From Planctomycetaceae bacterium (GTDB lineage Bacteria; Planctomycetota; Phycisphaerae; SM23-33), in assembly GCA_039680605.1 (NCBI GenBank), contig JBDKTA010000059.1:1-61997 (forward strand): DNA of 61,997 nt. The letters run 5' to 3'. The notes under the pieces were generated by a model. That model did not search any database and was not told the origin of the DNA. It saw only the letters and a list, made by a program, of their open reading frames with translations. How positions within the stretch are numbered: position 1 is the stretch's first letter; every line of letters begins with the position of its first letter. Of the stretch, positions 1-61,997 are shown piece by piece. Both the position numbers and the translations under genes were made by a program.

Positions 1-51
1 GTCGCACATTGCCAACACACGCTTACGTAAATCCATTGAGTATGCTTTCAT
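1..51 (-). CDS. IS630-family transposase, N-terminal fragment cut by window edge
   Basis: Seventeen codons read leftward from an ATG at 51-49 and run off the window. They translate to MKAYSMDLRKRVLAMCD, which resembles the opening of IS630/Tc1-mariner transposases (the helix-turn-helix domain starts with Y-S-x-D-L-R-x-R-V). A strong ribosome binding site (GGAGG) lies seven bases upstream of the ATG on the minus strand. The rest of the protein, including the DDE catalytic domain, is outside the window. Only the N-terminus supports the call, so a related helix-turn-helix protein is possible, but the exact junction of this element with a repeat at the TA at 124-125 fits IS630 target choice. Confidence 0.65.
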   Translation of the reverse strand, partial: MKAYSMDLRKRVLAMCD

Positions 52-123
52 TTCAAGCCTCCATGCTTGACCCAAGCATACACAACTTCTTCAGAGGGCG
101 CTAGATGTGTTCGTGACTTGCTC
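1..123 (-). mobile_element. One end of an IS630-like insertion sequence
   Basis: The stretch from the window edge to about 123 holds the 5' end of a transposase gene and its leader. At 124-125 the sequence becomes, without any gap, the inside of a family A repeat that elsewhere in this window has about 15 further bases on this side. The join falls on a TA dinucleotide, the target that IS630/mariner elements use and duplicate. I therefore place the element boundary at 123/124. The other end and its terminal inverted repeat are outside the window. Confidence 0.55.
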
Positions 124-192
124 TAGCTGCCGCTTTTGGAGTCGTTCGGTACCGAGAAACTCTTAAAGCGGCAGCTCAGGCTGCCGCACTCC
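124..192. repeat. Family A palindromic repeat, copy 1, truncated on the left
   Basis: Matches the four complete family A copies (14110, 16726, 24278, 33433) from the sequence TAGCTGCCGCTTTT to the right end CCGCACTCC. The outer left half (GGAGTGCGGCAGCCT in other copies) is missing and replaced by the IS630-like sequence. The right hairpin is GCGGCAGC-TCAG-GCTGCCGC. Confidence 0.85.
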
Positions 193-201
193 ATAAACGA
201 C

Positions 202-237
202 CGGCCGCGCCGGGGACGTTGGTCCCAGGCGCGGCCG
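202..237 (-). terminator. Hairpin downstream of the PEP-CTERM gene
   Basis: A ten-base stem (CGGCCGCGCC at 202-211 with GGCGCGGCCG at 228-237) encloses a smaller nested stem. It lies 28 bases past the stop codon of the leftward PEP-CTERM gene, so it could end that transcript. The run of T that follows on the minus strand is short, so it may instead be another dispersed hairpin. Confidence 0.45.
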
Positions 238-265
238 TGTTTGGCTGCACTCTCTCGAACAGGTA

Positions 266-1039
266 CTACGAGCGTTTCCTGCGGACGATCACGCCCACCG
301 CGCCCAGAACCAGCAGGCTCATCGTCGCCGGCTCGGGGATGATGTCGCCGTATTGGAGATTGTCCATGCGGGTGGCGCCGCCGCCGAAGCTGGCGTAGAG
401 CGCGCCCAAGGCATCCAGAGAGGCTTGCCGCGCGGCCGCGTCGGCGCCGGCGATGTTCATTGACTTGTTATCCAACTCCATGCCCGTGACAGCGGCGCCG
501 GCCGTTACGTCGTAGGCAGACAACGTGGCCGTGTTGGCGGCAACGTCAATAGCAATGGTCACCTCGTACCAGTGGTCGCGGATAAAACTGTACGTGCTGT
601 TATAGACGGCTCCCGTGGCAGAAAAGAGCTGGAACTTCGTGGTCGTGCTGTTGCCGCCGCTGTCGCCAAAGCCGATGCCCATCGCCCCCGACGTGAAATC
701 GTAGGATCGGATCTGGCAGACTTCAGAGTTCGCCCCTGATCGCAAGAGCCAACTTACGGTAATCGTGTTATCGGAGCGGATGATGTCCGTATCGTCGCGG
801 CGTGCGTAACCGCGGTTGGTGTTGAGCGAGCCCATCGTATACGCCGATCCGTCTGGCCCGGTGAAAGCGATGATCCCGGCGTCAGGGTTGGGCGAGCTAT
901 GGGCAACCCATCCATCCTGTCCTTCGATCGCGCCGGTATGATAGTCCGGCGTCTCAAACGTCAAAGTGGCCGCCTGGGCCGCTCCCGCCAATGCCAATAT
1001 CCCTGCCACCGCCAGAATTGCCCGTGTCGCTGTTTTCAT
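266..1039 (-). CDS. PEP-CTERM sorting domain protein (exported, function unknown)
   Basis: This 257-residue protein has a signal peptide (residues 1-23: K/R-containing start, hydrophobic core, AQA cleavage site) and ends with the PEP-CTERM tripartite signal: PEPATMSLLVLGAV followed by a short hydrophobic segment and RRKR. Proteins with this tail are exported and processed at the cell envelope by an exosortase (EpsH/XrtA family), which is not encoded here. The mature part (about residues 25-230) is rich in Gly, Ala, Thr and Ser and looks like a beta-sandwich of the LamG/laminin or carbohydrate-binding kind, but I recognise no defined domain. The start is supported by AGAGGA seven bases upstream. 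It is transcribed away from the XylR-like regulator, and the two share a 190-base control region. Confidence 0.85.
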   Translation of the reverse strand: MKTATRAILAVAGILALAGAAQAATLTFETPDYHTGAIEGQDGWVAHSSPNPDAGIIAFTGPDGSAYTMGSLNTNRGYARRDDTDIIRSDNTITVSWLLRSGANSEVCQIRSYDFTSGAMGIGFGDSGGNSTTTKFQLFSATGAVYNSTYSFIRDHWYEVTIAIDVAANTATLSAYDVTAGAAVTGMELDNKSMNIAGADAAARQASLDALGALYASFGGGATRMDNLQYGDIIPEPATMSLLVLGAVGVIVRRKRS

Positions 1040-1163
1040 TTTCTATTCCTCTTTCTTGACCGAAGGTGCCTGTCTCGGATGCAAACAGAAGCCTTGGAAG
1101 CCGACCGGTCTTCACGGCCGCTAATGTCACCGCATGTTACCACGCCTCGCCGAATCGACAATG

Positions 1164-1210
1164 GCGTTTTGCGACTTAGATCTTGCGTTTTGCGAACCTT
1201 GCAGTATGAT
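1164..1210 (+). promoter_or_regulatory. Promoter of the XylR-like regulator with a direct-repeat operator
   Basis: A plausible sigma-70 promoter is TTGCGT (1183-1188), a 16-base spacer and TATGAT (1205-1210). It overlaps two exact copies of GCGTTTTGCGA at 1164-1174 and 1185-1195, whose starts are 21 bases apart. Direct repeats spaced by two helix turns are the usual operator form of AraC/XylR proteins. The site lies between the PEP-CTERM gene and the regulator, so one bound dimer could act on both. Assignment of the operator to this regulator is inference. Confidence 0.5.
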
Positions 1211-1229
1211 GGTCTGGCGAGGCAAAATC

Positions 1230-2357
1230 ATGCTTGCCAGGCAGTTCAAGATCGTCTTGTTCGCGCACGGTAATTTGGATTACCTGCGCCGCGTGCTGTT
1301 GGGGGTGCGGGCCTTTGCCTCGCTCCAGCCGCAATGGACCCTGCATGTCTGCCCGCCCACGGCCGCGGGACTGGACGAGGCGCGGCGGCTGGCCCCGGAC
1401 GGACTGATCGCCAGTTGGTTTGACGTGCCGCTGGAGGATGTGCTGGCCCTGAAACTCCCGACGGTGCTGGCGCTGACCTACGAACACCACAGCCGCCGCG
1501 TCACGTGGGTCGGCTGCGACCATGCCGCCGCGGGCGAACTGGCGGCCAGATACTTCCTCAAGCGAGGCTTTCGGGTGCTCACCGCAGTGGCCACCGAGTC
1601 TCACCCCTCGATTACCCGTTGGGACGGCTTTGAGCGAGCCGCCAGGCGCGCGGGCGTGCAGGCGGCGCGGTATGCCGGTCCCGCCGGACCGGGCCTGGCC
1701 CAGTGGCTGGTCGATCTACCTAAACCCGCCGCCGTCTACGTCGCCATCACCGATCTGGCCGGACCGGCGGCCGAGGCGTGCCAGGCCGCCGGCATCGACG
1801 TGCCGGGACAAGTCGCCATCCTCAGCGGCGGCAGCGATCAGTTCGTCTGTGAGATGACCGAGCCGCCCCTGTCGGCGGTTGACTTCCCCTACGAGAAACT
1901 CGGCCGCACCGCCGCGGCCATGCTCGACCGCATGATGCGTCACCCCAACCGCCCGGCGCCCAGGCCCGTCCTCATGCGCGACTTCCTCGTCGTTACGCGC
2001 CGCTCGACCGACGTCATTGCCACGGAGGACGCGGACGTCCGCACGGCCGTGACGTACATCCGCGAGCACTACGGCCGAGCCTTGAGCGTTCCGGAGATTG
2101 CGGAACGGACGTCATTGGGGCGACGGGCGCTGGAGAAGCGTTTCCGCCTCGCGCTGGGGCGGACCGTCCTGTCGGAGATTCAGTTCGTTCGCCTGGAGGC
2201 CGTCAAGCTGCTGCTTCGCAACACGCACCTGCCCATGCACGCCGTCGCCGGCCACTGCGGATTCCCCACGCCCGAGCGCATGTGCCTGGTCTTCCGCGCC
2301 GCCGAGGGCATGACTCCCACGCTCTACCGCCAGCGTTTCTCAACCGGCGGCGTTTGA
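1230..2357 (+). CDS. XylR-like transcriptional regulator (sugar-binding domain plus AraC helix-turn-helix)
   Basis: The 375-residue protein has a LacI/periplasmic-binding-type sensor domain (about residues 1-270; GCDHAAAGELAARYFLKRGF and AILSGGSDQFVCEMTEPPLS are typical strand-helix signatures) and a C-terminal AraC-type DNA-binding domain (about 280-375; VPEIAERTSLGRRALEKRF and HCGFPTPERMCLVFRAAEGM). This is the architecture of E. coli XylR, a sugar-sensing activator. The reading frame is open from 1134, but the ATG at 1230 has GAGG seven bases upstream, begins the usual fold, and lies downstream of the likely promoter. It probably senses a monosaccharide and controls itself and perhaps the divergent PEP-CTERM gene. 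The ligand cannot be read from the sequence. Confidence 0.88.
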   Translation: MLARQFKIVLFAHGNLDYLRRVLLGVRAFASLQPQWTLHVCPPTAAGLDEARRLAPDGLIASWFDVPLEDVLALKLPTVLALTYEHHSRRVTWVGCDHAAAGELAARYFLKRGFRVLTAVATESHPSITRWDGFERAARRAGVQAARYAGPAGPGLAQWLVDLPKPAAVYVAITDLAGPAAEACQAAGIDVPGQVAILSGGSDQFVCEMTEPPLSAVDFPYEKLGRTAAAMLDRMMRHPNRPAPRPVLMRDFLVVTRRSTDVIATEDADVRTAVTYIREHYGRALSVPEIAERTSLGRRALEKRFRLALGRTVLSEIQFVRLEAVKLLLRNTHLPMHAVAGHCGFPTPERMCLVFRAAEGMTPTLYRQRFSTGGV

Positions 2358-2440
2358 TATCGGCGGGAATCCGCATCCGACATCCGCAATGCGACATCCG
2401 AGGACTCGATCGTCCGGGAGAAATTAATTATCCCCAACGC

Positions 2441-2469
2441 TTGACATATCGACGTATCGCGATATATTA
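2441..2469 (+). promoter_or_regulatory. Promoter and overlapping operator of the ArsR-type repressor
   Basis: A perfect -35 box TTGACA (2441-2446), a 17-base spacer and ATATTA (2464-2469) make a strong sigma-70 promoter; it stands out as AT-rich in GC-rich DNA. An inverted repeat ATATCG (2446-2451) with CGATAT (2460-2465) spans the spacer and the -10 box. ArsR-family repressors bind such inverted repeats over their own promoters, so autoregulation is likely. Confidence 0.7.
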
Positions 2470-2494
2470 ATATGTAAAGAGTACGAGGAATAAC

Positions 2495-2836
2495 GTGGCG
2501 AGCCCGGCAAGAAATCCTAAACGCCCCCCGCAGGCCCAACTGCTGCCGATGACGTTTCTGCACGAGACGGCCGAGTGCCTGCGCCTGATGGCCCACCCGG
2601 TCCGCCTGGCCATCGCCGACCTGCTCTCCCACGGCGACCTGCCGGTGTACGAGATCGCCCAGCGGCTCGACCTGCCCCCCAGCCAGGCCTGCGACCACCT
2701 GCGCCGCATGCAGCGGGTGGGGCTGCTGGCCAGCCGCCGCCGCGGACGCACCGTCTATTACCGAATCGCCGCCCCCCAGGTGAACCACCTGCTGGGCTGC
2801 ATCCGTAAAACCCGAAGCTGCGCAATAGCACAATGA
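2495..2836 (+). CDS. ArsR-family repressor, candidate persulfide sensor
   Basis: The 113-residue protein is a single winged helix-turn-helix of the ArsR/SmtB family: MAHPVRLAIADLLSHGDLPV, then IAQRLDLPPSQACDHLRRM as helix-turn-helix, then the wing RRRGRTVYYRI. It starts at GTG 2495, preceded by GAGGAA. The arsenic motif ELCVCDL is absent. Cysteines lie at 28, 66, 102 and 109. In SqrR and BigR, ArsR-type sensors of sulfide and persulfide, a cysteine pair on different helices forms a polysulfide bridge. The next gene encodes a persulfide-handling fusion enzyme, so I infer a sulfane-sulfur sensor controlling it. Metal sensing is the main alternative. Confidence 0.85.
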   Translation: MASPARNPKRPPQAQLLPMTFLHETAECLRLMAHPVRLAIADLLSHGDLPVYEIAQRLDLPPSQACDHLRRMQRVGLLASRRRGRTVYYRIAAPQVNHLLGCIRKTRSCAIAQ

Positions 2837-2862
2837 CGGCAGGGGCAGGCCTGGAGGGATGC

Positions 2863-2973
2863 CCGGGTGCCGTGGCGGGAGGGCGAAGCCCGACAGCCAC
2901 GATCCCTGGAAGTCCAATGCGTTCGGGGATCGTGGCTCTCCGGGCCTTCGGCCCTGCGCGCCACGGCACCCGG
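2863..2973. repeat. Nested palindrome (family J) between repressor and sulfur fusion gene
   Basis: The outer arms CCGGGTGCCGTGGCG (2863-2877) and CGCCACGGCACCCGG (2959-2973) are perfectly complementary over 15 bases. Inside are three further hairpins: GGGCGAAGCCC near 2881, GCCACGATCCC with GGGATCGTGGC (about 2895-2936), and GGGCCTTCGGCCC. A short ATGG-rich stretch (family G, about 2986-3040) follows before the gene. It leaves no T run, so it is not a typical terminator. Confidence 0.75.
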
Positions 2974-3068
2974 CGCAATAACGGAATGGCGGATGGACGG
3001 GTGGTAGATGAATGGATGTTTGGTTGGATGGACGAATGGCACCCCTTGAGATACCTGAGGAAAAGGCT

Positions 3069-5570
3069 ATGTCAGACAAGAAACGCATCGTGATCGTCGG
3101 CGGCGTGGCGGGCGGGGCCTCGGCGGCCGCCCGGGCCAGAAGGCTCAGCGAAGACGCCGAAATCATCCTCATCGAGCGCGGGCAGTACGTGTCCTTCGCC
3201 AATTGCGGGTTGCCGTACTATCTCGGCGGGCGCATCGCCGACCGCTCGCGGTTGCTGGTGGCCACGGCCGCGGGGCTGCGGAAACGATTCCGCATCGACG
3301 TGCGGACGCAGACGGAAGTGCTGCGCATCGACCGCCCGGGCAAGAAGGTCGCCGTGCGGACGCCCGAGGGCGCCGAACAAGTCATCGAGTACGACGCGCT
3401 GGTGCTCTCGCCGGGCGCCGCCCCCGTGCGCCCGCCCGTGCCGGGTTTCGACCACCCGCGCGTCTTCACGCTGCGAAACATGGCCGACATCGACTGCATC
3501 AAGGAATACGTCGACACCCACAAGCCGCGCAAGGCCGCCGTCATCGGAGCTGGATACATCGGCCTGGAGATGACCGAAGCCTTCCGCGAGTTGAAGGTCG
3601 ACGTGGTGCTGGTGGAATTGATGGACCAGGTCTTCGGCCCTATCGACCCGGAGATGGCGGCGCCGCTGGCCGAGCATATCGCCTCGCACGGCGTGGACCT
3701 GCGCCTGGGCACCAGCGTTCAGCGCGTCGATGACGACGCGGGCAAACCGGTCCTGGCCCTGTCGACGGGGGAGAAGACCCCGGTCGACCTGGCGATCCTG
3801 GCCATCGGCGTGCGCCCCGAAACGACGCTGGCCGTCCAGGCCGGGCTCAAGATCGGGCCCACCGGCGGGATCGCCGTCGACGAGCACATGCGCACCAGCG
3901 ACGCCGACATCTACGCCGTCGGCGACGTCGTCGAAGTGACGCACCTGGTCGGAGGCGGCGCGGCGCTGATCCCGCTGGCCGGTCCGGCCAACCGCCAGGG
4001 ACGCATCGCCGCCGACAACATCTTCGGCCGCGACAGCCGATACCGCAAAACCCAGGGCACCAGCATCTGCAAAGTGTTCGACCTGGCCGTGGGCATGACG
4101 GGCCTGAGCGAGAAGGCCCTCAAAAAGGCCGCTACGCCCTATGAAAAAGTCTACGTGCACCCGTCGTCGCACGCGGGCTACTATCCCGGCGCGCACACGC
4201 TGTCGCTCAAGCTGCTGTTCGACCCGGCCGACGGGCGGATCCTCGGCGCCCAGGCGGTCGGGGCCGCCGGCGTCGATAAGCGCATCGACGTGCTGGCCAC
4301 GGCGCTGCGGGCGGGGATGACGGTGTTCGACCTGCAGGACCTCGAACTGTGTTACGCCCCGCCGTTCGGCTCGGCCAAGGACCCGGTCAACTACGCGGGG
4401 TTTGTCGCGGCCAACGCCCTCAAGGGCGACGTGGCGCTGTGCCACTACGCTGACGTGGCGGCTCCGCGCGGCGATCAGATGCTTTTGGACGTGCGCACGC
4501 CGGAGGAGGTTCGCGGCGGCACCATCGCGGCGGCGGCGAACATCCCGCTGGACGATCTGCGCGAGCGGCTGAGCGAACTGCCTCGCGACAAGGAAATCCT
4601 GGCCTTCTGCAAGGTTGGCCTGCGCGGCTACCTCGCCTGCCGCATCCTCAAACAGCACGGCTTCGCCTGCCGAAACCTCAGCGGCGGGTACACGACGTAC
4701 AAGGCCTTCACCCGCGCCCTGGCGCACGATGACGTCGCGCCCGAGCGAACGAGCGCCAGCGATACCGGCGCCGAACCAAGCGGTGGCACAGCCTTTCCAG
4801 GCTGTGACACAGGCTCGAAAGCCTGTGCCACCCAGGCCGCCAATGTCGTCAAAACCATCGACGCCTGCGGTCTGCAGTGCCCCGGACCGATCATGAGGCT
4901 GCGCACGGCCGTCGACGAGCTGTCGGAAGGCCAGTCCGTCAGCATCCGCGCCAGCGACACGGCCTTTGCCGGCGACGTGCCCGCCTGGTGCGCCAGCACG
5001 GGCAACCGCCTGGTGTCCCTGGTGCGCGACACCGGCTATGTCGTCGCGACGGTGGAGAAGCGCCTGGCGGCGCAGCCGGCGCCGTCGGCAGGGGGCTGCG
5101 GCAAAGGCAAGACGATCGTCGTTTTCAGCGACGACTTCGACAAGGCCATCGCCGCGTTCATCATCGCCAACGGCGCCGCTTCGATGGGCAGCGACGTGAC
5201 GATGTTCTTCACGTTCTGGGGCCTCAACGTGCTTCGCAGGGACGGCGCCGTCAAAGTCCGCAAGACGCTCGTCGAGCGGATGTTCGGGTGGATGATGCCC
5301 CGCGGGGCCGGCAAGCTCAAGCTCTCGAAGATGCACATGGCCGGCATGGGCAAGGCCATGATCGCCGGCATCATGAAGAAGAAGAACGTACTGTCGCTGC
5401 CGGAGTTGATCGCCGCCGCCCGGGCTGCGGGGGTCAAGATGGTCGCCTGCACGATGTCGATGGACCTGATGGGCATCAAGCAGGAAGAGCTGATCGACGG
5501 CGTCGCGGCCGGCGGCGTGGCGATGTATCTCCAGACGGCAGAGCAGGGCGGGGTGAATCTGTTTATTTGA
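3069..5570 (+). CDS. CoA-disulfide reductase / rhodanese / TusA / DsrE-like fusion protein
   Basis: The protein has 833 residues and four domains. Residues 1-450 are a pyridine nucleotide-disulfide oxidoreductase: FAD motif IVGGVAGGASAAARARR, redox motif FANCGLPYYLGG with Cys46, and NAD motif VIGAGYIGLEM. This is the CoA-disulfide/persulfide reductase type. Residues 465-560 are a rhodanese with Cys514 (AFCKVGLRG). Residues 592-665 are TusA/SirA with C-G-L-Q-C-P-x-P (Cys600, Cys604). Residues 678-833 are DsrE/DsrF-like. The start is ATG 3069 with GAGGAAAAGG upstream. The enzyme should reduce or relay sulfane sulfur in the cytoplasm. It follows the ArsR-type gene. The linker at residues 575-588 is encoded by a palindromic repeat (4792-4832). 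Confidence 0.92.
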   Translation: MSDKKRIVIVGGVAGGASAAARARRLSEDAEIILIERGQYVSFANCGLPYYLGGRIADRSRLLVATAAGLRKRFRIDVRTQTEVLRIDRPGKKVAVRTPEGAEQVIEYDALVLSPGAAPVRPPVPGFDHPRVFTLRNMADIDCIKEYVDTHKPRKAAVIGAGYIGLEMTEAFRELKVDVVLVELMDQVFGPIDPEMAAPLAEHIASHGVDLRLGTSVQRVDDDAGKPVLALSTGEKTPVDLAILAIGVRPETTLAVQAGLKIGPTGGIAVDEHMRTSDADIYAVGDVVEVTHLVGGGAALIPLAGPANRQGRIAADNIFGRDSRYRKTQGTSICKVFDLAVGMTGLSEKALKKAATPYEKVYVHPSSHAGYYPGAHTLSLKLLFDPADGRILGAQAVGAAGVDKRIDVLATALRAGMTVFDLQDLELCYAPPFGSAKDPVNYAGFVAANALKGDVALCHYADVAAPRGDQMLLDVRTPEEVRGGTIAAAANIPLDDLRERLSELPRDKEILAFCKVGLRGYLACRILKQHGFACRNLSGGYTTYKAFTRALAHDDVAPERTSASDTGAEPSGGTAFPGCDTGSKACATQAANVVKTIDACGLQCPGPIMRLRTAVDELSEGQSVSIRASDTAFAGDVPAWCASTGNRLVSLVRDTGYVVATVEKRLAAQPAPSAGGCGKGKTIVVFSDDFDKAIAAFIIANGAASMGSDVTMFFTFWGLNVLRRDGAVKVRKTLVERMFGWMMPRGAGKLKLSKMHMAGMGKAMIAGIMKKKNVLSLPELIAAARAAGVKMVACTMSMDLMGIKQEELIDGVAAGGVAMYLQTAEQGGVNLFI
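4792..4832. repeat. Family N palindrome inserted in frame inside the sulfur fusion gene
   Basis: The ends GGTGGCACAG (4792-4801) and CTGTGCCACC (4823-4832) are a perfect ten-base inverted repeat. Inside are AGCCTTTCCAGGCT and AGGCTCGAAAGCCT. A related intergenic copy (CACAGGCTTTTGAGCCTGTG) is at 36215-36234. The insert encodes about 14 residues (GGTAFPGCDTGSKACAT) in the linker between the rhodanese and TusA domains and keeps the frame open. Confidence 0.8.
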
Positions 5571-5573
5571 AGC

Positions 5574-5645
5574 AGTAACCGGTAATCAGTAACCAGTAAT
5601 CGGTAATCAGAATCCGTAGCCGGTAGAGCGAAGCCGGTTATCGAA
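5574..5645. repeat. Family F low-complexity repeat (GTAATCAGT type)
   Basis: Direct copies of CAGTAACCGGTAATC-like words follow the fusion gene stop and end in CCGGTAGAGCGAAGCCGG, a hairpin. The same words, with an inverted partner, occur at 51104-51250. Confidence 0.7.
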
Positions 5646-5665
5646 GCGGATGGCGTGGCTATAAT
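5638..5665 (+). promoter_or_regulatory. Likely promoter of the DUF2231 gene
   Basis: A perfect TATAAT (5660-5665) lies 35 bases before the start codon, with a weak -35 candidate TTATCG (5638-5643) at 16 bases. The -35 box overlaps the end of the family F repeat. Confidence 0.45.
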
Positions 5666-5700
5666 TCCCCAGTTGGTTACCAACAAAAGGGGGGACGGCA

Positions 5701-6231
5701 ATGTCGACACCTGCCAGCATCGCCAAGCATCCGATTCACCCCATGCTGATCGCCTTTCCGATCGGCCTGTGGATCTTCAGCTTCATTTGCCTGCTGGTCT
5801 TCTGGAGAGGCGGGGCGGAGGCCTGGGAGACCGCCGCGATCTACTCGATGGGCGGGGGAATCTTCGGCGCTCTGGCCGCGGCGATCCCCGGACTGATCGA
5901 CCTGCTGGACATTCCGCCCAGCCGCGCCCGTACCAAAGGCATCTGGCACGGCGTGATCAACGTGGTTGCCTTGGTGATCTTCACGGCAGCGTTCTTCCTG
6001 CGAGGCGGAATGACCACCACGCAGTTCGTGCTGCTCTCGGCCGTCGGCGTGCTGCTGCTGTTCGTCAGCGGATGGCTGGGCGGCAGCATGGTGTACGTCC
6101 ACGGCGTGGGCGTCGAGTTCAAGGGCAAGGACGAGCGCCGGCAGCGCATGGACCAGCAGAAGGATCAGCCCGGCGAACCGGCGTCCGAGCAGCAAAAGCA
6201 GACCCGGCAGCGCGAGCCGGTTGAAGTGTAA
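5701..6231 (+). CDS. DUF2231 family membrane protein
   Basis: The 176-residue protein starts HPIHPMLIAFPIGLW, the hallmark of DUF2231 (a four-helix membrane protein of unknown function). Hydrophobic segments are near residues 17-34, 46-68, 80-100 and 106-124, then a charged Gln-rich tail (140-176) that is probably cytoplasmic. The start has an AAAGGGGGG ribosome binding site. Histidines in the first helix could bind metal or haem, and some family members are linked to respiration or haem metabolism. No role can be assigned here; its nearness to the sulfur fusion may be chance, since it has its own promoter. Confidence 0.85.
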   Translation: MSTPASIAKHPIHPMLIAFPIGLWIFSFICLLVFWRGGAEAWETAAIYSMGGGIFGALAAAIPGLIDLLDIPPSRARTKGIWHGVINVVALVIFTAAFFLRGGMTTTQFVLLSAVGVLLLFVSGWLGGSMVYVHGVGVEFKGKDERRQRMDQQKDQPGEPASEQQKQTRQREPVEV

Positions 6232-6286
6232 GGCCTTTCAGATCGCGCAAGCCTCGCGGCAGTCCCTGTCCGCTTCGACCAGACCC

Positions 6287-6313
6287 GTTAGCGGCGGGGC
6301 TTGCCCCGCGCGT
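6287..6313. repeat. Family B hairpin, single copy
   Basis: GTTAGCGG followed by the hairpin GCGGGGC-TT-GCCCCGC. It is a half-element compared with the two-hairpin forms at 41503 and 48056. It lies between the DUF2231 gene and the exporter operon. Confidence 0.8.
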
Positions 6314-6380
6314 TCAGGTCTGCGCCGATCACCCGTACGGCGCCTTCAGGCGGATGATTCTCTCCGGCGGCTGCAGTGCG

Positions 6381-6386
6381 TATAAT
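6381..6386 (+). promoter_or_regulatory. -10 box of the exporter operon
   Basis: A perfect TATAAT lies 25 bases upstream of the GTG start at 6411. The -35 region (TTCTCT at 6358) is weak. A start site near 6393 would give a short leader containing AAGGA, which supports GTG 6411 rather than the upstream ATG at 6354. Confidence 0.45.
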
Positions 6387-6410
6387 GCTCTCGCCTCTGA
6401 AGGATTTATC

Positions 6411-7361
6411 GTGAAGCATGCGGTGCGTCGTATCGTGTTGATGGTCGTGATCCTGGCGGTCGTGGCGGCCGCCGTGATCGGCATTTTGCATTGGCGCACG
6501 AAGGAACAGTCCAAAACCCGCCTGGTGCTGTATGGCAACGTCGACATCCGCCAGGTCGAGTTGGCCTTCAACGCCAACGAGCGCATCGAAAAGATTCACG
6601 TTGTCGAGGGCCAGCATGTCGAGGCGGGCGACCTGCTGGCCGAACTGACGACAAACCGCCTGGCGCCGGCCGCTGCTAACGCCGCTGCCCAGGTCGAGAG
6701 GCAGAAGTCGGACATCGTGGCCGCCCAGGCCGAAGCGCGTTACGCTGAACTGCAGTATGAACACACGCTCAGGGCCTCGAAAACGGGCGCGGCGACCCGG
6801 CAGGAAATGGACAGCGCCACCGCCGCTCGCAATGCCACCCAGGCGCGCCTGCAGTCCGCCCACTCCTCGCTTCGTGCCCTGGAGGCCAACCTTGTTCTCG
6901 TCCAGCAACAGCTTGCCGACGCCCGGCTGTACGCCCCCAGCCGCGGCGTCATCCGCAATCGCATTCTCGAGCCCGGCGACATGGCCTCGCCTGCCAAGCC
7001 CGTGCTGACCCTGGCGGTCACCGATCCGCTTTGGGTGCGGGCGTATGTCGACGAGAGCGACTTGGGCAAGATTCATCCCGGGATGAGCGCTGCCGTCACC
7101 ACCGATAGTTTTCCCGGCAAGACGTATGACGGCTGGGTGGGGTTCATTTCGCCCACGGCCGAGTTCACGCCCAAGCAGGTGCAGACCCCGGAGCTGCGCA
7201 CGGCGCTGGTGTACGAGGTGCGCGTGTACGTGCGCAATGCGTCGGGCCAGTTGCGGCTGGGCATGCCCGCCACCGTGACAATCCCGCTGCACCAGGCCGC
7301 GACCGCGCGACCGGCCGCCGCGTCGGCGCCGCTGGCGACTTCACCAGGGGCGGCGCCATGA
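6411..7361 (+). CDS. HlyD-type membrane fusion protein of an ABC exporter
   Basis: The 316-residue protein has an N-terminal membrane anchor (about residues 6-27, VLMVVILAVVAAAVIGILHW), a biotinyl-lipoyl-like hairpin (EKIHVVEGQHVEAGDLLAEL), a long alpha-helical coiled coil rich in Ala, Gln and Arg (about 85-170), the returning lipoyl half (ARLYAPSRGVIRNRILEPGDMA), and a beta-barrel domain. This matches YbhG/EmrA-type periplasmic adaptors. It starts at GTG 6411 with AAGGA upstream. It overlaps the ATPase gene by four bases (ATGA) and is the first gene of a four-gene operon equivalent to ybhG-F-S-R. The substrate is unknown; relatives export drugs or cations. Confidence 0.88.
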   Translation: MKHAVRRIVLMVVILAVVAAAVIGILHWRTKEQSKTRLVLYGNVDIRQVELAFNANERIEKIHVVEGQHVEAGDLLAELTTNRLAPAAANAAAQVERQKSDIVAAQAEARYAELQYEHTLRASKTGAATRQEMDSATAARNATQARLQSAHSSLRALEANLVLVQQQLADARLYAPSRGVIRNRILEPGDMASPAKPVLTLAVTDPLWVRAYVDESDLGKIHPGMSAAVTTDSFPGKTYDGWVGFISPTAEFTPKQVQTPELRTALVYEVRVYVRNASGQLRLGMPATVTIPLHQAATARPAAASAPLATSPGAAP

Positions 7362-9142
7362 CCGTCCCCGCACGTCCAGGACGGGCCGGCAGCGACGCAA
7401 CGCCGCCGGTCGTGCTGGAACTGCGGGACGTCTCCAAGAGCTTCCTCGCCGCCAAGCGCCGCGTGCAGGCGCTCGACCGGGTCAGCCTCACCGCCCGCCA
7501 GGGGCAGATCACCGGGCTCATCGGTCCCGACGCCGCCGGCAAGAGCACGCTCATTCGCCTCGCCGCGGGACTGCTGTCAGCCGACTCGGGCTCCGTTGCC
7601 GTGCTGGGTCTCGATGCTGCCGCGCAGTCCGCGCAGGTGCAGGCCGCCGTCGGCTACATGCCCCAGCGCTTCGGACTCTACGAAGACCTCAGCGTGCGGG
7701 AAAACCTCGACCTCTACGCCAGCCTGCAGGGTCTGCCGCACAATCGCCGGGAGGCACGCTTCGATGAACTGATGCCCATGACGGGTCTGGCGCCGTTCAT
7801 GTCGCGACTGGCCGGGCGGCTCTCGGGCGGGATGAAACAGAAACTGGGCTTGGCGTGTGCCCTCGTGCGGTCGCACCGCCTGCTGCTGCTGGACGAGCCC
7901 ACCGTCGGCGTCGACCCGCTGTCGCGGCGCGAACTGTGGCGCATCATCCACGAACTGGTGGACAGCCACGGCGCGTCGGTGCTGATCAGCACGTCGTACA
8001 TGGACGAGGCCGGGCGCTGCGACCAAGTCGTCACGCTGCACCAGGGGCGGGTGCTCGGCCAGGACCCGCCCGCAGCGTTCATCGACAAGGCCCAGGGCAG
8101 GACCTTCACGCTGGCGGCGCCGGGCATGCCGCGCCGTGCCACGCGGGAAAAGCTCATTGCGCACCCCGACGTGCTTGACGCGGTCGTCTACGGGCAGGAA
8201 ATCCGCCTGATCACGCGACAGGCGCAGGCGCCCGAGGCGGCGGCACTGGCGCCCGATCTGGTCGCGGCCAAAATCGTCCCCGCCTCGCCGCGGTTTGAGG
8301 ACGGCTTTGTGATCCTGCTGGCCGCCCAGGCGGACCATCCGGCCCATCGCCCGTCCAAAGAATCTGCGACACCCCGCGCGGCCGCCTCGACGGAGCATCC
8401 CGTCACGATCGAGGTGCGGGACCTGACCAAGCGGTTCGGCAACTTCGTCGCGGTCGATAACGTGTCTTTCGAGGTTGCCCGTGGTGAGATCTTCGGCCTG
8501 CTGGGCCCTAACGGCGCGGGCAAGAGCACGACCTTCCGCATGCTCTGCGGGCTGCTGCCCGCCAGCGGCGGGCACTTGAAGGTTGCCGGCGTGGACCTGC
8601 GCCACGCGGCGTCTGCCGCGCGGGCGCGCATCGGCTACATGTCGCAGAAGTTCTCGCTCTACGGCGACCTGACGGTGCGCGAGAACCTCAACTTCTTCAG
8701 TGCCGCGTACGGCCTCACCGGTCGCGATCGCACCGAGCAGATCCAGCGGCGGCTGGAACAGTTCGAGCTGGACGAGCAGGCCGATCAGACCAGCGCCCTG
8801 CTGCCGCTGGGGTACAAGCAGCGCCTGGCGATGGCCTGCGCCTTGGTACACCAGCCCCAGACGATCTTCCTGGACGAGCCGACCTCCGGCGTCGACCCGC
8901 TGGCGCGGCGGGTGTTCTGGAATCAGATCGCCGCCCTGGCTGAAAGCGGCGTGACCGTGATGGTCACCACGCACTTCATGGCCGAAGCGGAATACTGCGA
9001 CCGCCTGGCGATCATGGACAGCGGCAGGATTCTCGCCCTGGGAGCCCCCGAAGAGATCCGCCGCCGGGCCGGCGCCGATGCGACATTCGAGGATGCTTTC
9101 ATCCACCTGATCGAATCGCAGCGGCAGGAGGACGCTCGATGA
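7358..9142 (+). CDS. ABC exporter ATPase with two fused nucleotide-binding domains (YbhF type)
   Basis: Two ATPase domains are joined in 594 residues. Domain 1 (about 18-240) has Walker A GPDAAGKST (Lys62), signature LSGGM (155-159) and Walker B LLLLDEP (Asp179, Glu180). Domain 2 (about 345-585) has Walker A GPNGAGKST (Lys389) and Walker B TIFLDEP (Asp506, Glu507), but its signature is LPLGYKQ instead of LSGGQ. Relatives of YbhF often have this altered second signature. The last residues overlap the next gene by four bases with GGAGG as ribosome binding site. It powers the two permeases encoded downstream. Confidence 0.93.
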   Translation: MTVPARPGRAGSDATPPVVLELRDVSKSFLAAKRRVQALDRVSLTARQGQITGLIGPDAAGKSTLIRLAAGLLSADSGSVAVLGLDAAAQSAQVQAAVGYMPQRFGLYEDLSVRENLDLYASLQGLPHNRREARFDELMPMTGLAPFMSRLAGRLSGGMKQKLGLACALVRSHRLLLLDEPTVGVDPLSRRELWRIIHELVDSHGASVLISTSYMDEAGRCDQVVTLHQGRVLGQDPPAAFIDKAQGRTFTLAAPGMPRRATREKLIAHPDVLDAVVYGQEIRLITRQAQAPEAAALAPDLVAAKIVPASPRFEDGFVILLAAQADHPAHRPSKESATPRAAASTEHPVTIEVRDLTKRFGNFVAVDNVSFEVARGEIFGLLGPNGAGKSTTFRMLCGLLPASGGHLKVAGVDLRHAASAARARIGYMSQKFSLYGDLTVRENLNFFSAAYGLTGRDRTEQIQRRLEQFELDEQADQTSALLPLGYKQRLAMACALVHQPQTIFLDEPTSGVDPLARRVFWNQIAALAESGVTVMVTTHFMAEAEYCDRLAIMDSGRILALGAPEEIRRRAGADATFEDAFIHLIESQRQEDAR

Positions 9143-10299
9143 ACCGGCCAGACGCCACCGCAGGCGAGGCCCAGACGCGCTGGCCCCAACTCATGCGCCT
9201 GGGCGGGTTGATGCACAAGGAGTTCCTGCAGATTCTGCGGGACCCCAGCAGCATTGCCATCGCCTTTCTCATGCCCGTGGTGCTGCTGGTGATTTTCGGC
9301 TACGGCGTGTCGCTCGACGCCAAGGGCATCCCCGTCGCCCTGGTGATCGAGCAGCCCGGGGCCGACGCGTCGTCGCTGGCCGGGGCCTTGAGCAACTCCG
9401 AGTATTTCCGCACCACGACCTTTCGCACCCTCATGGACGCCCGCCAGGCGATGATCGACGGGCAGGCCGACGCCATCGTTCATCTGCGCAGCGACTTTGC
9501 CCGCCAACTGCGCCGCCCCGACGGAGCGCCCATCCAGATCATCCTCAACGGCGTTGACGCCAACCGCGCCCGCGTCGTCTCGGGATACCTCGCCGGCGCC
9601 TGGCAGACTTGGCTCGCCGCCCGGGTGGCGGCCTCGGGCGCCACCCTCCCGGCGGCGGTGGTCGTCGAGGAGCGGGTCTGGTTCAACAGCGAACTGCGCA
9701 GCCGCGACTTCCTGGTCCCGGGCCTGGTGGCCATCATCATGACGCTCATCGGCTCGCTGCTGACGGCGATGGTCGTCGCCCGCGAGTGGGAGCGGGGCAC
9801 GATGGAGGCCCTGCTCGTCACGCCCGTGTACATCCGCGAGATCCTGCTGGGCAAGCTCGTGCCGTACTTCGGGCTGGGCATGGGCGGCATGGCCGTGACG
9901 GTGGGCGTCGGGGTGCTGCTGCTGGGCGTGCCGCTGCGCGGCTCGCTGGTCGTGCTGGCCGCAGTCGCCTCGGTCTTTCTACTGGTGGCCCTGGGCGTGG
10001 GGTTGCTGATTTCGGCGGCGACGAAGAATCAGTTCGTCGCCGGGCAGATCGCCATCCTGACGTCCTTTCTTCCGGCCTTCATGCTGTCGGGATTCATCTT
10101 CAACATCGCTTCGGCCCCGCTGCCGATCCAGTGGCTGACGCGCGTCGTCGCGGCGCGCTATTTCGTCTCGATCCTGCACACGGTGTTCATGGCCGGCGAC
10201 ATCTGGGCGATCATCGTGCCCAACGTGCTGGTGCTGGCGGCGATGGCGGCGGTCTTCCTGACCCTGGCGCGGCTCAAGTCGCGAAAGCACCTGGAGTAG
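9139..10299 (+). CDS. ABC-2 type permease (YbhS-like)
   Basis: The 386-residue protein follows the ABC-2 layout: a short cytoplasmic start (HKEFLQILRDPSSIAIAFLMPV), a first membrane helix near residues 35-55, a large periplasmic domain (about 60-185), then five helices from about residue 190. The motif VAREWERGTMEALLVTPV is the typical coupling region of drug and polysaccharide exporters. GGAGGA precedes its ATG, which overlaps the ATPase stop. It probably forms a heterodimer with the next gene product. Confidence 0.9.
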   Translation: MNRPDATAGEAQTRWPQLMRLGGLMHKEFLQILRDPSSIAIAFLMPVVLLVIFGYGVSLDAKGIPVALVIEQPGADASSLAGALSNSEYFRTTTFRTLMDARQAMIDGQADAIVHLRSDFARQLRRPDGAPIQIILNGVDANRARVVSGYLAGAWQTWLAARVAASGATLPAAVVVEERVWFNSELRSRDFLVPGLVAIIMTLIGSLLTAMVVAREWERGTMEALLVTPVYIREILLGKLVPYFGLGMGGMAVTVGVGVLLLGVPLRGSLVVLAAVASVFLLVALGVGLLISAATKNQFVAGQIAILTSFLPAFMLSGFIFNIASAPLPIQWLTRVVAARYFVSILHTVFMAGDIWAIIVPNVLVLAAMAAVFLTLARLKSRKHLE

Positions 10300-10305
10300 C
10301 CGCTC

Positions 10306-11415
10306 ATGTGGAACCGCATTCTGGCGCTGATCGTCAAGGAGTTCCTGGCCGTCCTGAAGGACCCCAAGAGCCGCGTGTCGATCATCGCCCCGCCGTTGAT
10401 CCAGATGTTTGTCTTCAGCTACGCCGCCACATTCGACATCAAGAACGTGCCCTATGCCGTTTATAACGAGGACGGCGGCGCCGCCTCGCGCGAGCTGCTG
10501 GCGGGGTTTTCCGGCTCGCCCGCCTTTGAGCAAAAGTACATCATCGAGCGCCAGGGGCAGATCGCCGACCTTGTGGACCGCCAGGAGGTCCTGATGGTCG
10601 TCCACGTTGACCGCCAGTTCAGCCGCGACCTGCTCAGCGGCAACCCCGCCAGACTGCAGATCATCGTCGACGGGCGAAACTCCAACACCGCCCAGGTCGC
10701 CTTCACCTATGTGCAGGAGATCGTCTCGACTTTCAACGAACACTGGGCCGCCCGCCATGGCGCCACGCAGCCGCCCGCGCGGCTCGAGATCCGCGCCTGG
10801 TACAACCCCAACCTCGTCAGCCGATGGTTCATCGTCCCCGGGCTCGTCGGCGTGGTGCTGCAGGTGGCCACGCTGCTGGTGACGTCGCTGTCGGTCGCCC
10901 GAGAGCGCGAGCAGGGGACCTTCGACCAGCTCCTGGTCACACCGCTGCGCCCGGTCGAAATCCTCATCGGCAAGGCCGCGCCTGGGTTCGTCATTGGTCT
11001 TGCCGACGCGACCATTATCGCTTTGCTGGCGCACTTCTGGTTCGGCGTTCCGATGACCGGAAGCGTGCTGGCGCTGTATCTGGGAATGGTGCTCTTCCTG
11101 TTCTCGGCGGTGGGGGTGGGGCTGATGATCTCGTCGCTGGCAGCCACCATGCAGCAGGCGCTGCTGGGGACATTCCTGTTTCTGCTGCCCTCGATCCTGC
11201 TGTCGGGCTTCGCCACGCCTATCGAGAACATGCCCCCCGTCCTGCAGGAGATCACGCGGATCATTCCGTTGCGGTACTTCATGGTGATCCTGCGAGGCGT
11301 CTACCTCGAAGGCGGCGACGTGAGCATGTATCTCAACCAGTTCTGGCCGATGGCCGTCATCGGCGTCCTGTGCCTGGCCATCGCCGGATGGCTCTTCCGC
11401 CACCGCACGACGTAG
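10306..11415 (+). CDS. ABC-2 type permease (YbhR-like)
   Basis: A second ABC-2 permease of 369 residues with the same layout: VKEFLAVLKDPKSRVSIIAP, one helix, a periplasmic domain (about 50-175) and five C-terminal helices. The coupling motif is VAREREQGTFDQLLVTPL. It starts six bases after its neighbour's stop and closes the operon. With the fusion protein and fused ATPase it would make a complete exporter, perhaps joined to a TolC-like outer membrane channel encoded elsewhere. Confidence 0.9.
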   Translation: MWNRILALIVKEFLAVLKDPKSRVSIIAPPLIQMFVFSYAATFDIKNVPYAVYNEDGGAASRELLAGFSGSPAFEQKYIIERQGQIADLVDRQEVLMVVHVDRQFSRDLLSGNPARLQIIVDGRNSNTAQVAFTYVQEIVSTFNEHWAARHGATQPPARLEIRAWYNPNLVSRWFIVPGLVGVVLQVATLLVTSLSVAREREQGTFDQLLVTPLRPVEILIGKAAPGFVIGLADATIIALLAHFWFGVPMTGSVLALYLGMVLFLFSAVGVGLMISSLAATMQQALLGTFLFLLPSILLSGFATPIENMPPVLQEITRIIPLRYFMVILRGVYLEGGDVSMYLNQFWPMAVIGVLCLAIAGWLFRHRTT

Positions 11416-11429
11416 GCGAGCAAGCATAG

Positions 11430-11580
11430 CTATGGCGGACCAATTCATCCTTCCATTCATCCGCCTTCGCTCTGCGAGCTACGGCGGACAAGTCCATCCA
11501 TCCATCCATCCATTCACCCCTCCATCAATCCATTGATCCCTCCATCCCTTTTTCATTCTTTCTCCCTTCCATTCTTCCTT
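11430..11580. repeat. Family G low-complexity stretch (CCATCCATTC type)
   Basis: A pyrimidine-rich run of CCATCCAT, CATTCATC and CCTTCCATT words, partly tandem, lies between the exporter operon and the GH116 genes. It includes GGCGGACCAATTCATCC with later GGCGGACAAGTCCATCC as an imperfect direct repeat. Opposite-strand versions occur at about 2986-3040, 37574-37640 and 60715-60758. Confidence 0.7.
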
Positions 11581-11628
11581 CCGCCGTGCTTTCGGCGCAT
11601 AATGCCCGCACCTTTTTGAGGAACGACC

Positions 11629-14127
11629 ATGGGTGCAGCGAAATGGCCGGTGTTGACGGCGTACGATCAGGATCATCTCGCCCACGCGGCGATGCCGCTG
11701 GGCGGTATCGGCACCGGGACGGTTTCGCTGGGCGGGCGGGGCGACCTGCGCGACTGGGAAATCGTCAACCGCCCGGCCAAGGGGTTCACCCCGCGCGACT
11801 GCTTCTTTGTCCTGCGAACCGAAAGTGGCGGCAAGACCGACCTGCGGGCACTCGAGGGTTTGATCGAGCCGGAGTTCTACGAAGGCCGCGACGGCTGCCG
11901 TGCCGCTAACCACGGCCTGCCGCGATTCCGCAAAGCCTCCTTCGCCTGCGCGTATCCGCTGGGGCAGGTGACGTTGTCCGACCCGGCCGTGCCGCTCAAG
12001 GTGCGCCTCGAAGCGTTCAACCCGCTCGTGCCCGCCGACGCTGACGCCAGCGGCATTCCCGCGGCCGTGCTGCGATTCGTGCTGACCAATCCTACCGGCA
12101 AGGCCGTCAAGGCGACCGTCGCCGCCAGCCTCCTCAACTTCATCGGCGCCGATGGGCGTAACGGCACGATCGGCTGGGCGGACATCCCGCACGTGACGGC
12201 CGCGTGCAAACAGAACCGCAATCGCTTCCGCACCGGCGGTGGGGTGCAGGGGCTGTACATGGACAGCCGCGGCGTCGAGGCCTCGTCCGAGCAGTGGGGC
12301 ACGATGGCCCTGGCGACCACAGCTTCGGCCGGCGTGAGCTACACGCTGGGGCGGCAGGGGCTCAATGACTTCTGGACGGACCTGCGCGATGACGGCAGAC
12401 TGACCAACCAGCCCAGCCGCGGCGATACGCCCATCGGCGCCTTGGCCGTTTCGCTGACCGTTCCTCCTGGCAGCGAGAAGGGCGTCACGTTCCTGCTGAC
12501 ATGGCGGTACCCGAACCGCATGGGCTGGGGCATCGGCAATAACGACGGGGGCAATGTCGGCAACTACTACGCCGTGCAATATAAGGATGCGTGGGACGCT
12601 GCCGTGAAGACGGCCGCGGCCTTGCCGGATCTGGAGCGGCGGACGGTCGACTTCGTAACGGCCTTGTGCAATACGCCTGTGCCGCCCGAGGTGAAGGAAG
12701 CGGCGCTATACAACATCAGCACGCTTCGCACGCAGACGAGCATGCGCACGCCGGACGGGCGGCTGTTCGGCTGGGAGGGCTGCTGCGACCGCGTGGGCTG
12801 CTGTCAGGGCTCGTGTACGCACGTGTGGAACTACGAGCACGTCACGGGGTTCCTGTTCGGCGATTTGGCCTGGACGATGCGCGAGGTCGAGTTCGTCCAC
12901 ATGACGCGCGACGACGGGTTCATGAACTTCCGCACGCCGCTGCCGCTGACGTTCCCGGTGCAGTGGGGCGTGGCTGCCGCCGACGGGCAGATGGGCGCCC
13001 TGATGCGCCTCTACCGCGACTGGCAGCTTTCCGGCGACGACTCGCGCCTGAAGGAACTCTGGCCCAAGGCCCGCAAGGCGCTGGAGTTCGCCTGGCAGGA
13101 AAAGGGCTGGGACCCGAACAAGGACGGCGTGATGGAAGGCGCGCAGCACCACACGCTGGACATCGAGTACTTCGGGCCAAACCCGCTGACCGGCGTGTGG
13201 TACCTCGGCGCCCTGCGGGCGTGCGAGGAAATAGCCCGCTATCTCGGCGAGGCCGACTTCGCCGCCTCGTGCGCCGACCTGTTCGCCCGCGGCAGTAGCT
13301 GGCTGGACAAGAACCTCTTTAACGGCGAGTACTACGAGCACAAGGTCGTCCCGCCCGGGCGGCTGGAGAACACGATCCCGGGTCTGATCTGGAACCGCAA
13401 GCGCACGGACCTGCGCAACCCCGGCGGCCAACTCGGCAAGGGCTGCCTGTGCGACCAGCTCGTCGGCCAGTACACCGCCCACGTGTGCGGCCTGGGATAC
13501 CTGCTCAACAAGGCCAACGTTCGCAAGACGTACGCCAGCCTGATGAAGCACAACTTCCGTGAGGACTTCTTCGAGCATCTCAACGTCTCGCGCGGGTTCG
13601 CCCTCAACGGCGACAAGGGCCTGTTGATGTGTACCTATCCGCGCGGCGAACAACCGAAAGACTTCAGCGGATGCTACACCGAATGCATGACCGGCTTCGA
13701 GTATTCCGCCGCCATCGGCATGCTGCAGGAAGGGCTCACCGCACAGGGTCTCAAGTGCATCAAGGCGATCCGCGACCGCTACGACGGCCGCACGCGCAGC
13801 CCGTTTAACGAGGCCGAGTGCGGCCACCACTACGCCCGGGCGATGGCCGCCTGGGCGGCGCTGACGACGCTGACGGGCTTTGCCTACTCGGGCGTGACGG
13901 GCACGATGACCTTCGGCGCGATCGAGGGTACGAGCCTCTGGTCCAACGGTTATGCCTGGGGCACATGCACCCAGAAACGGTCCGGCAAGGGCGTGAAAGT
14001 CGAGTTGAAAGTGCTGGGGGGAACGCTGAAGCTCAAGACGCTGAAGATCACAGGCATGGGCGAGTTTGCGCGACGCGAGTCGCGCGACCTTCAAAGCGGC
14101 CAGACATATGGAGTGCGGCAGCCATAG
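11629..14127 (+). CDS. GH116 family beta-glycosidase (GBA2/glucosylceramidase-like), paralogue 1
   Basis: The 832-residue protein has the GH116 N-terminal beta-sandwich domain (MPLGGIGTGTVSLGGRGDLR at about 22-41) and an (alpha/alpha)6 catalytic domain. By alignment from memory with GBA2 and TxGH116, the nucleophile is probably Glu403 in THVWNYE and the acid Asp511 in HHTLD; these positions should be checked. GH116 enzymes cleave beta-glucosides, beta-xylosides or glucosylceramide. There is no signal peptide, so it is probably cytoplasmic and acts on imported oligomers or glycosides. The start has GAGGAACGACC upstream. The last codons (YGVRQP) and stop codon come from a family A repeat. It is followed by a close paralogue. 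Confidence 0.88.
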   Translation: MGAAKWPVLTAYDQDHLAHAAMPLGGIGTGTVSLGGRGDLRDWEIVNRPAKGFTPRDCFFVLRTESGGKTDLRALEGLIEPEFYEGRDGCRAANHGLPRFRKASFACAYPLGQVTLSDPAVPLKVRLEAFNPLVPADADASGIPAAVLRFVLTNPTGKAVKATVAASLLNFIGADGRNGTIGWADIPHVTAACKQNRNRFRTGGGVQGLYMDSRGVEASSEQWGTMALATTASAGVSYTLGRQGLNDFWTDLRDDGRLTNQPSRGDTPIGALAVSLTVPPGSEKGVTFLLTWRYPNRMGWGIGNNDGGNVGNYYAVQYKDAWDAAVKTAAALPDLERRTVDFVTALCNTPVPPEVKEAALYNISTLRTQTSMRTPDGRLFGWEGCCDRVGCCQGSCTHVWNYEHVTGFLFGDLAWTMREVEFVHMTRDDGFMNFRTPLPLTFPVQWGVAAADGQMGALMRLYRDWQLSGDDSRLKELWPKARKALEFAWQEKGWDPNKDGVMEGAQHHTLDIEYFGPNPLTGVWYLGALRACEEIARYLGEADFAASCADLFARGSSWLDKNLFNGEYYEHKVVPPGRLENTIPGLIWNRKRTDLRNPGGQLGKGCLCDQLVGQYTAHVCGLGYLLNKANVRKTYASLMKHNFREDFFEHLNVSRGFALNGDKGLLMCTYPRGEQPKDFSGCYTECMTGFEYSAAIGMLQEGLTAQGLKCIKAIRDRYDGRTRSPFNEAECGHHYARAMAAWAALTTLTGFAYSGVTGTMTFGAIEGTSLWSNGYAWGTCTQKRSGKGVKVELKVLGGTLKLKTLKITGMGEFARRESRDLQSGQTYGVRQP

Positions 14128-14193
14128 CTGCCGCTTTAGTAGTTGTTGAGTTTAGAAAAACTTCCAAAGCGGCAGCTAAGGCTGCCGCACTCC
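14110..14193. repeat. Family A repeat, copy 2, carrying the stop codon of GH116 paralogue 1
   Basis: Two hairpins in inverted orientation: GCGGCAGC-CATA-GCTGCCGC on the left and GCGGCAGC-TAAG-GCTGCCGC on the right, with outer ends GGAGTGC and GCACTCC. The stop codon (14125-14127) lies in the left hairpin, and the ribosome binding site of the next gene begins six bases after the right end. Confidence 0.9.
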
Positions 14194-14205
14194 AAAAGGA
14201 GCAAC

Positions 14206-16743
14206 ATGCATAAACCGAAGTTCAATCCGAATTGGCCCGTACTCAAGACCTACGACGAGGCGCACCAGTTCCGCATCGCCATGCCGCTGGGCGGCATCGG
14301 CACGGGCACCGTGTCGTTGGGCGGGCGCGGCGATCTGCGCGACTGGGAACTCACCAACCGACCCGGTAAGGGCTTTCGCCCGTTCACGCATTACTTCGTG
14401 ACGTACCCGCTATTTCTGCTGCGGGCGCAAACCACCGATGGCAAGGCCGTCACGCGGCTGCTCGAAGGACCCATCGACCCGGCCGAATACGAGAGCGCCT
14501 CGGGCTGCACGGCCGCCAATCACGGCTACCCGCGCTTCGCCCACAGCACGTTCGCGGCTGCGTACCCCTTGGCGCAGGTCGCGCTGGCTGACGAGTCCAT
14601 ACCGCTGCAGGTGCGGCTGGAGTCGTTCAATCCGCTGGTGCCCTGCGACGCCGACGCCAGCGGGATCCCCGTGGCCGTCATGCGCTACGTGCTGACCAAT
14701 CCGACTGGCAAGCCCATCAAGGCCTCGCTCTGCGGCGTGATGATCAACTACATCGGGCTGGACAAATCCGGCGGTGCGACCAAGGGCAACCGCAATCGCT
14801 TCCGCAAGAGCAAGGCCGTGCGCGGGATCTTCATGGACTCGCAAGGCATCGATCCCGCCGACGAGCGGTGGGGCACGATGGCCCTGACGACGACGGCCGG
14901 CGGCGACCTGAGCTACTGGCTCAGCGAGTCCGACCCGCTCAAGGGCAACTATGTCCTGAAGTTCTGGGAAGATTTCAAAAACGACGGGCGGCTGGACAAC
15001 CCCGAACCGGGCAACGTCGAAGGGCCGATGGGCGCCCTGGCCGTGCCACTGACCGTGCCGGCCAAGTCCACCCGCGAGGTGACGTTCCTGATCACCTGGC
15101 ACTATCCCAACCGCCAGACGTGGACGCCCTGCAAGGAAGGCGCGTGCTCCTGCGGAAACACCATCGGCAACTATTACACCGAGCAATACAAGGACGCGTG
15201 GGACGCCGCCGAGAAGACCGCCCGCGCCCTGCCGGCCCTCGAGCGCGACACGGTGCAGTTCGTGCGGACCTTCTGCGACAGCGATCTGCCGGCCACTGTG
15301 AAAGAGGCCGCCCTGTTCAACCTCAGCACGCTTCGCAGCCAGACGACTTTCCGCACGCCGGACGGGCGGCTATACGGCTTCGAGGGCTGCTCCGACGCAT
15401 GCGGCTGCTGCCACGGATCGTGTACGCACGTGTGGAACTACGAGCTTGCCACGCCGCTGCTGTTCGGCGGCCTGGCCGCGACGATGCGCGACGTCGAGTT
15501 CGCCCACGCCACCAACGCCGACGGCCTCATGAGCTTCCGCGTGAACCTGCCCCTGCAGCGGGCGACCGAGACCGCCTGGGGGGCGGCCGACGGGCAGATG
15601 GGCTGCATCATGAAGATGTACCGCGACTGGCAGCTCAGCGGCGACGACGCGATGCTCAATCGCCTCTGGCCCAAGGTCAAGAAAGCCCTGGAGTTCTGCT
15701 GGCTGCCGGGCGGATGGGACGCCGACAAGGACGGCGTGATGGAAGGCAGCCAGCACAACACGATGGACTGCGAGTACTTCGGCCCTAATCCCCAGATGGG
15801 GCTGTGGTACCTGGGCGCGCTGCGGGCCGGCGAGGAGATGGCCCGCCGCGTGGGCGACGAAGCCTTCGCCGCCACGTGTGGCGACCTCTTCACGCGCGGC
15901 AGCCGCTGGATCGACGCCAACCTGTTCAACGGCGAGTATTACATTCACGAGATCCGCGTGCCGAAAAAGCCCGAGGATGTGCGGGCCGGCACCGGCGGCT
16001 TCCCCGGCGTCAAGAAGCCCGACGAACTAACGCGCCAGCTCGGCGAGGGCTGCCTGGTCGATCAGCTCGTCGGGCAGTTCATGGCTCACGTGTGCGGGCT
16101 GGGCTACCTCGTCAAGCCCGCCCACATCCGCAAGACGCTGGCCAGCATCCTCAAATACAACCGCCGCGACAGCTTCCGCGACCACTTCAACTGCATGCGC
16201 GGATACGTCGTCGGCGACGAGGCCGCCATGCTTATGGCTGCCTACCCGTACAGCCGCCCGACGCAGCCGTTCCCGTACTTCACCGAGGTGATGACCGGCT
16301 TCGAATATGTCGCGGCGATCAACATGATCCAGGAAGGCATGACGGCCAAGGGGCTGCAGTGCATCCAGGATATCCGCGACCGCTATGACGGCCGCAAGAG
16401 GAGCCCCTTCGACGAAGCCGAGTGCGGGCATCACTACGCGCGAGCCATGGCGTCATGGGCGGCCGTTCCGGCGCTGACGGGTTTCCTTTATTCGGCCATC
16501 ACCGGTAAGATGACCTTCGCCGCCAAGGCAGGCCAGCACTTCTGGTCGACCGGATACGCCTGGGGCAGGTGCGCGATCTCGCGCAAACGCGGCGCGATGA
16601 CTGTTGAGCTGAAGGTGCTGGGCGGAAAGCTGAAGCTCAAGGCGCTGGAGCTGATGGGTCTTGGTGAAGTGTCCTTCAAGACGCTGCGCGACCTTCGCGC
16701 GGGCAAGACGATCAAGGCGAACTATGGAGTGCGGCAGCCTTAG
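14206..16743 (+). CDS. GH116 family beta-glycosidase, paralogue 2
   Basis: An 845-residue paralogue of the preceding gene with the same N-terminal signature (MPLGGIGTGTVSLGGRGDLR), catalytic candidates Glu413 (THVWNYE) and Asp521 (HNTMD), and the same motif YDGRxRSPFxEAECGHHYAR. It differs by insertions near residues 195-215 and 590-610. The frame is open from 14143, but those codons are repeat-derived; ATG 14206 has AAAGGAGCAAC upstream. No signal peptide is present. Its last residues YGVRQP and stop are again encoded by a family A repeat, so either the repeat was present when the gene was duplicated or it inserted twice at the same place. Confidence 0.88.
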   Translation: MHKPKFNPNWPVLKTYDEAHQFRIAMPLGGIGTGTVSLGGRGDLRDWELTNRPGKGFRPFTHYFVTYPLFLLRAQTTDGKAVTRLLEGPIDPAEYESASGCTAANHGYPRFAHSTFAAAYPLAQVALADESIPLQVRLESFNPLVPCDADASGIPVAVMRYVLTNPTGKPIKASLCGVMINYIGLDKSGGATKGNRNRFRKSKAVRGIFMDSQGIDPADERWGTMALTTTAGGDLSYWLSESDPLKGNYVLKFWEDFKNDGRLDNPEPGNVEGPMGALAVPLTVPAKSTREVTFLITWHYPNRQTWTPCKEGACSCGNTIGNYYTEQYKDAWDAAEKTARALPALERDTVQFVRTFCDSDLPATVKEAALFNLSTLRSQTTFRTPDGRLYGFEGCSDACGCCHGSCTHVWNYELATPLLFGGLAATMRDVEFAHATNADGLMSFRVNLPLQRATETAWGAADGQMGCIMKMYRDWQLSGDDAMLNRLWPKVKKALEFCWLPGGWDADKDGVMEGSQHNTMDCEYFGPNPQMGLWYLGALRAGEEMARRVGDEAFAATCGDLFTRGSRWIDANLFNGEYYIHEIRVPKKPEDVRAGTGGFPGVKKPDELTRQLGEGCLVDQLVGQFMAHVCGLGYLVKPAHIRKTLASILKYNRRDSFRDHFNCMRGYVVGDEAAMLMAAYPYSRPTQPFPYFTEVMTGFEYVAAINMIQEGMTAKGLQCIQDIRDRYDGRKRSPFDEAECGHHYARAMASWAAVPALTGFLYSAITGKMTFAAKAGQHFWSTGYAWGRCAISRKRGAMTVELKVLGGKLKLKALELMGLGEVSFKTLRDLRAGKTIKANYGVRQP

Positions 16744-16824
16744 CTGCCGCTTTGGATGTTTTTGGGTTGCGTGAGAATTCCCCGACAAACAACAGCCAAA
16801 GCGGTAGCTTCGCTACCGCACTCC
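16726..16824. repeat. Family A repeat, copy 3, carrying the stop codon of GH116 paralogue 2
   Basis: The left hairpin is GCGGCAGC-CTTA-GCTGCCGC; the right one is GCGGTAGC-TTC-GCTACCGC. The right stem differs from the consensus by a paired change (C to T with G to A) that keeps base pairing. The stop codon of the upstream gene is at 16741-16743, and the next gene's ribosome binding site (AGGAGAAG) begins five bases past the right end. Confidence 0.9.
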
Positions 16825-16839
16825 ATATAGGAGAAGATT

Positions 16840-17868
16840 ATGGGCAAACAATGGTCAAACGAGCAGGCGTGGAAGTGGTATGACAAGACCCCGTGGCTGG
16901 TCGGGTGCAACTTCCTGCCCAGCACCGCGATCAACGACGTCGAGATGTGGCAGGGGGAGAGTTTCGACGAGCCGACCATCGCCCGCGAGTTGGGCTGGGC
17001 GGCGGCTATCGGGTTCAACTCGATCCGCGTCTTCCTGCAGTACGTTGTGTGGGAAGCCGACCCGGCCGGGTTCATGCAGCGTTTCGAGCGCGTGCTGGAG
17101 ATCGCCGACGCCAACGGCATGACGGTCATGCCCGTGCTCTTCGACGACTGCCTGTTCTCGGGCAAGCAGCCGCGCGTGGGAAAGCAGGACGACCCGGCCG
17201 TCGGCGTACATAACAGCGGCTGGGTGCCCAGCCCGGGCAAGGCCATCGGCGAAGACCCCGCCAAGCGCCCCTTGCTCGAACAGTACATCACCGACATGAT
17301 CAGCCGCTTCGCCGACGACCCGCGCGTCGTCGTGTGGGACCTGTACAACGAGCCCGGCGCCGCCGGCGAGCAGTTCGATTCGCGATCGCTGCTGACGGCC
17401 ACCTTCGACTGGGCCCAGGCCGTCCGCCCCAGCCAGCCGCTGACCGTGGGCGCGTTCAAAGGCCCTGGCGTGGACGATGTCGAGCAGATCCAGGCCAAGG
17501 ACGAGTGCAGCCGCATCATGCTTACCCGCAGCGACGTGGTGAGCTTCCACTGCTACATGCCATTCAAGGAAGCGCTGGCGTGCGTGCTGAGCTTCAAGAC
17601 GCTCGGGCGGCCGATGATCTGCACCGAGTGGATGGCCCGCGCGACGATGGAGAGCCTTTTCCAGACGCACTTGCCGATGTGGAAGGAGCATCGCGTCGGC
17701 TGCTACAACTGGGGCTTGGTCGCCGGCCGCACGCAGACGTTCCTGCCCTGGAACAACCCCACGCGCACGATGGAACCCGATGCCTGGCACCACGACGTGC
17801 TGCGCAAAGATGGCACGCCGTATGACCCGGCGGAGATCGAAGCCCTGCACAAAGCAACCGGACGATGA
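16840..17868 (+). CDS. GH5-like clan GH-A glycoside hydrolase
   Basis: The 342-residue protein is a (beta/alpha)8 hydrolase: FNSIRVFLQYVVWEAD (strand 2), WDLYNEPG with the acid/base Glu171, FHCYMP, and ICTEWMAR with the nucleophile Glu263. These features fit clan GH-A, family GH5 or a near relative (mannanase- or exoglucosidase-like). No signal peptide is present. ATG 16840 has AGGAGAAGATT upstream. It belongs to the same-strand cluster with the GH116 genes and probably works on the same imported oligosaccharide. The exact linkage cut cannot be stated. Confidence 0.85.
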   Translation: MGKQWSNEQAWKWYDKTPWLVGCNFLPSTAINDVEMWQGESFDEPTIARELGWAAAIGFNSIRVFLQYVVWEADPAGFMQRFERVLEIADANGMTVMPVLFDDCLFSGKQPRVGKQDDPAVGVHNSGWVPSPGKAIGEDPAKRPLLEQYITDMISRFADDPRVVVWDLYNEPGAAGEQFDSRSLLTATFDWAQAVRPSQPLTVGAFKGPGVDDVEQIQAKDECSRIMLTRSDVVSFHCYMPFKEALACVLSFKTLGRPMICTEWMARATMESLFQTHLPMWKEHRVGCYNWGLVAGRTQTFLPWNNPTRTMEPDAWHHDVLRKDGTPYDPAEIEALHKATGR

Positions 17869-17874
17869 GGTGCT

Positions 17875-17900
17875 GTTAGCGGCGGGGCTTGCCCCACGCG
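17875..17900. repeat. Family B hairpin, single copy
   Basis: GTTAGCGG followed by GCGGGGC-TT-GCCCCAC, one mismatch from the perfect stem. It begins seven bases after the GH5-like stop codon and fills most of the gap to the URO-D-like gene. Confidence 0.75.
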
Positions 17901-17934
17901 GTTTCTTCCCGGCGCCGCGCGAGAGGATTACAAT

Positions 17935-19062
17935 GTGACGCCACGACAGCGATACATCGACACGCTGACGTTCAAGAACACCGGGCGCATTCCGTTTGAA
18001 CCGGGCTGGGGGCGGCAGTCGACGGTCGCGCGGTGGTATAGCGAGGGCCTGCCCGAGAACGTCAACGCCTACGAATACCTCTGGGAGCAGATCGGCATCG
18101 GGCCGGACCGGTCGGTCGCTCCGTTCGTCGATCTGGGCGCGGATTTTCGCATGATCCCGCAGTTCCAGGAGGAAGTGCTCGATCACAAGGACGGGCACTA
18201 CATTGTCCAGGACTGGAAGGGCAACATCTGCGAGATTTCCGACCGCTTCGACGTGACGTACCTGCGCACGGCCCGCGATTTCTGCACGCGACGATGGATC
18301 AAGTGCCCCGTCGAGAACCGCGACGACTGGGACGCGATGAAGGTCCGCTACGATCTCGACGCGCCGGGACGTTTTCCGGCAGACTTCACCGACCGGTGTG
18401 CCCGCGCCGCCGTGCGCGACTGGCTGCTGACCGTTCACTTCTCCGGGCCTTTCTGGCAACTGCGCGAATGGTGCGGCTTCGAAGGCCTGTGCATGATGAT
18501 GCTCGATCAGCCGGACCTGGTGGCCGAGATGGCAGAGTTCTGGAAGACCTTCGTATCGGCGATGCTCGGGCGGATCTTCAAGCACATCGTCCCCGACGCT
18601 ATCTACATTAATGAAGACATGGCGTACAAAGCCAAGGCGATGATCTCGCCGGCGATGACGCGGGCGTTCTGCGCCCCGAGCTGGCGCGAGTGGTCTGCCG
18701 CCGCCCGGTCGGCGGGCGTGCCGCTGATCGACGTCGACAGCGACGGATTCGTCGGCGAGTTGATCCCGATCTGGATCGAGTCGGGCGTGAACGTCTGCGA
18801 CCCGATCGAGGTGGCGGCCCTGAACGACATCAACGAATATCGCGACCGCTACGGCAAGGCGATGGCGTTCCGCATGGGCGTCGACAAGCGCGCTATCGCC
18901 AAGGGCGGCCGGACGATTCGCGACGAACTGGCCCGCCTCGAACCGGTCGTGCGAAGCGGCGGGTTCATCCCCGGTTGCGACCACGCCGTGCCGGCCGACG
19001 TCCCATGGCCGGCGTTTGTGGATTACTGTCGCCTTCTGGCCCAGATGACCGGTTGGTTATAG
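17935..19062 (+). CDS. URO-D-like (uroporphyrinogen decarboxylase/methyltransferase fold) protein
   Basis: The 375-residue protein has the URO-D superfamily barrel: start TPRQRYIDTLTFKNTGRIPF, middle FSGPFWQLREWCGFEGLCMMM, and end GGFIPGCDHAVPADVPWPAF. Catalytic residues of true HemE (the N-terminal RQAGR motif) are missing, so it is not a haem enzyme. Related proteins include corrinoid-dependent methyltransferases (MtaA/CmuA) and many uncharacterised members in Planctomycetota and Lentisphaerota glycan clusters. It starts at GTG with GAGAGGA upstream. Neighbours (glycosidases, a sugar isomerase-like protein) suggest a step in sugar or methyl-sugar catabolism; this is inference. Confidence 0.8.
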   Translation: MTPRQRYIDTLTFKNTGRIPFEPGWGRQSTVARWYSEGLPENVNAYEYLWEQIGIGPDRSVAPFVDLGADFRMIPQFQEEVLDHKDGHYIVQDWKGNICEISDRFDVTYLRTARDFCTRRWIKCPVENRDDWDAMKVRYDLDAPGRFPADFTDRCARAAVRDWLLTVHFSGPFWQLREWCGFEGLCMMMLDQPDLVAEMAEFWKTFVSAMLGRIFKHIVPDAIYINEDMAYKAKAMISPAMTRAFCAPSWREWSAAARSAGVPLIDVDSDGFVGELIPIWIESGVNVCDPIEVAALNDINEYRDRYGKAMAFRMGVDKRAIAKGGRTIRDELARLEPVVRSGGFIPGCDHAVPADVPWPAFVDYCRLLAQMTGWL

Positions 19063-19185
19063 GCTGTGTGGCATGGGCGTCCCGCCCATGCATCTTCAGT
19101 GGCACGGGCGTCACGCCCGTGCCTGCACGGCCGAGACGGCCATGCCACATGGGAGCATGGGCAAGACGCCCAGTGCCACAGGAGA
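19063..19185. repeat. Family H palindromes (GGGCGTC...GCCC type), tandem
   Basis: Several hairpins in a row: GCATGGGCGTCCCGCCCATGC, then the same form with CACGGGC/GCCCGTG stems, then GCATGGGCAAGACGCCC. The pairs AT/AT and AC/GT show compensated changes. The block fills the whole gap between the URO-D-like stop codon and the ribosome binding site (AGGAGAAG) of the next gene, and has no stop in one frame, which gives a misleading upstream extension of the isomerase-like gene. Confidence 0.85.
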
Positions 19186-19190
19186 AGAAC

Positions 19191-19970
19191 ATGCGATTGG
19201 GAATCTGCTGCGACTTGGACCTGGTCGATGCGGCGGCGAAGGCGGGTTTCGATTACTTTGAAGGTCGCGTGGCTGTGGTCTGCGTGCCGGAACAGGACGA
19301 GGCTGCCTTCAGTAGAGTGCTGGCGCAGGTCAAGGCGGCGCCCATTCCTTGCGAGGCCCTCAACGGCCTCATGCGCGGCGACATTCGCATCACCGGCCCC
19401 GGCGCCGATCCGGCGGCCCTTGAGCGATACGCGGCCACGGTGATCGAGCGGGCCGCGCGGGCGCAAGTGAAGATGGTGGTCTTCGGCTCCGGCGGCGTTC
19501 GGGACGTGAGGGATGGTTTCGATCGCGATAAGGCCCTCGACCAGATCGTCGACTTCGGCGGCGTGCTGGCCGACCTGGCCGGGCGGCATGGTCTGACCGT
19601 GGCACTAGAGCCCCTTAACAGCCGCGAGTGCAACATGATCAACTCCGTAGCCGAGGCGGTCCACGTAATGCAGCGGATCAATCATCCGGCTTTTCGCGTA
19701 CTGGTCGACGGCCATCACTGGGGGCGCGACGACTTGCCCGTCGGCGACATCACCGACCACGCGGCGCTTCTGGTGCATGCGCACGTGGCTACCACGCCTA
19801 ACCGTCTGGCCCCGGGCCTGGAGCCGTGCGAAAAAATGAAAGAGTTTTTCGCCGCCTTGAACAAGATCGGGTATAACGCCCGCGTATCGATCGAGGGAAA
19901 GATGAACAATCCGGAGGCCGACCTGCCGGTCGCATTGGCCGCGATGAAGACGCTGGCCTCCGCTAGTTAG
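19191..19970 (+). CDS. Sugar phosphate isomerase/epimerase-like TIM-barrel protein
   Basis: The 259-residue protein belongs to the xylose isomerase-like TIM barrel family (AP endonuclease family 2 fold): MRLGICCDLDLVDAAAKAGFDYFEG at the start, VALEPLNSRECNMINSVAEA, LVDGHHWGRDD, HAHVAT and the C-terminal VSIEGK with the usual metal-binding Glu, Asp and His residues. Members act on hexuloses, inositols and related sugars. ATG 19191 has AGGAGAAGAAC upstream and is preceded by a repeat, so the longer open frame is not real. It lies in the glycan cluster between the URO-D-like and DUF362 genes. Confidence 0.85.
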   Translation: MRLGICCDLDLVDAAAKAGFDYFEGRVAVVCVPEQDEAAFSRVLAQVKAAPIPCEALNGLMRGDIRITGPGADPAALERYAATVIERAARAQVKMVVFGSGGVRDVRDGFDRDKALDQIVDFGGVLADLAGRHGLTVALEPLNSRECNMINSVAEAVHVMQRINHPAFRVLVDGHHWGRDDLPVGDITDHAALLVHAHVATTPNRLAPGLEPCEKMKEFFAALNKIGYNARVSIEGKMNNPEADLPVALAAMKTLASAS

Positions 19971-19983
19971 AGAGGATTTTGTG

Positions 19984-21072
19984 ATGCCCGCCAAAGTGAC
20001 GTTTGCTTCTGCCCGCCCCAAGGAACTCCGCGCCGAAGCCACCCTGCCCGCGCTGCTCGATCGCATGATGGCTGACTGGGACCCCGCCAAGCGGTTCAAG
20101 GGCAAGCGCGTGGCCATCAAGATGCACCTCGGCGGCGGAATGGGATTCTCCACCATCCACCCGCTGTTGGCCGGCCGCGTGGTCAAGGCCGTCAAGGACG
20201 CCGGCGGCTCGCCCTTCGTGACCGACTCGCCCGGCGCGGTGGCCGCGGCGGCAGCACGCGGGTACACCGCCGAGACGCTGGGCTGCCAGCTCTTGCCGGT
20301 GGCCGGCGTTGCCGACAAGTACATCTATTCGCGCCGCGTAAATTATCGCACGATGAAGACGGTAGAACTGGCCGGCAACATCGTCGACGCCGATGCGATG
20401 ATCGTGCTCTCGCACGGCAAGGGGCACGGGCACAGCGGGTTCGGCGGGGCGATCAAGAACATCGCCATGGGCTGCGTTGACGGCCCCACGCGCGGGCGCA
20501 TCCACCGCTTGATGGCCGCGGCGTTCGAGTGGGACGAGAAGAAATGCACCGGCTGTCTGCTCTGCCGCGACAACTGCCCTAACGCCGCCATCACGTTCAA
20601 CGACGGCAAGATCAGCATCTTCGACCACCACTGCAAGTACTGCATGCACTGCCAGCTCGCCTGCCCCCAAGACGCCATCACCATCGACCAGAGCGGATAC
20701 CGCTACTTCCAGCACGGCATGGCCGTCACCACCCGCGAGTGCCTCAAGGGCTTCGCTCCCGGCAATGTGCTGTTCGTCACGGCGCTGCTGTCGATCACGC
20801 CGTTCTGCGACTGCTGGGGCTTCACCACCCCTTCGCTCGTGCCGGACATCGGCATCCTCGCCAGCGACGACATCGTGGCGGCAGAGACGGCGGCCCTGGA
20901 CCTGGTCAAGGCCGAGGACTTCATTGAGGGCTCGCTGCCGGCGCCGCTGAAGCGCAGCGGCAAGGGGCACCTGTTCCAGCAGATCCACGGCAAGGACCCG
21001 TACATCCAGATCGAGGAGTGCCAAAAGGTCGGCCTGGGCAGCCCCAAGTACAAGCTGAAAGAGATCCAGTAG
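19984..21072 (+). CDS. DUF362 protein with two 4Fe-4S clusters
   Basis: The 362-residue protein has a DUF362 domain (about residues 1-270, including KRVAIKMHLGGGMGFSTIHP and IVLSHGKGHGHSGFGGAIKN) and, inserted near 180-230, two ferredoxin motifs: CTGCLLCRDNCP and CKYCMHCQLACP, which supply eight cysteines for two 4Fe-4S clusters. The family is widespread but not understood; an electron-transfer or radical role is likely. ATG 19984 is preferred over the GTG at 19981 because GAGAGGA lies seven bases before it. The gap to the upstream gene is only 13 bases, so the two genes are probably co-transcribed. Confidence 0.88.
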   Translation: MPAKVTFASARPKELRAEATLPALLDRMMADWDPAKRFKGKRVAIKMHLGGGMGFSTIHPLLAGRVVKAVKDAGGSPFVTDSPGAVAAAAARGYTAETLGCQLLPVAGVADKYIYSRRVNYRTMKTVELAGNIVDADAMIVLSHGKGHGHSGFGGAIKNIAMGCVDGPTRGRIHRLMAAAFEWDEKKCTGCLLCRDNCPNAAITFNDGKISIFDHHCKYCMHCQLACPQDAITIDQSGYRYFQHGMAVTTRECLKGFAPGNVLFVTALLSITPFCDCWGFTTPSLVPDIGILASDDIVAAETAALDLVKAEDFIEGSLPAPLKRSGKGHLFQQIHGKDPYIQIEECQKVGLGSPKYKLKEIQ

Positions 21073-21130
21073 CACGAGAGTAGCACGGGCGTCTCGCCCG
21101 TGAGTAGCATGGGCGTCTCGCCCATGCAGA
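21073..21130. repeat. Family H palindromes, two units
   Basis: Two hairpins, CACGGGCGTCTCGCCCGTG and CATGGGCGTCTCGCCCATG, repeat in tandem with the linker AGTAG. The stems differ by one compensated base pair (C-G against T-A). The block fills the gap between the DUF362 gene and the next gene. Confidence 0.85.
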
Positions 21131-21148
21131 GCTGTGAATGAGGTTTCA

Positions 21149-22858
21149 GTGGGCACTATTGCCACAATTGTCGTTGGCCAGAAACTTCCCCCAGCGATTG
21201 TGTTGCGCCTGACCGAAGACGTGCCGGTCGGCGCGCTGCTGCGGCTGCGGGGAAACTCCTTTACCGCCGCGATGTCGCTGAAGATAGCGGCCGTGCGCGC
21301 GGAAGGGGCTTCGCTGGAGATCATGCACCGCATGACGATGGACGAAATGGTGGCGGACTGGGATTTCTTTACCGAGACCTTTTCGGCAGCGATCGTGAAG
21401 ACCGACAAGGCCCTAAGCGCCGGGACGTTGCTGGAACTGGACATCCCGGAGATGGGTAGCAGCCACACCGCGGGCGTGACGTGGGCGGTTTCGGCGGGGA
21501 TCACTGACGGGATCAAGAGTCGCAGTTTCACGCCCGTCAGTGACGAGAAGGGCGTGCGGTTTGTCGCCGGCGAGGCGGCGAGCATCAAGGCGTTCCGCAA
21601 ACCGGACGGGACTGTGCGCGTGCAGCATTTCGACTCTTACGGGAATCCTGCGATCGGCGAAAAGGACGCCAAACCGCAAGCGGACGGGCCGCGGGTGACG
21701 GTAGTGGACGCAGAAGGGCGAACTGCGCAATCTAACGCAACGCCGCGCGCCGCCGATGGGACGCCGATCTGGTTTGGCGAGTTTCACTGGCACTGCCACG
21801 TGAGTTGCGATGCGCAGCGCGACCTGGCGGAAGCGTTGACCGGCGCGCGGGACGAGTTGGGGCTGGACTTTGCAGGCCCGGCGGACCACATGGCGATGAC
21901 GGGCAAATACTACACGCCGCTGACCACGCGATATCAGACCGACGTGCTGCGGCGCTTCGACGAGCCTGGGCGATTCGCCCCGATCATCGGGGCGGAGCTG
22001 GGCTGTCGCGGCGGGCACGCCAATATCTACTGCGACAGCATCGAGACGTTCCTGGAGTTGACCGACCGCTTCGAGAGCGAACTGTGGCCGCGATACAAGG
22101 GCCCGCACTACTTCTACGACCTGCACCACCTGGCGTCGCTGTGCATCCCGGGCAAGACCCTCATCGTGCCGCACCACACCAACCGCAACACCGGCGCCAT
22201 GTCCGGGCCGGACGGGCGGCCGCTTTGGAATGCCATGCACTTCCCGATCCCGCCCGAGCGCAGCGCAGTGCGGCTGTTCGAGATCGTGCAGGGCAGCGGG
22301 TGCTACGAGTCGGAAGTGGTCGATGAGCAATGGAAGATCGCCTGCGGCGGGCTGGGCGGCAGCGCCCGCACCGCCCTGATGCGCGGATACCGGTTCGGGT
22401 TCACCGGCGGGACAGACAATCATGATGGTTGGCCCAGCGTCGGGCATGGCGCGTGCAACGGATTGACTGCGGTGCAATCCCAGAGTCTGGATACTGGCTC
22501 GATCTTTCGGGCGCTGTACGAGAGAAGATGCTACGCCACAAGTGGCGCCAGGATCGTCGCGGACGTGACGTGCAACGGGCAACCGATGGGCAGCGAGATC
22601 AAACTCGCCGCCGCCGACATCCCGGTGTTCGAGATCACGATACACGGGACTGCGCCCATCGCCGCGGTGCAGATCGTACACTGCGGGTTCGTGCTGGCGG
22701 ACCTGCCCGTCGAGAAGAACTGTCTGGACTTCAAAGCCCAATGGGCCGACGACCGCCGGGGCAGACCGCTCGATGAGGCGTGGTACTTCGTGCGCGCCCG
22801 CCAGACGGACGGGCAGTGCGTGTGGTGCAGTCCCTTCTGGATTGATTTGCCTCGATGA
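21149..22858 (+). CDS. PHP-like metallohydrolase (DUF3604-related)
   Basis: The protein has 569 residues if it starts at GTG 21149, which has GAGG five bases upstream; GTG 21134 in the same frame is the alternative. The N-terminal part (1-200) looks like beta-sandwich sequence. From about residue 205, WFGEFHWHCHVSCDAQRD begins a PHP-type metal-binding domain, with DFAGPADHMAM, GAELGCRGGHANIY, IVPHHTNR and FGFTGGTDNHDGWPS as further metal ligands. The fold resembles DUF3604 proteins, which are phosphoesterase-like enzymes of unknown substrate. It ends the group of uncharacterised catabolic genes before the GH29 gene. Confidence 0.8.
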   Translation: MGTIATIVVGQKLPPAIVLRLTEDVPVGALLRLRGNSFTAAMSLKIAAVRAEGASLEIMHRMTMDEMVADWDFFTETFSAAIVKTDKALSAGTLLELDIPEMGSSHTAGVTWAVSAGITDGIKSRSFTPVSDEKGVRFVAGEAASIKAFRKPDGTVRVQHFDSYGNPAIGEKDAKPQADGPRVTVVDAEGRTAQSNATPRAADGTPIWFGEFHWHCHVSCDAQRDLAEALTGARDELGLDFAGPADHMAMTGKYYTPLTTRYQTDVLRRFDEPGRFAPIIGAELGCRGGHANIYCDSIETFLELTDRFESELWPRYKGPHYFYDLHHLASLCIPGKTLIVPHHTNRNTGAMSGPDGRPLWNAMHFPIPPERSAVRLFEIVQGSGCYESEVVDEQWKIACGGLGGSARTALMRGYRFGFTGGTDNHDGWPSVGHGACNGLTAVQSQSLDTGSIFRALYERRCYATSGARIVADVTCNGQPMGSEIKLAAADIPVFEITIHGTAPIAAVQIVHCGFVLADLPVEKNCLDFKAQWADDRRGRPLDEAWYFVRARQTDGQCVWCSPFWIDLPR

Positions 22859-22886
22859 GAGACAGAGGAAAAGCGGGAGACAACGT

Positions 22887-23026
22887 GCGACACAGAGACG
22901 CAGAGGTACAGAGGAAGAAAGAAAAACAAGAAGAAGCATCATGAAACATCATCCAGACTTCGCGTGTTGTTCTTTATCTTCTTCTTCTTCTTCTTCTTCT
23001 CTCTGTGCCTCTGCGTCTCTGTGCCG
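22887..23026. repeat. Family D palindrome with GAAGAA/CTTCTT arms
   Basis: The left arm (22887-22936) is GCGACACAGAGACGCAGAGG followed by AGAAAG/AAGAAG words. The right arm (22973-23026) is a run of CTT repeats followed by CTCTGTGCCTCTGCGTCTCT. The arms are complementary over about 45 bases with a few mismatches; the loop is about 36 bases. It fills the gap before the GH29 gene. Confidence 0.8.
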
Positions 23027-23056
23027 CACCCAACAACCTCTAAGCGAGAAAGTGCC

Positions 23057-24274
23057 ATGAGATCAAAAGAACAACGCCTCGAATGGTTCCGCGACGCCCG
23101 CTTTGGGATGTTCATGCACTGGGGCCTGTACTCGCTTCTGGGGCGCGGCGAGTGGGTGCTCAACCGCGAGAAGATTCCCGCGGCAGAGTACGAGGCACTG
23201 GCTGACCAGTGGAAGCCCAAACGCGGATGGGCGCGGGAGTGTGCGCGCCTGGCGAAGCGAGCGGGGATGAAGTACATGGTCCTGACGGCCAAGCACGCCG
23301 AGGGGTTTCTGCTGTGGGACTCGAAGATGTCGCCCTACAACGCCGCGCAGCGCGGGCCCGGGCGAGACCTGGTCGCCGAGTACGTCGACGCCTGCCGGGC
23401 CGAAGGGCTGCGCATCGGCTTCTACTACTGCTTCATGGACTGGCATCATCCCGACGGCGAGATCTGCGAGCATGACGAAGCCGCCCGCAAGCGGTTCCTC
23501 GACTACTCGCGCGGGTGCGTCCGCGAACTGATGACCAACTACGGCAAGATCGACATCATGTGGTACGACTGCCCCTGGCCGCTCATGTCGCCCGAGCGGA
23601 TCGAGGCCGACAGCTTCAACCGCATGGTGCGCCGCCTGCAGCCGCACATTCTGATCAACGACCGGTCGCTCGTACCGCAGGATTTCGCCACCACCGAAAT
23701 GAACATGGACCCCAAGGACGGCCAGGCGTGGGAAGCGTGCATGAAGACCAACGCCGAATGGGGCTATGTGGACTACGGCCAGCCGGAAGACTGGCTCACC
23801 AGCCGCAAGGTGCTGGACATGATCCGCCACGCGACGCTGCACGGCGGCAACCTGCTGCTGAACATTGGCCCCACGCCCGAGGGCTCCATGCCCGAAGGCG
23901 CGTACAAGATGTTGCTGCCGATCGGAAAATGGCTCGCCAAGAACGGTGAGGCCGTTTACGGACGCCGCGTGCGCGACCAGAAACGCTATCTCGACTGGAC
24001 GATGATCGGCCACTGGACGCGGCAGGGCAACACCGCGTATTACTGGATCGACCGCTGGATCGGCAGCGAAACGGTGATCGCCGGGTTCCTGGCGAAAGTC
24101 AAACGCGCGAGCATCCTGGCCAGCGGAAAACCGGTGAAGTTCAAACAAGTCGGCGACCGCGTGACGCTCTACGGCATGCCGGCCGCCAACCCCGACAAGA
24201 ACGTGCATATTACCGTCATCAAGCTCGAGTGCGCCACCTACCCGCACCAGGAGCTAGGTATGGGACGCGCGTAA
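23057..24274 (+). CDS. GH29 alpha-L-fucosidase, paralogue 1
   Basis: The 405-residue protein has the GH29 barrel: RDARFGMFMHWGLYS, YMVLTAKHAEGFLLW, YYCFMDWHHPD and KIDIMWYDCPWP, in which Asp171 corresponds to the family nucleophile. GGNLLLNIGPTPEGSMP is the usual end of the catalytic domain, followed by a short beta-sandwich domain. It releases alpha-L-fucose. No signal peptide is present. ATG 23057 follows the family D repeat; the ribosome binding site (GAGAAAG) is weak. Two more GH29 genes lie at 34904 and 43104. Confidence 0.92.
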   Translation: MRSKEQRLEWFRDARFGMFMHWGLYSLLGRGEWVLNREKIPAAEYEALADQWKPKRGWARECARLAKRAGMKYMVLTAKHAEGFLLWDSKMSPYNAAQRGPGRDLVAEYVDACRAEGLRIGFYYCFMDWHHPDGEICEHDEAARKRFLDYSRGCVRELMTNYGKIDIMWYDCPWPLMSPERIEADSFNRMVRRLQPHILINDRSLVPQDFATTEMNMDPKDGQAWEACMKTNAEWGYVDYGQPEDWLTSRKVLDMIRHATLHGGNLLLNIGPTPEGSMPEGAYKMLLPIGKWLAKNGEAVYGRRVRDQKRYLDWTMIGHWTRQGNTAYYWIDRWIGSETVIAGFLAKVKRASILASGKPVKFKQVGDRVTLYGMPAANPDKNVHITVIKLECATYPHQELGMGRA

Positions 24275-24277
24275 TAT

Positions 24278-24379
24278 GGAGTGCGGCAGCCTTAGCTGCC
24301 GCTTTCACAGTTGTTGGGCGATGCAGGCTCTGCTCCACCGCAAAAACTTCCAAAGCGGCAGCTAAGGCTGCCGCACTCC
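24278..24379. repeat. Family A repeat, copy 4
   Basis: Complete copy with GCGGCAGC-CTTA-GCTGCCGC on the left, GCGGCAGC-TAAG-GCTGCCGC on the right and a 45-base centre. It sits between the convergent GH29 and phosphodiesterase genes, three bases past the GH29 stop and three before the phosphodiesterase stop. It could act as a two-way terminator, although it lacks T runs. Confidence 0.9.
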
Positions 24380-24382
24380 ATA

Positions 24383-25372
24383 CTATTTTCCTGCGGGCGT
24401 GTAGTCCTTGAGGCCGAAGGGTTCGGCGTCGAGCTTCCATTCGGGTTTGTAGGTCACGCCCAGGAAGTGCAGCGCGGTGGGGGCCACAACGGTCAGGCCC
24501 GGGCCGGGTGAGACGACCTGCTTTTGGGCCGCTTCGCCGCTGACGATCACGAAGATCTTGCGTTCCTCCGGCGTGTCGCCGCCGTGAGAGCCGTTGATCA
24601 CTTCCTTGCCGGTCTTGGGATCCTTGTTCACGCGGTACGTCCCGCCGTGATCGGTTACCAGGATGATCAACCACTCCTCGTTGGCATACGTGCCGCGCTT
24701 CTTGAGGGCATCGACAAGCTGCCCGACCTGGGTGTCGACCTTCTCGACGGCCTCCATGTACTTGGCGCTCTTGGGCGAGAAACCGAATCCTTCGCCGGCG
24801 CCGTCGACCTGGTCGAGCTGGATGAACACCAGGTCGGGGTTCGTTTCCGTCAGGTGTTTGACGGCCAGGGCGGTTGTCGCGTCGTCCTCCTTGCCGTTGG
24901 CCTGGTAGTCGGCCCCGGGGGTCATGCGATAGTCGACGTTGATCTCTTTCCACGTGACGATGGAGGCGCTCTTGGCGTCGGGCCTGGCGGTCTTGAGGCG
25001 CTGGAACATGTTGGGGTACTGCGCGTGGTTGGGCCGCCACTTGCGGTACGAGATCGACAGGTGCTTGTCGCACCAGACGCCCATCAGCACGCTGTTCCAC
25101 GAGGGCATGCTCTTGGTGTTCTGGCGCGAGGGCGTGCCCAGCACCCCACCGGAAAAGCCGTCCCAGGTGACCGTGCCCGCCGCGGCCAACGCCTTCATGT
25201 TCGGCGCCTTGGCGGCCTGCACCGCGTCGGGCATGCACCCGTCGATGCCGATCACCAGCACGTGCTTGCTCTTGGCGTCGGCGGCCGGCGCGGCCGAAAG
25301 CGTGTCAGAGGCCAGCAGCGAGATCATTCCCAGCAAAGCGACCAACGCAACACACAAGGCGGCGATTCTCAT
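24383..25372 (-). CDS. Exported type I phosphodiesterase/nucleotide pyrophosphatase-like enzyme
   Basis: The 329-residue protein has a signal peptide (residues 1-28, ALCVALVALLGMISLLAS...AAP) and an alkaline-phosphatase-superfamily domain: HVLVIGIDGCMPDAV (metal site), MPSWNSVLMG (nucleophile region), LVFIQLDQVDGAGEGFGF, and IILVTDHGGTY (metal site). Such enzymes split phosphodiester or phosphonate bonds outside the cytoplasm. The start at 25372 has AAAGGAATAAC upstream; the open frame continues 14 codons further without a ribosome binding site. It is divergent from the aldehyde dehydrogenase gene and convergent with GH29. Confidence 0.87.
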   Translation of the reverse strand: MRIAALCVALVALLGMISLLASDTLSAAPAADAKSKHVLVIGIDGCMPDAVQAAKAPNMKALAAAGTVTWDGFSGGVLGTPSRQNTKSMPSWNSVLMGVWCDKHLSISYRKWRPNHAQYPNMFQRLKTARPDAKSASIVTWKEINVDYRMTPGADYQANGKEDDATTALAVKHLTETNPDLVFIQLDQVDGAGEGFGFSPKSAKYMEAVEKVDTQVGQLVDALKKRGTYANEEWLIILVTDHGGTYRVNKDPKTGKEVINGSHGGDTPEERKIFVIVSGEAAQKQVVSPGPGLTVVAPTALHFLGVTYKPEWKLDAEPFGLKDYTPAGK

Positions 25373-25497
25373 TGTTATTCCTTTCAGAGACCTCTGGAAG
25401 ATGTAACACCGCAACTCAACCGATGGCGCGCCTCTGTGGCAGGTCTTTTTTGCGGACCCGATTCCTGCTACGATCAGTCTTCCTGAAAGGCAGGCGC

Positions 25498-26973
25498 ATG
25501 AAGATCGTCAAGAACTACATCAACGGCAAATGGGTCGAGGCCGAGAATACCGGCTACATCGACGTCGAGAACCCCAGCACGGGGGCGGTCATCGCCCGCA
25601 CGCCGCTGTCGACCCGTGCCGAGGTCTATCGCGCCATCGACGCGGCGGCTGAGGCGTTCAAGACGTGGCGCCACACGCCGGTGTCGCGACGCGTGCAGCC
25701 GCTGTACATGCTCGTCGAATTGCTGCGCAAGAACGAAGAAACCATCGCCCGCATCCTCGTCGAGGAGATGGGCAAGAGCCTGCCCGACGCGCGGGCCGAG
25801 ATGAAGCGCGTGTTCGAGAATTGCGAAGTCGCCTGCGGCATGCCCGTGCTGCAGCAGGGCGACAAGCTCGTCGGCTCGTCGTTCGGCATCGACGGCGAGG
25901 TGCTGCGCCTGCCGCTGGGCGTGTTCGCGATGATCGCCCCGTTCAACTTCCCCGGCATGGTGCCGTTCTGGTTCATCCCCTACGCCATCGCCACCGGCAA
26001 CACCTACGTCGTCAAGGCCTCCAAGCAGGTCCCCATGACGATGCAGTTCATCGCCGGCCTCATCGACCAGATCCACCTGCCGCCAGGCGTGTTCAACCTC
26101 GTCAACGGCGACAAGGCCGTGGCCGACGCGTTCATGGAACACCCCAAGGTCGTCGGCGTCTCGCTGGTGGGCTCGACGCACACGTGCAAGGCCGTGGCCG
26201 AAACCTGCGCCCGGAACAACAAGCGTTTCCAGGCGATGGGTGCGGCCAAGAACCACCTCGTGGCCATGCCCGACGCCAAGCTCGACGACATGATCCGCAA
26301 CATGGTCAGCTCATGCTACGGCTGCGCGGGGCAGCGGTGCATGGCGTCCTCGGCGATCGTGGCCGTGGGCGAAGAGAACTACCGCACCGTCTGCCGCGAG
26401 TTCGTCAAGGCCTCGCGCGAGGTCGTGGTGGCCGACCCGCTGGACCCGAAGGTGGCCGACGAGCAGATGCTCATGGGTCCGGTGATCTCGGACAAGGCCA
26501 GGCAGTTCATCCTCAAGATGATCGACAAGGGCGTCGCCGAGGGCGCGACGCTGGCGCTGGACGGCCGCAAGATCACCATTCCCGGCTGCGAGAAGGGTCA
26601 CTTCGTCGGCCCGACCGTCTTTACCGACGTGAAGGAGGGCATGGAGATCCACAAGACGGAGATCTTCGGCCCGGTGGTGGTGCTGATGCAGGCCGCCAGC
26701 CTCGACGAGGCCATCGCCATCATCAATCGCCACGAGTACGGCAATGGCGCTTCGATCTATACGCAGAACGGTTACTGGGCGCGCAAGTTCAAGCTCGAGG
26801 CCGAGTGCGGGATGATCGGCGTGAACGTGGGCATTCCCGCCCCGGTGGCGTACCTGCCCTTCGGCGGCATGAAAGCCTCGCAGTGGGCCGACATCAAGGC
26901 CCAGGGCAAGGCGATCGTCAACTTCTTCACGGATGATAAGATCGTGACCGAACGGTTCTATCCCGAAGAGTAA
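25498..26973 (+). CDS. mmsA: Methylmalonate-semialdehyde dehydrogenase (CoA-acylating)
   Basis: The 491-residue protein matches MMSDH in length and motifs: NYINGKWVEAENTGYIDVENP at the start, MIAPFNFPGMVPFWFIPYAI (shared by this subfamily), FQAMGAAKNH, and the catalytic cysteine in CAGQRCMA. The enzyme converts methylmalonate or malonate semialdehyde to propionyl- or acetyl-CoA with NAD, in valine, beta-alanine or inositol breakdown. ATG 25498 follows GAAAGGCAGGCGC. No other valine or inositol gene is adjacent; the gene stands alone between repeats, so the pathway is not fixed. Confidence 0.92.
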   Translation: MKIVKNYINGKWVEAENTGYIDVENPSTGAVIARTPLSTRAEVYRAIDAAAEAFKTWRHTPVSRRVQPLYMLVELLRKNEETIARILVEEMGKSLPDARAEMKRVFENCEVACGMPVLQQGDKLVGSSFGIDGEVLRLPLGVFAMIAPFNFPGMVPFWFIPYAIATGNTYVVKASKQVPMTMQFIAGLIDQIHLPPGVFNLVNGDKAVADAFMEHPKVVGVSLVGSTHTCKAVAETCARNNKRFQAMGAAKNHLVAMPDAKLDDMIRNMVSSCYGCAGQRCMASSAIVAVGEENYRTVCREFVKASREVVVADPLDPKVADEQMLMGPVISDKARQFILKMIDKGVAEGATLALDGRKITIPGCEKGHFVGPTVFTDVKEGMEIHKTEIFGPVVVLMQAASLDEAIAIINRHEYGNGASIYTQNGYWARKFKLEAECGMIGVNVGIPAPVAYLPFGGMKASQWADIKAQGKAIVNFFTDDKIVTERFYPEE

Positions 26974-26975
26974 GG

Positions 26976-27188
26976 GGAAAACAAAAACCGACGACGAGGA
27001 CGAGGACGAGGACGAAACAACTTGTTCAGCGTCCTACGTTAGCGGTCGAGTCCGCCACTGCGGATCTGCGACTTGCTCGACGCGGTTGTTTCCGCGATCC
27101 AGAAACCGCGCGGAGCAAGCTCCGCCGCTAACATTGCGAAGAAGATCATTATCGTACTCGTCGTCGTCCTCGTCGTCGGTTGTTTCCC
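26976..27188. repeat. Family C composite palindrome, copy 1 (triplet arms around a family B element)
   Basis: The left arm (26986-27015) is ACCGACGACGAGGACGAGG and continues in GAC/GAG triplets. The right arm (27155-27184) is the complement, ending CTCGTCGTCGGTTGTTT. Between them is a family B element (GTTAGCGG at 27039 to CCGCTAAC near 27132) whose left hairpin carries an internal duplication. This repeat fills the 233-base gap; there is no gene in it. Confidence 0.85.
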
Positions 27189-27206
27189 TCCCCGACCACG
27201 AAGTCT

Positions 27207-28055
27207 TCACTTACGAAAGATGGCAACCACATCCGCATCATCGCAGAGAAAGTAACCAACGACCAGCAGGGCATACGTCTTGGGATTAAGCCACAGCTTG
27301 GCGCTGGCCAGGGGCATGTCGAAGAGCGTGTCGATGGTGCCGTCGAAATGGCGCATGTAGTGATGCAGGAACGGCAGCGAGAGCACCGGCATGTTCGTGT
27401 AGGGCGTGGGGTAATACCGCTCCAGTTGCCAGCCCAGTGATTCGCCCGCTTTGCGCAGGGCCTCGATCGAGAGGATGTGCCGGTGGTATGGCTGGTGCAG
27501 AGGATGGATGAACTTTGCCGCCCGCGCCAGGTCGATTCCCGAGGCGTTGGGCGTGCCGATGGCGATGGCGGCCCCGGGCGCGGCCAGCGAGTCCAACGTC
27601 GCCAGCACCGCCCGCGGGTCGGCGGCGTGTTCGATCACGTCCTGGGCGATCACGAAGTCGTAGCGATTCTCAAGGCACGCTGTGTCGCCGTGGGCTGCCG
27701 AGTAGGGGTCGTACCCGACGGCGCTGAACCCGCACTCGTTGAGATACTGCACCAACAGGCCGCTGCCGCAGCCGTAGTCGATGACGCTGTGACCGGCGGC
27801 CAGCCCCGCTCTGCGCAGCCGCCGCGTCAGGCGCCGGTAGCCCGCCCGCAGCAGGCCGTTGAGATGCTGCTTGAAGAACGGGTACTGGGCGTAGTACGGG
27901 GCAAGGTCCACCTCGTCGCGGCTGTGGATGCTGCGGCACGAAGGGCACCGCCAGACGGCGAACGTTTCGGACGCGAAGGCCCGTACGTTGGAATGCACCG
28001 TCGCGGTTTGGGGTTCGCTCGCGGCGGCGTCGCAGATGCAGCAGTTGTAGCTCAT
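27207..28055 (-). CDS. Class I SAM-dependent methyltransferase with N-terminal cysteine pairs
   Basis: The 282-residue protein begins with a small zinc-ribbon-like region (CCICD at residue 5 and CPSC near 37) and then a Rossmann methyltransferase: motif I VIDYGCGSGLLVQYL, FVIAQDVIEHAADPRAVL, and IGTPNASGIDLARA. This layout fits the Methyltransf_23/UbiG-like group seen in surface polysaccharide clusters. The start at 28055 (MSYNCCICD) is chosen because the 50 codons before it come from a family H repeat. A TACACT box lies just upstream. Substrate unknown. Confidence 0.82.
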   Translation of the reverse strand: MSYNCCICDAAASEPQTATVHSNVRAFASETFAVWRCPSCRSIHSRDEVDLAPYYAQYPFFKQHLNGLLRAGYRRLTRRLRRAGLAAGHSVIDYGCGSGLLVQYLNECGFSAVGYDPYSAAHGDTACLENRYDFVIAQDVIEHAADPRAVLATLDSLAAPGAAIAIGTPNASGIDLARAAKFIHPLHQPYHRHILSIEALRKAGESLGWQLERYYPTPYTNMPVLSLPFLHHYMRHFDGTIDTLFDMPLASAKLWLNPKTYALLVVGYFLCDDADVVAIFRK

Positions 28056-28082
28056 GGCGGTAGTGTAGCATAAGCGGACGGT

Positions 28083-28262
28083 TGTGTGGCATGGCCAGGA
28101 CGGCCATGCACGCCACAGGCGTCTCGCCCGTGGCGGCCAGGTCAGAGAGCATGGGCGGGACGCCCATGCCACACAGCAAGAGCATGGGCGAGACGCCCAT
28201 GCCACACAGCGGGAGCATGGGCGGGTCCTTCGGCAGGCTCAGGATGAAACGCCCATGCCATA
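28083..28262. repeat. Family H array, five or more palindromic units
   Basis: Units of the form GAGCATGGGCGGGACGCCCATGCC with CACACAGC linkers repeat with small changes. One unit near 28217 is opened by a different palindrome, CCTTCGGCAGGCTCAGG, a sequence kind found as a dispersed repeat in other bacteria. The array separates two divergent methyltransferase genes. Confidence 0.85.
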
Positions 28263-28302
28263 CGGCAGAAGCTCAAGCTGGAAAGCATGGGCAACGATGG
28301 GG

Positions 28303-28333
28303 TATAATGACGGCCGCAATCCCCTTGAAAGGA
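28303..28333 (+). promoter_or_regulatory. -10 box and ribosome binding site that set the start of the next gene
   Basis: TATAAT at 28303-28308 overlaps the first in-frame ATG (28307), so that ATG could not be in the transcript. AAAGGA at 28328-28333 lies six bases before the in-frame TTG at 28340, which is therefore the likelier start codon. Confidence 0.5.
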
Positions 28334-28339
28334 CTTCCT

Positions 28340-29197
28340 TTGGAATCATGGGCTGCGGACATCCAGTTTGAGCGACAGGGACCGCTGACGCGAGCTCTCA
28401 AGGCCGCTCTGGTAAACCCGGTAGGCAACTACCTTCCCGCCAAGCTCCTTCGCGGGTTGCTGAAGTGGACCAAGAGCGACGTGGCGGCCTCGAACTGGGC
28501 CGATCCGGGCGGGTGGCGCAGCATGGTGATCAGCTACACGGGCAATCCGCCCAAGGGGATCGACAAGATCCTCGTCAGGGGCGGGACAATCCCGATGGCC
28601 CTGCGCAACCGGCGGCGCCTGGCGTCGCGCCTCGAGGCGCGCCTGATCGAGCAGGCCGGTCACAGCCCTGCGCACGTGCTGTGCCTGGGCGCCGGTCCGG
28701 GCATTATCACGATGGACGCCATGCGCGAGGCCAAGGCCGACAGCCGGACCACCCTCGTCGACATCAGCGGCGACGCCTTCGAGCATGGGCGCGAACTGGC
28801 CGCACAGCACGGGTTGAGCGACCGCGTCAATTTTATTCAGGGCGATGTGCGCGACATCAAGGACATGCTCGACCACCGCACTGACATCGTCGAGATGATG
28901 GGCATCTGCGAATATCTGCAGGACGACCAGATCGTTTCGATCGCCAAGGCCGTCGCCGAGCTCATGCCCGCCGGGTCGGCGCTGATGTTCAACAGCCTCT
29001 CGAACCAGCACGGCACCGACCGCTTCTTCCGCCGGGTGTTCGGTCTGCACATGATCCACCGCACGCCCGAGCAGTTGCAGGGCTTGTTCTCGCAGGCGAG
29101 CTTCGGCCAGTACGTGTCGTTCACCGAACCGCTGAGAGTCTACACCGTCGTGGTGGGCAAGAAACTCGCCCCCGCCGCCGCCCAAGGAAACACCTGA
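28340..29197 (+). CDS. Class I SAM-dependent methyltransferase-like protein
   Basis: The 285-residue protein has a Rossmann domain from about residue 110: HVLCLGAGPGIITMDAMREA (motif I), TTLVDISGDAFEHG (motif II), VNFIQGDVRDIKD and EMMGICEYLQDDQ. The first 100 residues are helical and not recognised. The start is inferred to be TTG 28340 (see the promoter entry); ATG 28307 would add 11 residues. Its stop overlaps the LarA-like start (TGATG), so the two are translationally coupled. The target of methylation is unknown. Confidence 0.78.
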   Translation: MESWAADIQFERQGPLTRALKAALVNPVGNYLPAKLLRGLLKWTKSDVAASNWADPGGWRSMVISYTGNPPKGIDKILVRGGTIPMALRNRRRLASRLEARLIEQAGHSPAHVLCLGAGPGIITMDAMREAKADSRTTLVDISGDAFEHGRELAAQHGLSDRVNFIQGDVRDIKDMLDHRTDIVEMMGICEYLQDDQIVSIAKAVAELMPAGSALMFNSLSNQHGTDRFFRRVFGLHMIHRTPEQLQGLFSQASFGQYVSFTEPLRVYTVVVGKKLAPAAAQGNT

Positions 29198-30525
29198 TGC
29201 CTCAGCTCCAGGTCCCATGGGGCCAGGGAAACCTGGTCTTCTCGCTGCCCGACCACTGGAAGGTGCAGCAGATCGCCCAGCCGGAACTCAAACCGGCCGG
29301 CGACGACTGGCGCGATCGCATCGCCATGGCGCTGCACCAGCCCGTGTCCGGTCTGCCCCTGGGGCGGTTGCTGGCCGCGCGGCGCGACGGGCGGGTGGCC
29401 ATCGTCGTCGAGGACCTCACGCGGCACAGTCCGCTCAGCGAGATCCTGCAAGTCGTCCTGCGCGAGATCGACTACGCGCAGTTCCCCAAGAGCCAGGTCG
29501 AGATCGTATTCGCGGCTGGCATGCACCCGCCGATGACCGCTGCCCAGGTGCGCGAGAAGCTCGGGCCCTGTGCCGATGCCGGGATCGCCTGGCGATGCAA
29601 CCCCTGGCACGATCCCAAGCAGTACGTGCGAGTGGGGCGGGCGGGACGAGTGGATTTGTGGATCGACCGCGGCGTGGCCGATGCGGACCTCCGCATCCTG
29701 ATCTCGTCGGTCAGCCCGCACCTGCAGGCGGGCTTCGGCGGCGGATACAAGATGTTGCTGCCGGGCTGTTCGATGCTCAAGACGGTGCGCGGACTGCATC
29801 GCTTTGGCGTCTTCCGCAAGCCTCGCCAACTCGTGGGGCTGGGGCCCGACCGCAATGCCATGCGGGCGGCCATCGACGGCGCCGGGCAGCTCATTGACCA
29901 GCGCCATGGAACGACCTTCGCCCTGGAATACCTGCTCGACGCCAACGACCTGCCGACATTCATCGCCGCCGGGGCGCCCATGCCCACGCACACGATGCTC
30001 ATCAAGCAATGTGCTGTGGCCTGCGGCGTGGTGCCCAACGGCCCGGCCGACGTGCTGATCACCAACGCCCACCCACGCGACGTGGACCTGTGGCAGTGCT
30101 TCAAGTGCATTCCCAATACCCGCTGGGCCGTGCGCCCCAACGGCGTGATCATCTGCCTGGCCCGCTGCCCCGAGGGACTGCGCGAGATGAAGACGATGCG
30201 CTGGCCGCTCTCGCCGGCGGGGACGCGAAAGTTCGTGCAGTGGCTTGGCCCATCGACGCTGTGCTCTCTGGTCGACCGGCTGGTCACGCACATCGCCGGC
30301 GATTCGTCCTGGTTCCTCCGCCTGGCGACGCAGACCATCGAGCGAAACCCGATCTTCATGGTCTCGCCGACGCTGGTCGAGCAGGGCGTGAAGTTCCCCG
30401 GTATCGCCCTGTTCGCCACGGTCGAAGAAGCCGCCGCCGCGGCCGACGCGCTGCTGGGCGGCGGTCCGCAGCGTGTGGCCGTCTACCCCTGGGGCGGCGC
30501 GAGCTACCCGGTGGCGCAAAGCTGA
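29197..30525 (+). CDS. LarA-like protein (lactate racemase family, DUF2088)
   Basis: The 442-residue protein has the LarA N-terminal domain: VAIVVEDLTRHSPLSEIL (DxTR motif), FAAGMHPPMT (catalytic His region) and SVSPHLQAGFGGGYKMLLPG (second His and Lys). LarA uses a pyridine-thiocarboxylate nickel cofactor to racemise lactate; relatives act on malate, gluconate and other 2-hydroxy acids. The cofactor makers LarB, LarC and LarE are not in the window. It is coupled to the upstream methyltransferase by an overlapping start. A racemase for a sugar acid made in glycan breakdown is a fair guess. Confidence 0.83.
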   Translation: MPQLQVPWGQGNLVFSLPDHWKVQQIAQPELKPAGDDWRDRIAMALHQPVSGLPLGRLLAARRDGRVAIVVEDLTRHSPLSEILQVVLREIDYAQFPKSQVEIVFAAGMHPPMTAAQVREKLGPCADAGIAWRCNPWHDPKQYVRVGRAGRVDLWIDRGVADADLRILISSVSPHLQAGFGGGYKMLLPGCSMLKTVRGLHRFGVFRKPRQLVGLGPDRNAMRAAIDGAGQLIDQRHGTTFALEYLLDANDLPTFIAAGAPMPTHTMLIKQCAVACGVVPNGPADVLITNAHPRDVDLWQCFKCIPNTRWAVRPNGVIICLARCPEGLREMKTMRWPLSPAGTRKFVQWLGPSTLCSLVDRLVTHIAGDSSWFLRLATQTIERNPIFMVSPTLVEQGVKFPGIALFATVEEAAAAADALLGGGPQRVAVYPWGGASYPVAQS

Positions 30526-30535
30526 CAGCAAACCC

Positions 30536-30720
30536 GAAACGACAACCCACAACGTGAAAACAAAATTGAAACGACAAACTCGAAATCCGAAACAAACAAC
30601 AAATAGCAAATTACAAATAACAAACTACAAGAACTGTCTCGTTGTTGATTGTGTTTTGTTGTCAGTTGCTTTTTGTTTTGTGTTTCGGATTTCGAGTTTC
30701 TGATTTCGGATTTGTTTCTT
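30536..30720. repeat. Family E palindrome (GAAATCCGAAAC type)
   Basis: The left side holds ACTCGAAATCCGAAACAAAC and AACAAATAGCAAA words; the right side holds the complements GTTTCGGATTTCGAGTTTC and GATTTCGGATTTGTTTC. It is AT-rich against the GC-rich background and fills the 204-base gap before the glycosyltransferase gene. Related ATCCGCAATC words occur at 2365-2400 and 45100-45178. Confidence 0.75.
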
Positions 30721-30729
30721 CGCAAAGAT

Positions 30730-31968
30730 ATGGAACTACTTGCCTTCATCCTGACCTGCATCGTCGGCGTCTGCGCCGGTGAGTGGCTCGTGCGCAATCT
30801 GCTGGCCCTGCCGGTCTGGCGGCGAACCTTCCATCTCCAGCACGACTGGGACGCCCCGCAAACGCCGACGCCGCCGCTGTCGGTGGTGGTGGCCGCCAAG
30901 GACGAAGAAGCCAACATCGAAACATGCGTCCGCACGATGCTGGAGCAGGATTATCCGGACTTCGAGCTGATCGTCGTCAACGACCGCAGCAGCGACCGCA
31001 CAAGCGAAATCGTCCGTCAGATCGCCGCAACAGACAAGCGTCTGACGCTTATCGACGTCGACCACCTGCCGGCTGGCTGGTGCGGCAAGAACCACGCGAT
31101 GCACCAGGGCCTCACCCGCGCACGAGGCGAGTTGATCCTGATGACCGACGCCGACTGCCGCCAAGCCTCGCCTAAGACGCTGTCGCTATCGATGGCCTTT
31201 GCACAGTCGCGCAAAGCCGACCTGCTGAGCCTGCTGCCGGCGCTGGAACTCGAATCATTCTGGGAAAAGCTGCTCCAGCCTGTGTGCGTGGGCGTGCTGA
31301 TGGTCTGGTTCCGCCCCGACAGGGTGAACAATCCCAGGAAACCGCAGGCCTATGCCAACGGTATGTTCATGCTGATCCGACGCGAGGCATATGACGCCAT
31401 CGGCGGCCACGAGGCCATCAAGGGCAGCCTCATCGAAGACATGGACATGGCCCGGCGCATCAAGCGGTCGGGCATGACCCTGTGCATGGCCCCCAGCGAG
31501 GGGCTCTTCCACGTGCGGATGTACACGACCCTGGGGCAGATTCTCCGCGGCTGGAACCGTATATTCTTCGGCGCCTTCCGCAACCCGTGGCGCGTGCTGC
31601 TGGCGTTTGCCGTCTTGGCGTATAAGGGCCTGACGTGCTACATCGCGGCGGCGGTGGGGCTGGGTCTGCACGCGGCCGGGGCCGGTGAGGCGTGGAAGAC
31701 GCTGGGCCTGCTCGGTCTGGCCGGATCAGTGATCGAGACCATCATGGTCTGCCGGTACTACACGTATACCAAGTCGAAGTGGTACCTGGGCCTGATCTAT
31801 CCCTTCAGTTGCGCGTGGGTCTGCGTCATGTTGCTGCGGTCGCTGCTGATGTACCGGCGCAACGCCAAGCTCTCCTGGCGCGACACGACCTACGCCGCCA
31901 ACTCCAGCCAGGGCGAGATGGAGCCGGCGGGTGATCTCACTACGTTGCCGCAAGCGGGACAGCGATAG
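30730..31968 (+). CDS. Membrane GT2 glycosyltransferase (HpnB/CrtQ-like)
   Basis: The 412-residue protein has an N-terminal membrane helix (1-20), a GT-A domain ([49 protein letters not shown] as the DxD metal site near 140, and [14 protein letters not shown]), then QILRGWNR and three or four membrane helices (about 285-385). The layout resembles hopanoid- or carotenoid-associated glycosyltransferases such as HpnB and CrtQ. The sugar donor and acceptor are not known. ATG 30730 is the first codon after the family E repeat. A lipid or polyisoprenoid acceptor is likely because of the C-terminal membrane region. Confidence 0.85.
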
Positions 31969-32014
31969 ACTTCTGCAGGCGCGTGCCTGGGCGTTGCAAG
32001 ACCAAGGTTCGGCA

Positions 32015-32185
32015 ATGGACAAGACGATCGTCTCATATCAGTGCCAGGTTTGCGGGCACATCTACGATCCCGCCGAGGGCGAGGCATCTCAAGGCATACC
32101 GCCGGGGACGGCGTTCGAGGATCTGCCCGAGGATTGGCTCTGCCCCGTCTGCGGCTCCCCCAAGAGCATGTATGCTCCGATGTGA
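32015..32185 (+). CDS. Rubredoxin
   Basis: The 56-residue protein has the rubredoxin iron site CxxCG (Cys10, Cys13) and CPxCG (Cys43, Cys46) with the usual core [17 protein letters not shown]. It carries one electron at low potential. ATG 32015 follows AAGG nine bases upstream. It is 46 bases after the glycosyltransferase gene and ends three bases before the convergent desaturase gene; rubredoxins can feed oxygenases, reductases and peroxide-reducing enzymes. Confidence 0.95.
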
Positions 32186-32188
32186 GCG

Positions 32189-33310
32189 TCAGTCCTGCCT
32201 GGCCAGCCGCCGCAGCCAGCGGTAGTGCGAGGCGATGCCTGCCAGGAATGAGCGATGCTCCTTGTACGCCAGGCCGAAGTCTCGGCAGGTCTGCTGCACC
32301 ACCGCCGACATGGCCGGATAATTCACGTGGCAGATCAGCGGGAACAGATGGTGTTCCTTGTGGAAGTTCAACCCGCCCAGCAGCCACGTCAGCACGCGAT
32401 TGCCTCGAGCGAAGTCTACCGTCACGCTGGCCTGGTGAACGGCCCAGGGGCGATCCATCCGCCCCGGCTCGGCCGGTAGAGGAAACTCCGCATCGTCCAC
32501 CAGGTGAGGAAGCACGAACACCAACACCATCACCAGGCCGGTGACCCACACCGTCACCAGATAGTAAAACAGAACCACCCACACGCTATGAAAGAGCATC
32601 GGCACGACAAACGCCAGGCAGGCAAACGCCGCTTTGCCCACGATGAAGTTGACCAGTTCCCACCGCAGCGGCCGACCCACACGGTGAGGACCAAAGCGGC
32701 CGAAGATGAGGTATCGAAAATCGTCGATCAGTTGCAGCTTCACCGTCTCCAGTCCATAGAAAGCCCACATATAGATGTGCTGCCAGCGGTGGAACCATCG
32801 GCGCTTCTGGTGCGGCGAGAATCGCCCCAGAGGCTGCACGTCGATGTCATTGTCGTACCCGGTCACGTTGACGTACATGTGGTGAATGACAGAGTGCTTC
32901 CAGCGCCAGGTGTAACTGCTGCCGCCGATGAGCCCCATCATCCCAGCCGCGATGCGGTTGACCCAGCGATGCTCCGAATAAGCCATGTGCCCGCCGTCAT
33001 GCTGGATGTTGAAGCCGATCAGGGCAATCGACAGGCCCAGCACCACCGCCAGTGCCAGCCCCGCCGCCGGCGTCCGGGCGACGAATACGAGCATCCACCA
33101 CGACGCGCCAAATGCCGCCAGGATGATCGCTGACTTGAGGTACATCTGCCAGCAGTCGCGCCGTCGCCGGCCGCTGGCGCGAAAGAACTCATCCACCCGC
33201 CGGCGCAATTCCGTCTGGAACGCGGTGTCCGAGGCAAATTCCAGCCGTCGGATTCCGGCAGAAAGGGCCGCCGGAGCCGAGCCGGCCTGAGGTTTCTCAT
33301 CCTGCGCCAT
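32189..33310 (-). CDS. Membrane fatty acid desaturase
   Basis: The 373-residue protein has the three histidine boxes of di-iron membrane desaturases: HDGGH (104-108), HSVIHH (139-144) and HKEHH (317-321), with four membrane helices (two around 58-100, two around 225-270). In front-end desaturases the third box normally reads QxxHH; here the first residue is His317. The cytochrome b5 domain found in many front-end enzymes is absent. It would insert a double bond in membrane lipid chains and needs an external electron donor; the convergent rubredoxin gene is a candidate. Confidence 0.9.
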   Translation of the reverse strand: MAQDEKPQAGSAPAALSAGIRRLEFASDTAFQTELRRRVDEFFRASGRRRRDCWQMYLKSAIILAAFGASWWMLVFVARTPAAGLALAVVLGLSIALIGFNIQHDGGHMAYSEHRWVNRIAAGMMGLIGGSSYTWRWKHSVIHHMYVNVTGYDNDIDVQPLGRFSPHQKRRWFHRWQHIYMWAFYGLETVKLQLIDDFRYLIFGRFGPHRVGRPLRWELVNFIVGKAAFACLAFVVPMLFHSVWVVLFYYLVTVWVTGLVMVLVFVLPHLVDDAEFPLPAEPGRMDRPWAVHQASVTVDFARGNRVLTWLLGGLNFHKEHHLFPLICHVNYPAMSAVVQQTCRDFGLAYKEHRSFLAGIASHYRWLRRLARQD

Positions 33311-33432
33311 AACCTGGTCAAGTTTCCGCTGCCTGAGCTCGCCAGGGCCTCAGCGGCAGGTAATTATAGAGAAGTGATCACGAAAGCCTGCAATTTGAAC
33401 ATCCAATGTTCAAGTTGCAAGGTGGCCACTTT

Positions 33433-33535
33433 GGAGTGCGGCAGCCTTAGCTGCCGCTTTGGTAGTTTTTCGGCTGAAGCGCGGCCTGATCACTCCGAAC
33501 AACTTCGAAAGCGGCAGCTAAGGCTGCCGCACTCC
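33433..33535. repeat. Family A repeat, copy 5
   Basis: Complete copy with GCGGCAGC-CTTA-GCTGCCGC on the left and GCGGCAGC-TAAG-GCTGCCGC on the right, and an unrelated 47-base centre. It lies between the leftward desaturase gene and the stop codon of the leftward URO-D-like gene (eight bases away). Confidence 0.9.
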
Positions 33536-33542
33536 ATGGGGC

Positions 33543-34796
33543 TCATGCGAAGAACTCGTCGCACACCTCGCGGGCGAGTTTCACCCACTTGACGGGGCGG
33601 GTCCGGTCGCCGCTGAAGGTGTGGATGTCCTTCATCACGATCTCGAAGTTGCACTTGCGGGCGGCCTGGCAGGTGGCCCGCACATCGGCCTTGAGCGCTT
33701 CTTCGTCGAACTTGGGCGTGCTGATGCTCGCCGGGTTGGGCTTGCGGCAGAAGATGACCTTGCGGCCGCAGCCTTCGGCCATCACGTCCTGGTCGGCCCA
33801 GGGCGAGACGCTGATGGCCCGCAGGTTGGGGATGTTCTTGAGAATGTGCCAGCGGTTGTTGACCGGTTCGCAGCAGCCGTAGTACGTCAGGCCAAAGCGC
33901 TTCATCAGGTCGAGCTGGTAGGGATAGATGAACTCGTCGAACATCGCCGGCGAGACGCCGACGGTCTCCTGCGATTCGCTGAGGACCCACTGGTCCTTCA
34001 GCCGCACCGGCCCGCCTTCTGTGTAACCGGGCGAGGGCAATTCGTGCGTGTAACCCAGCGACCCTGAGCCGATGTAATGGTCGCGATTGTTCAGCGCGAG
34101 CAGGCCTTCCTTCTCGACAAACAGCGCGTGGTTGACGTGGTCGTCGCGCAGAAACGCCATCAGGCGGTGGAGGCCCTTGGGGTTGTCGTACATCGCCATC
34201 ATCAGCCCCTCGAGGCCGATGAGGTTGATCGCCGTGCCGGTCATGCCCATCGTCCACCAGAACCAGCCACCGACCTGCACGTCGAAGATGCCGTCAAAGA
34301 CTTCTTCCAGGCGGGCTTTCTCTTCCAGCGTGCCCTCGCGATGGACGCTGAAGGTGCGCGGCTTGAGCTTGTCGAAATCCTTATCCAGGTCCTGGATGGG
34401 CGGGTCCCACTTGACGCTGCCGCGGGCGCCGTCGGCCGTCGGGGCCGAGTGCGTGACCGGCTGGACGCCGTAGTCGGTGCTGCCCACGCCCCACATGGCG
34501 TAGACCGTCGGCTCGACGACGTGGTCGTCCTGCACTTCCTCGAACATATACAGCTTGGAACGCATCCCATATTCCTGGCCGCGAGCCCAGTTGTCTTTGC
34601 AGATGCAGCGCTCGCCGATGCCCACCAGCGGACCGATCTCGCCCTGCTCGATGAGGATCATTGGCCGCCCCGGCTCGAGCCGGCGGTGGCGGAACCACTC
34701 GTTGCGCCGCTCGACGTTGACCGGGTCGTGAGAGACCTCGAGCACACGCTTGGCCAGATCTCGCAGGATTTTCACGTCGCTGTCGGGAATAAACAT
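33543..34796 (-). CDS. URO-D-like protein, paralogue 2
   Basis: The 417-residue protein shows the URO-D/methyltransferase barrel in diverged form: GWFWWTMGMTGTAINLIGLEGLMMAMYDNP (equivalent of the substrate strand), YPYQLDLMKRFGLTYYGCCEPV and a C-terminal IVMKDIHTFSGDRTR. HemE catalytic motifs are absent. The start is ATG 34796, with GGAG six bases upstream; an in-frame TTG four codons earlier is less likely. It lies downstream of a GH29 gene on the same strand, as its distant paralogue lies in the other glycan cluster, which suggests a recurring link between this family and fucoside breakdown. Confidence 0.75.
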   Translation of the reverse strand: MFIPDSDVKILRDLAKRVLEVSHDPVNVERRNEWFRHRRLEPGRPMILIEQGEIGPLVGIGERCICKDNWARGQEYGMRSKLYMFEEVQDDHVVEPTVYAMWGVGSTDYGVQPVTHSAPTADGARGSVKWDPPIQDLDKDFDKLKPRTFSVHREGTLEEKARLEEVFDGIFDVQVGGWFWWTMGMTGTAINLIGLEGLMMAMYDNPKGLHRLMAFLRDDHVNHALFVEKEGLLALNNRDHYIGSGSLGYTHELPSPGYTEGGPVRLKDQWVLSESQETVGVSPAMFDEFIYPYQLDLMKRFGLTYYGCCEPVNNRWHILKNIPNLRAISVSPWADQDVMAEGCGRKVIFCRKPNPASISTPKFDEEALKADVRATCQAARKCNFEIVMKDIHTFSGDRTRPVKWVKLAREVCDEFFA

Positions 34797-34812
34797 TCTT
34801 GTCTCCAAGAGA

Positions 34813-34903
34813 AGATTCCGGGATCGCTAAAGCGACCCGGCCGGGTCACTTCAGTGACCCCGGAATCTCTCATCGCTCACCACTCACCACTCACCACTCA
34901 CAA
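34813..34903. repeat. Family I double hairpin plus seven-base tandem repeat
   Basis: AGATTCCGGGATCGCT-AA-AGCGACCCGG (34813-34840) is followed by CCGGGTCACTTCAGTGACCC and GGAATCT (34841-34868). The outer ends pair with each other, and each half forms its own hairpin. Next come tandem units of ACCACTC (34876-34900) that touch the GH29 stop codon. The block fills the gap between the two leftward genes. Confidence 0.8.
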
Positions 34904-36184
34904 CTATTTCTTATCCCAGGCGTGCAGGGCCGCGTTCTTCGAGCACCACATGTGCTTGGGCTTGGAGGCGAAGTCCAGCTTGATCAGGACCGTCTCGGTC
35001 GAGAGCTTGTCCGGGCATTCCTTGGGCAGGCCCGTCAGCACGATGCGTTCCTGCTTCATGTCCTGCGTAAAGGAGATCTTCTTGCCGTCCATGAACGAGG
35101 CGGCCAGCAGCTTGGTCTTGAAGCCCGCCAGCGGCAGCTCGGCGCCGGGCCAGTGCTTCACCCAGGCGTAGATCGTCTTGCCCTTCTGCGTGTGGGCGCA
35201 GCAGGCGCTGGTCCAGCCGATGTTCGGACGGTCGAAGTTGCCGTAGAACGCCTCTTTGTTCTTGGCGATCCACTTGCCCACCGTCTGCAGCGGCTCGAAG
35301 GCTTCCTTGGGCACCGAGCCGTCGGGCGCCGGGCCGATGTTCAGCAGCAGGTTGCCCTGCCCGCTGCAGCAGGTGTGCAGCATCTGCAGGATGTCGCGCG
35401 AGCGGTGCGTGTCATGGGCGGCGCTGCGCATGTAGCCCCACGAAACGTGGTTGAAGGTCATGCAGGCTTCCCAGCCGCGGCCGGCTTCGGCGGCGCGCAC
35501 GGAGCCTTCGGGCGTCGAGAAGTCTTCGGGGATCTGCGAGCGGTCGTTGATCAGGATGTGCGGCTGAAGCTCGCGCACCATCGTGTTGATCTTGACGGAT
35601 TCCCACTTCTCGGGGCTCTGCAGCGGGCACGACACGTCATACCACAGGATGTCGATCTTGCCGTAGTTGGTCATCAGCTCACGCACGAGGCCCTGCGTGT
35701 AGTCGATGAAGCGGCGGCGGGCCTTTTCGTCGTGGGCGCACGTGGCGCCGTCGGGATGATGCCAATCCATCAGCGAGTAGTAGAAGCCGATCTTGAGGCC
35801 GTACTCGCGGCAGGCGTCGACATACTCCTTCACCAGGTCGCGCTTGGGCCCGCGCTTGACGGCATTGAAGTCCGTCAGCTTGGTGTCCCACAGGCAGAAG
35901 CCTTCGTGGTGCTTGGTCGTCAGCACCATGTACTTCATGCCCGATTCCTTGGCGAGTTTCGCCCACTCGCGCGGGGCGCGGGGCTTGGGCTTGAACGTGT
36001 CAGCCAGCTTCTCGTATTCTTCCTTGGGAATATTTTCGATGGCCCAGACCCACTCGTTGCGTTCGAGCTGGGCGTACAGGCCCCAGTGTACGAACATGCC
36101 GTAACGGGCCTCGGTCCACCACTTCATGCGCTTGGGCCGGCTGGCGGCGACGGAATCCAGGTACTTCTTCTTGGACAATGCCAT
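34904..36184 (-). CDS. GH29 alpha-L-fucosidase, paralogue 2
   Basis: The 426-residue protein has TEARYGMFVHWGLYAQLERN, YMVLTTKHHEGFCLWDTKL, YYSLMDWHHPDGATC and KIDILWYDVSCP with nucleophile Asp183, then GNLLLNIGPAPDGSVP and a C-terminal beta-sandwich domain. It is nearer to paralogue 1 than to paralogue 3 (shared MTNYGKIDI and LQPHILINDRS). There is no signal peptide. AGGAG lies upstream of the ATG. It is probably co-transcribed with the URO-D-like gene downstream. Confidence 0.92.
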   Translation of the reverse strand: MALSKKKYLDSVAASRPKRMKWWTEARYGMFVHWGLYAQLERNEWVWAIENIPKEEYEKLADTFKPKPRAPREWAKLAKESGMKYMVLTTKHHEGFCLWDTKLTDFNAVKRGPKRDLVKEYVDACREYGLKIGFYYSLMDWHHPDGATCAHDEKARRRFIDYTQGLVRELMTNYGKIDILWYDVSCPLQSPEKWESVKINTMVRELQPHILINDRSQIPEDFSTPEGSVRAAEAGRGWEACMTFNHVSWGYMRSAAHDTHRSRDILQMLHTCCSGQGNLLLNIGPAPDGSVPKEAFEPLQTVGKWIAKNKEAFYGNFDRPNIGWTSACCAHTQKGKTIYAWVKHWPGAELPLAGFKTKLLAASFMDGKKISFTQDMKQERIVLTGLPKECPDKLSTETVLIKLDFASKPKHMWCSKNAALHAWDKK

Positions 36185-36214
36185 TTCGGAAAGCTCCTAA
36201 TGATAAGTTCGTGG

Positions 36215-36234
36215 CACAGGCTTTTGAGCCTGTG
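36215..36234. repeat. Family N palindrome, intergenic copy
   Basis: CACAGGCTTTTGAGCCTGTG, preceded by GTGG. It is the same kind of palindrome that sits in frame inside the sulfur fusion gene at 4792-4832. Confidence 0.7.
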
Positions 36235-36310
36235 TCTCCCGGCGCAAGGGCCGGGCGTGATTCGAGGATTGTAGAATTCGGCGGCCGCAAGTCAAAAGCA
36301 ATCGCCTAGG

Positions 36311-36502
36311 AAAAAAGGGGAGGAAAACCGACGACGAGGACGAGGACGACGACGAGGACGATAGAAGCGTCCCGCCCCGATGTTGCGGCGGAGCTTGCTC
36401 CGCGCGTTTGGGCATCGGGGAAACAACCGCGCGGAGCAAGCTCCGCCGCTAACATCGAAGTGGGACGCTTCTATCGTGCTCGTCGTCGGTTTCTTCTTTT
36501 CC
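36311..36502. repeat. Family C composite palindrome, copy 2
   Basis: The arms are AAAACCGACGACGAGGACGA and following triplets up to AGAAGCGTCCC (36324-36373), paired with GGGACGCTTCTATCGTGCTC and CGTCGTCGGTTT (36461-36493). Inside is a complete family B element (36379-36457) with GCGGAGC-TT-GCTCCGC and GCGGAGC-AA-GCTCCGC hairpins. It takes up most of the 332-base gap between GH29 paralogue 2 and gpsA; I see no gene here. Confidence 0.88.
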
Positions 36503-36516
36503 CGAGGCGCGAAGGA

Positions 36517-37527
36517 TCACTGCTCGGCGCGCAGCGGACGCGACATCAACGCGGCGATGGCTTCATCGGGCGTGCCTTTGCCCTCGAGCACGTGATGCAC
36601 TGCCGTGGTGATGGGCATCTCGACTTTGAGCCGCCCGGCCAGTTCGATGACGCTGGTCGTGGTGGCCACGCCTTCGACGACTGATTCGCTGGCGGCCAGA
36701 ACATCTTTGACGCTCTTGCCGCGGCCGACGGCTTCGCCGAAGGAGCGGTTGCGCCCGATGGGGGAGAAGCAGGTGGTGACCAGGTCGCCCATGCCGGCCA
36801 GACCGGCGAAGGTCTCCTCGCGACCGCCCATGGCGGCGCCGAGGCGGGCCATCTCGACGAGCCCGCGCGTCAGCAGGGCGGCCTTGGTGTTGACGCCGGC
36901 GCCCAGGCCGTCCAGCATGCCCGCGGCGATAGCGATGACGTTCTTGACCGCCCCGGCCAGTTCCACGCCCACCAGATCGGCGTTGGTGTACACGCGGAAA
37001 TACGGGCGGTTGACGATCTGCTGCACGCGCCGCGCCAGCGATTCATCGTCAGCCGCCACCGTCACTACCGCCAGGCGATGATCGGCGACTTCCGGGGCGA
37101 TGCTTGGGCCTGACAGCGCCGCTAAGGGTCGCGATCCATCGCGGCCGCCGTCGAGCACGTCGCTGAGGATCTGCGTGGGCAGCAGCAGCGTATGATTCTC
37201 GATTCCCTTGGTGACCGAGCAGACCGGCAGGCCCTCGGGGCAGTGACATTTGAGGCGGTCCCACACGCCCCGCATGAACTGCGTGGGCACTGCGGAGATT
37301 GCCAGCGTGGCCCCGGCCAGGGCGCGGGTGTCGTCGCCGGTGACCTCCACGCAGTCAGGCAGCGGATGGCCGGGCAGGAACCGCGTGTTGTCGCGCTGAC
37401 GGGCGAGGCACTCGGCCGCATCGGGAAACGCCGACCACAGCCGCACGCTGACGCCGTTCTCGGCCAGCATGAGCGCACAGACGGTGCCCATGGCCCCGTC
37501 GCCGATGATTGAAACCTGTTCACGCAT
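36517..37527 (-). CDS. gpsA: NAD(P)-dependent glycerol-3-phosphate dehydrogenase
   Basis: The 336-residue protein has the nucleotide motif IIGDGAMGTVCALMLAENG, SVTKGIE, ALSGPSIAPEVA, and the catalytic lysine in ELAGAVKNVIAIAAGMLDGL, then GLAGMGDLVTTC. It reduces dihydroxyacetone phosphate to sn-glycerol 3-phosphate for phospholipid synthesis. The start is ATG 37527; the open frame extends 33 codons further but those come from family G repeat sequence. It is divergent from the M16 peptidase pair. Confidence 0.95.
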   Translation of the reverse strand: MREQVSIIGDGAMGTVCALMLAENGVSVRLWSAFPDAAECLARQRDNTRFLPGHPLPDCVEVTGDDTRALAGATLAISAVPTQFMRGVWDRLKCHCPEGLPVCSVTKGIENHTLLLPTQILSDVLDGGRDGSRPLAALSGPSIAPEVADHRLAVVTVAADDESLARRVQQIVNRPYFRVYTNADLVGVELAGAVKNVIAIAAGMLDGLGAGVNTKAALLTRGLVEMARLGAAMGGREETFAGLAGMGDLVTTCFSPIGRNRSFGEAVGRGKSVKDVLAASESVVEGVATTTSVIELAGRLKVEMPITTAVHHVLEGKGTPDEAIAALMSRPLRAEQ

Positions 37528-37573
37528 GGGCCCAACGGTACCCGCAGAGGCGAAAAAAGTCCAGATGCCGTTC

Positions 37574-37640
37574 GCGGGGAGGATGGGTGGATGAATGGAT
37601 GAATGAATGAACAACCATCCAACCATCCATTCATCCGTTT
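37574..37640. repeat. Family G palindrome (GGATGAATGG type)
   Basis: GGATGGGTGGATGAATGG and ATGAATGAA words face AACCATCCAACCATCC and ATTCATCCG, forming an inverted pair around a short centre between gpsA and the M16 genes. Confidence 0.7.
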
Positions 37641-37651
37641 ACTTTCCTCCG

Positions 37652-37679
37652 TTGCCTTGATAGGTATTGCCGATAGAAT
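37652..37679 (+). promoter_or_regulatory. Likely promoter of the M16-murD operon
   Basis: TTGCCT (37652-37657), a 16-base spacer and TAGAAT (37674-37679), 30 bases upstream of the GTG start at 37709. A similar CCGATAGAATG stands in front of the tRNA at 61764. Confidence 0.5.
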
Positions 37680-37708
37680 GCTCTGTCGCTGCGAATAAGG
37701 AGATTGGC

Positions 37709-38947
37709 GTGGAAGAGCAGTTTCACATAGAGCACCTGCCCAATGGCGTGACGCTTCTGGGCCAGTCGATGAAGGACGTTTCATCGGCGGCTGTCACCTT
37801 CGCCGTTCCTGCCGGGGCGGCGTACGATCCGGCGCCGTCGGCCGGGGCGGCAGCCGTCATCAGCGAGTGGGTCATGCGAGGCGCCGGCGACCGCGACACG
37901 CGGGCGCTCAACGATGCCCTGGACAACCTTGGCTGCCAGCACGACGCCTCGGTCGTCGGCGAGTTCGTGCAGCTCTCGTCCGCTCAGCTCGGCCGCAACT
38001 TCGCACAGGCGATGGAGATCTTCGCCGACATCCTCCTGCGTCCGCGGCTTGAGGCGGCGACGTTCACCCCGTCGCGCAGCCTGGTGCTGCAGGACCTTCA
38101 GTCGCTCGACGACGAACCGGCGCGCAAAGCCGTCATGATGCTGCGCGAGAAGTTCTATCCCGCCCCGCTGGGGCGCAGCATCTACGGGACGGTCGAGTCG
38201 CTGGAGTCGCTCGATGCCGCTGGGCTTGAAGCCTACGCCCGCGGCGCGCTGGGCCCGCGAGGCACGATTGTCGCCGTGGCGGGCAACATTGACTGGGCGG
38301 CGTTCGTCGACCAGGCTGGGCGGCTGTTGGGCGACTGGCAGGCCCCCGGACCGCCCGCGCCGACCGTGACCGCGCCCGCCGCCGGCGTGACGCACATCCA
38401 GCGCGACAGCGCCCAGATGCACATCACGCTGGGGCACAAGGCCTGCCCCGCCTCCGACAAACGATTCTACGCCGCCCACCTGGCCGAGACGGTGCTCTCG
38501 GGTGGGATGAGCAGCCGCCTGTTCACGCACGTCCGGGAGGAGCGCGGGCTGGCGTACCACGTTTCGACGCACTACCACAGCCTCAAGGGCCACGCCGGCA
38601 TGTTCACCTACGCCGGCACCGTGCCCGAGAAGGGGCAGGAAACGCTCGACGTGACCGTGCGCGAGCTCAAGCGCATGGTTGAGGGCGTCACCGACGATGA
38701 GATGCACCGCGCCAAAACGCAGTACAAGAGCGCCACGGTGATGGCCGGCGAGTCCACCTCGGCCCGCGCCTTCGCCCTGGCGGGCGACTGGTACCACCTC
38801 GGCCGCCTGCGAAGCCTCGATGAGATCATTGCGGCCATTGACGCGGTGACCGCCGACGACGTGTTAAGCTACGTGCGGGAGTTCCCGGCGGAAGATTTCA
38901 CCGTCATGACGATCGGACCCAAACCGCTGGACACCAGCGCCCTGTAG
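37709..38947 (+). CDS. M16 peptidase family protein lacking the zinc site
   Basis: The 412-residue protein has the M16 (insulinase/mitochondrial processing peptidase) fold, including GAAAVISEWVMRGAGDRD where the active enzymes have HxxEH, so the zinc site is lost. The C-terminal half has the R/Y pair in THVREERGLAYHVSTHYH. Such inactive partners pair with an active M16 protein, as in mitochondrial MPP alpha/beta. It starts at GTG with a perfect AAGGAG and lies nine bases before the active partner. No signal peptide is present. Confidence 0.9.
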   Translation: MEEQFHIEHLPNGVTLLGQSMKDVSSAAVTFAVPAGAAYDPAPSAGAAAVISEWVMRGAGDRDTRALNDALDNLGCQHDASVVGEFVQLSSAQLGRNFAQAMEIFADILLRPRLEAATFTPSRSLVLQDLQSLDDEPARKAVMMLREKFYPAPLGRSIYGTVESLESLDAAGLEAYARGALGPRGTIVAVAGNIDWAAFVDQAGRLLGDWQAPGPPAPTVTAPAAGVTHIQRDSAQMHITLGHKACPASDKRFYAAHLAETVLSGGMSSRLFTHVREERGLAYHVSTHYHSLKGHAGMFTYAGTVPEKGQETLDVTVRELKRMVEGVTDDEMHRAKTQYKSATVMAGESTSARAFALAGDWYHLGRLRSLDEIIAAIDAVTADDVLSYVREFPAEDFTVMTIGPKPLDTSAL

Positions 38948-38956
38948 GAAGACGCC

Positions 38957-40183
38957 ATGGAGTTCAAACAGACGCAACTGAGCAACGGCCTGCAGGTGGT
39001 CGGCGAGATCAATCCGTCGGCGGCCTCGCTGGCGGCGGGATTTTTCGTTCGCACGGGCAGCCGCGACGAGACGGCGGAAATCTCCGGCGTGAGCCATTTT
39101 CTCGAACACATGGTGTTCAAGGGCACGGACAAGCGAAGCCCCTTCGACGTCAACCGCGACTTCGACACCATGGGCGCCCGGTACAACGCCTTCACCAGCG
39201 AGGAATCGACGGTTTTCTACGGCGCCGTCGTGCCGGAGTTCCAGTCGCCGCTGATCGACCTGCTGGGCGACATCCTGCGCCCGTCGCTGCGCGGCGAAGA
39301 CTTCGACATGGAGAAGAACGTCATCCTCGACGAGATCGCCCGCTACGAAGATCAGCCGCAGTTCAAGGTCTACGAAAAGCTCATGGGCCAGTTCTTCCGC
39401 GGACACCCGCTGGGCAATAACGTCCTGGGCAGCCCCGAGTCGATCCGCGCCCTGAAGCGCGACGACATGCAGGCGTATTTCGACCGGCGGTACTCGGCCG
39501 GCAACGTCGTGGTGGCGGCCACGGGCAATGTCGATTTCGACGCCCTGGTGGCGGATGTTGAAAAGGCCTGCGGGCGCTGGAAGCACTTCGACGTGACGCG
39601 CGACACGCCGCCGGTGCGGGGCAATACCGATCAGACCGTCATCGCCGACACCAAGATGGTGCATGAGAACATCGCCCTGATGTCCGTGGCGCCGTCGTCG
39701 CAAGACGACGACCGGTACGCCGCACAGCTCCTGGCGGCCATCATCGGCGACTCGACCGGCAGCCGCCTGTACTACGCGTTGATCGATCAGGCCATCGCCG
39801 ACCAGGCCAGCATGTCATTCGACGGTATGGACCAGGCCGGCGCGTTCATCACGTTCGTGTCGGCGCGGCCGGACCGCGCCGCCGAGGCGCTGGCCATCAC
39901 GCGCGGCGTGCTGGCCGACTTCTGCCAGAGCGGGCCCAGCGAGGCCGAACTCGAAGCGGCCAAGAACAAGATCGCCTCCGGTTCGACGCTTAAAGGCGAG
40001 GTCCCGATGGGGCGGCTGACGTCGGTCGGGCTGGGGTGGGTTTATCGCCACGAATACGTGCCGCTGCCCGAGCAGATCGAGCGCCTCTTCCAGGTCTCCA
40101 CGCAGGAAGTCGTCGAGCTGGCCCGCCTGTACGACCTCTCCGCCGCCAGCGTGCTGGCGCTGGGGCCGCGGGAGTCGCTATGA
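38957..40183 (+). CDS. M16 zinc peptidase (catalytic partner)
   Basis: The 408-residue protein has the inverted zinc motif HFLEH (His47, Glu50, His51) in SGVSHFLEHMVFKGTDKR, followed by NAFTSEESTVFYGAV and the third ligand region VILDEIARYED. It should cut short peptides or unfolded segments, probably in complex with the preceding inactive paralogue. AGGAAG precedes the ATG. Its stop overlaps the start of murD (ATGA), so the three genes form an operon. The substrate is not known. Confidence 0.93.
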   Translation: MEFKQTQLSNGLQVVGEINPSAASLAAGFFVRTGSRDETAEISGVSHFLEHMVFKGTDKRSPFDVNRDFDTMGARYNAFTSEESTVFYGAVVPEFQSPLIDLLGDILRPSLRGEDFDMEKNVILDEIARYEDQPQFKVYEKLMGQFFRGHPLGNNVLGSPESIRALKRDDMQAYFDRRYSAGNVVVAATGNVDFDALVADVEKACGRWKHFDVTRDTPPVRGNTDQTVIADTKMVHENIALMSVAPSSQDDDRYAAQLLAAIIGDSTGSRLYYALIDQAIADQASMSFDGMDQAGAFITFVSARPDRAAEALAITRGVLADFCQSGPSEAELEAAKNKIASGSTLKGEVPMGRLTSVGLGWVYRHEYVPLPEQIERLFQVSTQEVVELARLYDLSAASVLALGPRESL

Positions 40184-41484
40184 TCGAGTCTTTTGCCGGA
40201 ATGAAGGTGACTGTCGCGGGGCTGGGGCGATTCGGCGGGGGCGTGGGGGCGGTGCGCTGGTTGGCGCGGCAAGGGGCGGCTGTCACCGTGTCGGACCAGG
40301 CCAAGGCCGAAGACCTGGCCGGCTCGATCGCGCAGCTTGCGGACCTCGACGTGACGCTGCACCTGGGCGCCCACGTGCCTGCCGATTTCCTCCAGACCGA
40401 CCTGCTGGTGGTGAACCCGGCGATCCCGCTGGAGATGCCGCTGCTGGCCTCGGCCACGCGCGCGGGCGTGCCGCAGACGACGGAGATCAACCTCTTCCTG
40501 GAGCGCTGCCGCGCGCCGATCGTCGGCATCACCGGCAGCGTCGGCAAGAGCACCACCACTGCGATGATCGCCCAGATCCTCGCTCGCAAGTTCACCACGC
40601 ACATGGGCGGCAACATCGGCAAGAGCCTGCTCGAAACCCTGCCGGACATTGAACCCGACCACGTCGTCGTGCTTGAACTGTCGAGCTTTCAACTCGAACG
40701 GGCCGTGCAGCTTGGCATCAGCCCGCACGTGGCCGTCATCACCAACCTGCGACCCAACCACCTCGACCGACATGGCACGATCGACGCCTACGCGGCCGCC
40801 AAGAAAATCATCTTCCGCTTCCAGACCCGCGATGACGTGCTGGTGGTTAACGCCGCCGATCCGGTCGTCTCGACCTGGCGCGGGCCGGGCAGGACCGTGC
40901 AGTTCGACCCGGACGCCGAGCCGTTTGAACTGGCCGTGCCCGGCAAGCACAACCAGGCCGACGCCCAGGCGGCGTTTGCGGCCGCGGCGCAGATGGGCGT
41001 GGACCGCTCGACTGCCGCCGGGGCGCTGGTGGCCTTCACCGGTCTGCCGCACCGCCTGCAGTTCGTGGCGCAGAAGTCCGGCGTGCGATACTACAACGAT
41101 TCCAAGTGTACCACGCCCGAGGGCGCCATGGTGGCGCTGGATGCCTTCCCGCCGCGCAAGGCCGTCATCATCGTCGGCGGATACGACAAGCACGTCGACT
41201 TCAGAACCCTCGGCGAGACCCTGGCGGCCCGGGCCAAGTACGTCATCGTTATGGGCCAGACCGCCAGCGCTATCCTCACCGAGGTCGTCGCCGCCAAGGA
41301 GATCGACCAGATCCTCCCACAGGTGAGCATGGCCGAAAATCTCGAAGTGGCCGTCGCCATCGCCCGCGGCGCCGCCGAAGAAGGGGACGTGGTCCTCCTG
41401 AGCCCCGCCTGCGCCAGCTACGATCAGTTCAACAACTACGAGCAGCGAGGCGACCTGTTCACCAAACTGGTGCTGGAAGAATAG
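40180..41484 (+). CDS. murD: UDP-N-acetylmuramoyl-L-alanine--D-glutamate ligase
   Basis: The 434-residue protein has the three Mur-ligase domains: the N-terminal UDP-binding Rossmann part (KVTVAGLGRFGGGVGAVRWL), the ATPase with GITGSVGKSTTTAM, ELSSFQLE and NLRPNHLDRHGT, and the C-terminal domain with NDSKCTTPEGAMVAL and VGGYDKHVDF. It adds D-glutamate to UDP-MurNAc-L-Ala in cell wall synthesis. It starts inside the stop of the M16 gene. No other mur genes are adjacent, so murD is outside the usual dcw cluster. Its presence fits peptidoglycan-making Planctomycetota. Confidence 0.95.
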   Translation: MIESFAGMKVTVAGLGRFGGGVGAVRWLARQGAAVTVSDQAKAEDLAGSIAQLADLDVTLHLGAHVPADFLQTDLLVVNPAIPLEMPLLASATRAGVPQTTEINLFLERCRAPIVGITGSVGKSTTTAMIAQILARKFTTHMGGNIGKSLLETLPDIEPDHVVVLELSSFQLERAVQLGISPHVAVITNLRPNHLDRHGTIDAYAAAKKIIFRFQTRDDVLVVNAADPVVSTWRGPGRTVQFDPDAEPFELAVPGKHNQADAQAAFAAAAQMGVDRSTAAGALVAFTGLPHRLQFVAQKSGVRYYNDSKCTTPEGAMVALDAFPPRKAVIIVGGYDKHVDFRTLGETLAARAKYVIVMGQTASAILTEVVAAKEIDQILPQVSMAENLEVAVAIARGAAEEGDVVLLSPACASYDQFNNYEQRGDLFTKLVLEE

Positions 41485-41502
41485 AACCCTCGGTGCGCCC
41501 AC

Positions 41503-41596
41503 GTTAGCGGTCGAACTTGTTCGACGTGGTTGTTTCCCCGATCTCAGAACGCGCGGTGCAAGTCGAAGATCCGCCGTGGCAAGCTCCGCCGCTAAC
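41503..41596. repeat. Family B element, two-hairpin copy touching the purB stop codon
   Basis: It begins GTTAGCGG with the hairpin GTCGAAC-TT-GTTCGAC and ends CCGCTAAC. The right hairpin carries an internal insert (AAGTCGAAGATCCGCC) like that of the 27039 copy. Its last base is also the last base of the purB stop codon on the minus strand. Confidence 0.85.
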
Positions 41597-43029
41597 TACA
41601 CCTTCAATTCGCTCTTTTTGCCCAACTGGTCTTTGTACTTGCTGCGGAGGGGATCCACTTCGGTTGCGATGAACTCGTCGACTTGCTCGGGCGCTCGGCC
41701 GATGAAATCTTTGGGGTTCATGACGGTGTCGATGTCGATGTTGGCAAAGGCCGCATCGGCCTTGAGGCGGGCGATCAGGTCGTTGGGTTTGCCGTCTGTC
41801 TTGACCACCGCGGCGGCGGCCTGGCTGTGGGTGCGGATGCGTTCGTGCAGGTCCTGGCGGTTGCCTCCGGCGGCGACGGCGGCCATCAGGATGTTTTCGG
41901 TCGCCATGAAGGGCAGTTCGGCCTGGATATGCGAAGCGATGACGGCGGGATACACCACCAGCCCGCGCGAGACGTTGAGCACGATCCCCAGCGCCGCGTC
42001 GGCTGACAGGAATGCCTCGCTCATGGCCAGACGTTTGTTGGCCGAATCGTCGAGCGTGCGTTCGAACCACTGCTCGGCGGCAGTATGCAGCGGGCTGGCC
42101 GAGACGTCCATCAGGAAGCGGGCCAGGGCGGTGGCTCGCTCGCAGCGCATGGGGTTTCGCTTGTAGGCCATCGCGCTGGAGCCGACCTGCGAGGTCTCGA
42201 AAGGCTCTTCGATTTCCTTGAGGCCGGCCAGCAGGCGCACGTCGTTGCACATCTTGTGGACGCTGGCGCCGATGCCGGCCAGCGCCTGGGCGATCTGGGC
42301 GTCGATCTTGCGGCTGTAGGTCTGCCCGGTGATGAGCATGGTTTTCGTGAAGCCCATCTTCTCGGCGACCATCTGGTCGAGCCGGCGGACTTTCTCGTGG
42401 GCGTTGCCGAACAGGGCCATGAAGCTGGCCTGCGTGCCGGTAGTGCCCTTAGCGCCGCGGAATTCGAGCCCGTCGCGGCGGTACTCCAGGTCGCGCAGGT
42501 CGCGAATAAAATCGGCACACCACATGGCGGCGCGCTTGCCGACGGTGGTCATCTGGGCCGGCTGAAAGTGCGTGAAGCCCAGGCACGGCAGGTCGCGGTG
42601 CTTAGCCGCGAATGCGCCCAGGGCGTCGATCACGTTTGCGAGCTGGCCGATCAGCAGTCCCAGCGCCGACCGCATGACGATCAGGTCGGTGTTGCAGTTG
42701 ACGTACTGGCTGGTGGCGCCGAGGTGGATGATGCCCGCCGCGGCGGGGGCCGCCTCGCCGTAGGCGTGGATGTGCGCCATCACGTCGTGGCGGAGTTTCT
42801 CTTCGTGGCGGGCGGCCTTTTCGAAGTCGATGTCATCCAGGTGCGCCGCCATCTGGGCGAGTTGGTCGTCGGTGATATCGAGCCCGAGTTCCTTTTGGCA
42901 TTGGGCCAGCGCCAGCCACAGCCGCCGCCAGGTCGAGAACTGCATCTGGCGACCGAAGAGGGTGCGCATTTCCAGACTGGCATACCGCGATTCGAGGGGG
43001 CTGGTATAGGTTTTGTATTTGTCGTCCAT
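41596..43029 (-). CDS. purB: Adenylosuccinate lyase
   Basis: The 477-residue protein has the fumarase/aspartase superfamily fold with the signature SSAMAYKRNPMRCE, and IIHLGATSQYVNCNTD and GAKGTTGTQASF as the other active-site blocks. It splits SAICAR and adenylosuccinate in purine synthesis. The size and the C-terminal domain fit PurB rather than argininosuccinate lyase or fumarase. The start at 43029 (MDDKYKTYTSPLESRYAS) is the normal N-terminus. It is convergent with murD. Confidence 0.95.
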   Translation of the reverse strand: MDDKYKTYTSPLESRYASLEMRTLFGRQMQFSTWRRLWLALAQCQKELGLDITDDQLAQMAAHLDDIDFEKAARHEEKLRHDVMAHIHAYGEAAPAAAGIIHLGATSQYVNCNTDLIVMRSALGLLIGQLANVIDALGAFAAKHRDLPCLGFTHFQPAQMTTVGKRAAMWCADFIRDLRDLEYRRDGLEFRGAKGTTGTQASFMALFGNAHEKVRRLDQMVAEKMGFTKTMLITGQTYSRKIDAQIAQALAGIGASVHKMCNDVRLLAGLKEIEEPFETSQVGSSAMAYKRNPMRCERATALARFLMDVSASPLHTAAEQWFERTLDDSANKRLAMSEAFLSADAALGIVLNVSRGLVVYPAVIASHIQAELPFMATENILMAAVAAGGNRQDLHERIRTHSQAAAAVVKTDGKPNDLIARLKADAAFANIDIDTVMNPKDFIGRAPEQVDEFIATEVDPLRSKYKDQLGKKSELKV

Positions 43030-43103
43030 GGCTGGATGATAAAGGCAAATGCCCGCCGCGAAAAGGCTAAAGCAAGCCCTGGGTCAATGAAGTGACCAGG
43101 CCG

Positions 43104-44354
43104 TTACACGACCGCGATGTCCCGGTCCAGCGTCATCTCGACGATGGTGTCCGGCGCGGCGGGGGCGTTGAGCGTGATGCTCAAAGTCTCCGGCGTCTGC
43201 GCGATCTGCACCTGCCCACCCGTTCGCACGTTGCTGCTTAGCACGCGCGCCTCGATGGGCGGCAGTTCGAGTGTGCCTTGCGACCGCTGCAGAATGTGCA
43301 GGAAGATCTTGTTGCCGCGGTGCGTGCAGGCGCCCCATTCGCCGGGGCGCAGCGGCCCGCCGCGCGTGGCGTAGATTGTCTCGCCGTGCAGCGCCAGCCA
43401 CTGACCGATCTCCTTGAGCAAGTCCCCTTGTCGCGGCTCGATGCGGCCGTCGGGCATCGGGCCGGTGTTGAGCAGCAGGTTGCCGTCGCCGCCGGCGCAG
43501 TGGGCCAGGGCGCTGATGCACTCGTGAAACGTCATCATCTTTGTGCCCGGCGTGAACGACCAGCCGCCGTCGCACAGGCACAGGCACGACTCCCACGCGC
43601 GGTCCGTGCGGTACGCCCCCAGGTGCCCCTCGGGCGTCTCGAAGTCGCCGGTGTATTCGCTCACGCGGCCGTGCAGGACCGACGCGTGCAGACGGTCGTT
43701 GATGATGATGCCCGGATGCAGCCTGCGCGCCATCCGCAGCACCAGGTCCGGGTCCCACAGGTGGTGCGGGCCGCCGATGTGGTCGAACCACAGCACGTCC
43801 ACGCGGCCGTAGTTGCACAGCAACTCCAGGAGCTGCGCGTGATAGAACGCCAGGTAGCGGTGGTGGTTTTCGGTGAGGTAGTCTTCATGGAACCAGTCGC
43901 GGGCGGAGTAGTAGAGTCCCAGCTTCATGCCTGCTTCGTGGCACGCGTCGGCCAACTCGCGTACCAGGTCGCGCTGGCAGGGGCAATCGGGCGCGGTCAC
44001 GCGGTGGGTGGTGTAGCGCGTGTCGAAGAGACAGAATCCGTCGTGATGCTTGGTCGTCAGTACCATATATTTCATGCCGGCGGCGCGAGCGGTGGCCACC
44101 CACTGCCGGGCATCGTAGAGCGTGGGGTTGAACTGCGTGTAGAACTTGTCGTAGACCTCGGCCGGGATGGGGTTCTTGGCCCATGCCTGCCAATCGCCGA
44201 TGCGATGGCCGCCCTGTCGCGACCAACTGATATCCGATCCGCCGATGGCGGCCGGGCCCCAATGAATGAACATGCCGAACCTTGCTTCGCGCCACCATTG
44301 CATCTGGTCAGGCGTAGCACGGAGGAACTGGCTGGCACCGGTGCGGTCGGGCAT
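43104..44354 (-). CDS. GH29 alpha-L-fucosidase, paralogue 3 (divergent)
   Basis: The 416-residue protein has REARFGMFIHWGPAAIGGSD, YMVLTTKHHDGFCLFDTRY, LYYSARDWFHEDY and RVDVLWFDHIGG with nucleophile Asp191, then GDGNLLLNTGPMPDGRIEP and a C-terminal beta domain. It differs clearly from paralogues 1 and 2 (WHHPD is replaced by WFHED), so its substrate linkage may differ. There is no signal peptide. AAAGGA lies upstream. It is alone among housekeeping genes. Confidence 0.92.
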   Translation of the reverse strand: MPDRTGASQFLRATPDQMQWWREARFGMFIHWGPAAIGGSDISWSRQGGHRIGDWQAWAKNPIPAEVYDKFYTQFNPTLYDARQWVATARAAGMKYMVLTTKHHDGFCLFDTRYTTHRVTAPDCPCQRDLVRELADACHEAGMKLGLYYSARDWFHEDYLTENHHRYLAFYHAQLLELLCNYGRVDVLWFDHIGGPHHLWDPDLVLRMARRLHPGIIINDRLHASVLHGRVSEYTGDFETPEGHLGAYRTDRAWESCLCLCDGGWSFTPGTKMMTFHECISALAHCAGGDGNLLLNTGPMPDGRIEPRQGDLLKEIGQWLALHGETIYATRGGPLRPGEWGACTHRGNKIFLHILQRSQGTLELPPIEARVLSSNVRTGGQVQIAQTPETLSITLNAPAAPDTIVEMTLDRDIAVV

Positions 44355-44373
44355 GGCGGTATCCTTTCTTGCA

Positions 44374-44515
44374 GGTAGTCGGTAAGCGGTAAGTAGTACT
44401 CGCTAATCGATGGTGCGCCAAGGTTAGAGGTTAAAGGTGAGAGGTGAGAGCGTGCCAACAATATCCTCTACCCTCTACCCTCTACCCTCTACCCTCTACC
44501 CTCTAACCTCACCAT
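44374..44515. repeat. Seven-base tandem repeat (CCTCTAC) and partner arm
   Basis: Six units of CCTCTAC/A occupy 44465-44506. Just upstream, GGTTAGAGGTTAAAGGTGAG and GAGGTGAGAG are the rough complement, so the region can fold. GTAGTCGGTAAGCGGTAAG words (family F type) lie at 44376-44394. There is no gene in this 199-base gap. Confidence 0.8.
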
Positions 44516-44553
44516 TGGAACCTTTTGCCCGCTGACGCTATGATTGTCTGGCC

Positions 44554-45096
44554 ATGACATCCGAACCCACAAAGCATTCGACTCGAATCCTGATCTTCAC
44601 CGGCGACGGCAAGGGCAAGACTACCGCCGCGCTGGGCATGGTGCTGCGCTGCTGCGGGCATGGCCTGTCGGCGTGCGTGGTGCAGTTCGTCAAGGCCGAC
44701 GCGGTGGTGGGGGAGGTGGCGGCGCTGCATCGCATCGAATGTGCTCAGATCATCCAGACGGGGCTGGGCTTCCTGCCACCCAAGGACAGTCCCAAGTTTG
44801 CCGAGCACGGGGCGGCTGCCCGTGCGGGGCTGGCCCGGGCGGCGAAAATTATCGCCTCAGGGCAATTCCACATGGTGGTGCTGGACGAGGTGTGCTTTGC
44901 CGTGCAGGCGGGCCTGATCGAGGAAGCCGACGTGATCGACGCCGTGAGATCGGCGCCGCCGGAGACGTGCATCGTCCTGACCGGCCGCGGCGCTACCGGC
45001 AGTTTGATCGCCTTGGCCGACACGGTCACGGAAATGCGCTGCATCAAGCACGGCATGAGCGAAGGCTGGCCGGCACAGAAGGGCGTGGAGAAGTGA
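44554..45096 (+). CDS. cobO: Cob(I)yrinic acid a,c-diamide adenosyltransferase
   Basis: The 180-residue protein begins with the P-loop TGDGKGKTTAALGM (residues 16-29) and continues with GLGFLPPKDSPKF, MVVLDEVCFAVQAGLI and CIVLTGRGA, the pattern of the CobA/CobO/BtuR family. It transfers the adenosyl group from ATP to cob(I)alamin or its precursors to make coenzyme B12. No other cobalamin gene or B12 riboswitch is adjacent, so it probably serves salvage. It is convergent with the HU gene, with a shared terminator between. Confidence 0.93.
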   Translation: MTSEPTKHSTRILIFTGDGKGKTTAALGMVLRCCGHGLSACVVQFVKADAVVGEVAALHRIECAQIIQTGLGFLPPKDSPKFAEHGAAARAGLARAAKIIASGQFHMVVLDEVCFAVQAGLIEEADVIDAVRSAPPETCIVLTGRGATGSLIALADTVTEMRCIKHGMSEGWPAQKGVEK

Positions 45097-45180
45097 TTGA
45101 GGATTTTCGATCTCGGATTGCGGATCAGGATCAGCAATGTAATCCGAAATCCCAAATCCACAATCCGCAATCCTGAAAAT

Positions 45181-45213
45181 AAAGACACCGATCTTGATCA
45201 GACCGGTGTCTTT
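45181..45213. terminator. Bidirectional terminator between cobO and HU genes
   Basis: A perfect ten-base stem, AAAGACACCG (45181-45190) with CGGTGTCTTT (45204-45213), has A and T at its base on either side, so it can work in both directions for the convergent genes. Confidence 0.8.
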
Positions 45214-45250
45214 AGTGGTAAAGCCTTGTTTTACCGCAAATCCGGCGGGT

Positions 45251-45556
45251 TTAGACCATGTCTTTGAGGGTCTTCAGCGGGCGGACCTTGATCACGTTGC
45301 GGGCCGGCTTGGCCTTGATCATGATCTTTTCTTTGGTGAAGGGGTTGATGCCTTCGCGAGCCTTGGTGGCCGGCTTGCGGATGACGGTGACCTTCATCAG
45401 TCCGGCGATGTTCAGCAGGCCCGCGCCCTTGAGTTCCTTCTTCAGCAGACCGGCCATCGCGTCGAAGACAGCGGCCACTTTCTTCTTCGGCAGTTCGGTC
45501 TCGTCGGCGATTGTCGCCAGGAACTGTCCCTTGGTCATCGGTTTCTTTGTAGCCAT
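45251..45556 (-). CDS. HU-family DNA-binding protein
   Basis: The 101-residue basic protein has the HU/IHF fold: TKGQFLATIADETELPKKKV, DAMAGLLKKELKGAGLLNI and the DNA-binding arm with REGINPFTKEKI. It bends and packs DNA. It is about ten residues longer than E. coli HU, with a Lys-rich start and the extra tail LKTLKDMV. It ends at the shared terminator. A promoter lies 27-55 bases upstream (TTGACC, 17 bases, TATCCA on the minus strand). HU-like proteins help transposition and folding of palindromic DNA, which may matter in this repeat-rich genome. Confidence 0.93.
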   Translation of the reverse strand: MATKKPMTKGQFLATIADETELPKKKVAAVFDAMAGLLKKELKGAGLLNIAGLMKVTVIRKPATKAREGINPFTKEKIMIKAKPARNVIKVRPLKTLKDMV

Positions 45557-45582
45557 GTAACGATTCCTTTCATTACTAACGT

Positions 45583-45611
45583 TGGATAGGTTCCGGCCCC
45601 ATGCCGGTCAA
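45583..45611 (-). promoter_or_regulatory. Promoter of the HU gene
   Basis: On the minus strand, TTGACC (45611-45606), a 17-base spacer and TATCCA (45588-45583). AAAGGA before the ATG completes the leader. Confidence 0.55.
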
Positions 45612-45690
45612 CGACCGCATAATTACACCACCGTGCGGCGTTATTCAAAGGAAAAATGCGGAAATTTTCGAGGTTTCGGGAACGGTCGGA

Positions 45691-45882
45691 GAAGGGGAGA
45701 GCGGGGTTATGCGGATCGGGAAAGGATAAAGAGGATTGGGAACGACGTGATGAATAGAATCGTGCAGCGGCGGGTGGGGTGTGCGGCGCAGTATGCTGCG
45801 CGTGCTTGGGGCGGCTGCCTTGCCTGCATCGTGTTTCTCAATCCTCTTAATCCCGAAAATCCCGCGTAATCCCGCTCTCCCC
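45691..45882. repeat. Family K palindrome (GGATTGGGAA type arms)
   Basis: The left arm (45691-45741) contains GGGGAGAGCGGGGTTATGCG and AGAGGATTGGGAA. The right arm (45834-45882) contains TCTCAATCCTCTTAATCCCG and AATCCCGCTCTCCCC. The centre has the hairpin GCGCAG-TATG-CTGCGC. It takes up most of the 336-base gap between the HU and radical SAM genes; there is no gene here. Confidence 0.8.
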
Positions 45883-45892
45883 GTCGGCTGGG

Positions 45893-46894
45893 TCACGCGA
45901 CCGCGTAGAAGCTCGCCGGCGACAGCTCGGCCCAGGCGCCGGATCGCTGCAGCGCGCCCCGCGCGTCGAGGCACAGGTCGCACTTGCTGACGTACCCGTC
46001 GTGGCGCGGTTTGAACCCGCACGCGCGCGCCGCGAGCTGGGCCAACGCCCACGGCCCGCCGCCGCAGAGCGTCGTGAAGACCGGGTGCGACTGCGCTGAA
46101 ATCACCGGGTGAAAATCGGCCGCCGTCGCCGGAACGATCCCCGCGCATGTGCCGGTGAACAGCCGCCCGCTCGGGTCGATGTGAAAGTGCGACGTGCTGG
46201 TCAGCTCGCGCCGGCACGTGCAGGCGCGATACGCCTCGCCCGCCTGCGGCGTGAAACATTCGCGCAGAGCGCTGCACACGCGCCCGCCGACGGTCAGGCC
46301 GTAAAGTCCCGGCAGCGCCGCCGGCCGATCCGCCAGGCCCGTCAACGCGCAGAACTCCTCCAGCGTGTGCGTGCGATCGTGGCCGCCGATGGCCTCCAGC
46401 GCGTCGTAGACGTGCTGCACCCAGACGATCACGCCGCCGCGCCCGAACACTTCCGCCGCGATTTCCGCGCACATCTTCGTGCGGGCGAAGGGCACGAACT
46501 CGTTGTGATACATCGACGCGCTGACCAGCACGGCCGGCAGCCCGGCATCGGCCAGGCGTTTCATGGCCGCACGCGTCCTGGTCTCATCCACGCACCAGAT
46601 GGCGTTGGTCTCCAGGTACGCCAGCGGCACGCCCATCCCGCTGGCCAGGGCGACCACATCGACCAGCAGGTCCATCCGCAAGGTGGCCTCGCCGCCGGCC
46701 AGATGCACCGAGTGCAGCCGCTCTTCCCGCTTCAACGCCGTGAAGATCTTTCGCGCCGTCTCCATCGTCATCCACTCATCCGGCGACTGCGGGCTGCAGC
46801 GATACAGGCAGTGCCTGCACGTGTTGGTGCAGCGATAACTGAGCATGACCCCGCCGGAGATCAGCGGGGGGATCGCAATGGTATCAGTGTCCAT
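45893..46894 (-). CDS. Radical SAM protein with cysteine-rich C-terminus
   Basis: The 333-residue protein has the radical SAM cluster motif CxxxCxxC (Cys22, Cys26, Cys29, CTNTCRHC) with LAGGEATLRMDL (GGE motif) after it. The C-terminal third has further cysteines (ACTCRREL, GTCAGI, and YVSKCDLCLDARGAL) that could hold auxiliary iron-sulfur clusters, as in SPASM or twitch proteins. The start is ATG 46894; the longer open frame upstream is repeat sequence and would give a false membrane helix. No peptide precursor gene is visible nearby, so the substrate is unknown. Confidence 0.85.
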   Translation of the reverse strand: MDTDTIAIPPLISGGVMLSYRCTNTCRHCLYRCSPQSPDEWMTMETARKIFTALKREERLHSVHLAGGEATLRMDLLVDVVALASGMGVPLAYLETNAIWCVDETRTRAAMKRLADAGLPAVLVSASMYHNEFVPFARTKMCAEIAAEVFGRGGVIVWVQHVYDALEAIGGHDRTHTLEEFCALTGLADRPAALPGLYGLTVGGRVCSALRECFTPQAGEAYRACTCRRELTSTSHFHIDPSGRLFTGTCAGIVPATAADFHPVISAQSHPVFTTLCGGGPWALAQLAARACGFKPRHDGYVSKCDLCLDARGALQRSGAWAELSPASFYAVA

Positions 46895-46918
46895 GCCGTG
46901 GAAGATAACCGAACAGGG

Positions 46919-47132
46919 GAAGAAAACAACGGAACAACCGAGGACGAGGACGAGGACGATGACGAGGACGATAATAATCCTCAGCGTCCTCTCGTTAGCG
47001 GCGGGCTTGCCCCGCGGGTAACACTCCGTAGACAACAACCAAGGCGAAAGATCATTCGTCTGTCTCGTCTGTCAAGTGGTTCATCGTCCTCGTCGTCGTC
47101 CTCGTCCTCGTCGTCGGTTTTATCTTTTTCCC
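46919..47132. repeat. Family C composite palindrome, copy 3
   Basis: The left arm (46936-46975) has GAGGACGAGGACGAGGACGA; the right arm (47082-47119) has CATCGTCCTCGTCGTCGTCC and more triplets ending GTCGTCGGTTTTATC. Inside is a family B half-element (GTTAGCGGCGGGCTTGCCCC at 46995) and about 60 bases of other sequence. It fills most of the 344-base gap between the radical SAM and ThiF-like genes; no gene is present. Confidence 0.85.
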
Positions 47133-47238
47133 ATTCGTGTCATTCGTGACATCCGCCTCCGCCGGGGGCTTCGGCGGACAGGTTCGTGGACGTAACTCCC
47201 GGCCCAGCGGTTGACTCGCCAGGGGGGTAGATGCGACA

Positions 47239-48060
47239 ATGATTCTTCACATGGAACTCACGGGCGAACAACTCGAACGCTACTCGCGGCAGATCGCACT
47301 CGACAGCGTCGGCGTGGCCGGGCAGCGCAAGCTTTCAGACGCAAAGGTCTTGCTCGTCGGCGTCGGCGGGCTGGGATCGCCGGCCGCTTTGTACCTGGCG
47401 GCCGCGGGGGTGGGGACGCTGGGGCTGATGGACGGCGAGGCTGTCGACGTGACCAACCTCCAGCGGCAGATCATCCACCAGACGCCGGACGTGGGCACGA
47501 GCAAGGTCGCCTCGGCTGCCGCCAAGATCGCCGCGCTGAACCCGCACGTGACCGTGCGGGCGTACGAACACCCGGCGCGGCTCAAGGACGTGCTGGAGGT
47601 ATTCGGCGGGTACGACTTCATCATTGACGGCACGGACAACTTCGCCGCCAAGTTCCTGATCAACGACGCGTGCTTTTTTACCGGCAAGCCCTACAGCCAC
47701 GCCGGCGTGCTGCGGTTCGCCGGGTTGACGATGACGATCATCCCCGGTCGCACCGCGTGCCTGCGCTGCGTGTACGGCGGCCCGCCGCCGGCGCAGGCGT
47801 GTCCATCCTGCTCGCACGCGGGGATTCTCGGCGTGGTGCCGGGCATCGTCGGGACGATCCAGGCCGCCGAGGCCCTCAAGTACATCCTGGGCCTGGAAGG
47901 CCTGCTGACCGACCGCATCCTCTCCTGCGACGTGCTGGGCATGCGCTTCAGCGACCTGGCCGTCGGCCGCAATGAAAGCTGTGCCCTGTGCGGGAAGAAT
48001 CCGAGCATCAAGTCGATTGAAGACGCGGTGCGGGGTGACGGCACCGCGTGCGTACGTTAG
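47239..48060 (+). CDS. ThiF/MoeB-like E1 (ubiquitin-like protein activating) enzyme
   Basis: The 273-residue protein has the E1 superfamily fold: RYSRQIALDSVGVAGQRKL, the ATP site VGVGGLGSPAALYLAAAGVG, VTNLQRQIIHQTPDVGTSKV, IIDGTDNFAAKFLINDAC, and zinc-binding pairs CLRC and CALC. MoeB and ThiF adenylate the C-terminal glycine of MoaD or ThiS. No MoaD/ThiS gene is adjacent. The start may be ATG 47239 or ATG 47251. The last codons and the stop TAG come from a family B repeat (GTTAGCGG), so the tail DGTACVR may be recent. Confidence 0.88.
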   Translation: MILHMELTGEQLERYSRQIALDSVGVAGQRKLSDAKVLLVGVGGLGSPAALYLAAAGVGTLGLMDGEAVDVTNLQRQIIHQTPDVGTSKVASAAAKIAALNPHVTVRAYEHPARLKDVLEVFGGYDFIIDGTDNFAAKFLINDACFFTGKPYSHAGVLRFAGLTMTIIPGRTACLRCVYGGPPPAQACPSCSHAGILGVVPGIVGTIQAAEALKYILGLEGLLTDRILSCDVLGMRFSDLAVGRNESCALCGKNPSIKSIEDAVRGDGTACVR

Positions 48061-48095
48061 CGGCGGGGCTTGCCCCGCGAAGCCCCGCCGCTAAC
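48056..48095. repeat. Family B element, complete short copy carrying the stop codon of the ThiF-like gene
   Basis: GTTAGCGG, hairpin GCGGGGC-TT-GCCCCGC, then CGAAGCCCCGCCGCTAAC. The stop codon TAG of the ThiF-like gene lies in GTTAGC. The element fills the gap between convergent genes and is the shortest two-ended copy in the window. Confidence 0.88.
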
Positions 48096-48102
48096 GGGAG
48101 GA

Positions 48103-49209
48103 CTACGCGGTTGCCTTCAGTGCCTGATCCAAATCCGCAATGAGGTCGGCGGCGTCTTCCATACCGGTTGAAATGCGCACGTAGCCTTCGTTGATCCCGC
48201 GACGGTCTTCGGTCCAGTGGGGGAGCACCAGCGTTTCCACGTCGCCCAACGAGACCCAGGGCTTGCAGAGCTTCAGGGCGGCGCTGAAGGCCTGATAGCG
48301 CGGCGAGCCGCCTTTGAGGATGAAGCCCACCATGCCGCCGAAGGCGTCCTTGAGATACTTCCTTGCGGTCGCATGGCCGGGGTCGCTGGCCAGGCCGACG
48401 TATCTTGTCTCGGTCACCTGCGGGTGCGTGGAGAGGAAGCGGGCGATCTTCATCGCCGTTTCGCTGCAGCGGGCGATGCGCATCGGCAGCGTCGCGATGC
48501 CGCGCAGTATCAGGAACGCGTTGAACGGGCTGATCACGCCGCCGTAGATGTTGCGGGCGCGGTAGATTTCTTTGTAGGTCTCTTCACTGCGGCTGGTCGC
48601 TACGCCGCCCATGGCGTCGCCGTGGCCGCAGAGGAATTTGGTGGCCGTGTGAATCACCACGTCGGCCCCCAGGTCCAGCGGGCGCAGCAGCACGGGTGTG
48701 AGGTAGGAGTTATCGACGATGGCCAGCGCCCCAGCCGCGTGCGCGGCGTCGATGAGAACCTTGGGGTCGAGCATATCCAGGCTGGCGTTGGTCAGCGGTT
48801 CGAAGTAGACCATGCGGGTGGGTTTTTGCAGGGCGCGATCGACGGCCGCCATGTCGCGCAGGTCGATCTGCTCGACTGTAATGCCGCGACGCTCGGCCTC
48901 GACGTTCATCCAGCGATCCGTCCAGGAATACACGCAGCGGTGCGTGACGATGCGGTCGCCGACCTTCAGCAGGCCCAGCAGCGTCTGCGTGACGGCCGCC
49001 ATGCCACAGGCGGTGGCGACGCACCGCCCGCCGCCTTCGAGGGCAGCGACGGCGGCCTCGAGGGCCTCGATCGAGGGGTTCTGGTGCCGAGTGTACCCGT
49101 GCTTACCCGTGGAGGCCATGTGGATGGGCGTGGAGGAATAATCCGGATTCCGCCCGGCGTGAACCGCCTGCGTTTCCATCGCCCACTGTCGCATAAGCTC
49201 GTCGTTCAT
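48103..49209 (-). CDS. Cys/Met metabolism PLP enzyme (cystathionine gamma-synthase/beta-lyase family)
   Basis: The 368-residue protein is a fold-type I PLP enzyme: YTRHQNPSIEALEAAVAALEGG, ACGMAAVTQTLLGLL, IVDNSYLTPVLLRPLDLGAD and the PLP lysine in HTATKFLCGHGD, then LPMRIARCSETAMKIA. This is the trans-sulfuration family (MetB, MetC, MetY or methionine gamma-lyase). The exact reaction cannot be read from these motifs. It is convergent with the ThiF-like gene. The start at 49209 has no clear ribosome binding site. Confidence 0.88.
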   Translation of the reverse strand: MNDELMRQWAMETQAVHAGRNPDYSSTPIHMASTGKHGYTRHQNPSIEALEAAVAALEGGGRCVATACGMAAVTQTLLGLLKVGDRIVTHRCVYSWTDRWMNVEAERRGITVEQIDLRDMAAVDRALQKPTRMVYFEPLTNASLDMLDPKVLIDAAHAAGALAIVDNSYLTPVLLRPLDLGADVVIHTATKFLCGHGDAMGGVATSRSEETYKEIYRARNIYGGVISPFNAFLILRGIATLPMRIARCSETAMKIARFLSTHPQVTETRYVGLASDPGHATARKYLKDAFGGMVGFILKGGSPRYQAFSAALKLCKPWVSLGDVETLVLPHWTEDRRGINEGYVRISTGMEDAADLIADLDQALKATA

Positions 49210-49220
49210 TGTATTTCGTC

Positions 49221-49259
49221 AGGGAAACAACCGCGTCGAGCAAGCTCGACCGCTAACAT
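49221..49259. repeat. Family B right half (GTCGAGC-AA-GCTCGAC hairpin)
   Basis: GGGAAACAACCGC, the hairpin GTCGAGC-AA-GCTCGAC and CCGCTAAC. The same GGGAAACAACCGCG leader occurs in the right half of the 36379 copy. The stem is a paired variant of the common one. Confidence 0.8.
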
Positions 49260-49280
49260 CTACAGACCAACGCTGTGCTG

Positions 49281-51080
49281 CTATTCCTGACTGCTCTCGA
49301 GCACGGCCATGAACGCCTTTTGCGGGATCTCGACGTTGCCGACCATCTTCATGCGTTTCTTGCCGGCCTTTTGCTTTTCGAGCAGTTTGCGTTTTCGCGT
49401 CACGTCGCCGCCGTAGCACTTGGCGGTGACGTTCTTACCGACGGACTTGATCGTCTCGCGGGCGATCACGCGGGCGCCGATCGCGGCCTGCAGCGGGATC
49501 TCGAACAGGTGCCGCGCGATCTCCTTGCGCAGGCGCTGGATGAGCCGGCGGCCGCGGGCCTCGGCCTTGTCGCGGTGTACGATGCACGAGAGGGCGTCGA
49601 CCTTCTGGCTGTTGACCAGGATGTCGAGCTTGACGAGGTTGTCGGCCTTGAAGCCGATCACTTCGTAGTCCATCGTGCCGTAGCCGCGCGAGGCGCTTTT
49701 GAGCTTATCGTAGAAATCGTAAATGATCTCCGACAGCGGGAACTCGTAGCTGAGGATCACGCGGTCGGCCCGGAGGTACTCGGTCTTGAGGTATGTCGCC
49801 CGGCGTTCCTCGGCGAGTTTCATCACGTTGCCGATCGAGTCGGCGGGCATGATGAGGTTGACCTTGACGATCGGCTCGCGGATCTCCTCGACGTAGTTGG
49901 GGTCGGGCAGCTCGCCGGCCGAGTCGACCTCGATCACCTCGCCGTCCTTCTTGAGCACCTGGTAGGGCACGGTGGGGGCGGTCTGCACCACCTCGATATT
50001 GTGCTCGCGCTCGAGGCGCTCCTGCACGATCTCCATGTGCAGCAGGCCCAGGAACCCGCAGCGAAAGCCAAAACCCAGCGCCTCGGAGTTGATCGGCGCG
50101 AACGTCAGAGAGCCGTCGTTGAGCTGCAACTTCTCCAGCGCGTCGCGCAGTTCGGGGAACTGCGTGCTGGGCCCGGGGTAGAAGTCCGAGAACACCATCT
50201 GCTGCGGCGGGCGGTAACCCGGCAGGGCGTGCTCGGCAGGGCGGGCTGTCAGCGTGATCGTGTCGCCGACGTGGACGGACGAGACGGTGCGGATATTGGC
50301 CACCACAAAGCCGGTCTCGCCCGCGCCCAGTGACTGCACGGCCACGGCCTGGGGACGGAGCTTGCCCATTTCCGTGATCTGGTAGCTCTCGCCGGTGCCC
50401 ATCATGGTGATCTTGTCGCCGATCTTGAGTTGGCCATCGAAGATCCGCACGTAGACCACGACGCCGCGGTATTCGTTGAAGGTGCTGTCGAAGATCAGGG
50501 CCTTGGTCGGGCCGTCTGGGTCGCCATTGGGCGGCGGGAGCTGCTCGACGATCGCCTGGAGCATCTCCTCGATGCCCGCCCCGGTCTTGGCCGAGGTGAA
50601 GATGCAGTCCTCAGCCGGCTGGGCCAGCAGGTGCTCGATCTCCATGGCCGTGTCTTCCGGCCGCGCGGCGGGCAGGTCGATCTTGTTCACCACCGGGACG
50701 AGCTTAAGGTTGGTCCGCTGGGCCAGCATCGTGTTGGCCACGGTCTGGGCCTCGACTCCCTGTCCGGCGTCGACCACCAGCAGCGCGCCCTCGCAGGCCG
50801 TCAGCGAACGGCTGACTTCGTAATGGAAGTCCACATGCCCGGGCGTGTCGATCATGTTGAGCATGTACTTCTGGCCATTGTATTCGTAGTCGATCGTGAC
50901 GGCCGAAGCCTTGATCGTGATGCCGCGCTCGCGTTCGAGGTCCATGTCATCAAGAATCTGCTCGTGGAACTCGCGCTGCGTGATGGCTCCGGCGCGCAGC
51001 AGCATCCGGTCGGCGAGCGAGCTCTTGCCGTGGTCAATGTGGGCAATGATGCTGAAGTTGCGAATGTACTGCTGATCCAT
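49281..51080 (-). CDS. lepA: Elongation factor 4 (ribosome back-translocase)
   Basis: The 599-residue protein has all LepA parts: G1 AHIDHGKSSLADRM, G3 DTPGHVDFHYEVSR, G4 NKIDLP, beta-barrel domain II, EF-G-like domains III and V, and the LepA-only C-terminal domain (SVGKNVTAKCYGGDVTRKRKLLEKQKAGKKRMK). It is a translational GTPase acting on stalled or stressed ribosomes. Length is normal. It is monocistronic, between repeat-filled gaps. Confidence 0.97.
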   Translation of the reverse strand: MDQQYIRNFSIIAHIDHGKSSLADRMLLRAGAITQREFHEQILDDMDLERERGITIKASAVTIDYEYNGQKYMLNMIDTPGHVDFHYEVSRSLTACEGALLVVDAGQGVEAQTVANTMLAQRTNLKLVPVVNKIDLPAARPEDTAMEIEHLLAQPAEDCIFTSAKTGAGIEEMLQAIVEQLPPPNGDPDGPTKALIFDSTFNEYRGVVVYVRIFDGQLKIGDKITMMGTGESYQITEMGKLRPQAVAVQSLGAGETGFVVANIRTVSSVHVGDTITLTARPAEHALPGYRPPQQMVFSDFYPGPSTQFPELRDALEKLQLNDGSLTFAPINSEALGFGFRCGFLGLLHMEIVQERLEREHNIEVVQTAPTVPYQVLKKDGEVIEVDSAGELPDPNYVEEIREPIVKVNLIMPADSIGNVMKLAEERRATYLKTEYLRADRVILSYEFPLSEIIYDFYDKLKSASRGYGTMDYEVIGFKADNLVKLDILVNSQKVDALSCIVHRDKAEARGRRLIQRLRKEIARHLFEIPLQAAIGARVIARETIKSVGKNVTAKCYGGDVTRKRKLLEKQKAGKKRMKMVGNVEIPQKAFMAVLESSQE

Positions 51081-51103
51081 TTCGTCAATTCTACCTTAAC
51101 AAC

Positions 51104-51250
51104 AGGGATCAGTAACCAGTAATCGGTAATCAGTCGGGTGGCATGGCGACAGGCTCTGTTTCATGCCGGTTGCCATGAACGAACAACTGACCCCAGGTTG
51201 CCTCTTACCGATTACATTTCACTGATTACTGTCTTACTGATTACTGTTTC
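51104..51250. repeat. Family F palindrome with family M hairpin inside; carries a stop codon
   Basis: The left arm AGTAACCAGTAATCGGTAAT (51111-51130) faces the right arm ACCGATTACATTTCACTGAT and TTACTGATTACTGTT (51208-51250). Between them is a family M palindrome, GGTGGCATGGCGAC with GGTTGCCATG (51138-51177), also present at 60759-60802. The stop codon of the leftward GH78 gene (TAA in CAGTAATCAG) is in the right arm. Confidence 0.8.
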
Positions 51251-53946
51251 ACCGGCGTTATTCCGAAGGCGTACCATCCGCCGCCGAGACGCAGGGCGAT
51301 GCGGCCGCCTTCGTCGGTGGCGCCCAGCACGCCCTCGACGCCGGGCACGAAGGCGCCGTCCTTATAAACCACCTTGCTGCTCTCGGTGATCTGGAAGTCC
51401 TCGTTCAGCTTGGGCACGCTGAATGTCCCGTGCGTGCCGGCGGGAATCTCGATGTTATGGTAGCGGCTGGTGCCCCACTTGAACCACTCGCTGCCGATGC
51501 GGCCATGCACGGTCTGCATCGTGGCGCGGACATTGTCGAGGCCCTCGGGCATCAGCGGCTCGATCCGCACGTCGGTAAACGCGCGTGGATGGTACGTCGG
51601 CCCATAATACGACGGGGCCTTGATCCCGGCCAGGTCGTTGTAGAAGAACTGGTCGATCGTCGCCCACATGATCATGCTCTCGACGTTGCCGCACTGGGCG
51701 CTGAGGCTCCAGCTTTCCCAGATCGTCGTGGCGCCGTTGGCCACCATGTACCCCCAGCCGGGGTACGTCTTGTCGTTGAGGACCTTGTAGAGCAGTTCGC
51801 CCTGTCCGGCGGCAGTCAGCGTGTCGATCAGGCACGTCGTGCCGGTGTTGCCGGCGTGGAGGTGCCCGCCGTGCCTGGCGATGTTGGCTACGATGGCGTC
51901 GATCACGCTCTGCCGCGCCCCTTGAGGCACGATATCCAGCACCAGCGCGAATGCGTTGGCGGTCTGAACGCCGCCGCAGTAGCTGCCCGCTGCGCGGTCG
52001 AACCACTTGGCGTTAATCGCCTCGGCGACCGCGGCCGCGAGCATGCCGTAGCGATCGCAATCGGCGGCGTTGCCGAGTTCCTCCGCCGCCTGGGCGACGA
52101 CCAGTGCGGCGCGATAGTAGTAGCCGGTCCAGACCATCTCGCGCGGCGTTTCGGATGAGATGAACTCTTCCTTGCCGGGGGCGTCTCCGGGCAGCATGTG
52201 GTCGCCGAACTGGCCCTTGGTGACGATATGGTCCTGGGCGACCGAGGTGAGATAGTCCACGCAGCGCTTCATCGCGTCGTAATGGTCGGCCAGGATCCGC
52301 TCGTCGCTGTAGTATTGGTGCAGGTACCACACCAGCAGCGGGTAGTTGCCGCCCCAGGCCGGATCGGACGCATCGCCGCGGTAGTTGGGGCAGACGTTGG
52401 GCACGGCCCCGTCGGGCCGCTGGGCGTCGCGGATGTCCTCGAGCCATTTGGTCCAGAACTGCGGCATGCACTTGCGCGGGTACAGCGAGCCGGTGATCGT
52501 CGCCGGGTCGGTCCACGCCCAGTGCTCGCGATAGAGGCAGTCCAGCGGCAGGCCCAGCAGGTCGTTGGTCAGCGTCCGCACGACGTTGTTGTGAATCGTC
52601 GTCACCAGCGGATTGCTGCACGAGAATTCGCCGGTCATGTCGACCGCCGAATGCACCACGCGGCCGTCGACGTCGCGAATCGTCATCTCCTGCGGGCAGC
52701 CCTCGACCGAGACGTACTGCACGCCGTGATTGGTGAAGCGGGGCTCGTACTGCTCGCCGGCCGCGTCGCCTTTCATGATGTAGTAATCGGTAGCCGCATC
52801 CGGTCCGCCGGGCGACTGCGGAAGGCCGGTTGCGTCGTCCAGCCGCGCGCCGTAGCGAATGATGATTTTCGTTCCGGCGGGGCCCTTGACGCGGATGCGC
52901 ACCCAGCCGCCGAACAACTCGCCCATGTCATAGACGTACACGCCCTCGCCGGCAATGGTGAACCGCGCCGGGCGCAGCGTACGCGTGACCTTGATGGGGG
53001 GCATTATCTGGCTGACAAGCTTTCCACCGGGGCCAGGCACGACCTGGGCCGCCGCCCAGGCGCTGTCATCGAATCCCGCCGCGTTCCAACCGCTCTGCTC
53101 GGCGCGGGCGTCGTAGATCTCGCCTTCCCAGAAATTGTTCCGTGTGATGGGCCCGGGCGAGACCTTCCACGAGCCGTCAGAGCTGACGTGTACCGTGCTG
53201 CCGTCGGCCAGCTCGATGTTGATCTGGAACATCAGCACCGGGCGGCTGTCGTCCCAGGCTCGCGTGAAGCCCGGCGTGCCGTATGTCTCGTCGCGGATGC
53301 AGGCCCGCGTTTCCCAGTCCGGCTCGCTGAACCAGCCGTTGCCCAGCATCACGCCGATGGCATTGGCGCCCGAAGAAAGAATGTCCGTCACATCGTGCGT
53401 GACGTAATACGCCCGCTTGTGATATTCGCTGGTAGCCGGATCGAGCACGTTGTCGCCGACGCGCCGGCCGTTGATGTACAGTTCGCTCCAGCCCAGGCCC
53501 GACATGTACGCCCGCGCGCGGACGATCTGGCCCTTGAGGGCAAACGCGCGCCGCAGCAGCGGGGAACTGACGCTCGCATCGGCGGCGATCCACGTGCCCT
53601 GCCAGTCCGATGCGCTGAGCAGGCCCATCTCGAACCGGGCAGGCTCGCTCCAGGTTTCTCCCGCGTCATCGCAGACGCAGACCTTCCACCAGCAGCGCTG
53701 GGCGCTGACCAGGGTTGCTCCGGCGTAAGGGATATTCACGAACTGGTCGGACTCGACGCGCCCGCTGTCCCACAGGTCGCCCTGATCGGCGTCAAGTTTG
53801 GCGCTCGTTGATGCGACCAGGATGCGATACGCCTGCTGCATCGCCCCACGGCGGGAAGATTGGAGTTGCCAGCCCAGTCGCGGCTGCGGGGTCTCGATGC
53901 CAAGCGGGTTGGTCGTATATTCACACGTCAGGTTGCAGGGCTTCAT
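51241..53946 (-). CDS. GH78 alpha-L-rhamnosidase, paralogue 1
   Basis: The 901-residue protein has the GH78 layout: an N-terminal fibronectin-like domain (CEYTTNPLGIETPQPRLGWQ), Bac_rhamnosid_N (RARAYMSGLGWSELYINGRRV), a concanavalin-like domain, an (alpha/alpha)6 catalytic domain with LDCLYREHWAWTDP (Asp469, Asp480) in place of the usual DCPQRER...GW.GD, and a C-terminal beta domain. It removes terminal alpha-L-rhamnose. There is no signal peptide. Its ATG overlaps the deacetylase stop (TAATG), so the two are coupled. The C-terminal stop lies in a family F repeat. Confidence 0.9.
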   Translation of the reverse strand: MKPCNLTCEYTTNPLGIETPQPRLGWQLQSSRRGAMQQAYRILVASTSAKLDADQGDLWDSGRVESDQFVNIPYAGATLVSAQRCWWKVCVCDDAGETWSEPARFEMGLLSASDWQGTWIAADASVSSPLLRRAFALKGQIVRARAYMSGLGWSELYINGRRVGDNVLDPATSEYHKRAYYVTHDVTDILSSGANAIGVMLGNGWFSEPDWETRACIRDETYGTPGFTRAWDDSRPVLMFQINIELADGSTVHVSSDGSWKVSPGPITRNNFWEGEIYDARAEQSGWNAAGFDDSAWAAAQVVPGPGGKLVSQIMPPIKVTRTLRPARFTIAGEGVYVYDMGELFGGWVRIRVKGPAGTKIIIRYGARLDDATGLPQSPGGPDAATDYYIMKGDAAGEQYEPRFTNHGVQYVSVEGCPQEMTIRDVDGRVVHSAVDMTGEFSCSNPLVTTIHNNVVRTLTNDLLGLPLDCLYREHWAWTDPATITGSLYPRKCMPQFWTKWLEDIRDAQRPDGAVPNVCPNYRGDASDPAWGGNYPLLVWYLHQYYSDERILADHYDAMKRCVDYLTSVAQDHIVTKGQFGDHMLPGDAPGKEEFISSETPREMVWTGYYYRAALVVAQAAEELGNAADCDRYGMLAAAVAEAINAKWFDRAAGSYCGGVQTANAFALVLDIVPQGARQSVIDAIVANIARHGGHLHAGNTGTTCLIDTLTAAGQGELLYKVLNDKTYPGWGYMVANGATTIWESWSLSAQCGNVESMIMWATIDQFFYNDLAGIKAPSYYGPTYHPRAFTDVRIEPLMPEGLDNVRATMQTVHGRIGSEWFKWGTSRYHNIEIPAGTHGTFSVPKLNEDFQITESSKVVYKDGAFVPGVEGVLGATDEGGRIALRLGGGWYAFGITPVKQ

Positions 53947-54719
53947 TAAAGGGCCTTTTCCAGCTTGGCGTTGGGGTCGTCCGGCACGTTGGAGGCGTCA
54001 ACATAGTCGCCCAGCCCGCGCATGGCAATGACCGTGCAGCCGCTGTCGCGCAGAAAATCCATGTACGTCTTAAACACGCCCGGGTCGGTGTGTACCCACG
54101 AGTGCTCGATATCCGGCACGCCATGGAAGCACAGCACGGCGGCCTTGCCCCCGCGGGTCTGCTCAACCGCCCACTTCAGATCGTCCATGCCCCAGTTGGG
54201 CCCGGAGAACCCGGTAGTCGGAACCAGCAGCGGGTCGTGGACGGCAGGGTCGTACGCCGGTCCGCGGGCGCCTTCGCCGTGGTAGGGCATCTCGGGAAAC
54301 CCGCCGCGCCGGGCGAACTGGTACCCGCGCGACCGCAGCACCTTCACCGCCGCCGCGCTGAAGTGAAACCCGGGATAGCAGAACGTGGTGGGGCGGTCGA
54401 TCCCGTTCTCGCTGCAGCGCAGTTCGATCTGTTCCAGTTCGGCAATCAGCGCCTCGTCTGAAAGTCCGCACACGCCCGGGTGCCGCGCGGTGTGGTTGCC
54501 GATCTCGAAACCCATCTCGTGCAGGCGGCGGATCTGCGACCAGGTGGTGTAGTTCTCCGACTTCCACCCCGACACAGCCCCGCTGTGGTCGTTGACATAG
54601 AATGTCGCCCCGAACCCATACGTCTTGAGCAGCGGGGCAACGACCTCGATGTCAGACTTACACCCGTCATCAAACGTCAGCACCACCAACCGGTCCGGGA
54701 TCGCCTTGAGCGTCTTCAT
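53946..54719 (-). CDS. Polysaccharide deacetylase (CE4/NodB-like)
   Basis: The 257-residue protein has the NodB homology motifs TFDDG (Asp17, Asp18), HxxxH (GNHTARH, His76 and His80) and CYPGFHF. It removes N- or O-acetyl groups from glycans with a metal ion. No signal peptide is seen, unusual for enzymes acting on cell wall or chitin, so it may act on imported acetylated oligosaccharide. It overlaps GH78 paralogue 1 by one base. Confidence 0.9.
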   Translation of the reverse strand: MKTLKAIPDRLVVLTFDDGCKSDIEVVAPLLKTYGFGATFYVNDHSGAVSGWKSENYTTWSQIRRLHEMGFEIGNHTARHPGVCGLSDEALIAELEQIELRCSENGIDRPTTFCYPGFHFSAAAVKVLRSRGYQFARRGGFPEMPYHGEGARGPAYDPAVHDPLLVPTTGFSGPNWGMDDLKWAVEQTRGGKAAVLCFHGVPDIEHSWVHTDPGVFKTYMDFLRDSGCTVIAMRGLGDYVDASNVPDDPNAKLEKAL

Positions 54720-54796
54720 GTCTTCCTCGTGAAAGCAGGGATGAACGCGTAGAGGATGTTAACCGCTATCGCATACCTCCCATCCGAAAAAAAGAG

Positions 54797-54851
54797 AACG
54801 CCGCACCGCAAGCGGTGAGAGTGTTGATGCGCCCGCTTGCGGTGCGGCGTT
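54797..54851. terminator. Strong 19-base-pair hairpin terminator after GH78 paralogue 2
   Basis: AACGCCGCACCGCAAGCGG (54797-54815) and its exact complement (54833-54851) form a 19-base stem with a 17-base loop. It lies nine bases past the stop codon of the leftward GH78 paralogue 2, with a run of T on that strand after it (AAAAAAA at 54787-54793 on the plus strand). Confidence 0.9.
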
Positions 54852-54860
54852 TGTTGATTT

Positions 54861-57572
54861 TCAATTCGTGCGGGACAATTCGAAGACGTACGTTCCGGAT
54901 TCGACGTCGAAGGTCACGTCGCTCTCGCCGATTCGTCCGGCGGCGATTCCGTCGGCGCCTGGGGCGAACGTGCGACCGGTCCAGAGGGTGCGACCGCGTT
55001 CGGCGATCTGGAACTTGCGCAGGTCCAGCGTGGGCACCGTCACTGTCGCGGTGGTGTTGGCGGGGATGGTGACGGCGAGCTTAAGCGTGGGTTGCCCCTC
55101 GCCGGCGTCTTCGTCCTTATGCCACTCGACGCACGCCGGTCCGTAGGCGGTGCGGTACGAGCCCTTCGCCCACGCCAGGTGCTCGCAGACCTTGGGGGCG
55201 ATCTCGATTCTCTTCCACCCCGGCGCCGCGGGGGACAGGCCCGCGACATCCTTGTGCAGAAACTTCTCGACGCTGCCGAGCATCTTCATGCTCAGGCTGT
55301 GGTACGTGCTGCATTCGAAGTCTTCGCAGATCGTCGTCATCCCGTTGACCACGCCGTAGCCCCAGCTCGGAAACGCCGTCTGCTGCGCCAGCAGGAGCAT
55401 CACATCCGCGCTGCCGTGCTTGGGCAGCGACTGCTCCAGGGCGTCGGTGCCGATGATGCCCGTCGAGAGGCGGTTGCCGCGGCCCTTGATGTCGGCGACG
55501 AGGTTGGCCAGCACGTCCTTTTCGCGCCCGCCGGGCACCAGGTCCAGATGCAGCGCCAGGGCGTTGGCGGTCTGGCTGTTGGTGGCGTACTGGTTGTTTT
55601 CAAAATTGAAAAACTCGCGGTTAAAGGCGTCCTTGATTGTCTCGGCCAGGCGGCTGTACGCCTTGGCGTCTTCGCGGTTGCCCAGGATGCGAGCGGCCTC
55701 GGCGACGATCTGCGCGCAGCGGAAATAGTACGCCGTGGCGGTCAGCGCCGCGGGGGTGCGCAGGGGGCAGAAACTGCTGGTGCCGTCGTCGCGGGGTTCC
55801 ATGTGGTCGCCCAGGACGTCGGCGAGGATGTTGGCCTTGGCCAGGGCGCGGAAGTGTTCGACCTGTTTGCGCAGGCCCTCGTAGTGCTTTTCGAGCACGC
55901 GCACGTCGTTGTTGTACTGGTAGACGAACCACGTGAAGAGGCTGTACGAGCATTCCCAGCACGGCCAGTCGCGCCAGGAGTTTTCGCCCCAGTTGGGCGG
56001 GGCGATATAGGGCACCTGTCCGTCGGGCTTCTGCGCGTCGGCGATATCGTCGAGCCACTTGCTCCAGAACCGCACGTCGCGGAAGTTGACCATGTAGTCT
56101 TCAGCGACGAACCCAGGGTCGCCCAGCCACGCGACGCGCTCGGCCCGGTCGCTGGCGTCCTGCGGAATGCCCTGGAAGCTGCCGTGGAACGTCCACCACA
56201 CATTGTGGTGCACGCGGTTGACCATGTCGTCGGAGCACTCGAATTGCCCGGCGGGCTCGATGTCGTTGTTCACCGCGCAGCCGGTCAGGTCGTCGCACGT
56301 CGGCACGCCAGGCCAGCCCGTCACCTCGACGTAGCGGAACCCGTGGATGGTGAACCGCGGATGCCACGTCTCGACCTCGCCGCTGCCGCGCAGCGTGTAC
56401 GAGTCGGTCTGCGGCGAGGGGTGCCAGGCCATCTGATTGCGCGTGTCGAGTTTGCCGGTGTCGTAATTCACGCGGCCGGCGTGTTCGAGCGTCACCACCG
56501 TACCCGCCGGGCCCTGCACGCGGAGTTCTGTCCATCCGGAGACGTACTGGCCCATGTCGAAGATGTACGCGTTGTCGCCGCTCTTGAGCACGCGCGTGGG
56601 CGTCAACCGGTTGGTGATGCGGCAGGGCTCCAGCGGCATCGCGACGAGCTTGCCTGAGGGGGCCTTGGCCGCCACGGCCGCAACCCATTTGGCATCGTCG
56701 AAACCCGCCGCGGACCAGCCGTCCTGTTCGAGGCGCGCGTCGTAATGCTCGCCCGCGCAGAGATCGTTGGCCGTGATGGGGCTGGGGTTGGCCTTCCACG
56801 ACGTGTCGCTGGCGATGCTGACGCTCTGCCCATCGGCCAGTTCGATATTCGCCTGCAGCAGCAGCACCGGCCGCTCGGAGAAGGGCGTGCGCCCTGACGG
56901 CTTGCCGTCGTCGCTGCTGTACCAGCCGTGGCCCAGCAGAACGCCGATGACGTTCTCGCCGGCCGCCAGCAGATCGGTCACGTCGTGCGTGACGTACAGC
57001 ACGCGGCTGCCGGCATTCTCGACGGGCAGGATGTTGTCGTACCACGTCGGCGCCGGGTCCATCATGCGGTCGCTCACGCGTCGGCCGTTGACGTACAACT
57101 CGTGACAGCCCAGACCGCAGATATACACCCGCCCGCGCGCGGGGGCGGCCGACAGCGTGAAGCTCTTGCGCAGCAGCGGGGCCGAGACGCTCTTGGCGGC
57201 CGCGATCCACTTGCCCTTCCAGTCGCGAGCGGTGAGCAGGCCCATCTCGAACGTCGCCGGCTGCGACCACGCGCCGGCCTGGGCGTTGGTGGGGTCCCAC
57301 ACTCGCACCTTCCACCAGCACTTTTCGCCGCTGGCGAGGGCGGCGCCGCCGTAGGGGAGGTTGATCGACTGGTCGGAGGCGACGCGTCCGCTATCCCATT
57401 TGTCGCCCTGGTCGGCGGCCAGCAGGTCCGCGCTGGAGGCGACGAGCACCTGGTACGCCGCCTGCACCGCCCCGCGGGCGTCGGACTGGATCATCCACGA
57501 AAGCCGCGGGGCCGGCATGTCCAGGCCCAGCGGATCGATCGAGTATTCGCACGTCAGTTGGGAGACGTTCAT
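54861..57572 (-). CDS. GH78 alpha-L-rhamnosidase, paralogue 2
   Basis: The 903-residue protein has the same five-part GH78 layout: CEYSIDPLGLDMPAPRLSWM, ARGRVYICGLGCHELYVNGR, and the catalytic-domain motif QDASDRAERVAWLGDP with Asp485, closer to the family consensus (DCPQRER..GW.GD) than paralogue 1. The start is 57572 with AAAGGAG upstream; the open frame goes on for 85 codons but these are family C repeat. There is no signal peptide. It ends at a strong terminator, so it is a separate transcript from the deacetylase-GH78 pair. Confidence 0.9.
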   Translation of the reverse strand: MNVSQLTCEYSIDPLGLDMPAPRLSWMIQSDARGAVQAAYQVLVASSADLLAADQGDKWDSGRVASDQSINLPYGGAALASGEKCWWKVRVWDPTNAQAGAWSQPATFEMGLLTARDWKGKWIAAAKSVSAPLLRKSFTLSAAPARGRVYICGLGCHELYVNGRRVSDRMMDPAPTWYDNILPVENAGSRVLYVTHDVTDLLAAGENVIGVLLGHGWYSSDDGKPSGRTPFSERPVLLLQANIELADGQSVSIASDTSWKANPSPITANDLCAGEHYDARLEQDGWSAAGFDDAKWVAAVAAKAPSGKLVAMPLEPCRITNRLTPTRVLKSGDNAYIFDMGQYVSGWTELRVQGPAGTVVTLEHAGRVNYDTGKLDTRNQMAWHPSPQTDSYTLRGSGEVETWHPRFTIHGFRYVEVTGWPGVPTCDDLTGCAVNNDIEPAGQFECSDDMVNRVHHNVWWTFHGSFQGIPQDASDRAERVAWLGDPGFVAEDYMVNFRDVRFWSKWLDDIADAQKPDGQVPYIAPPNWGENSWRDWPCWECSYSLFTWFVYQYNNDVRVLEKHYEGLRKQVEHFRALAKANILADVLGDHMEPRDDGTSSFCPLRTPAALTATAYYFRCAQIVAEAARILGNREDAKAYSRLAETIKDAFNREFFNFENNQYATNSQTANALALHLDLVPGGREKDVLANLVADIKGRGNRLSTGIIGTDALEQSLPKHGSADVMLLLAQQTAFPSWGYGVVNGMTTICEDFECSTYHSLSMKMLGSVEKFLHKDVAGLSPAAPGWKRIEIAPKVCEHLAWAKGSYRTAYGPACVEWHKDEDAGEGQPTLKLAVTIPANTTATVTVPTLDLRKFQIAERGRTLWTGRTFAPGADGIAAGRIGESDVTFDVESGTYVFELSRTN

Positions 57573-57620
57573 TGATGAACTCCTTTGCAGACAAGGTATC
57601 CGCACACGTCGATTCGTGAA

Positions 57621-57815
57621 ACGGAAAAACCGACGACGAGGACGAGGACGACGACGAGGACGATGCCTGTCGTCCGCCATTAGCGGCGGGGCTTGCCCCG
57701 CGCGTTCGGACGCGCGGTCACGACAACCGGGCAGGAGATTCTGCGCATCCTGAGCCTTTACGTACTCTTTGTCGTTCTCGTCCTCGTCCTCGTCGTCGGT
57801 TGTTTGTTTCTCACG
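57621..57815. repeat. Family C composite palindrome, copy 4
   Basis: The left arm (57624-57664) is AAAAACCGACGACGAGGACG and following triplets; the right arm (57771-57808) is TCGTTCTCGTCCTCGTCCTC and CGTCGTCGGTTGTTTG. Inside are a family B half-element (ATTAGCGG, GCGGGGC-TT-GCCCCGC at 57686) and a CGCGCG pair. It fills the gap between the divergent GH78 and sulfatase genes (280 bases), which must therefore have promoters within or beside it. Confidence 0.85.
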
Positions 57816-57852
57816 GCTCCAATACAATGTCCCTCACGAAGGAGCCCCTGGA

Positions 57853-59307
57853 ATGTGTACCCGCCCGAACATTCTTTTCATTTTATCCGACCAGCACAAC
57901 GCCAAGTACATGGGCCACACCGGTCTGACTGGCGCGATCACGCCCAACCTCGACCGCCTGGCGGCAGGGGGCGTTCGGTTCGACGCGGCGTACTGCCCCG
58001 TGACGATCTGCGGGCCCAGCCGCGTGGCGTATCACAGCGGGCAGTACGCCCACAACAGCGGGCGGTTCGGGTTCTCCGGGCCCATGCCGCCCATGCCGAC
58101 GCTGTACGGGCATTTCCGCCGGGCGGGCTACCACACCGCGTGCATCGGCAAGATGCACTGCCCGCACTACTGGCTCGAGCGCGACTGCGACGAGTTCTAC
58201 GAGACCGACCGCACCAGCGTCGGCGGCTCGTGCAAGGAGTTCCTCGACTACCAGGGAGCCCGCGGCATCAATATCTATGACGAGTACGACGGCGGGATCG
58301 CCGAGTGGGGGCCGTCGCCTTTCGCGTACGAAGACAGCCAGGAAGGCTGGCAAGCCCGCCAGGCCATGCAGGTCATGCGCACCGCCCAGGCCGCCGGCAA
58401 GCCCTTCCTGGTCCACCTCTCGCAGACCAAGCCCCACCAGCCCTACAAACCCGCCCGCCAGTTCTGGGACCTGTACGAGGGCAAGGTACACCTGCCGCCC
58501 AACGCCGACTACGACATGCACGCCGCCGCAAAGGCCCCGTACCTGATCCACGTCTCCGACAGCAACCGCAAGAATCCCAATTTCGATGCCAACCGCCGCG
58601 GCAAGCTGCAGGGGTACCTCGGCAACGTGACGCACTGCGACTTCGCCATCGGGCAGGTGCTGGAGTTCATGGCCGCCCAGGGGCTGATGGAAAACACGAT
58701 CATTGTCTACTCGGCCGACCACGGCGAATATGCCGCCGAGCATGGCCCGGGCGAGAAGGTGCCGGGCATCGCTGCCGACGCGGTGGTGCGAGTGCCGTTC
58801 ATCTGGCACTGGGCGGGCAATCCTGCGATCAAGGGCGGCCAGGTCATCACAGACCCCGTCGAGACGATCGACGTGGCCCGGACGTTGTGTGCGCTGGCGG
58901 GCGTCGAGCGGCTGGACACTGCCGACGGGCAGGACCTCGCGCCGGTGCTGGCGGGGCAGGCCGTGCAGCCGCACCGGATCGCCGTGACAGAGTATCCGCT
59001 GAGCAAGTCCGTGCGGATGGGCAAGTGGCGGATGGTGTATTACCCGCCGGGGTTCTTCCGCGGTTACGGGCCCGACGACTGGGGCGAGTTGTACGACCTC
59101 CAGGCCGACCCGTGGGAGATGAAGAACCTGTACTTTGGCGCCCAATACGCCGCTGTCGTGCGGCAGATGGAACGCGAACTGCTCGACTGGCTGTGCATGA
59201 CCGGCAGGCCGACGACAGCCTATACCCCCGTGACGGCGCTGGGCGCCGACGGCAAGATCACGCCCGAGGAGATCTGGGGCGGCACGCCGTGCGCGCCGTA
59301 TCTGTAG
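57853..59307 (+). CDS. Sulfatase (formylglycine-dependent, S1 type)
   Basis: The 484-residue protein begins RPNILFILSDQHNAKYMG (metal Asp) and has the formylglycine motif CGPSR (Cys53, in C-x-P-S-R), GKMHCP, TKPHQPY and YSADHGE as the further active-site blocks. It removes sulfate esters, most likely from sugar residues. Cys53 must be changed to formylglycine by a sulfatase-maturing enzyme; the radical SAM protein at 45893 is not of the known anSME type as far as I can judge. There is no signal peptide. GAAGGAG lies nine bases upstream. Confidence 0.93.
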   Translation: MCTRPNILFILSDQHNAKYMGHTGLTGAITPNLDRLAAGGVRFDAAYCPVTICGPSRVAYHSGQYAHNSGRFGFSGPMPPMPTLYGHFRRAGYHTACIGKMHCPHYWLERDCDEFYETDRTSVGGSCKEFLDYQGARGINIYDEYDGGIAEWGPSPFAYEDSQEGWQARQAMQVMRTAQAAGKPFLVHLSQTKPHQPYKPARQFWDLYEGKVHLPPNADYDMHAAAKAPYLIHVSDSNRKNPNFDANRRGKLQGYLGNVTHCDFAIGQVLEFMAAQGLMENTIIVYSADHGEYAAEHGPGEKVPGIAADAVVRVPFIWHWAGNPAIKGGQVITDPVETIDVARTLCALAGVERLDTADGQDLAPVLAGQAVQPHRIAVTEYPLSKSVRMGKWRMVYYPPGFFRGYGPDDWGELYDLQADPWEMKNLYFGAQYAAVVRQMERELLDWLCMTGRPTTAYTPVTALGADGKITPEEIWGGTPCAPYL

Positions 59308-59333
59308 CTGTAGAGGAGTTAGAGTCCCTGAGA

Positions 59334-60031
59334 GGAGGCCGCTTCAGCGGCCTTGGTCCCGCCGAAGGCGGGGTTAGCCCCGGCCTTCAGGCCGGGGTGG
59401 AGGATCACGGACGTTCTCCCTTTCTTCTTGTATTTGAGCCCGCTTCAGCGGGCCTGTTTCTGGGGTGCATGTATGTCAACGCGAGCTTATAGCGAAATCA
59501 ACTTCCACGTCACGTGGCACGTCAAGGATGATGAGCCGATTCTGTGTGACGAGGTCGAGGCACAACTGCAGCGGTTTCTCCAGACCAAGGCCGCGGCGAC
59601 GTCGAAGATCTACTTTCACGTTGTCGGAGGAACCGATACTCACGTGCATATTGTCTTTTCCCAGGAGCCCGACCTCCTGACCAGCACGTTTATCGGCGAA
59701 TTGAAAGGCGCCTCGGCGCACTTCATCAATCACCAGATCCTCAACCGCAAGGCCCTGGAGTGGCAAAGCGGATATGGCATCGTTTGCTTCGGCAGCAGCC
59801 ACCTTCCGTGGGTGGCGGATTATGTGCGGAATCAGCGTCAGCGACATGCCAAGGGCGATATCCACGAGAGACTCGAGCGTACCGAGCCCGAAGAGCGGGA
59901 TAAGCCCGCTGAAGCGGGCTAAGAAAAGAAGAAAAAAAGAAGAGGGAGTCTGTGCGCCCTGGGACCCCGGCCTAAAAGGCCGGGGCTAACCCCGCCTTCG
60001 GCGGGATCAAGGCCGCTGAAGCGGCCTGCCG
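59334..60031 (+). mobile_element. RAYT-type element: transposase inside about 130-base inverted repeats
   Basis: The left block (59334-59465) holds hairpins GGCCGCTTCAGCGGCC, CCCGCCGAAGGCGGG, CCCCGGCCTTCAGGCCGGGG and, nearer the gene, GCCCGCTTCAGCGGGC preceded by TCTCCCTTTCTTCTTG. The right block (59901-60031) holds the same parts in reverse order and opposite strand, ending GGCCGCTGAAGCGGCC. The transposase gene lies between. This is the arrangement of REP-associated transposases (RAYTs), which sit among the palindromes they are thought to move. No target duplication is evident by eye. Confidence 0.8.
59473..59922 (+). CDS. REP-associated tyrosine transposase (IS200-like Y1)
   Basis: The 149-residue protein is a Y1 HUH transposase: YSEINFHVTWHVKDD at the start, the metal motif THVHIVF (His57, His59), and the catalytic tyrosine Tyr117 in VADYVRNQRQRHAKGD. 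This is the TnpA/RAYT family, which cuts single-stranded DNA at hairpins. Its last residues (DKPAEAG) and stop codon are encoded by the right-hand inverted repeat, so coding and recognition sequences overlap. It starts at ATG 59473 just after the left repeat, with no clear ribosome binding site except GGGGTG. Confidence 0.9.
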   Translation: MSTRAYSEINFHVTWHVKDDEPILCDEVEAQLQRFLQTKAAATSKIYFHVVGGTDTHVHIVFSQEPDLLTSTFIGELKGASAHFINHQILNRKALEWQSGYGIVCFGSSHLPWVADYVRNQRQRHAKGDIHERLERTEPEERDKPAEAG

Positions 60032-60114
60032 TCCAGTCACCCGGTCCCCAACTCCCGGTTCCCATCTCCGGTCTCGAGCCTATGGCTCCCGGTTCCCGGT
60101 TCCCAGTTCCTGTG

Positions 60115-60654
60115 CTACCGTACGCCGTACGAGTCGAGGCTGAAGATTTCGCCGTCGCTTTTGCGGCGGCCTTCTTCCAACGGGTGGATCAAGTCGTCCG
60201 AGGCGGGATAGCCCAGGGGCGTCAGGACCACGATCTTGACGCGCGGCGGGATGTTCACCAGGCGCTTGACGACCGTCTCGTCGAAAGCCCCGACCCAGCA
60301 GGTGCCCAGACCCTGCGACACTGCCGCCAGCGTCAGGTGGTCGACGGCGATGGCCACGTCGACGTCGGCGCTGTTGCCGTATCCGCCCATGCGTTTGTAG
60401 GCGAACTCGGCCATGCTGCACGCCACGACGATGACCGGCGCCTCGGCCATCCAGATCTGCCCGTTGCACGCGCGGGCGACGGACTCGCGGGCGGCCTTGT
60501 CGTGGATGAAGATGAAATGCCACGGTTGAAAGTTCGACGCCGACGGGGCGGCGCGCATCGCATCGTGCATCTGCTGCACCACGGTGGGCGGGATCGGCTT
60601 GGGCAGATATTTCCGTACGCTGCGACGATTGACGATAGCGGTCATGACATCCAT
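60115..60654 (-). CDS. Nitroreductase family FMN oxidoreductase
   Basis: The 179-residue protein begins MDVMTAIVNRRSVRKYLPKP with the Arg-Arg-Ser FMN-binding motif, then AAPSASNFQPWHFIFI and, near residue 112, QGLGTCWVGAFDE and LTPLGYPASDD. It uses NAD(P)H to reduce nitroaromatics, quinones or flavin-like substrates. It is divergent from ispE and close to the RAYT element. The physiological substrate is unknown. Confidence 0.92.
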   Translation of the reverse strand: MDVMTAIVNRRSVRKYLPKPIPPTVVQQMHDAMRAAPSASNFQPWHFIFIHDKAARESVARACNGQIWMAEAPVIVVACSMAEFAYKRMGGYGNSADVDVAIAVDHLTLAAVSQGLGTCWVGAFDETVVKRLVNIPPRVKIVVLTPLGYPASDDLIHPLEEGRRKSDGEIFSLDSYGVR

Positions 60655-60714
60655 ATGGAAAGTTTATCGACCATCGGCGTCTGCAGGCTGAGAAGAAACG
60701 ACGCGCGGGAACCG

Positions 60715-60802
60715 AGGAAGAATGGAATGTTGGAATGGAAGGACGGAATAATGGAAGGGTGGCATGGCGACACGCGTTGTTGTTTCATGCGGGTCGCCAT
60801 GG
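60715..60802. repeat. Families G and M repeats between nitroreductase and ispE
   Basis: GGAATGTTGGAATGGAAGG-type words (60721-60757) are followed by GGTGGCATGGCGAC, TTGTTTCATGC and GGTCGCCATGG (60759-60802), a second copy of the family M palindrome at 51138. The 197-base gap between divergent genes has no gene. Confidence 0.7.
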
Positions 60803-60851
60803 GGCGTTGGAGTTTGTCATTCGTGATCTTTGGGATTAAGCTGTCGAGCAC

Positions 60852-61733
60852 ATGAATCCTGCATCACAGTTCGAATCGTTGTCCGGCGGCGGCCTGCGGG
60901 TGTGGGCGCCGGCGAAGATCAATCTCAACCTGCTCGTGGGCCCGCGGCGGGACGATGGCTTTCACGGCGTCGATTCCATCGTCGCCAAGGTCACGCTGTT
61001 CGATCGCGTGGAGTTGCAGGCCCGCGGCGACCGGGAGGTCGTCCTTCGCTGTGATGGCTTCGACTGCGGAGCGGCCGAGGCGAACCTGGCCGTGCGGGCG
61101 GCGCGGCGGCTGATGCAGCACGCCCAATGCGGTGGGGTCGATATTTCGCTGGCCAAGTCGATCCCGCCGGGCATGGGCCTGGGCGGCGGGTCGTCCGACG
61201 CCGCGGCCGTGCTGGCGGGCATGACCAGGCTTCTGAAGCTCGACGTGACGGCCGATCGCCTGGCGGAACTGGGGGCAGCGCTGGGCTGCGACGTGCCGCT
61301 GTTCCTGGGCCCGCCCGCCCAGCGGATGACCGGGCGCGGCGAGGTCCTCGAACCCGTCGCCCTGGCGGATTTCGCCGCCGTGCTCGTCCTGCCGCAGTTC
61401 GGTTGTCCGACAGCCGCCGTCTACGCCGCGTTTGACCGCCGCCCCCAGCCGATGGGGCGGCCGCTGCCGCCGGAACTGCTGCGAGATTCGCCCTCGCGGT
61501 GGCGCGGGCGGCTGGAGAACCAGCTTACCGCCGCGGCTCAAGACGTCTGCCCGCCGTTGAGCGAACTGCTGGGCAAGCTCGCGTCCCTCGTCGAGGCGCC
61601 GGTCTGCATGACCGGCAGCGGCAGTGCGATGTTCGTGCTCTGCGACAGCGCCGCCGAGGCCGCACGCGTCGCCGCGGCGCTCCAGCCGCTGGAGGAGGCC
61701 GCCGTCGTGGTGGCGGAATTGACCCGCTGGTGA
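60852..61733 (+). CDS. ispE: 4-diphosphocytidyl-2-C-methyl-D-erythritol kinase
   Basis: The 293-residue protein is a GHMP kinase with the IspE pattern: VWAPAKINLNLLVGPRRDDGFH at the start, the ATP loop PPGMGLGGGSSDAAAVL, and MTGSGSAMFVL near the end. It phosphorylates CDP-methylerythritol in the MEP isoprenoid pathway. There is no obvious ribosome binding site; the start codon ATG 60852 gives the usual N-terminus. The tRNA gene follows 106 bases later. Confidence 0.94.
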   Translation: MNPASQFESLSGGGLRVWAPAKINLNLLVGPRRDDGFHGVDSIVAKVTLFDRVELQARGDREVVLRCDGFDCGAAEANLAVRAARRLMQHAQCGGVDISLAKSIPPGMGLGGGSSDAAAVLAGMTRLLKLDVTADRLAELGAALGCDVPLFLGPPAQRMTGRGEVLEPVALADFAAVLVLPQFGCPTAAVYAAFDRRPQPMGRPLPPELLRDSPSRWRGRLENQLTAAAQDVCPPLSELLGKLASLVEAPVCMTGSGSAMFVLCDSAAEAARVAAALQPLEEAAVVVAELTRW

Positions 61734-61744
61734 CTTTTCCGCAA

Positions 61745-61772
61745 TTTCACCAGCGGACTTGACCGATAGAAT
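61745..61772 (+). promoter_or_regulatory. Possible promoter of tRNA-Ala
   Basis: TAGAAT (61767-61772) with a poor -35 candidate TTTCAC (61745-61750, 16-base spacer). The string CCGATAGAATG also stands before the M16 operon. Confidence 0.35.
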
Positions 61773-61839
61773 GGGGCGTGGTAAAAGAAACGGACGGTGC
61801 CGAGGCTATCGACCAGACAGCCGCGTCGCCGAGAGGTTC

Positions 61840-61912
61840 GGGGCTGTGGCGCAGTTGGAAGCGCGTCTGCATGGCATGCAGAAGGTCAAGGGTTCGAGTC
61901 CCTTCAGCTCCA
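61840..61912 (+). tRNA. tRNA-Ala (anticodon GGC)
   Basis: The 73-base gene folds fully: acceptor stem GGGGCTG/CAGCTCC (one G-U pair), D stem GCGC/GCGC, anticodon stem TCTGC/GCAGA with loop ATGGCAT (anticodon GGC at 61873-61875), T stem AAGGG/CCCTT with loop TTCGAGT, and discriminator A at 61912. The 3' CCA is not encoded. It reads GCC, a common codon in this GC-rich genome. Confidence 0.97.
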
Positions 61913-61945
61913 GTCTTCGTTCGCCGCCGGCGGCGAACGAAGACT
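61912..61945 (+). terminator. Perfect 34-base palindrome abutting the tRNA
   Basis: AGTCTTCGTTCGCCGCC (61912-61928) is followed by its exact complement (61929-61945) with no loop. It starts on the tRNA discriminator base. It probably ends or helps process the tRNA transcript, although no T run follows; it could also be another mobile palindrome. Confidence 0.6.
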
Positions 61946-61997
61946 GCCACGGCGCAGCGGAGCTTTTCCCGCGAAGCCGGGCCCCCCATCTATCGTG

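Follow-up and report, generated by a model that had tools for sequence, protein, structure and literature searches.

We found that a 51-bp palindrome inserted in frame in a gene encoding a multidomain sulfur protein belongs to a dispersed family of paired REP sequences (REPINs). The insert is very probably a RAYT-type REPIN that landed in a linker of the protein and is read as a passenger peptide. The host gene, in the window (the whole analysed stretch of 61,997 nucleotides), corresponds to an 852-aa ORF at 3012-5570 with a likely start at 3069, and its frame is uninterrupted through the insert (Table 1). Pfam domains were found in the order Pyr_redox_2, Pyr_redox_dim, Rhodanese (residues 487-565), TusA (614-683) and DrsE_2 (700-851), so that the rhodanese and TusA domains flank codons 591-607, as the initial annotation of this DNA had proposed. 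That annotation placed a palindrome with perfect ten-base ends at 4792-4832. The ends are indeed perfectly complementary (GGTGGCACAG at 4782-4791 and CTGTGCCACC at 4823-4832), but the start had been set about ten bases too far to the right and the left arm omitted. Codon 591 begins at base 4782, and 4782-4832 is thus exactly 17 codons rather than the estimated 14 or so residues; the two cysteines ascribed to the added peptide are present. One strand of the insert folds into a pair of 8-bp hairpins held by a closing stem, and the other strand into a single long hairpin (z = -5.0 and -5.5 for the two strands; 0 of 200 shuffles folded equally well).

Table 1 Coordinates of the insert, its host gene and a related repeat in the window.
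Feature	Position	Strand	Remarks
Host gene, FAD/NAD disulphide reductase - rhodanese - insert - TusA - DsrE_2 fusion	3069..5570	+	maximal ORF from 3012
Whole in-frame insert GGTGGCACAGCCTTTCCAGGCTGTGACACAGGCTCGAAAGCCTGTGCCACC, 51 bp = codons 591-607, peptide GGTAFPGCDTGSKACAT	4782..4832	+	10-bp perfect ends
REP-B unit, GTGG-tagged hairpin GTGGCACAGCCTTTCCAGGCTGTG	4783..4806	+	
REP-A unit, inverted, CACAGGCTCGAAAGCCTGTGCCAC on +	4808..4831	-	preceded by 1-base spacer at 4807
Single intergenic REP-A copy GTGGCACAGGCTTTTGAGCCTGTG	36211..36234	+	same family as insert

We counted 90 occurrences of the 12-base half-site AGCCTGTGCCAC in the genome that contains the window and 2 of its reversed control; for the partner half-site AGGCTGTGCCAC the counts were 83 and 3. 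The palindrome is therefore not a chance structure. The assembly, a draft and apparently a MAG, comprises 5,230,656 bases in 72 contigs. In approximately 530 kb fetched around the half-sites, we counted at least 82 distinct paired elements and 28 perfect unpaired half-sites. The unit consists of REP-A GTGGCACAGGCTTTCCAGCCTGTG, a spacer and an inverted REP-B, with the GTGG tags facing outward; the REP hairpin is GTGG followed by CACAGGCT-TTCC-AGCCTGTG. Among the 82 paired copies the arms are near-constant, A is nearly always paired with B, and the spacer varies: it is a single nucleotide in the window copy, and elsewhere commonly 3-5 nt and sometimes tens. The family is a REPIN, a heterodimer of A and B REPs: it has short hairpins with a 5' GT[AG]G tetranucleotide, dispersed copies, and inverted dimers with short spacers. 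The related intergenic copy that had been cited at 36215 as a sign of dispersal was confirmed, as a single REP and not a dimer. A second type of palindromic repeat (GCGGCGGAGCTTGCTCCGCGCG and GCGGCGGGGCTTGCCCCGCGCG) was observed in the window at ~6290-6320 and ~36380-36460, once as an inverted pair, and is adjoined by a run of GACGAGGACGACGACGAGGAC at ~36335-36362.

We compared the sulfur protein with nine full or near-full orthologues (53-66% identity). The initial annotation had suggested such a comparison for the presence or absence of the insert, and held that the same linker peptide encoded by non-palindromic DNA would speak against it. Neither the peptide nor the half-sites nor the palindrome was found in any of the nine. 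Together with the dispersed copies, this absence supports the earlier view that a dispersed, mostly intergenic repeat became coding in a tolerant linker. The distance from a conserved DTG motif to the start of TusA is roughly 21-26 residues in the orthologues and 32 in the window protein, a net gain of about 6-11 residues that supports an apparent insertion. The orthologue linkers differ among themselves in sequence and length, so a clean addition of 17 residues is not proven at this site; the linker of the nearest orthologue (66% identical) is unalignable, and there was no exact empty site among the orthologues compared.

The protein handles persulfides, and both neighbours of the insert are sulfur-carrying domains. 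It might therefore be thought that the two insert cysteines were recruited for persulfide transfer among rhodanese, TusA and DsrE and that the repeat is kept by selection. However, both cysteines are encoded by conserved REP bases, and the same frame recurs in unrelated proteins: the cysteine-bearing peptide in NuoN (SGTAFPGCDHATGWKACAT) and a glycosyltransferase, and GTGFPAC in a GH95 protein and a radical SAM protein. Persulfide chemistry is thus not indicated for these cysteines, and with the insert missing from every orthologue we regard a recruited function as very unlikely.

To call copies inside genes, we used a codon model trained by EM on the fetched sequences with a random-position control; this replaced a 5-mer coding model on 150-bp flanks, which was too weak for calling genes. 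Of the 82 paired elements, 18 (22%) were found in one open frame with a coding signal on both sides, compared with 58% of random positions, a depletion of genic REPINs (binomial p about 2e-11) that makes the family mainly extragenic, like other REPs. The window copy is nevertheless no lone oddity, and many of the in-frame copies are located inside catalytic domains, not linkers. Homology in Pfam and the PDB placed them in histidinol dehydrogenase (HisD), NadA, NuoN, a UvrD-type helicase-nuclease, a radical SAM protein, two zinc dehydrogenases, GH95, GH38 and a glycosyltransferase, among others. Several of these inserts lie within a domain. When compared with homologues of known structure for HisD, NadA, NuoN and sorbitol dehydrogenase, the insert showed up as extra sequence. 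In a ceramidase-like gene (C33:117950-118368), two in-frame copies were observed, of which one is a single REP (CSDTGWKACATGF) and the other a full REPIN (GGTAFPGCEGPQAGKPVP). The in-frame peptides read VAQ(A/P)FQ(P/A)V... in 11 copies and (G/S)GT(G/A)FP(A/G)C... in 7, while the third frame (WHRLSSL) was not used. This use of two of the three frames could mean either that the peptide is under selection or that the element prefers certain targets. Element lengths in these copies were 0, 1 and 2 modulo 3 in 8, 9 and 1 cases, respectively.

Many of the remaining copies directly follow stop codons: among 34 copies scored near the 3' ends of genes, 26 start in the interval that runs from 1 bp ahead of the stop codon's end to 10 bp beyond it. 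Enterobacterial REPs with roles as mRNA stabilisers, terminators or gyrase sites also sit just 3' of stop codons. This position, and the strong fold of the window insert on both strands, could point to a DNA or RNA signal of that kind which came to lie in an ORF by chance, the structure being selected and the effect on the protein incidental. The window copy, however, is mid-gene and in frame, and every copy of the family has the hairpin, hence the structure needs no local selection. We consider such a signal unlikely.

RAYT (TnpA_REP) proteins are Y1/HUH enzymes that cut single-stranded REP DNA with the GT[AG]G tag as a guide, and in one studied system a change from GTAG to GTGG shifted cleavage to CC (PMC8266576). 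In the window's genome we found 15 Y1_Tnp matches, several with distinct flanking REP families of their own, and no RAYT in this assembly was flanked within 1.5 kb by the exact REP of the window insert. Elsewhere, a RAYT gene in a Syntrophales MAG (L197) is bracketed on both sides by the identical REP-A, and a RAYT in a relative (G024) is bracketed by GTGGCACAGGCTTTCAGCCTGTGG, whose loop is one base shorter than that of the window REP. With an enzyme beside the identical REP in another genome but none beside the exact REP here, mobilisation of the insert by a RAYT is inferred for this genome; the neutrality and translation of the insert are likewise inferred. A stand-alone RAYT is also present in the window (59378-59985; Y1_Tnp at 59488-59835, +), between repeats of a REP family of its own (CCCCGGCCTTCAGGCCGGGG / CCCCGGCCTAAAAGGCCGGGG); because this family is not that of the insert, the gene was set aside as a candidate mobiliser. 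At least four more RAYTs (L031, L032, L040 and L041) each have a different flanking REP family (CCCAGGGC..GCCCTGGG, CCGGGGGC..GCCCCCGG, GTGGCATGGGCG.. and CACGCACAGC..). Several REP-RAYT systems thus coexist in the genome.

Small, non-coding, dispersed elements with inverted repeats could also be classical MITEs, inserted by a DDE transposase with duplication of the target site. Direct repeats of 1-9 bp flanking the elements, however, were not above shuffles except in a single 4-bp case, and sister genomes as well as the Syntrophales locus tie this type of REP to a Y1/HUH RAYT. A DDE origin is accordingly highly improbable. The flanking bases were enriched (G in 46 of 82 elements, C in 55 of 82). 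The A/B pattern was found in 7 of 397 genomes of the class, four of which hold 155, 68, 43 and 31 copies, and the exact REP-A was found also in Deltaproteobacteria, Acidobacteria and Planctomycetota MAGs, a patchy distribution such as would be seen for a transferred mobile element.

We therefore favour a RAYT-type REPIN as the source of the insert. Being non-autonomous, it was most likely carried by the REP transposase in the form of single-stranded DNA and would have landed in the rhodanese-TusA linker of the sulfur fusion. Landings that break genes would be purged, and most remaining copies lie between genes. The REP-A and REP-B units are without stops in all six frames, so a landing in frame at a tolerant place would survive and be translated as a passenger peptide.

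A search with the Syntrophales RAYT brought up relatives of it that are lodged in long ORFs. One such frame, of 545 aa around C4:18884-19903 (about 18.9-20.5 kb of contig C4), belongs to the window's own genome and holds, in order, the N-terminal half of EtfB, in-frame REPs of the GTGGCATGGGCG type, the RAYT, inverted REPs and the C-terminal half of EtfB. The sole other EtfB-like match in this genome is distant (43% over 74 aa). A related RAYT was present in 100 of 397 genomes of the class; among the 132 matches listed, 76 were in open frames of at least 700 aa and 31 in frames of less than 350 aa. Elsewhere in the phylum, the RAYT matches sampled were mostly in short frames, and embedded RAYTs appear to be commonest in the window's class. 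In addition to the EtfB case, 60 embedded-RAYT places were fetched from relatives. In ValS, the RAYT was located at the CP1 boundary in 17 places, ahead of the SRQLWWGHRIP motif in 6 and C-terminally in 1. LeuS accounted for 8 places, IleS for 6, a DinG-like helicase for 5 or 6, DNA methylase or restriction-modification genes for 14, and other hosts for fewer. The embedded RAYTs are complete ORFs bordered by in-frame REPs of the GTGG type.

For the 15 embedded cases analysed with Pfam, an origin as long frames that arose by chance in GC-rich DNA was rejected, because host domains were detected in all of them and flanked the RAYT segment on either side in 11; that matches outside the class are mostly in short frames also counts against such an origin. 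In ValS, the distance from DDEVEH to ATTRPE is 37-42 residues without the insert and 263-360 with it, and the host is intact on both sides. This comparison provides a clean empty site, and a chance ORF was rejected on that ground for ValS. Assembly error is unlikely, since some embedded cases come from single-contig genomes (G263 and G070). The RAYT-bearing ValS was the only ValS among the matches listed for three genomes (G007, G228 and G303). In the aligned RAYTs, HxH was found in 62 of 62 and a tyrosine at the catalytic position in 61 of 62, and the N and P of the NP motif in 95% and 90%. Host-site labels were clustered on the RAYT tree (17 changes, compared with 39.8 when shuffled and a least possible 11), which would fit long residence at a site with repeated moves between hosts. 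We suggest, tentatively and with slightly less than even confidence, that GTGG-tagged REP/RAYT systems form an in-frame, gene-invading class. In such a class the whole REP-transposase-REP unit, as well as the 50-bp REPINs, would sit in frame in essential enzymes such as ValS, LeuS, IleS and EtfB, translated as an inserted domain and long-lived, intein-like in that it could not be deleted without losing the host gene, and would still be active and seed REPINs.

Rickettsia palindromic elements (RPE) are also palindromic repeats found in frame in functional proteins, but the tag of RPE-4 and RPE-6 is CGTC whereas that of the window family is GTGG, and the family does not count as an RPE. Inteins and IStrons resemble the embedded units as mobile elements inside host genes that do not destroy them. 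They leave by protein or RNA splicing, whereas in the embedded REP/RAYT units, known here from sequence, the frame is simply open. The REPINs of Bertels and Rainey are reportedly essentially extragenic, in contrast to the coding fraction in this genome. They describe a like unit, two inverted REPs with a short spacer that disperse together and are tied to RAYTs (Bertels and Rainey 2011, PMC3116915). In-frame REP dimers that encode 20-30 residues, presumed to be tolerated in loops or linkers, have been described, many of the intragenic REPs being in repair genes and some in tRNA synthetases (Di Nocera 2013, PMC3733652). In that study, Opitutus terrae has the highest number of intragenic GTAG copies, and GTGG replaces GTAG in most of its GTAG-20 elements. 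These GTAG/CGTC-tagged REPs are like the present ones as in-frame dimers and differ in REP sequence and host phylum, and the sections consulted do not report a transposase gene that lies in frame within a host gene. By their motifs, HUH and YxxxNP, the embedded RAYTs may be likened to TnpA_REP subclass 2.7, which has [ND]HVH, YI[LR][NQ]NP, long GT[AG]G-tagged REPs and long variable N-termini; subclass 2.4 has in-frame REPs within its own tnpA gene, and the text of that survey makes no mention of nesting within host ORFs, whether of aminoacyl-tRNA synthetases or of other proteins (PMC6006769).

The window copy is a further in-frame REP, an event of a type already known in other bacteria. The new part is the family-level finding of transposases nested in frame in host genes; searches of the open-access literature turned up no account of an entire RAYT gene nested in frame within a tRNA synthetase gene or another essential gene. 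The GTAG tag gives a TAG stop in one frame and GTGG gives none, which suggests a possible reason for the occurrence of GTGG-tagged REPs in genes. If transposases do routinely reside in frame in a cell's only ValS or LeuS, this would be a residence strategy beyond intergenic hiding, addiction and self-splicing. Embedded RAYTs would then account for odd large insertions in planctomycete housekeeping enzymes, and would offer a natural test of how the editing domain of aminoacyl-tRNA synthetases tolerates a foreign protein.
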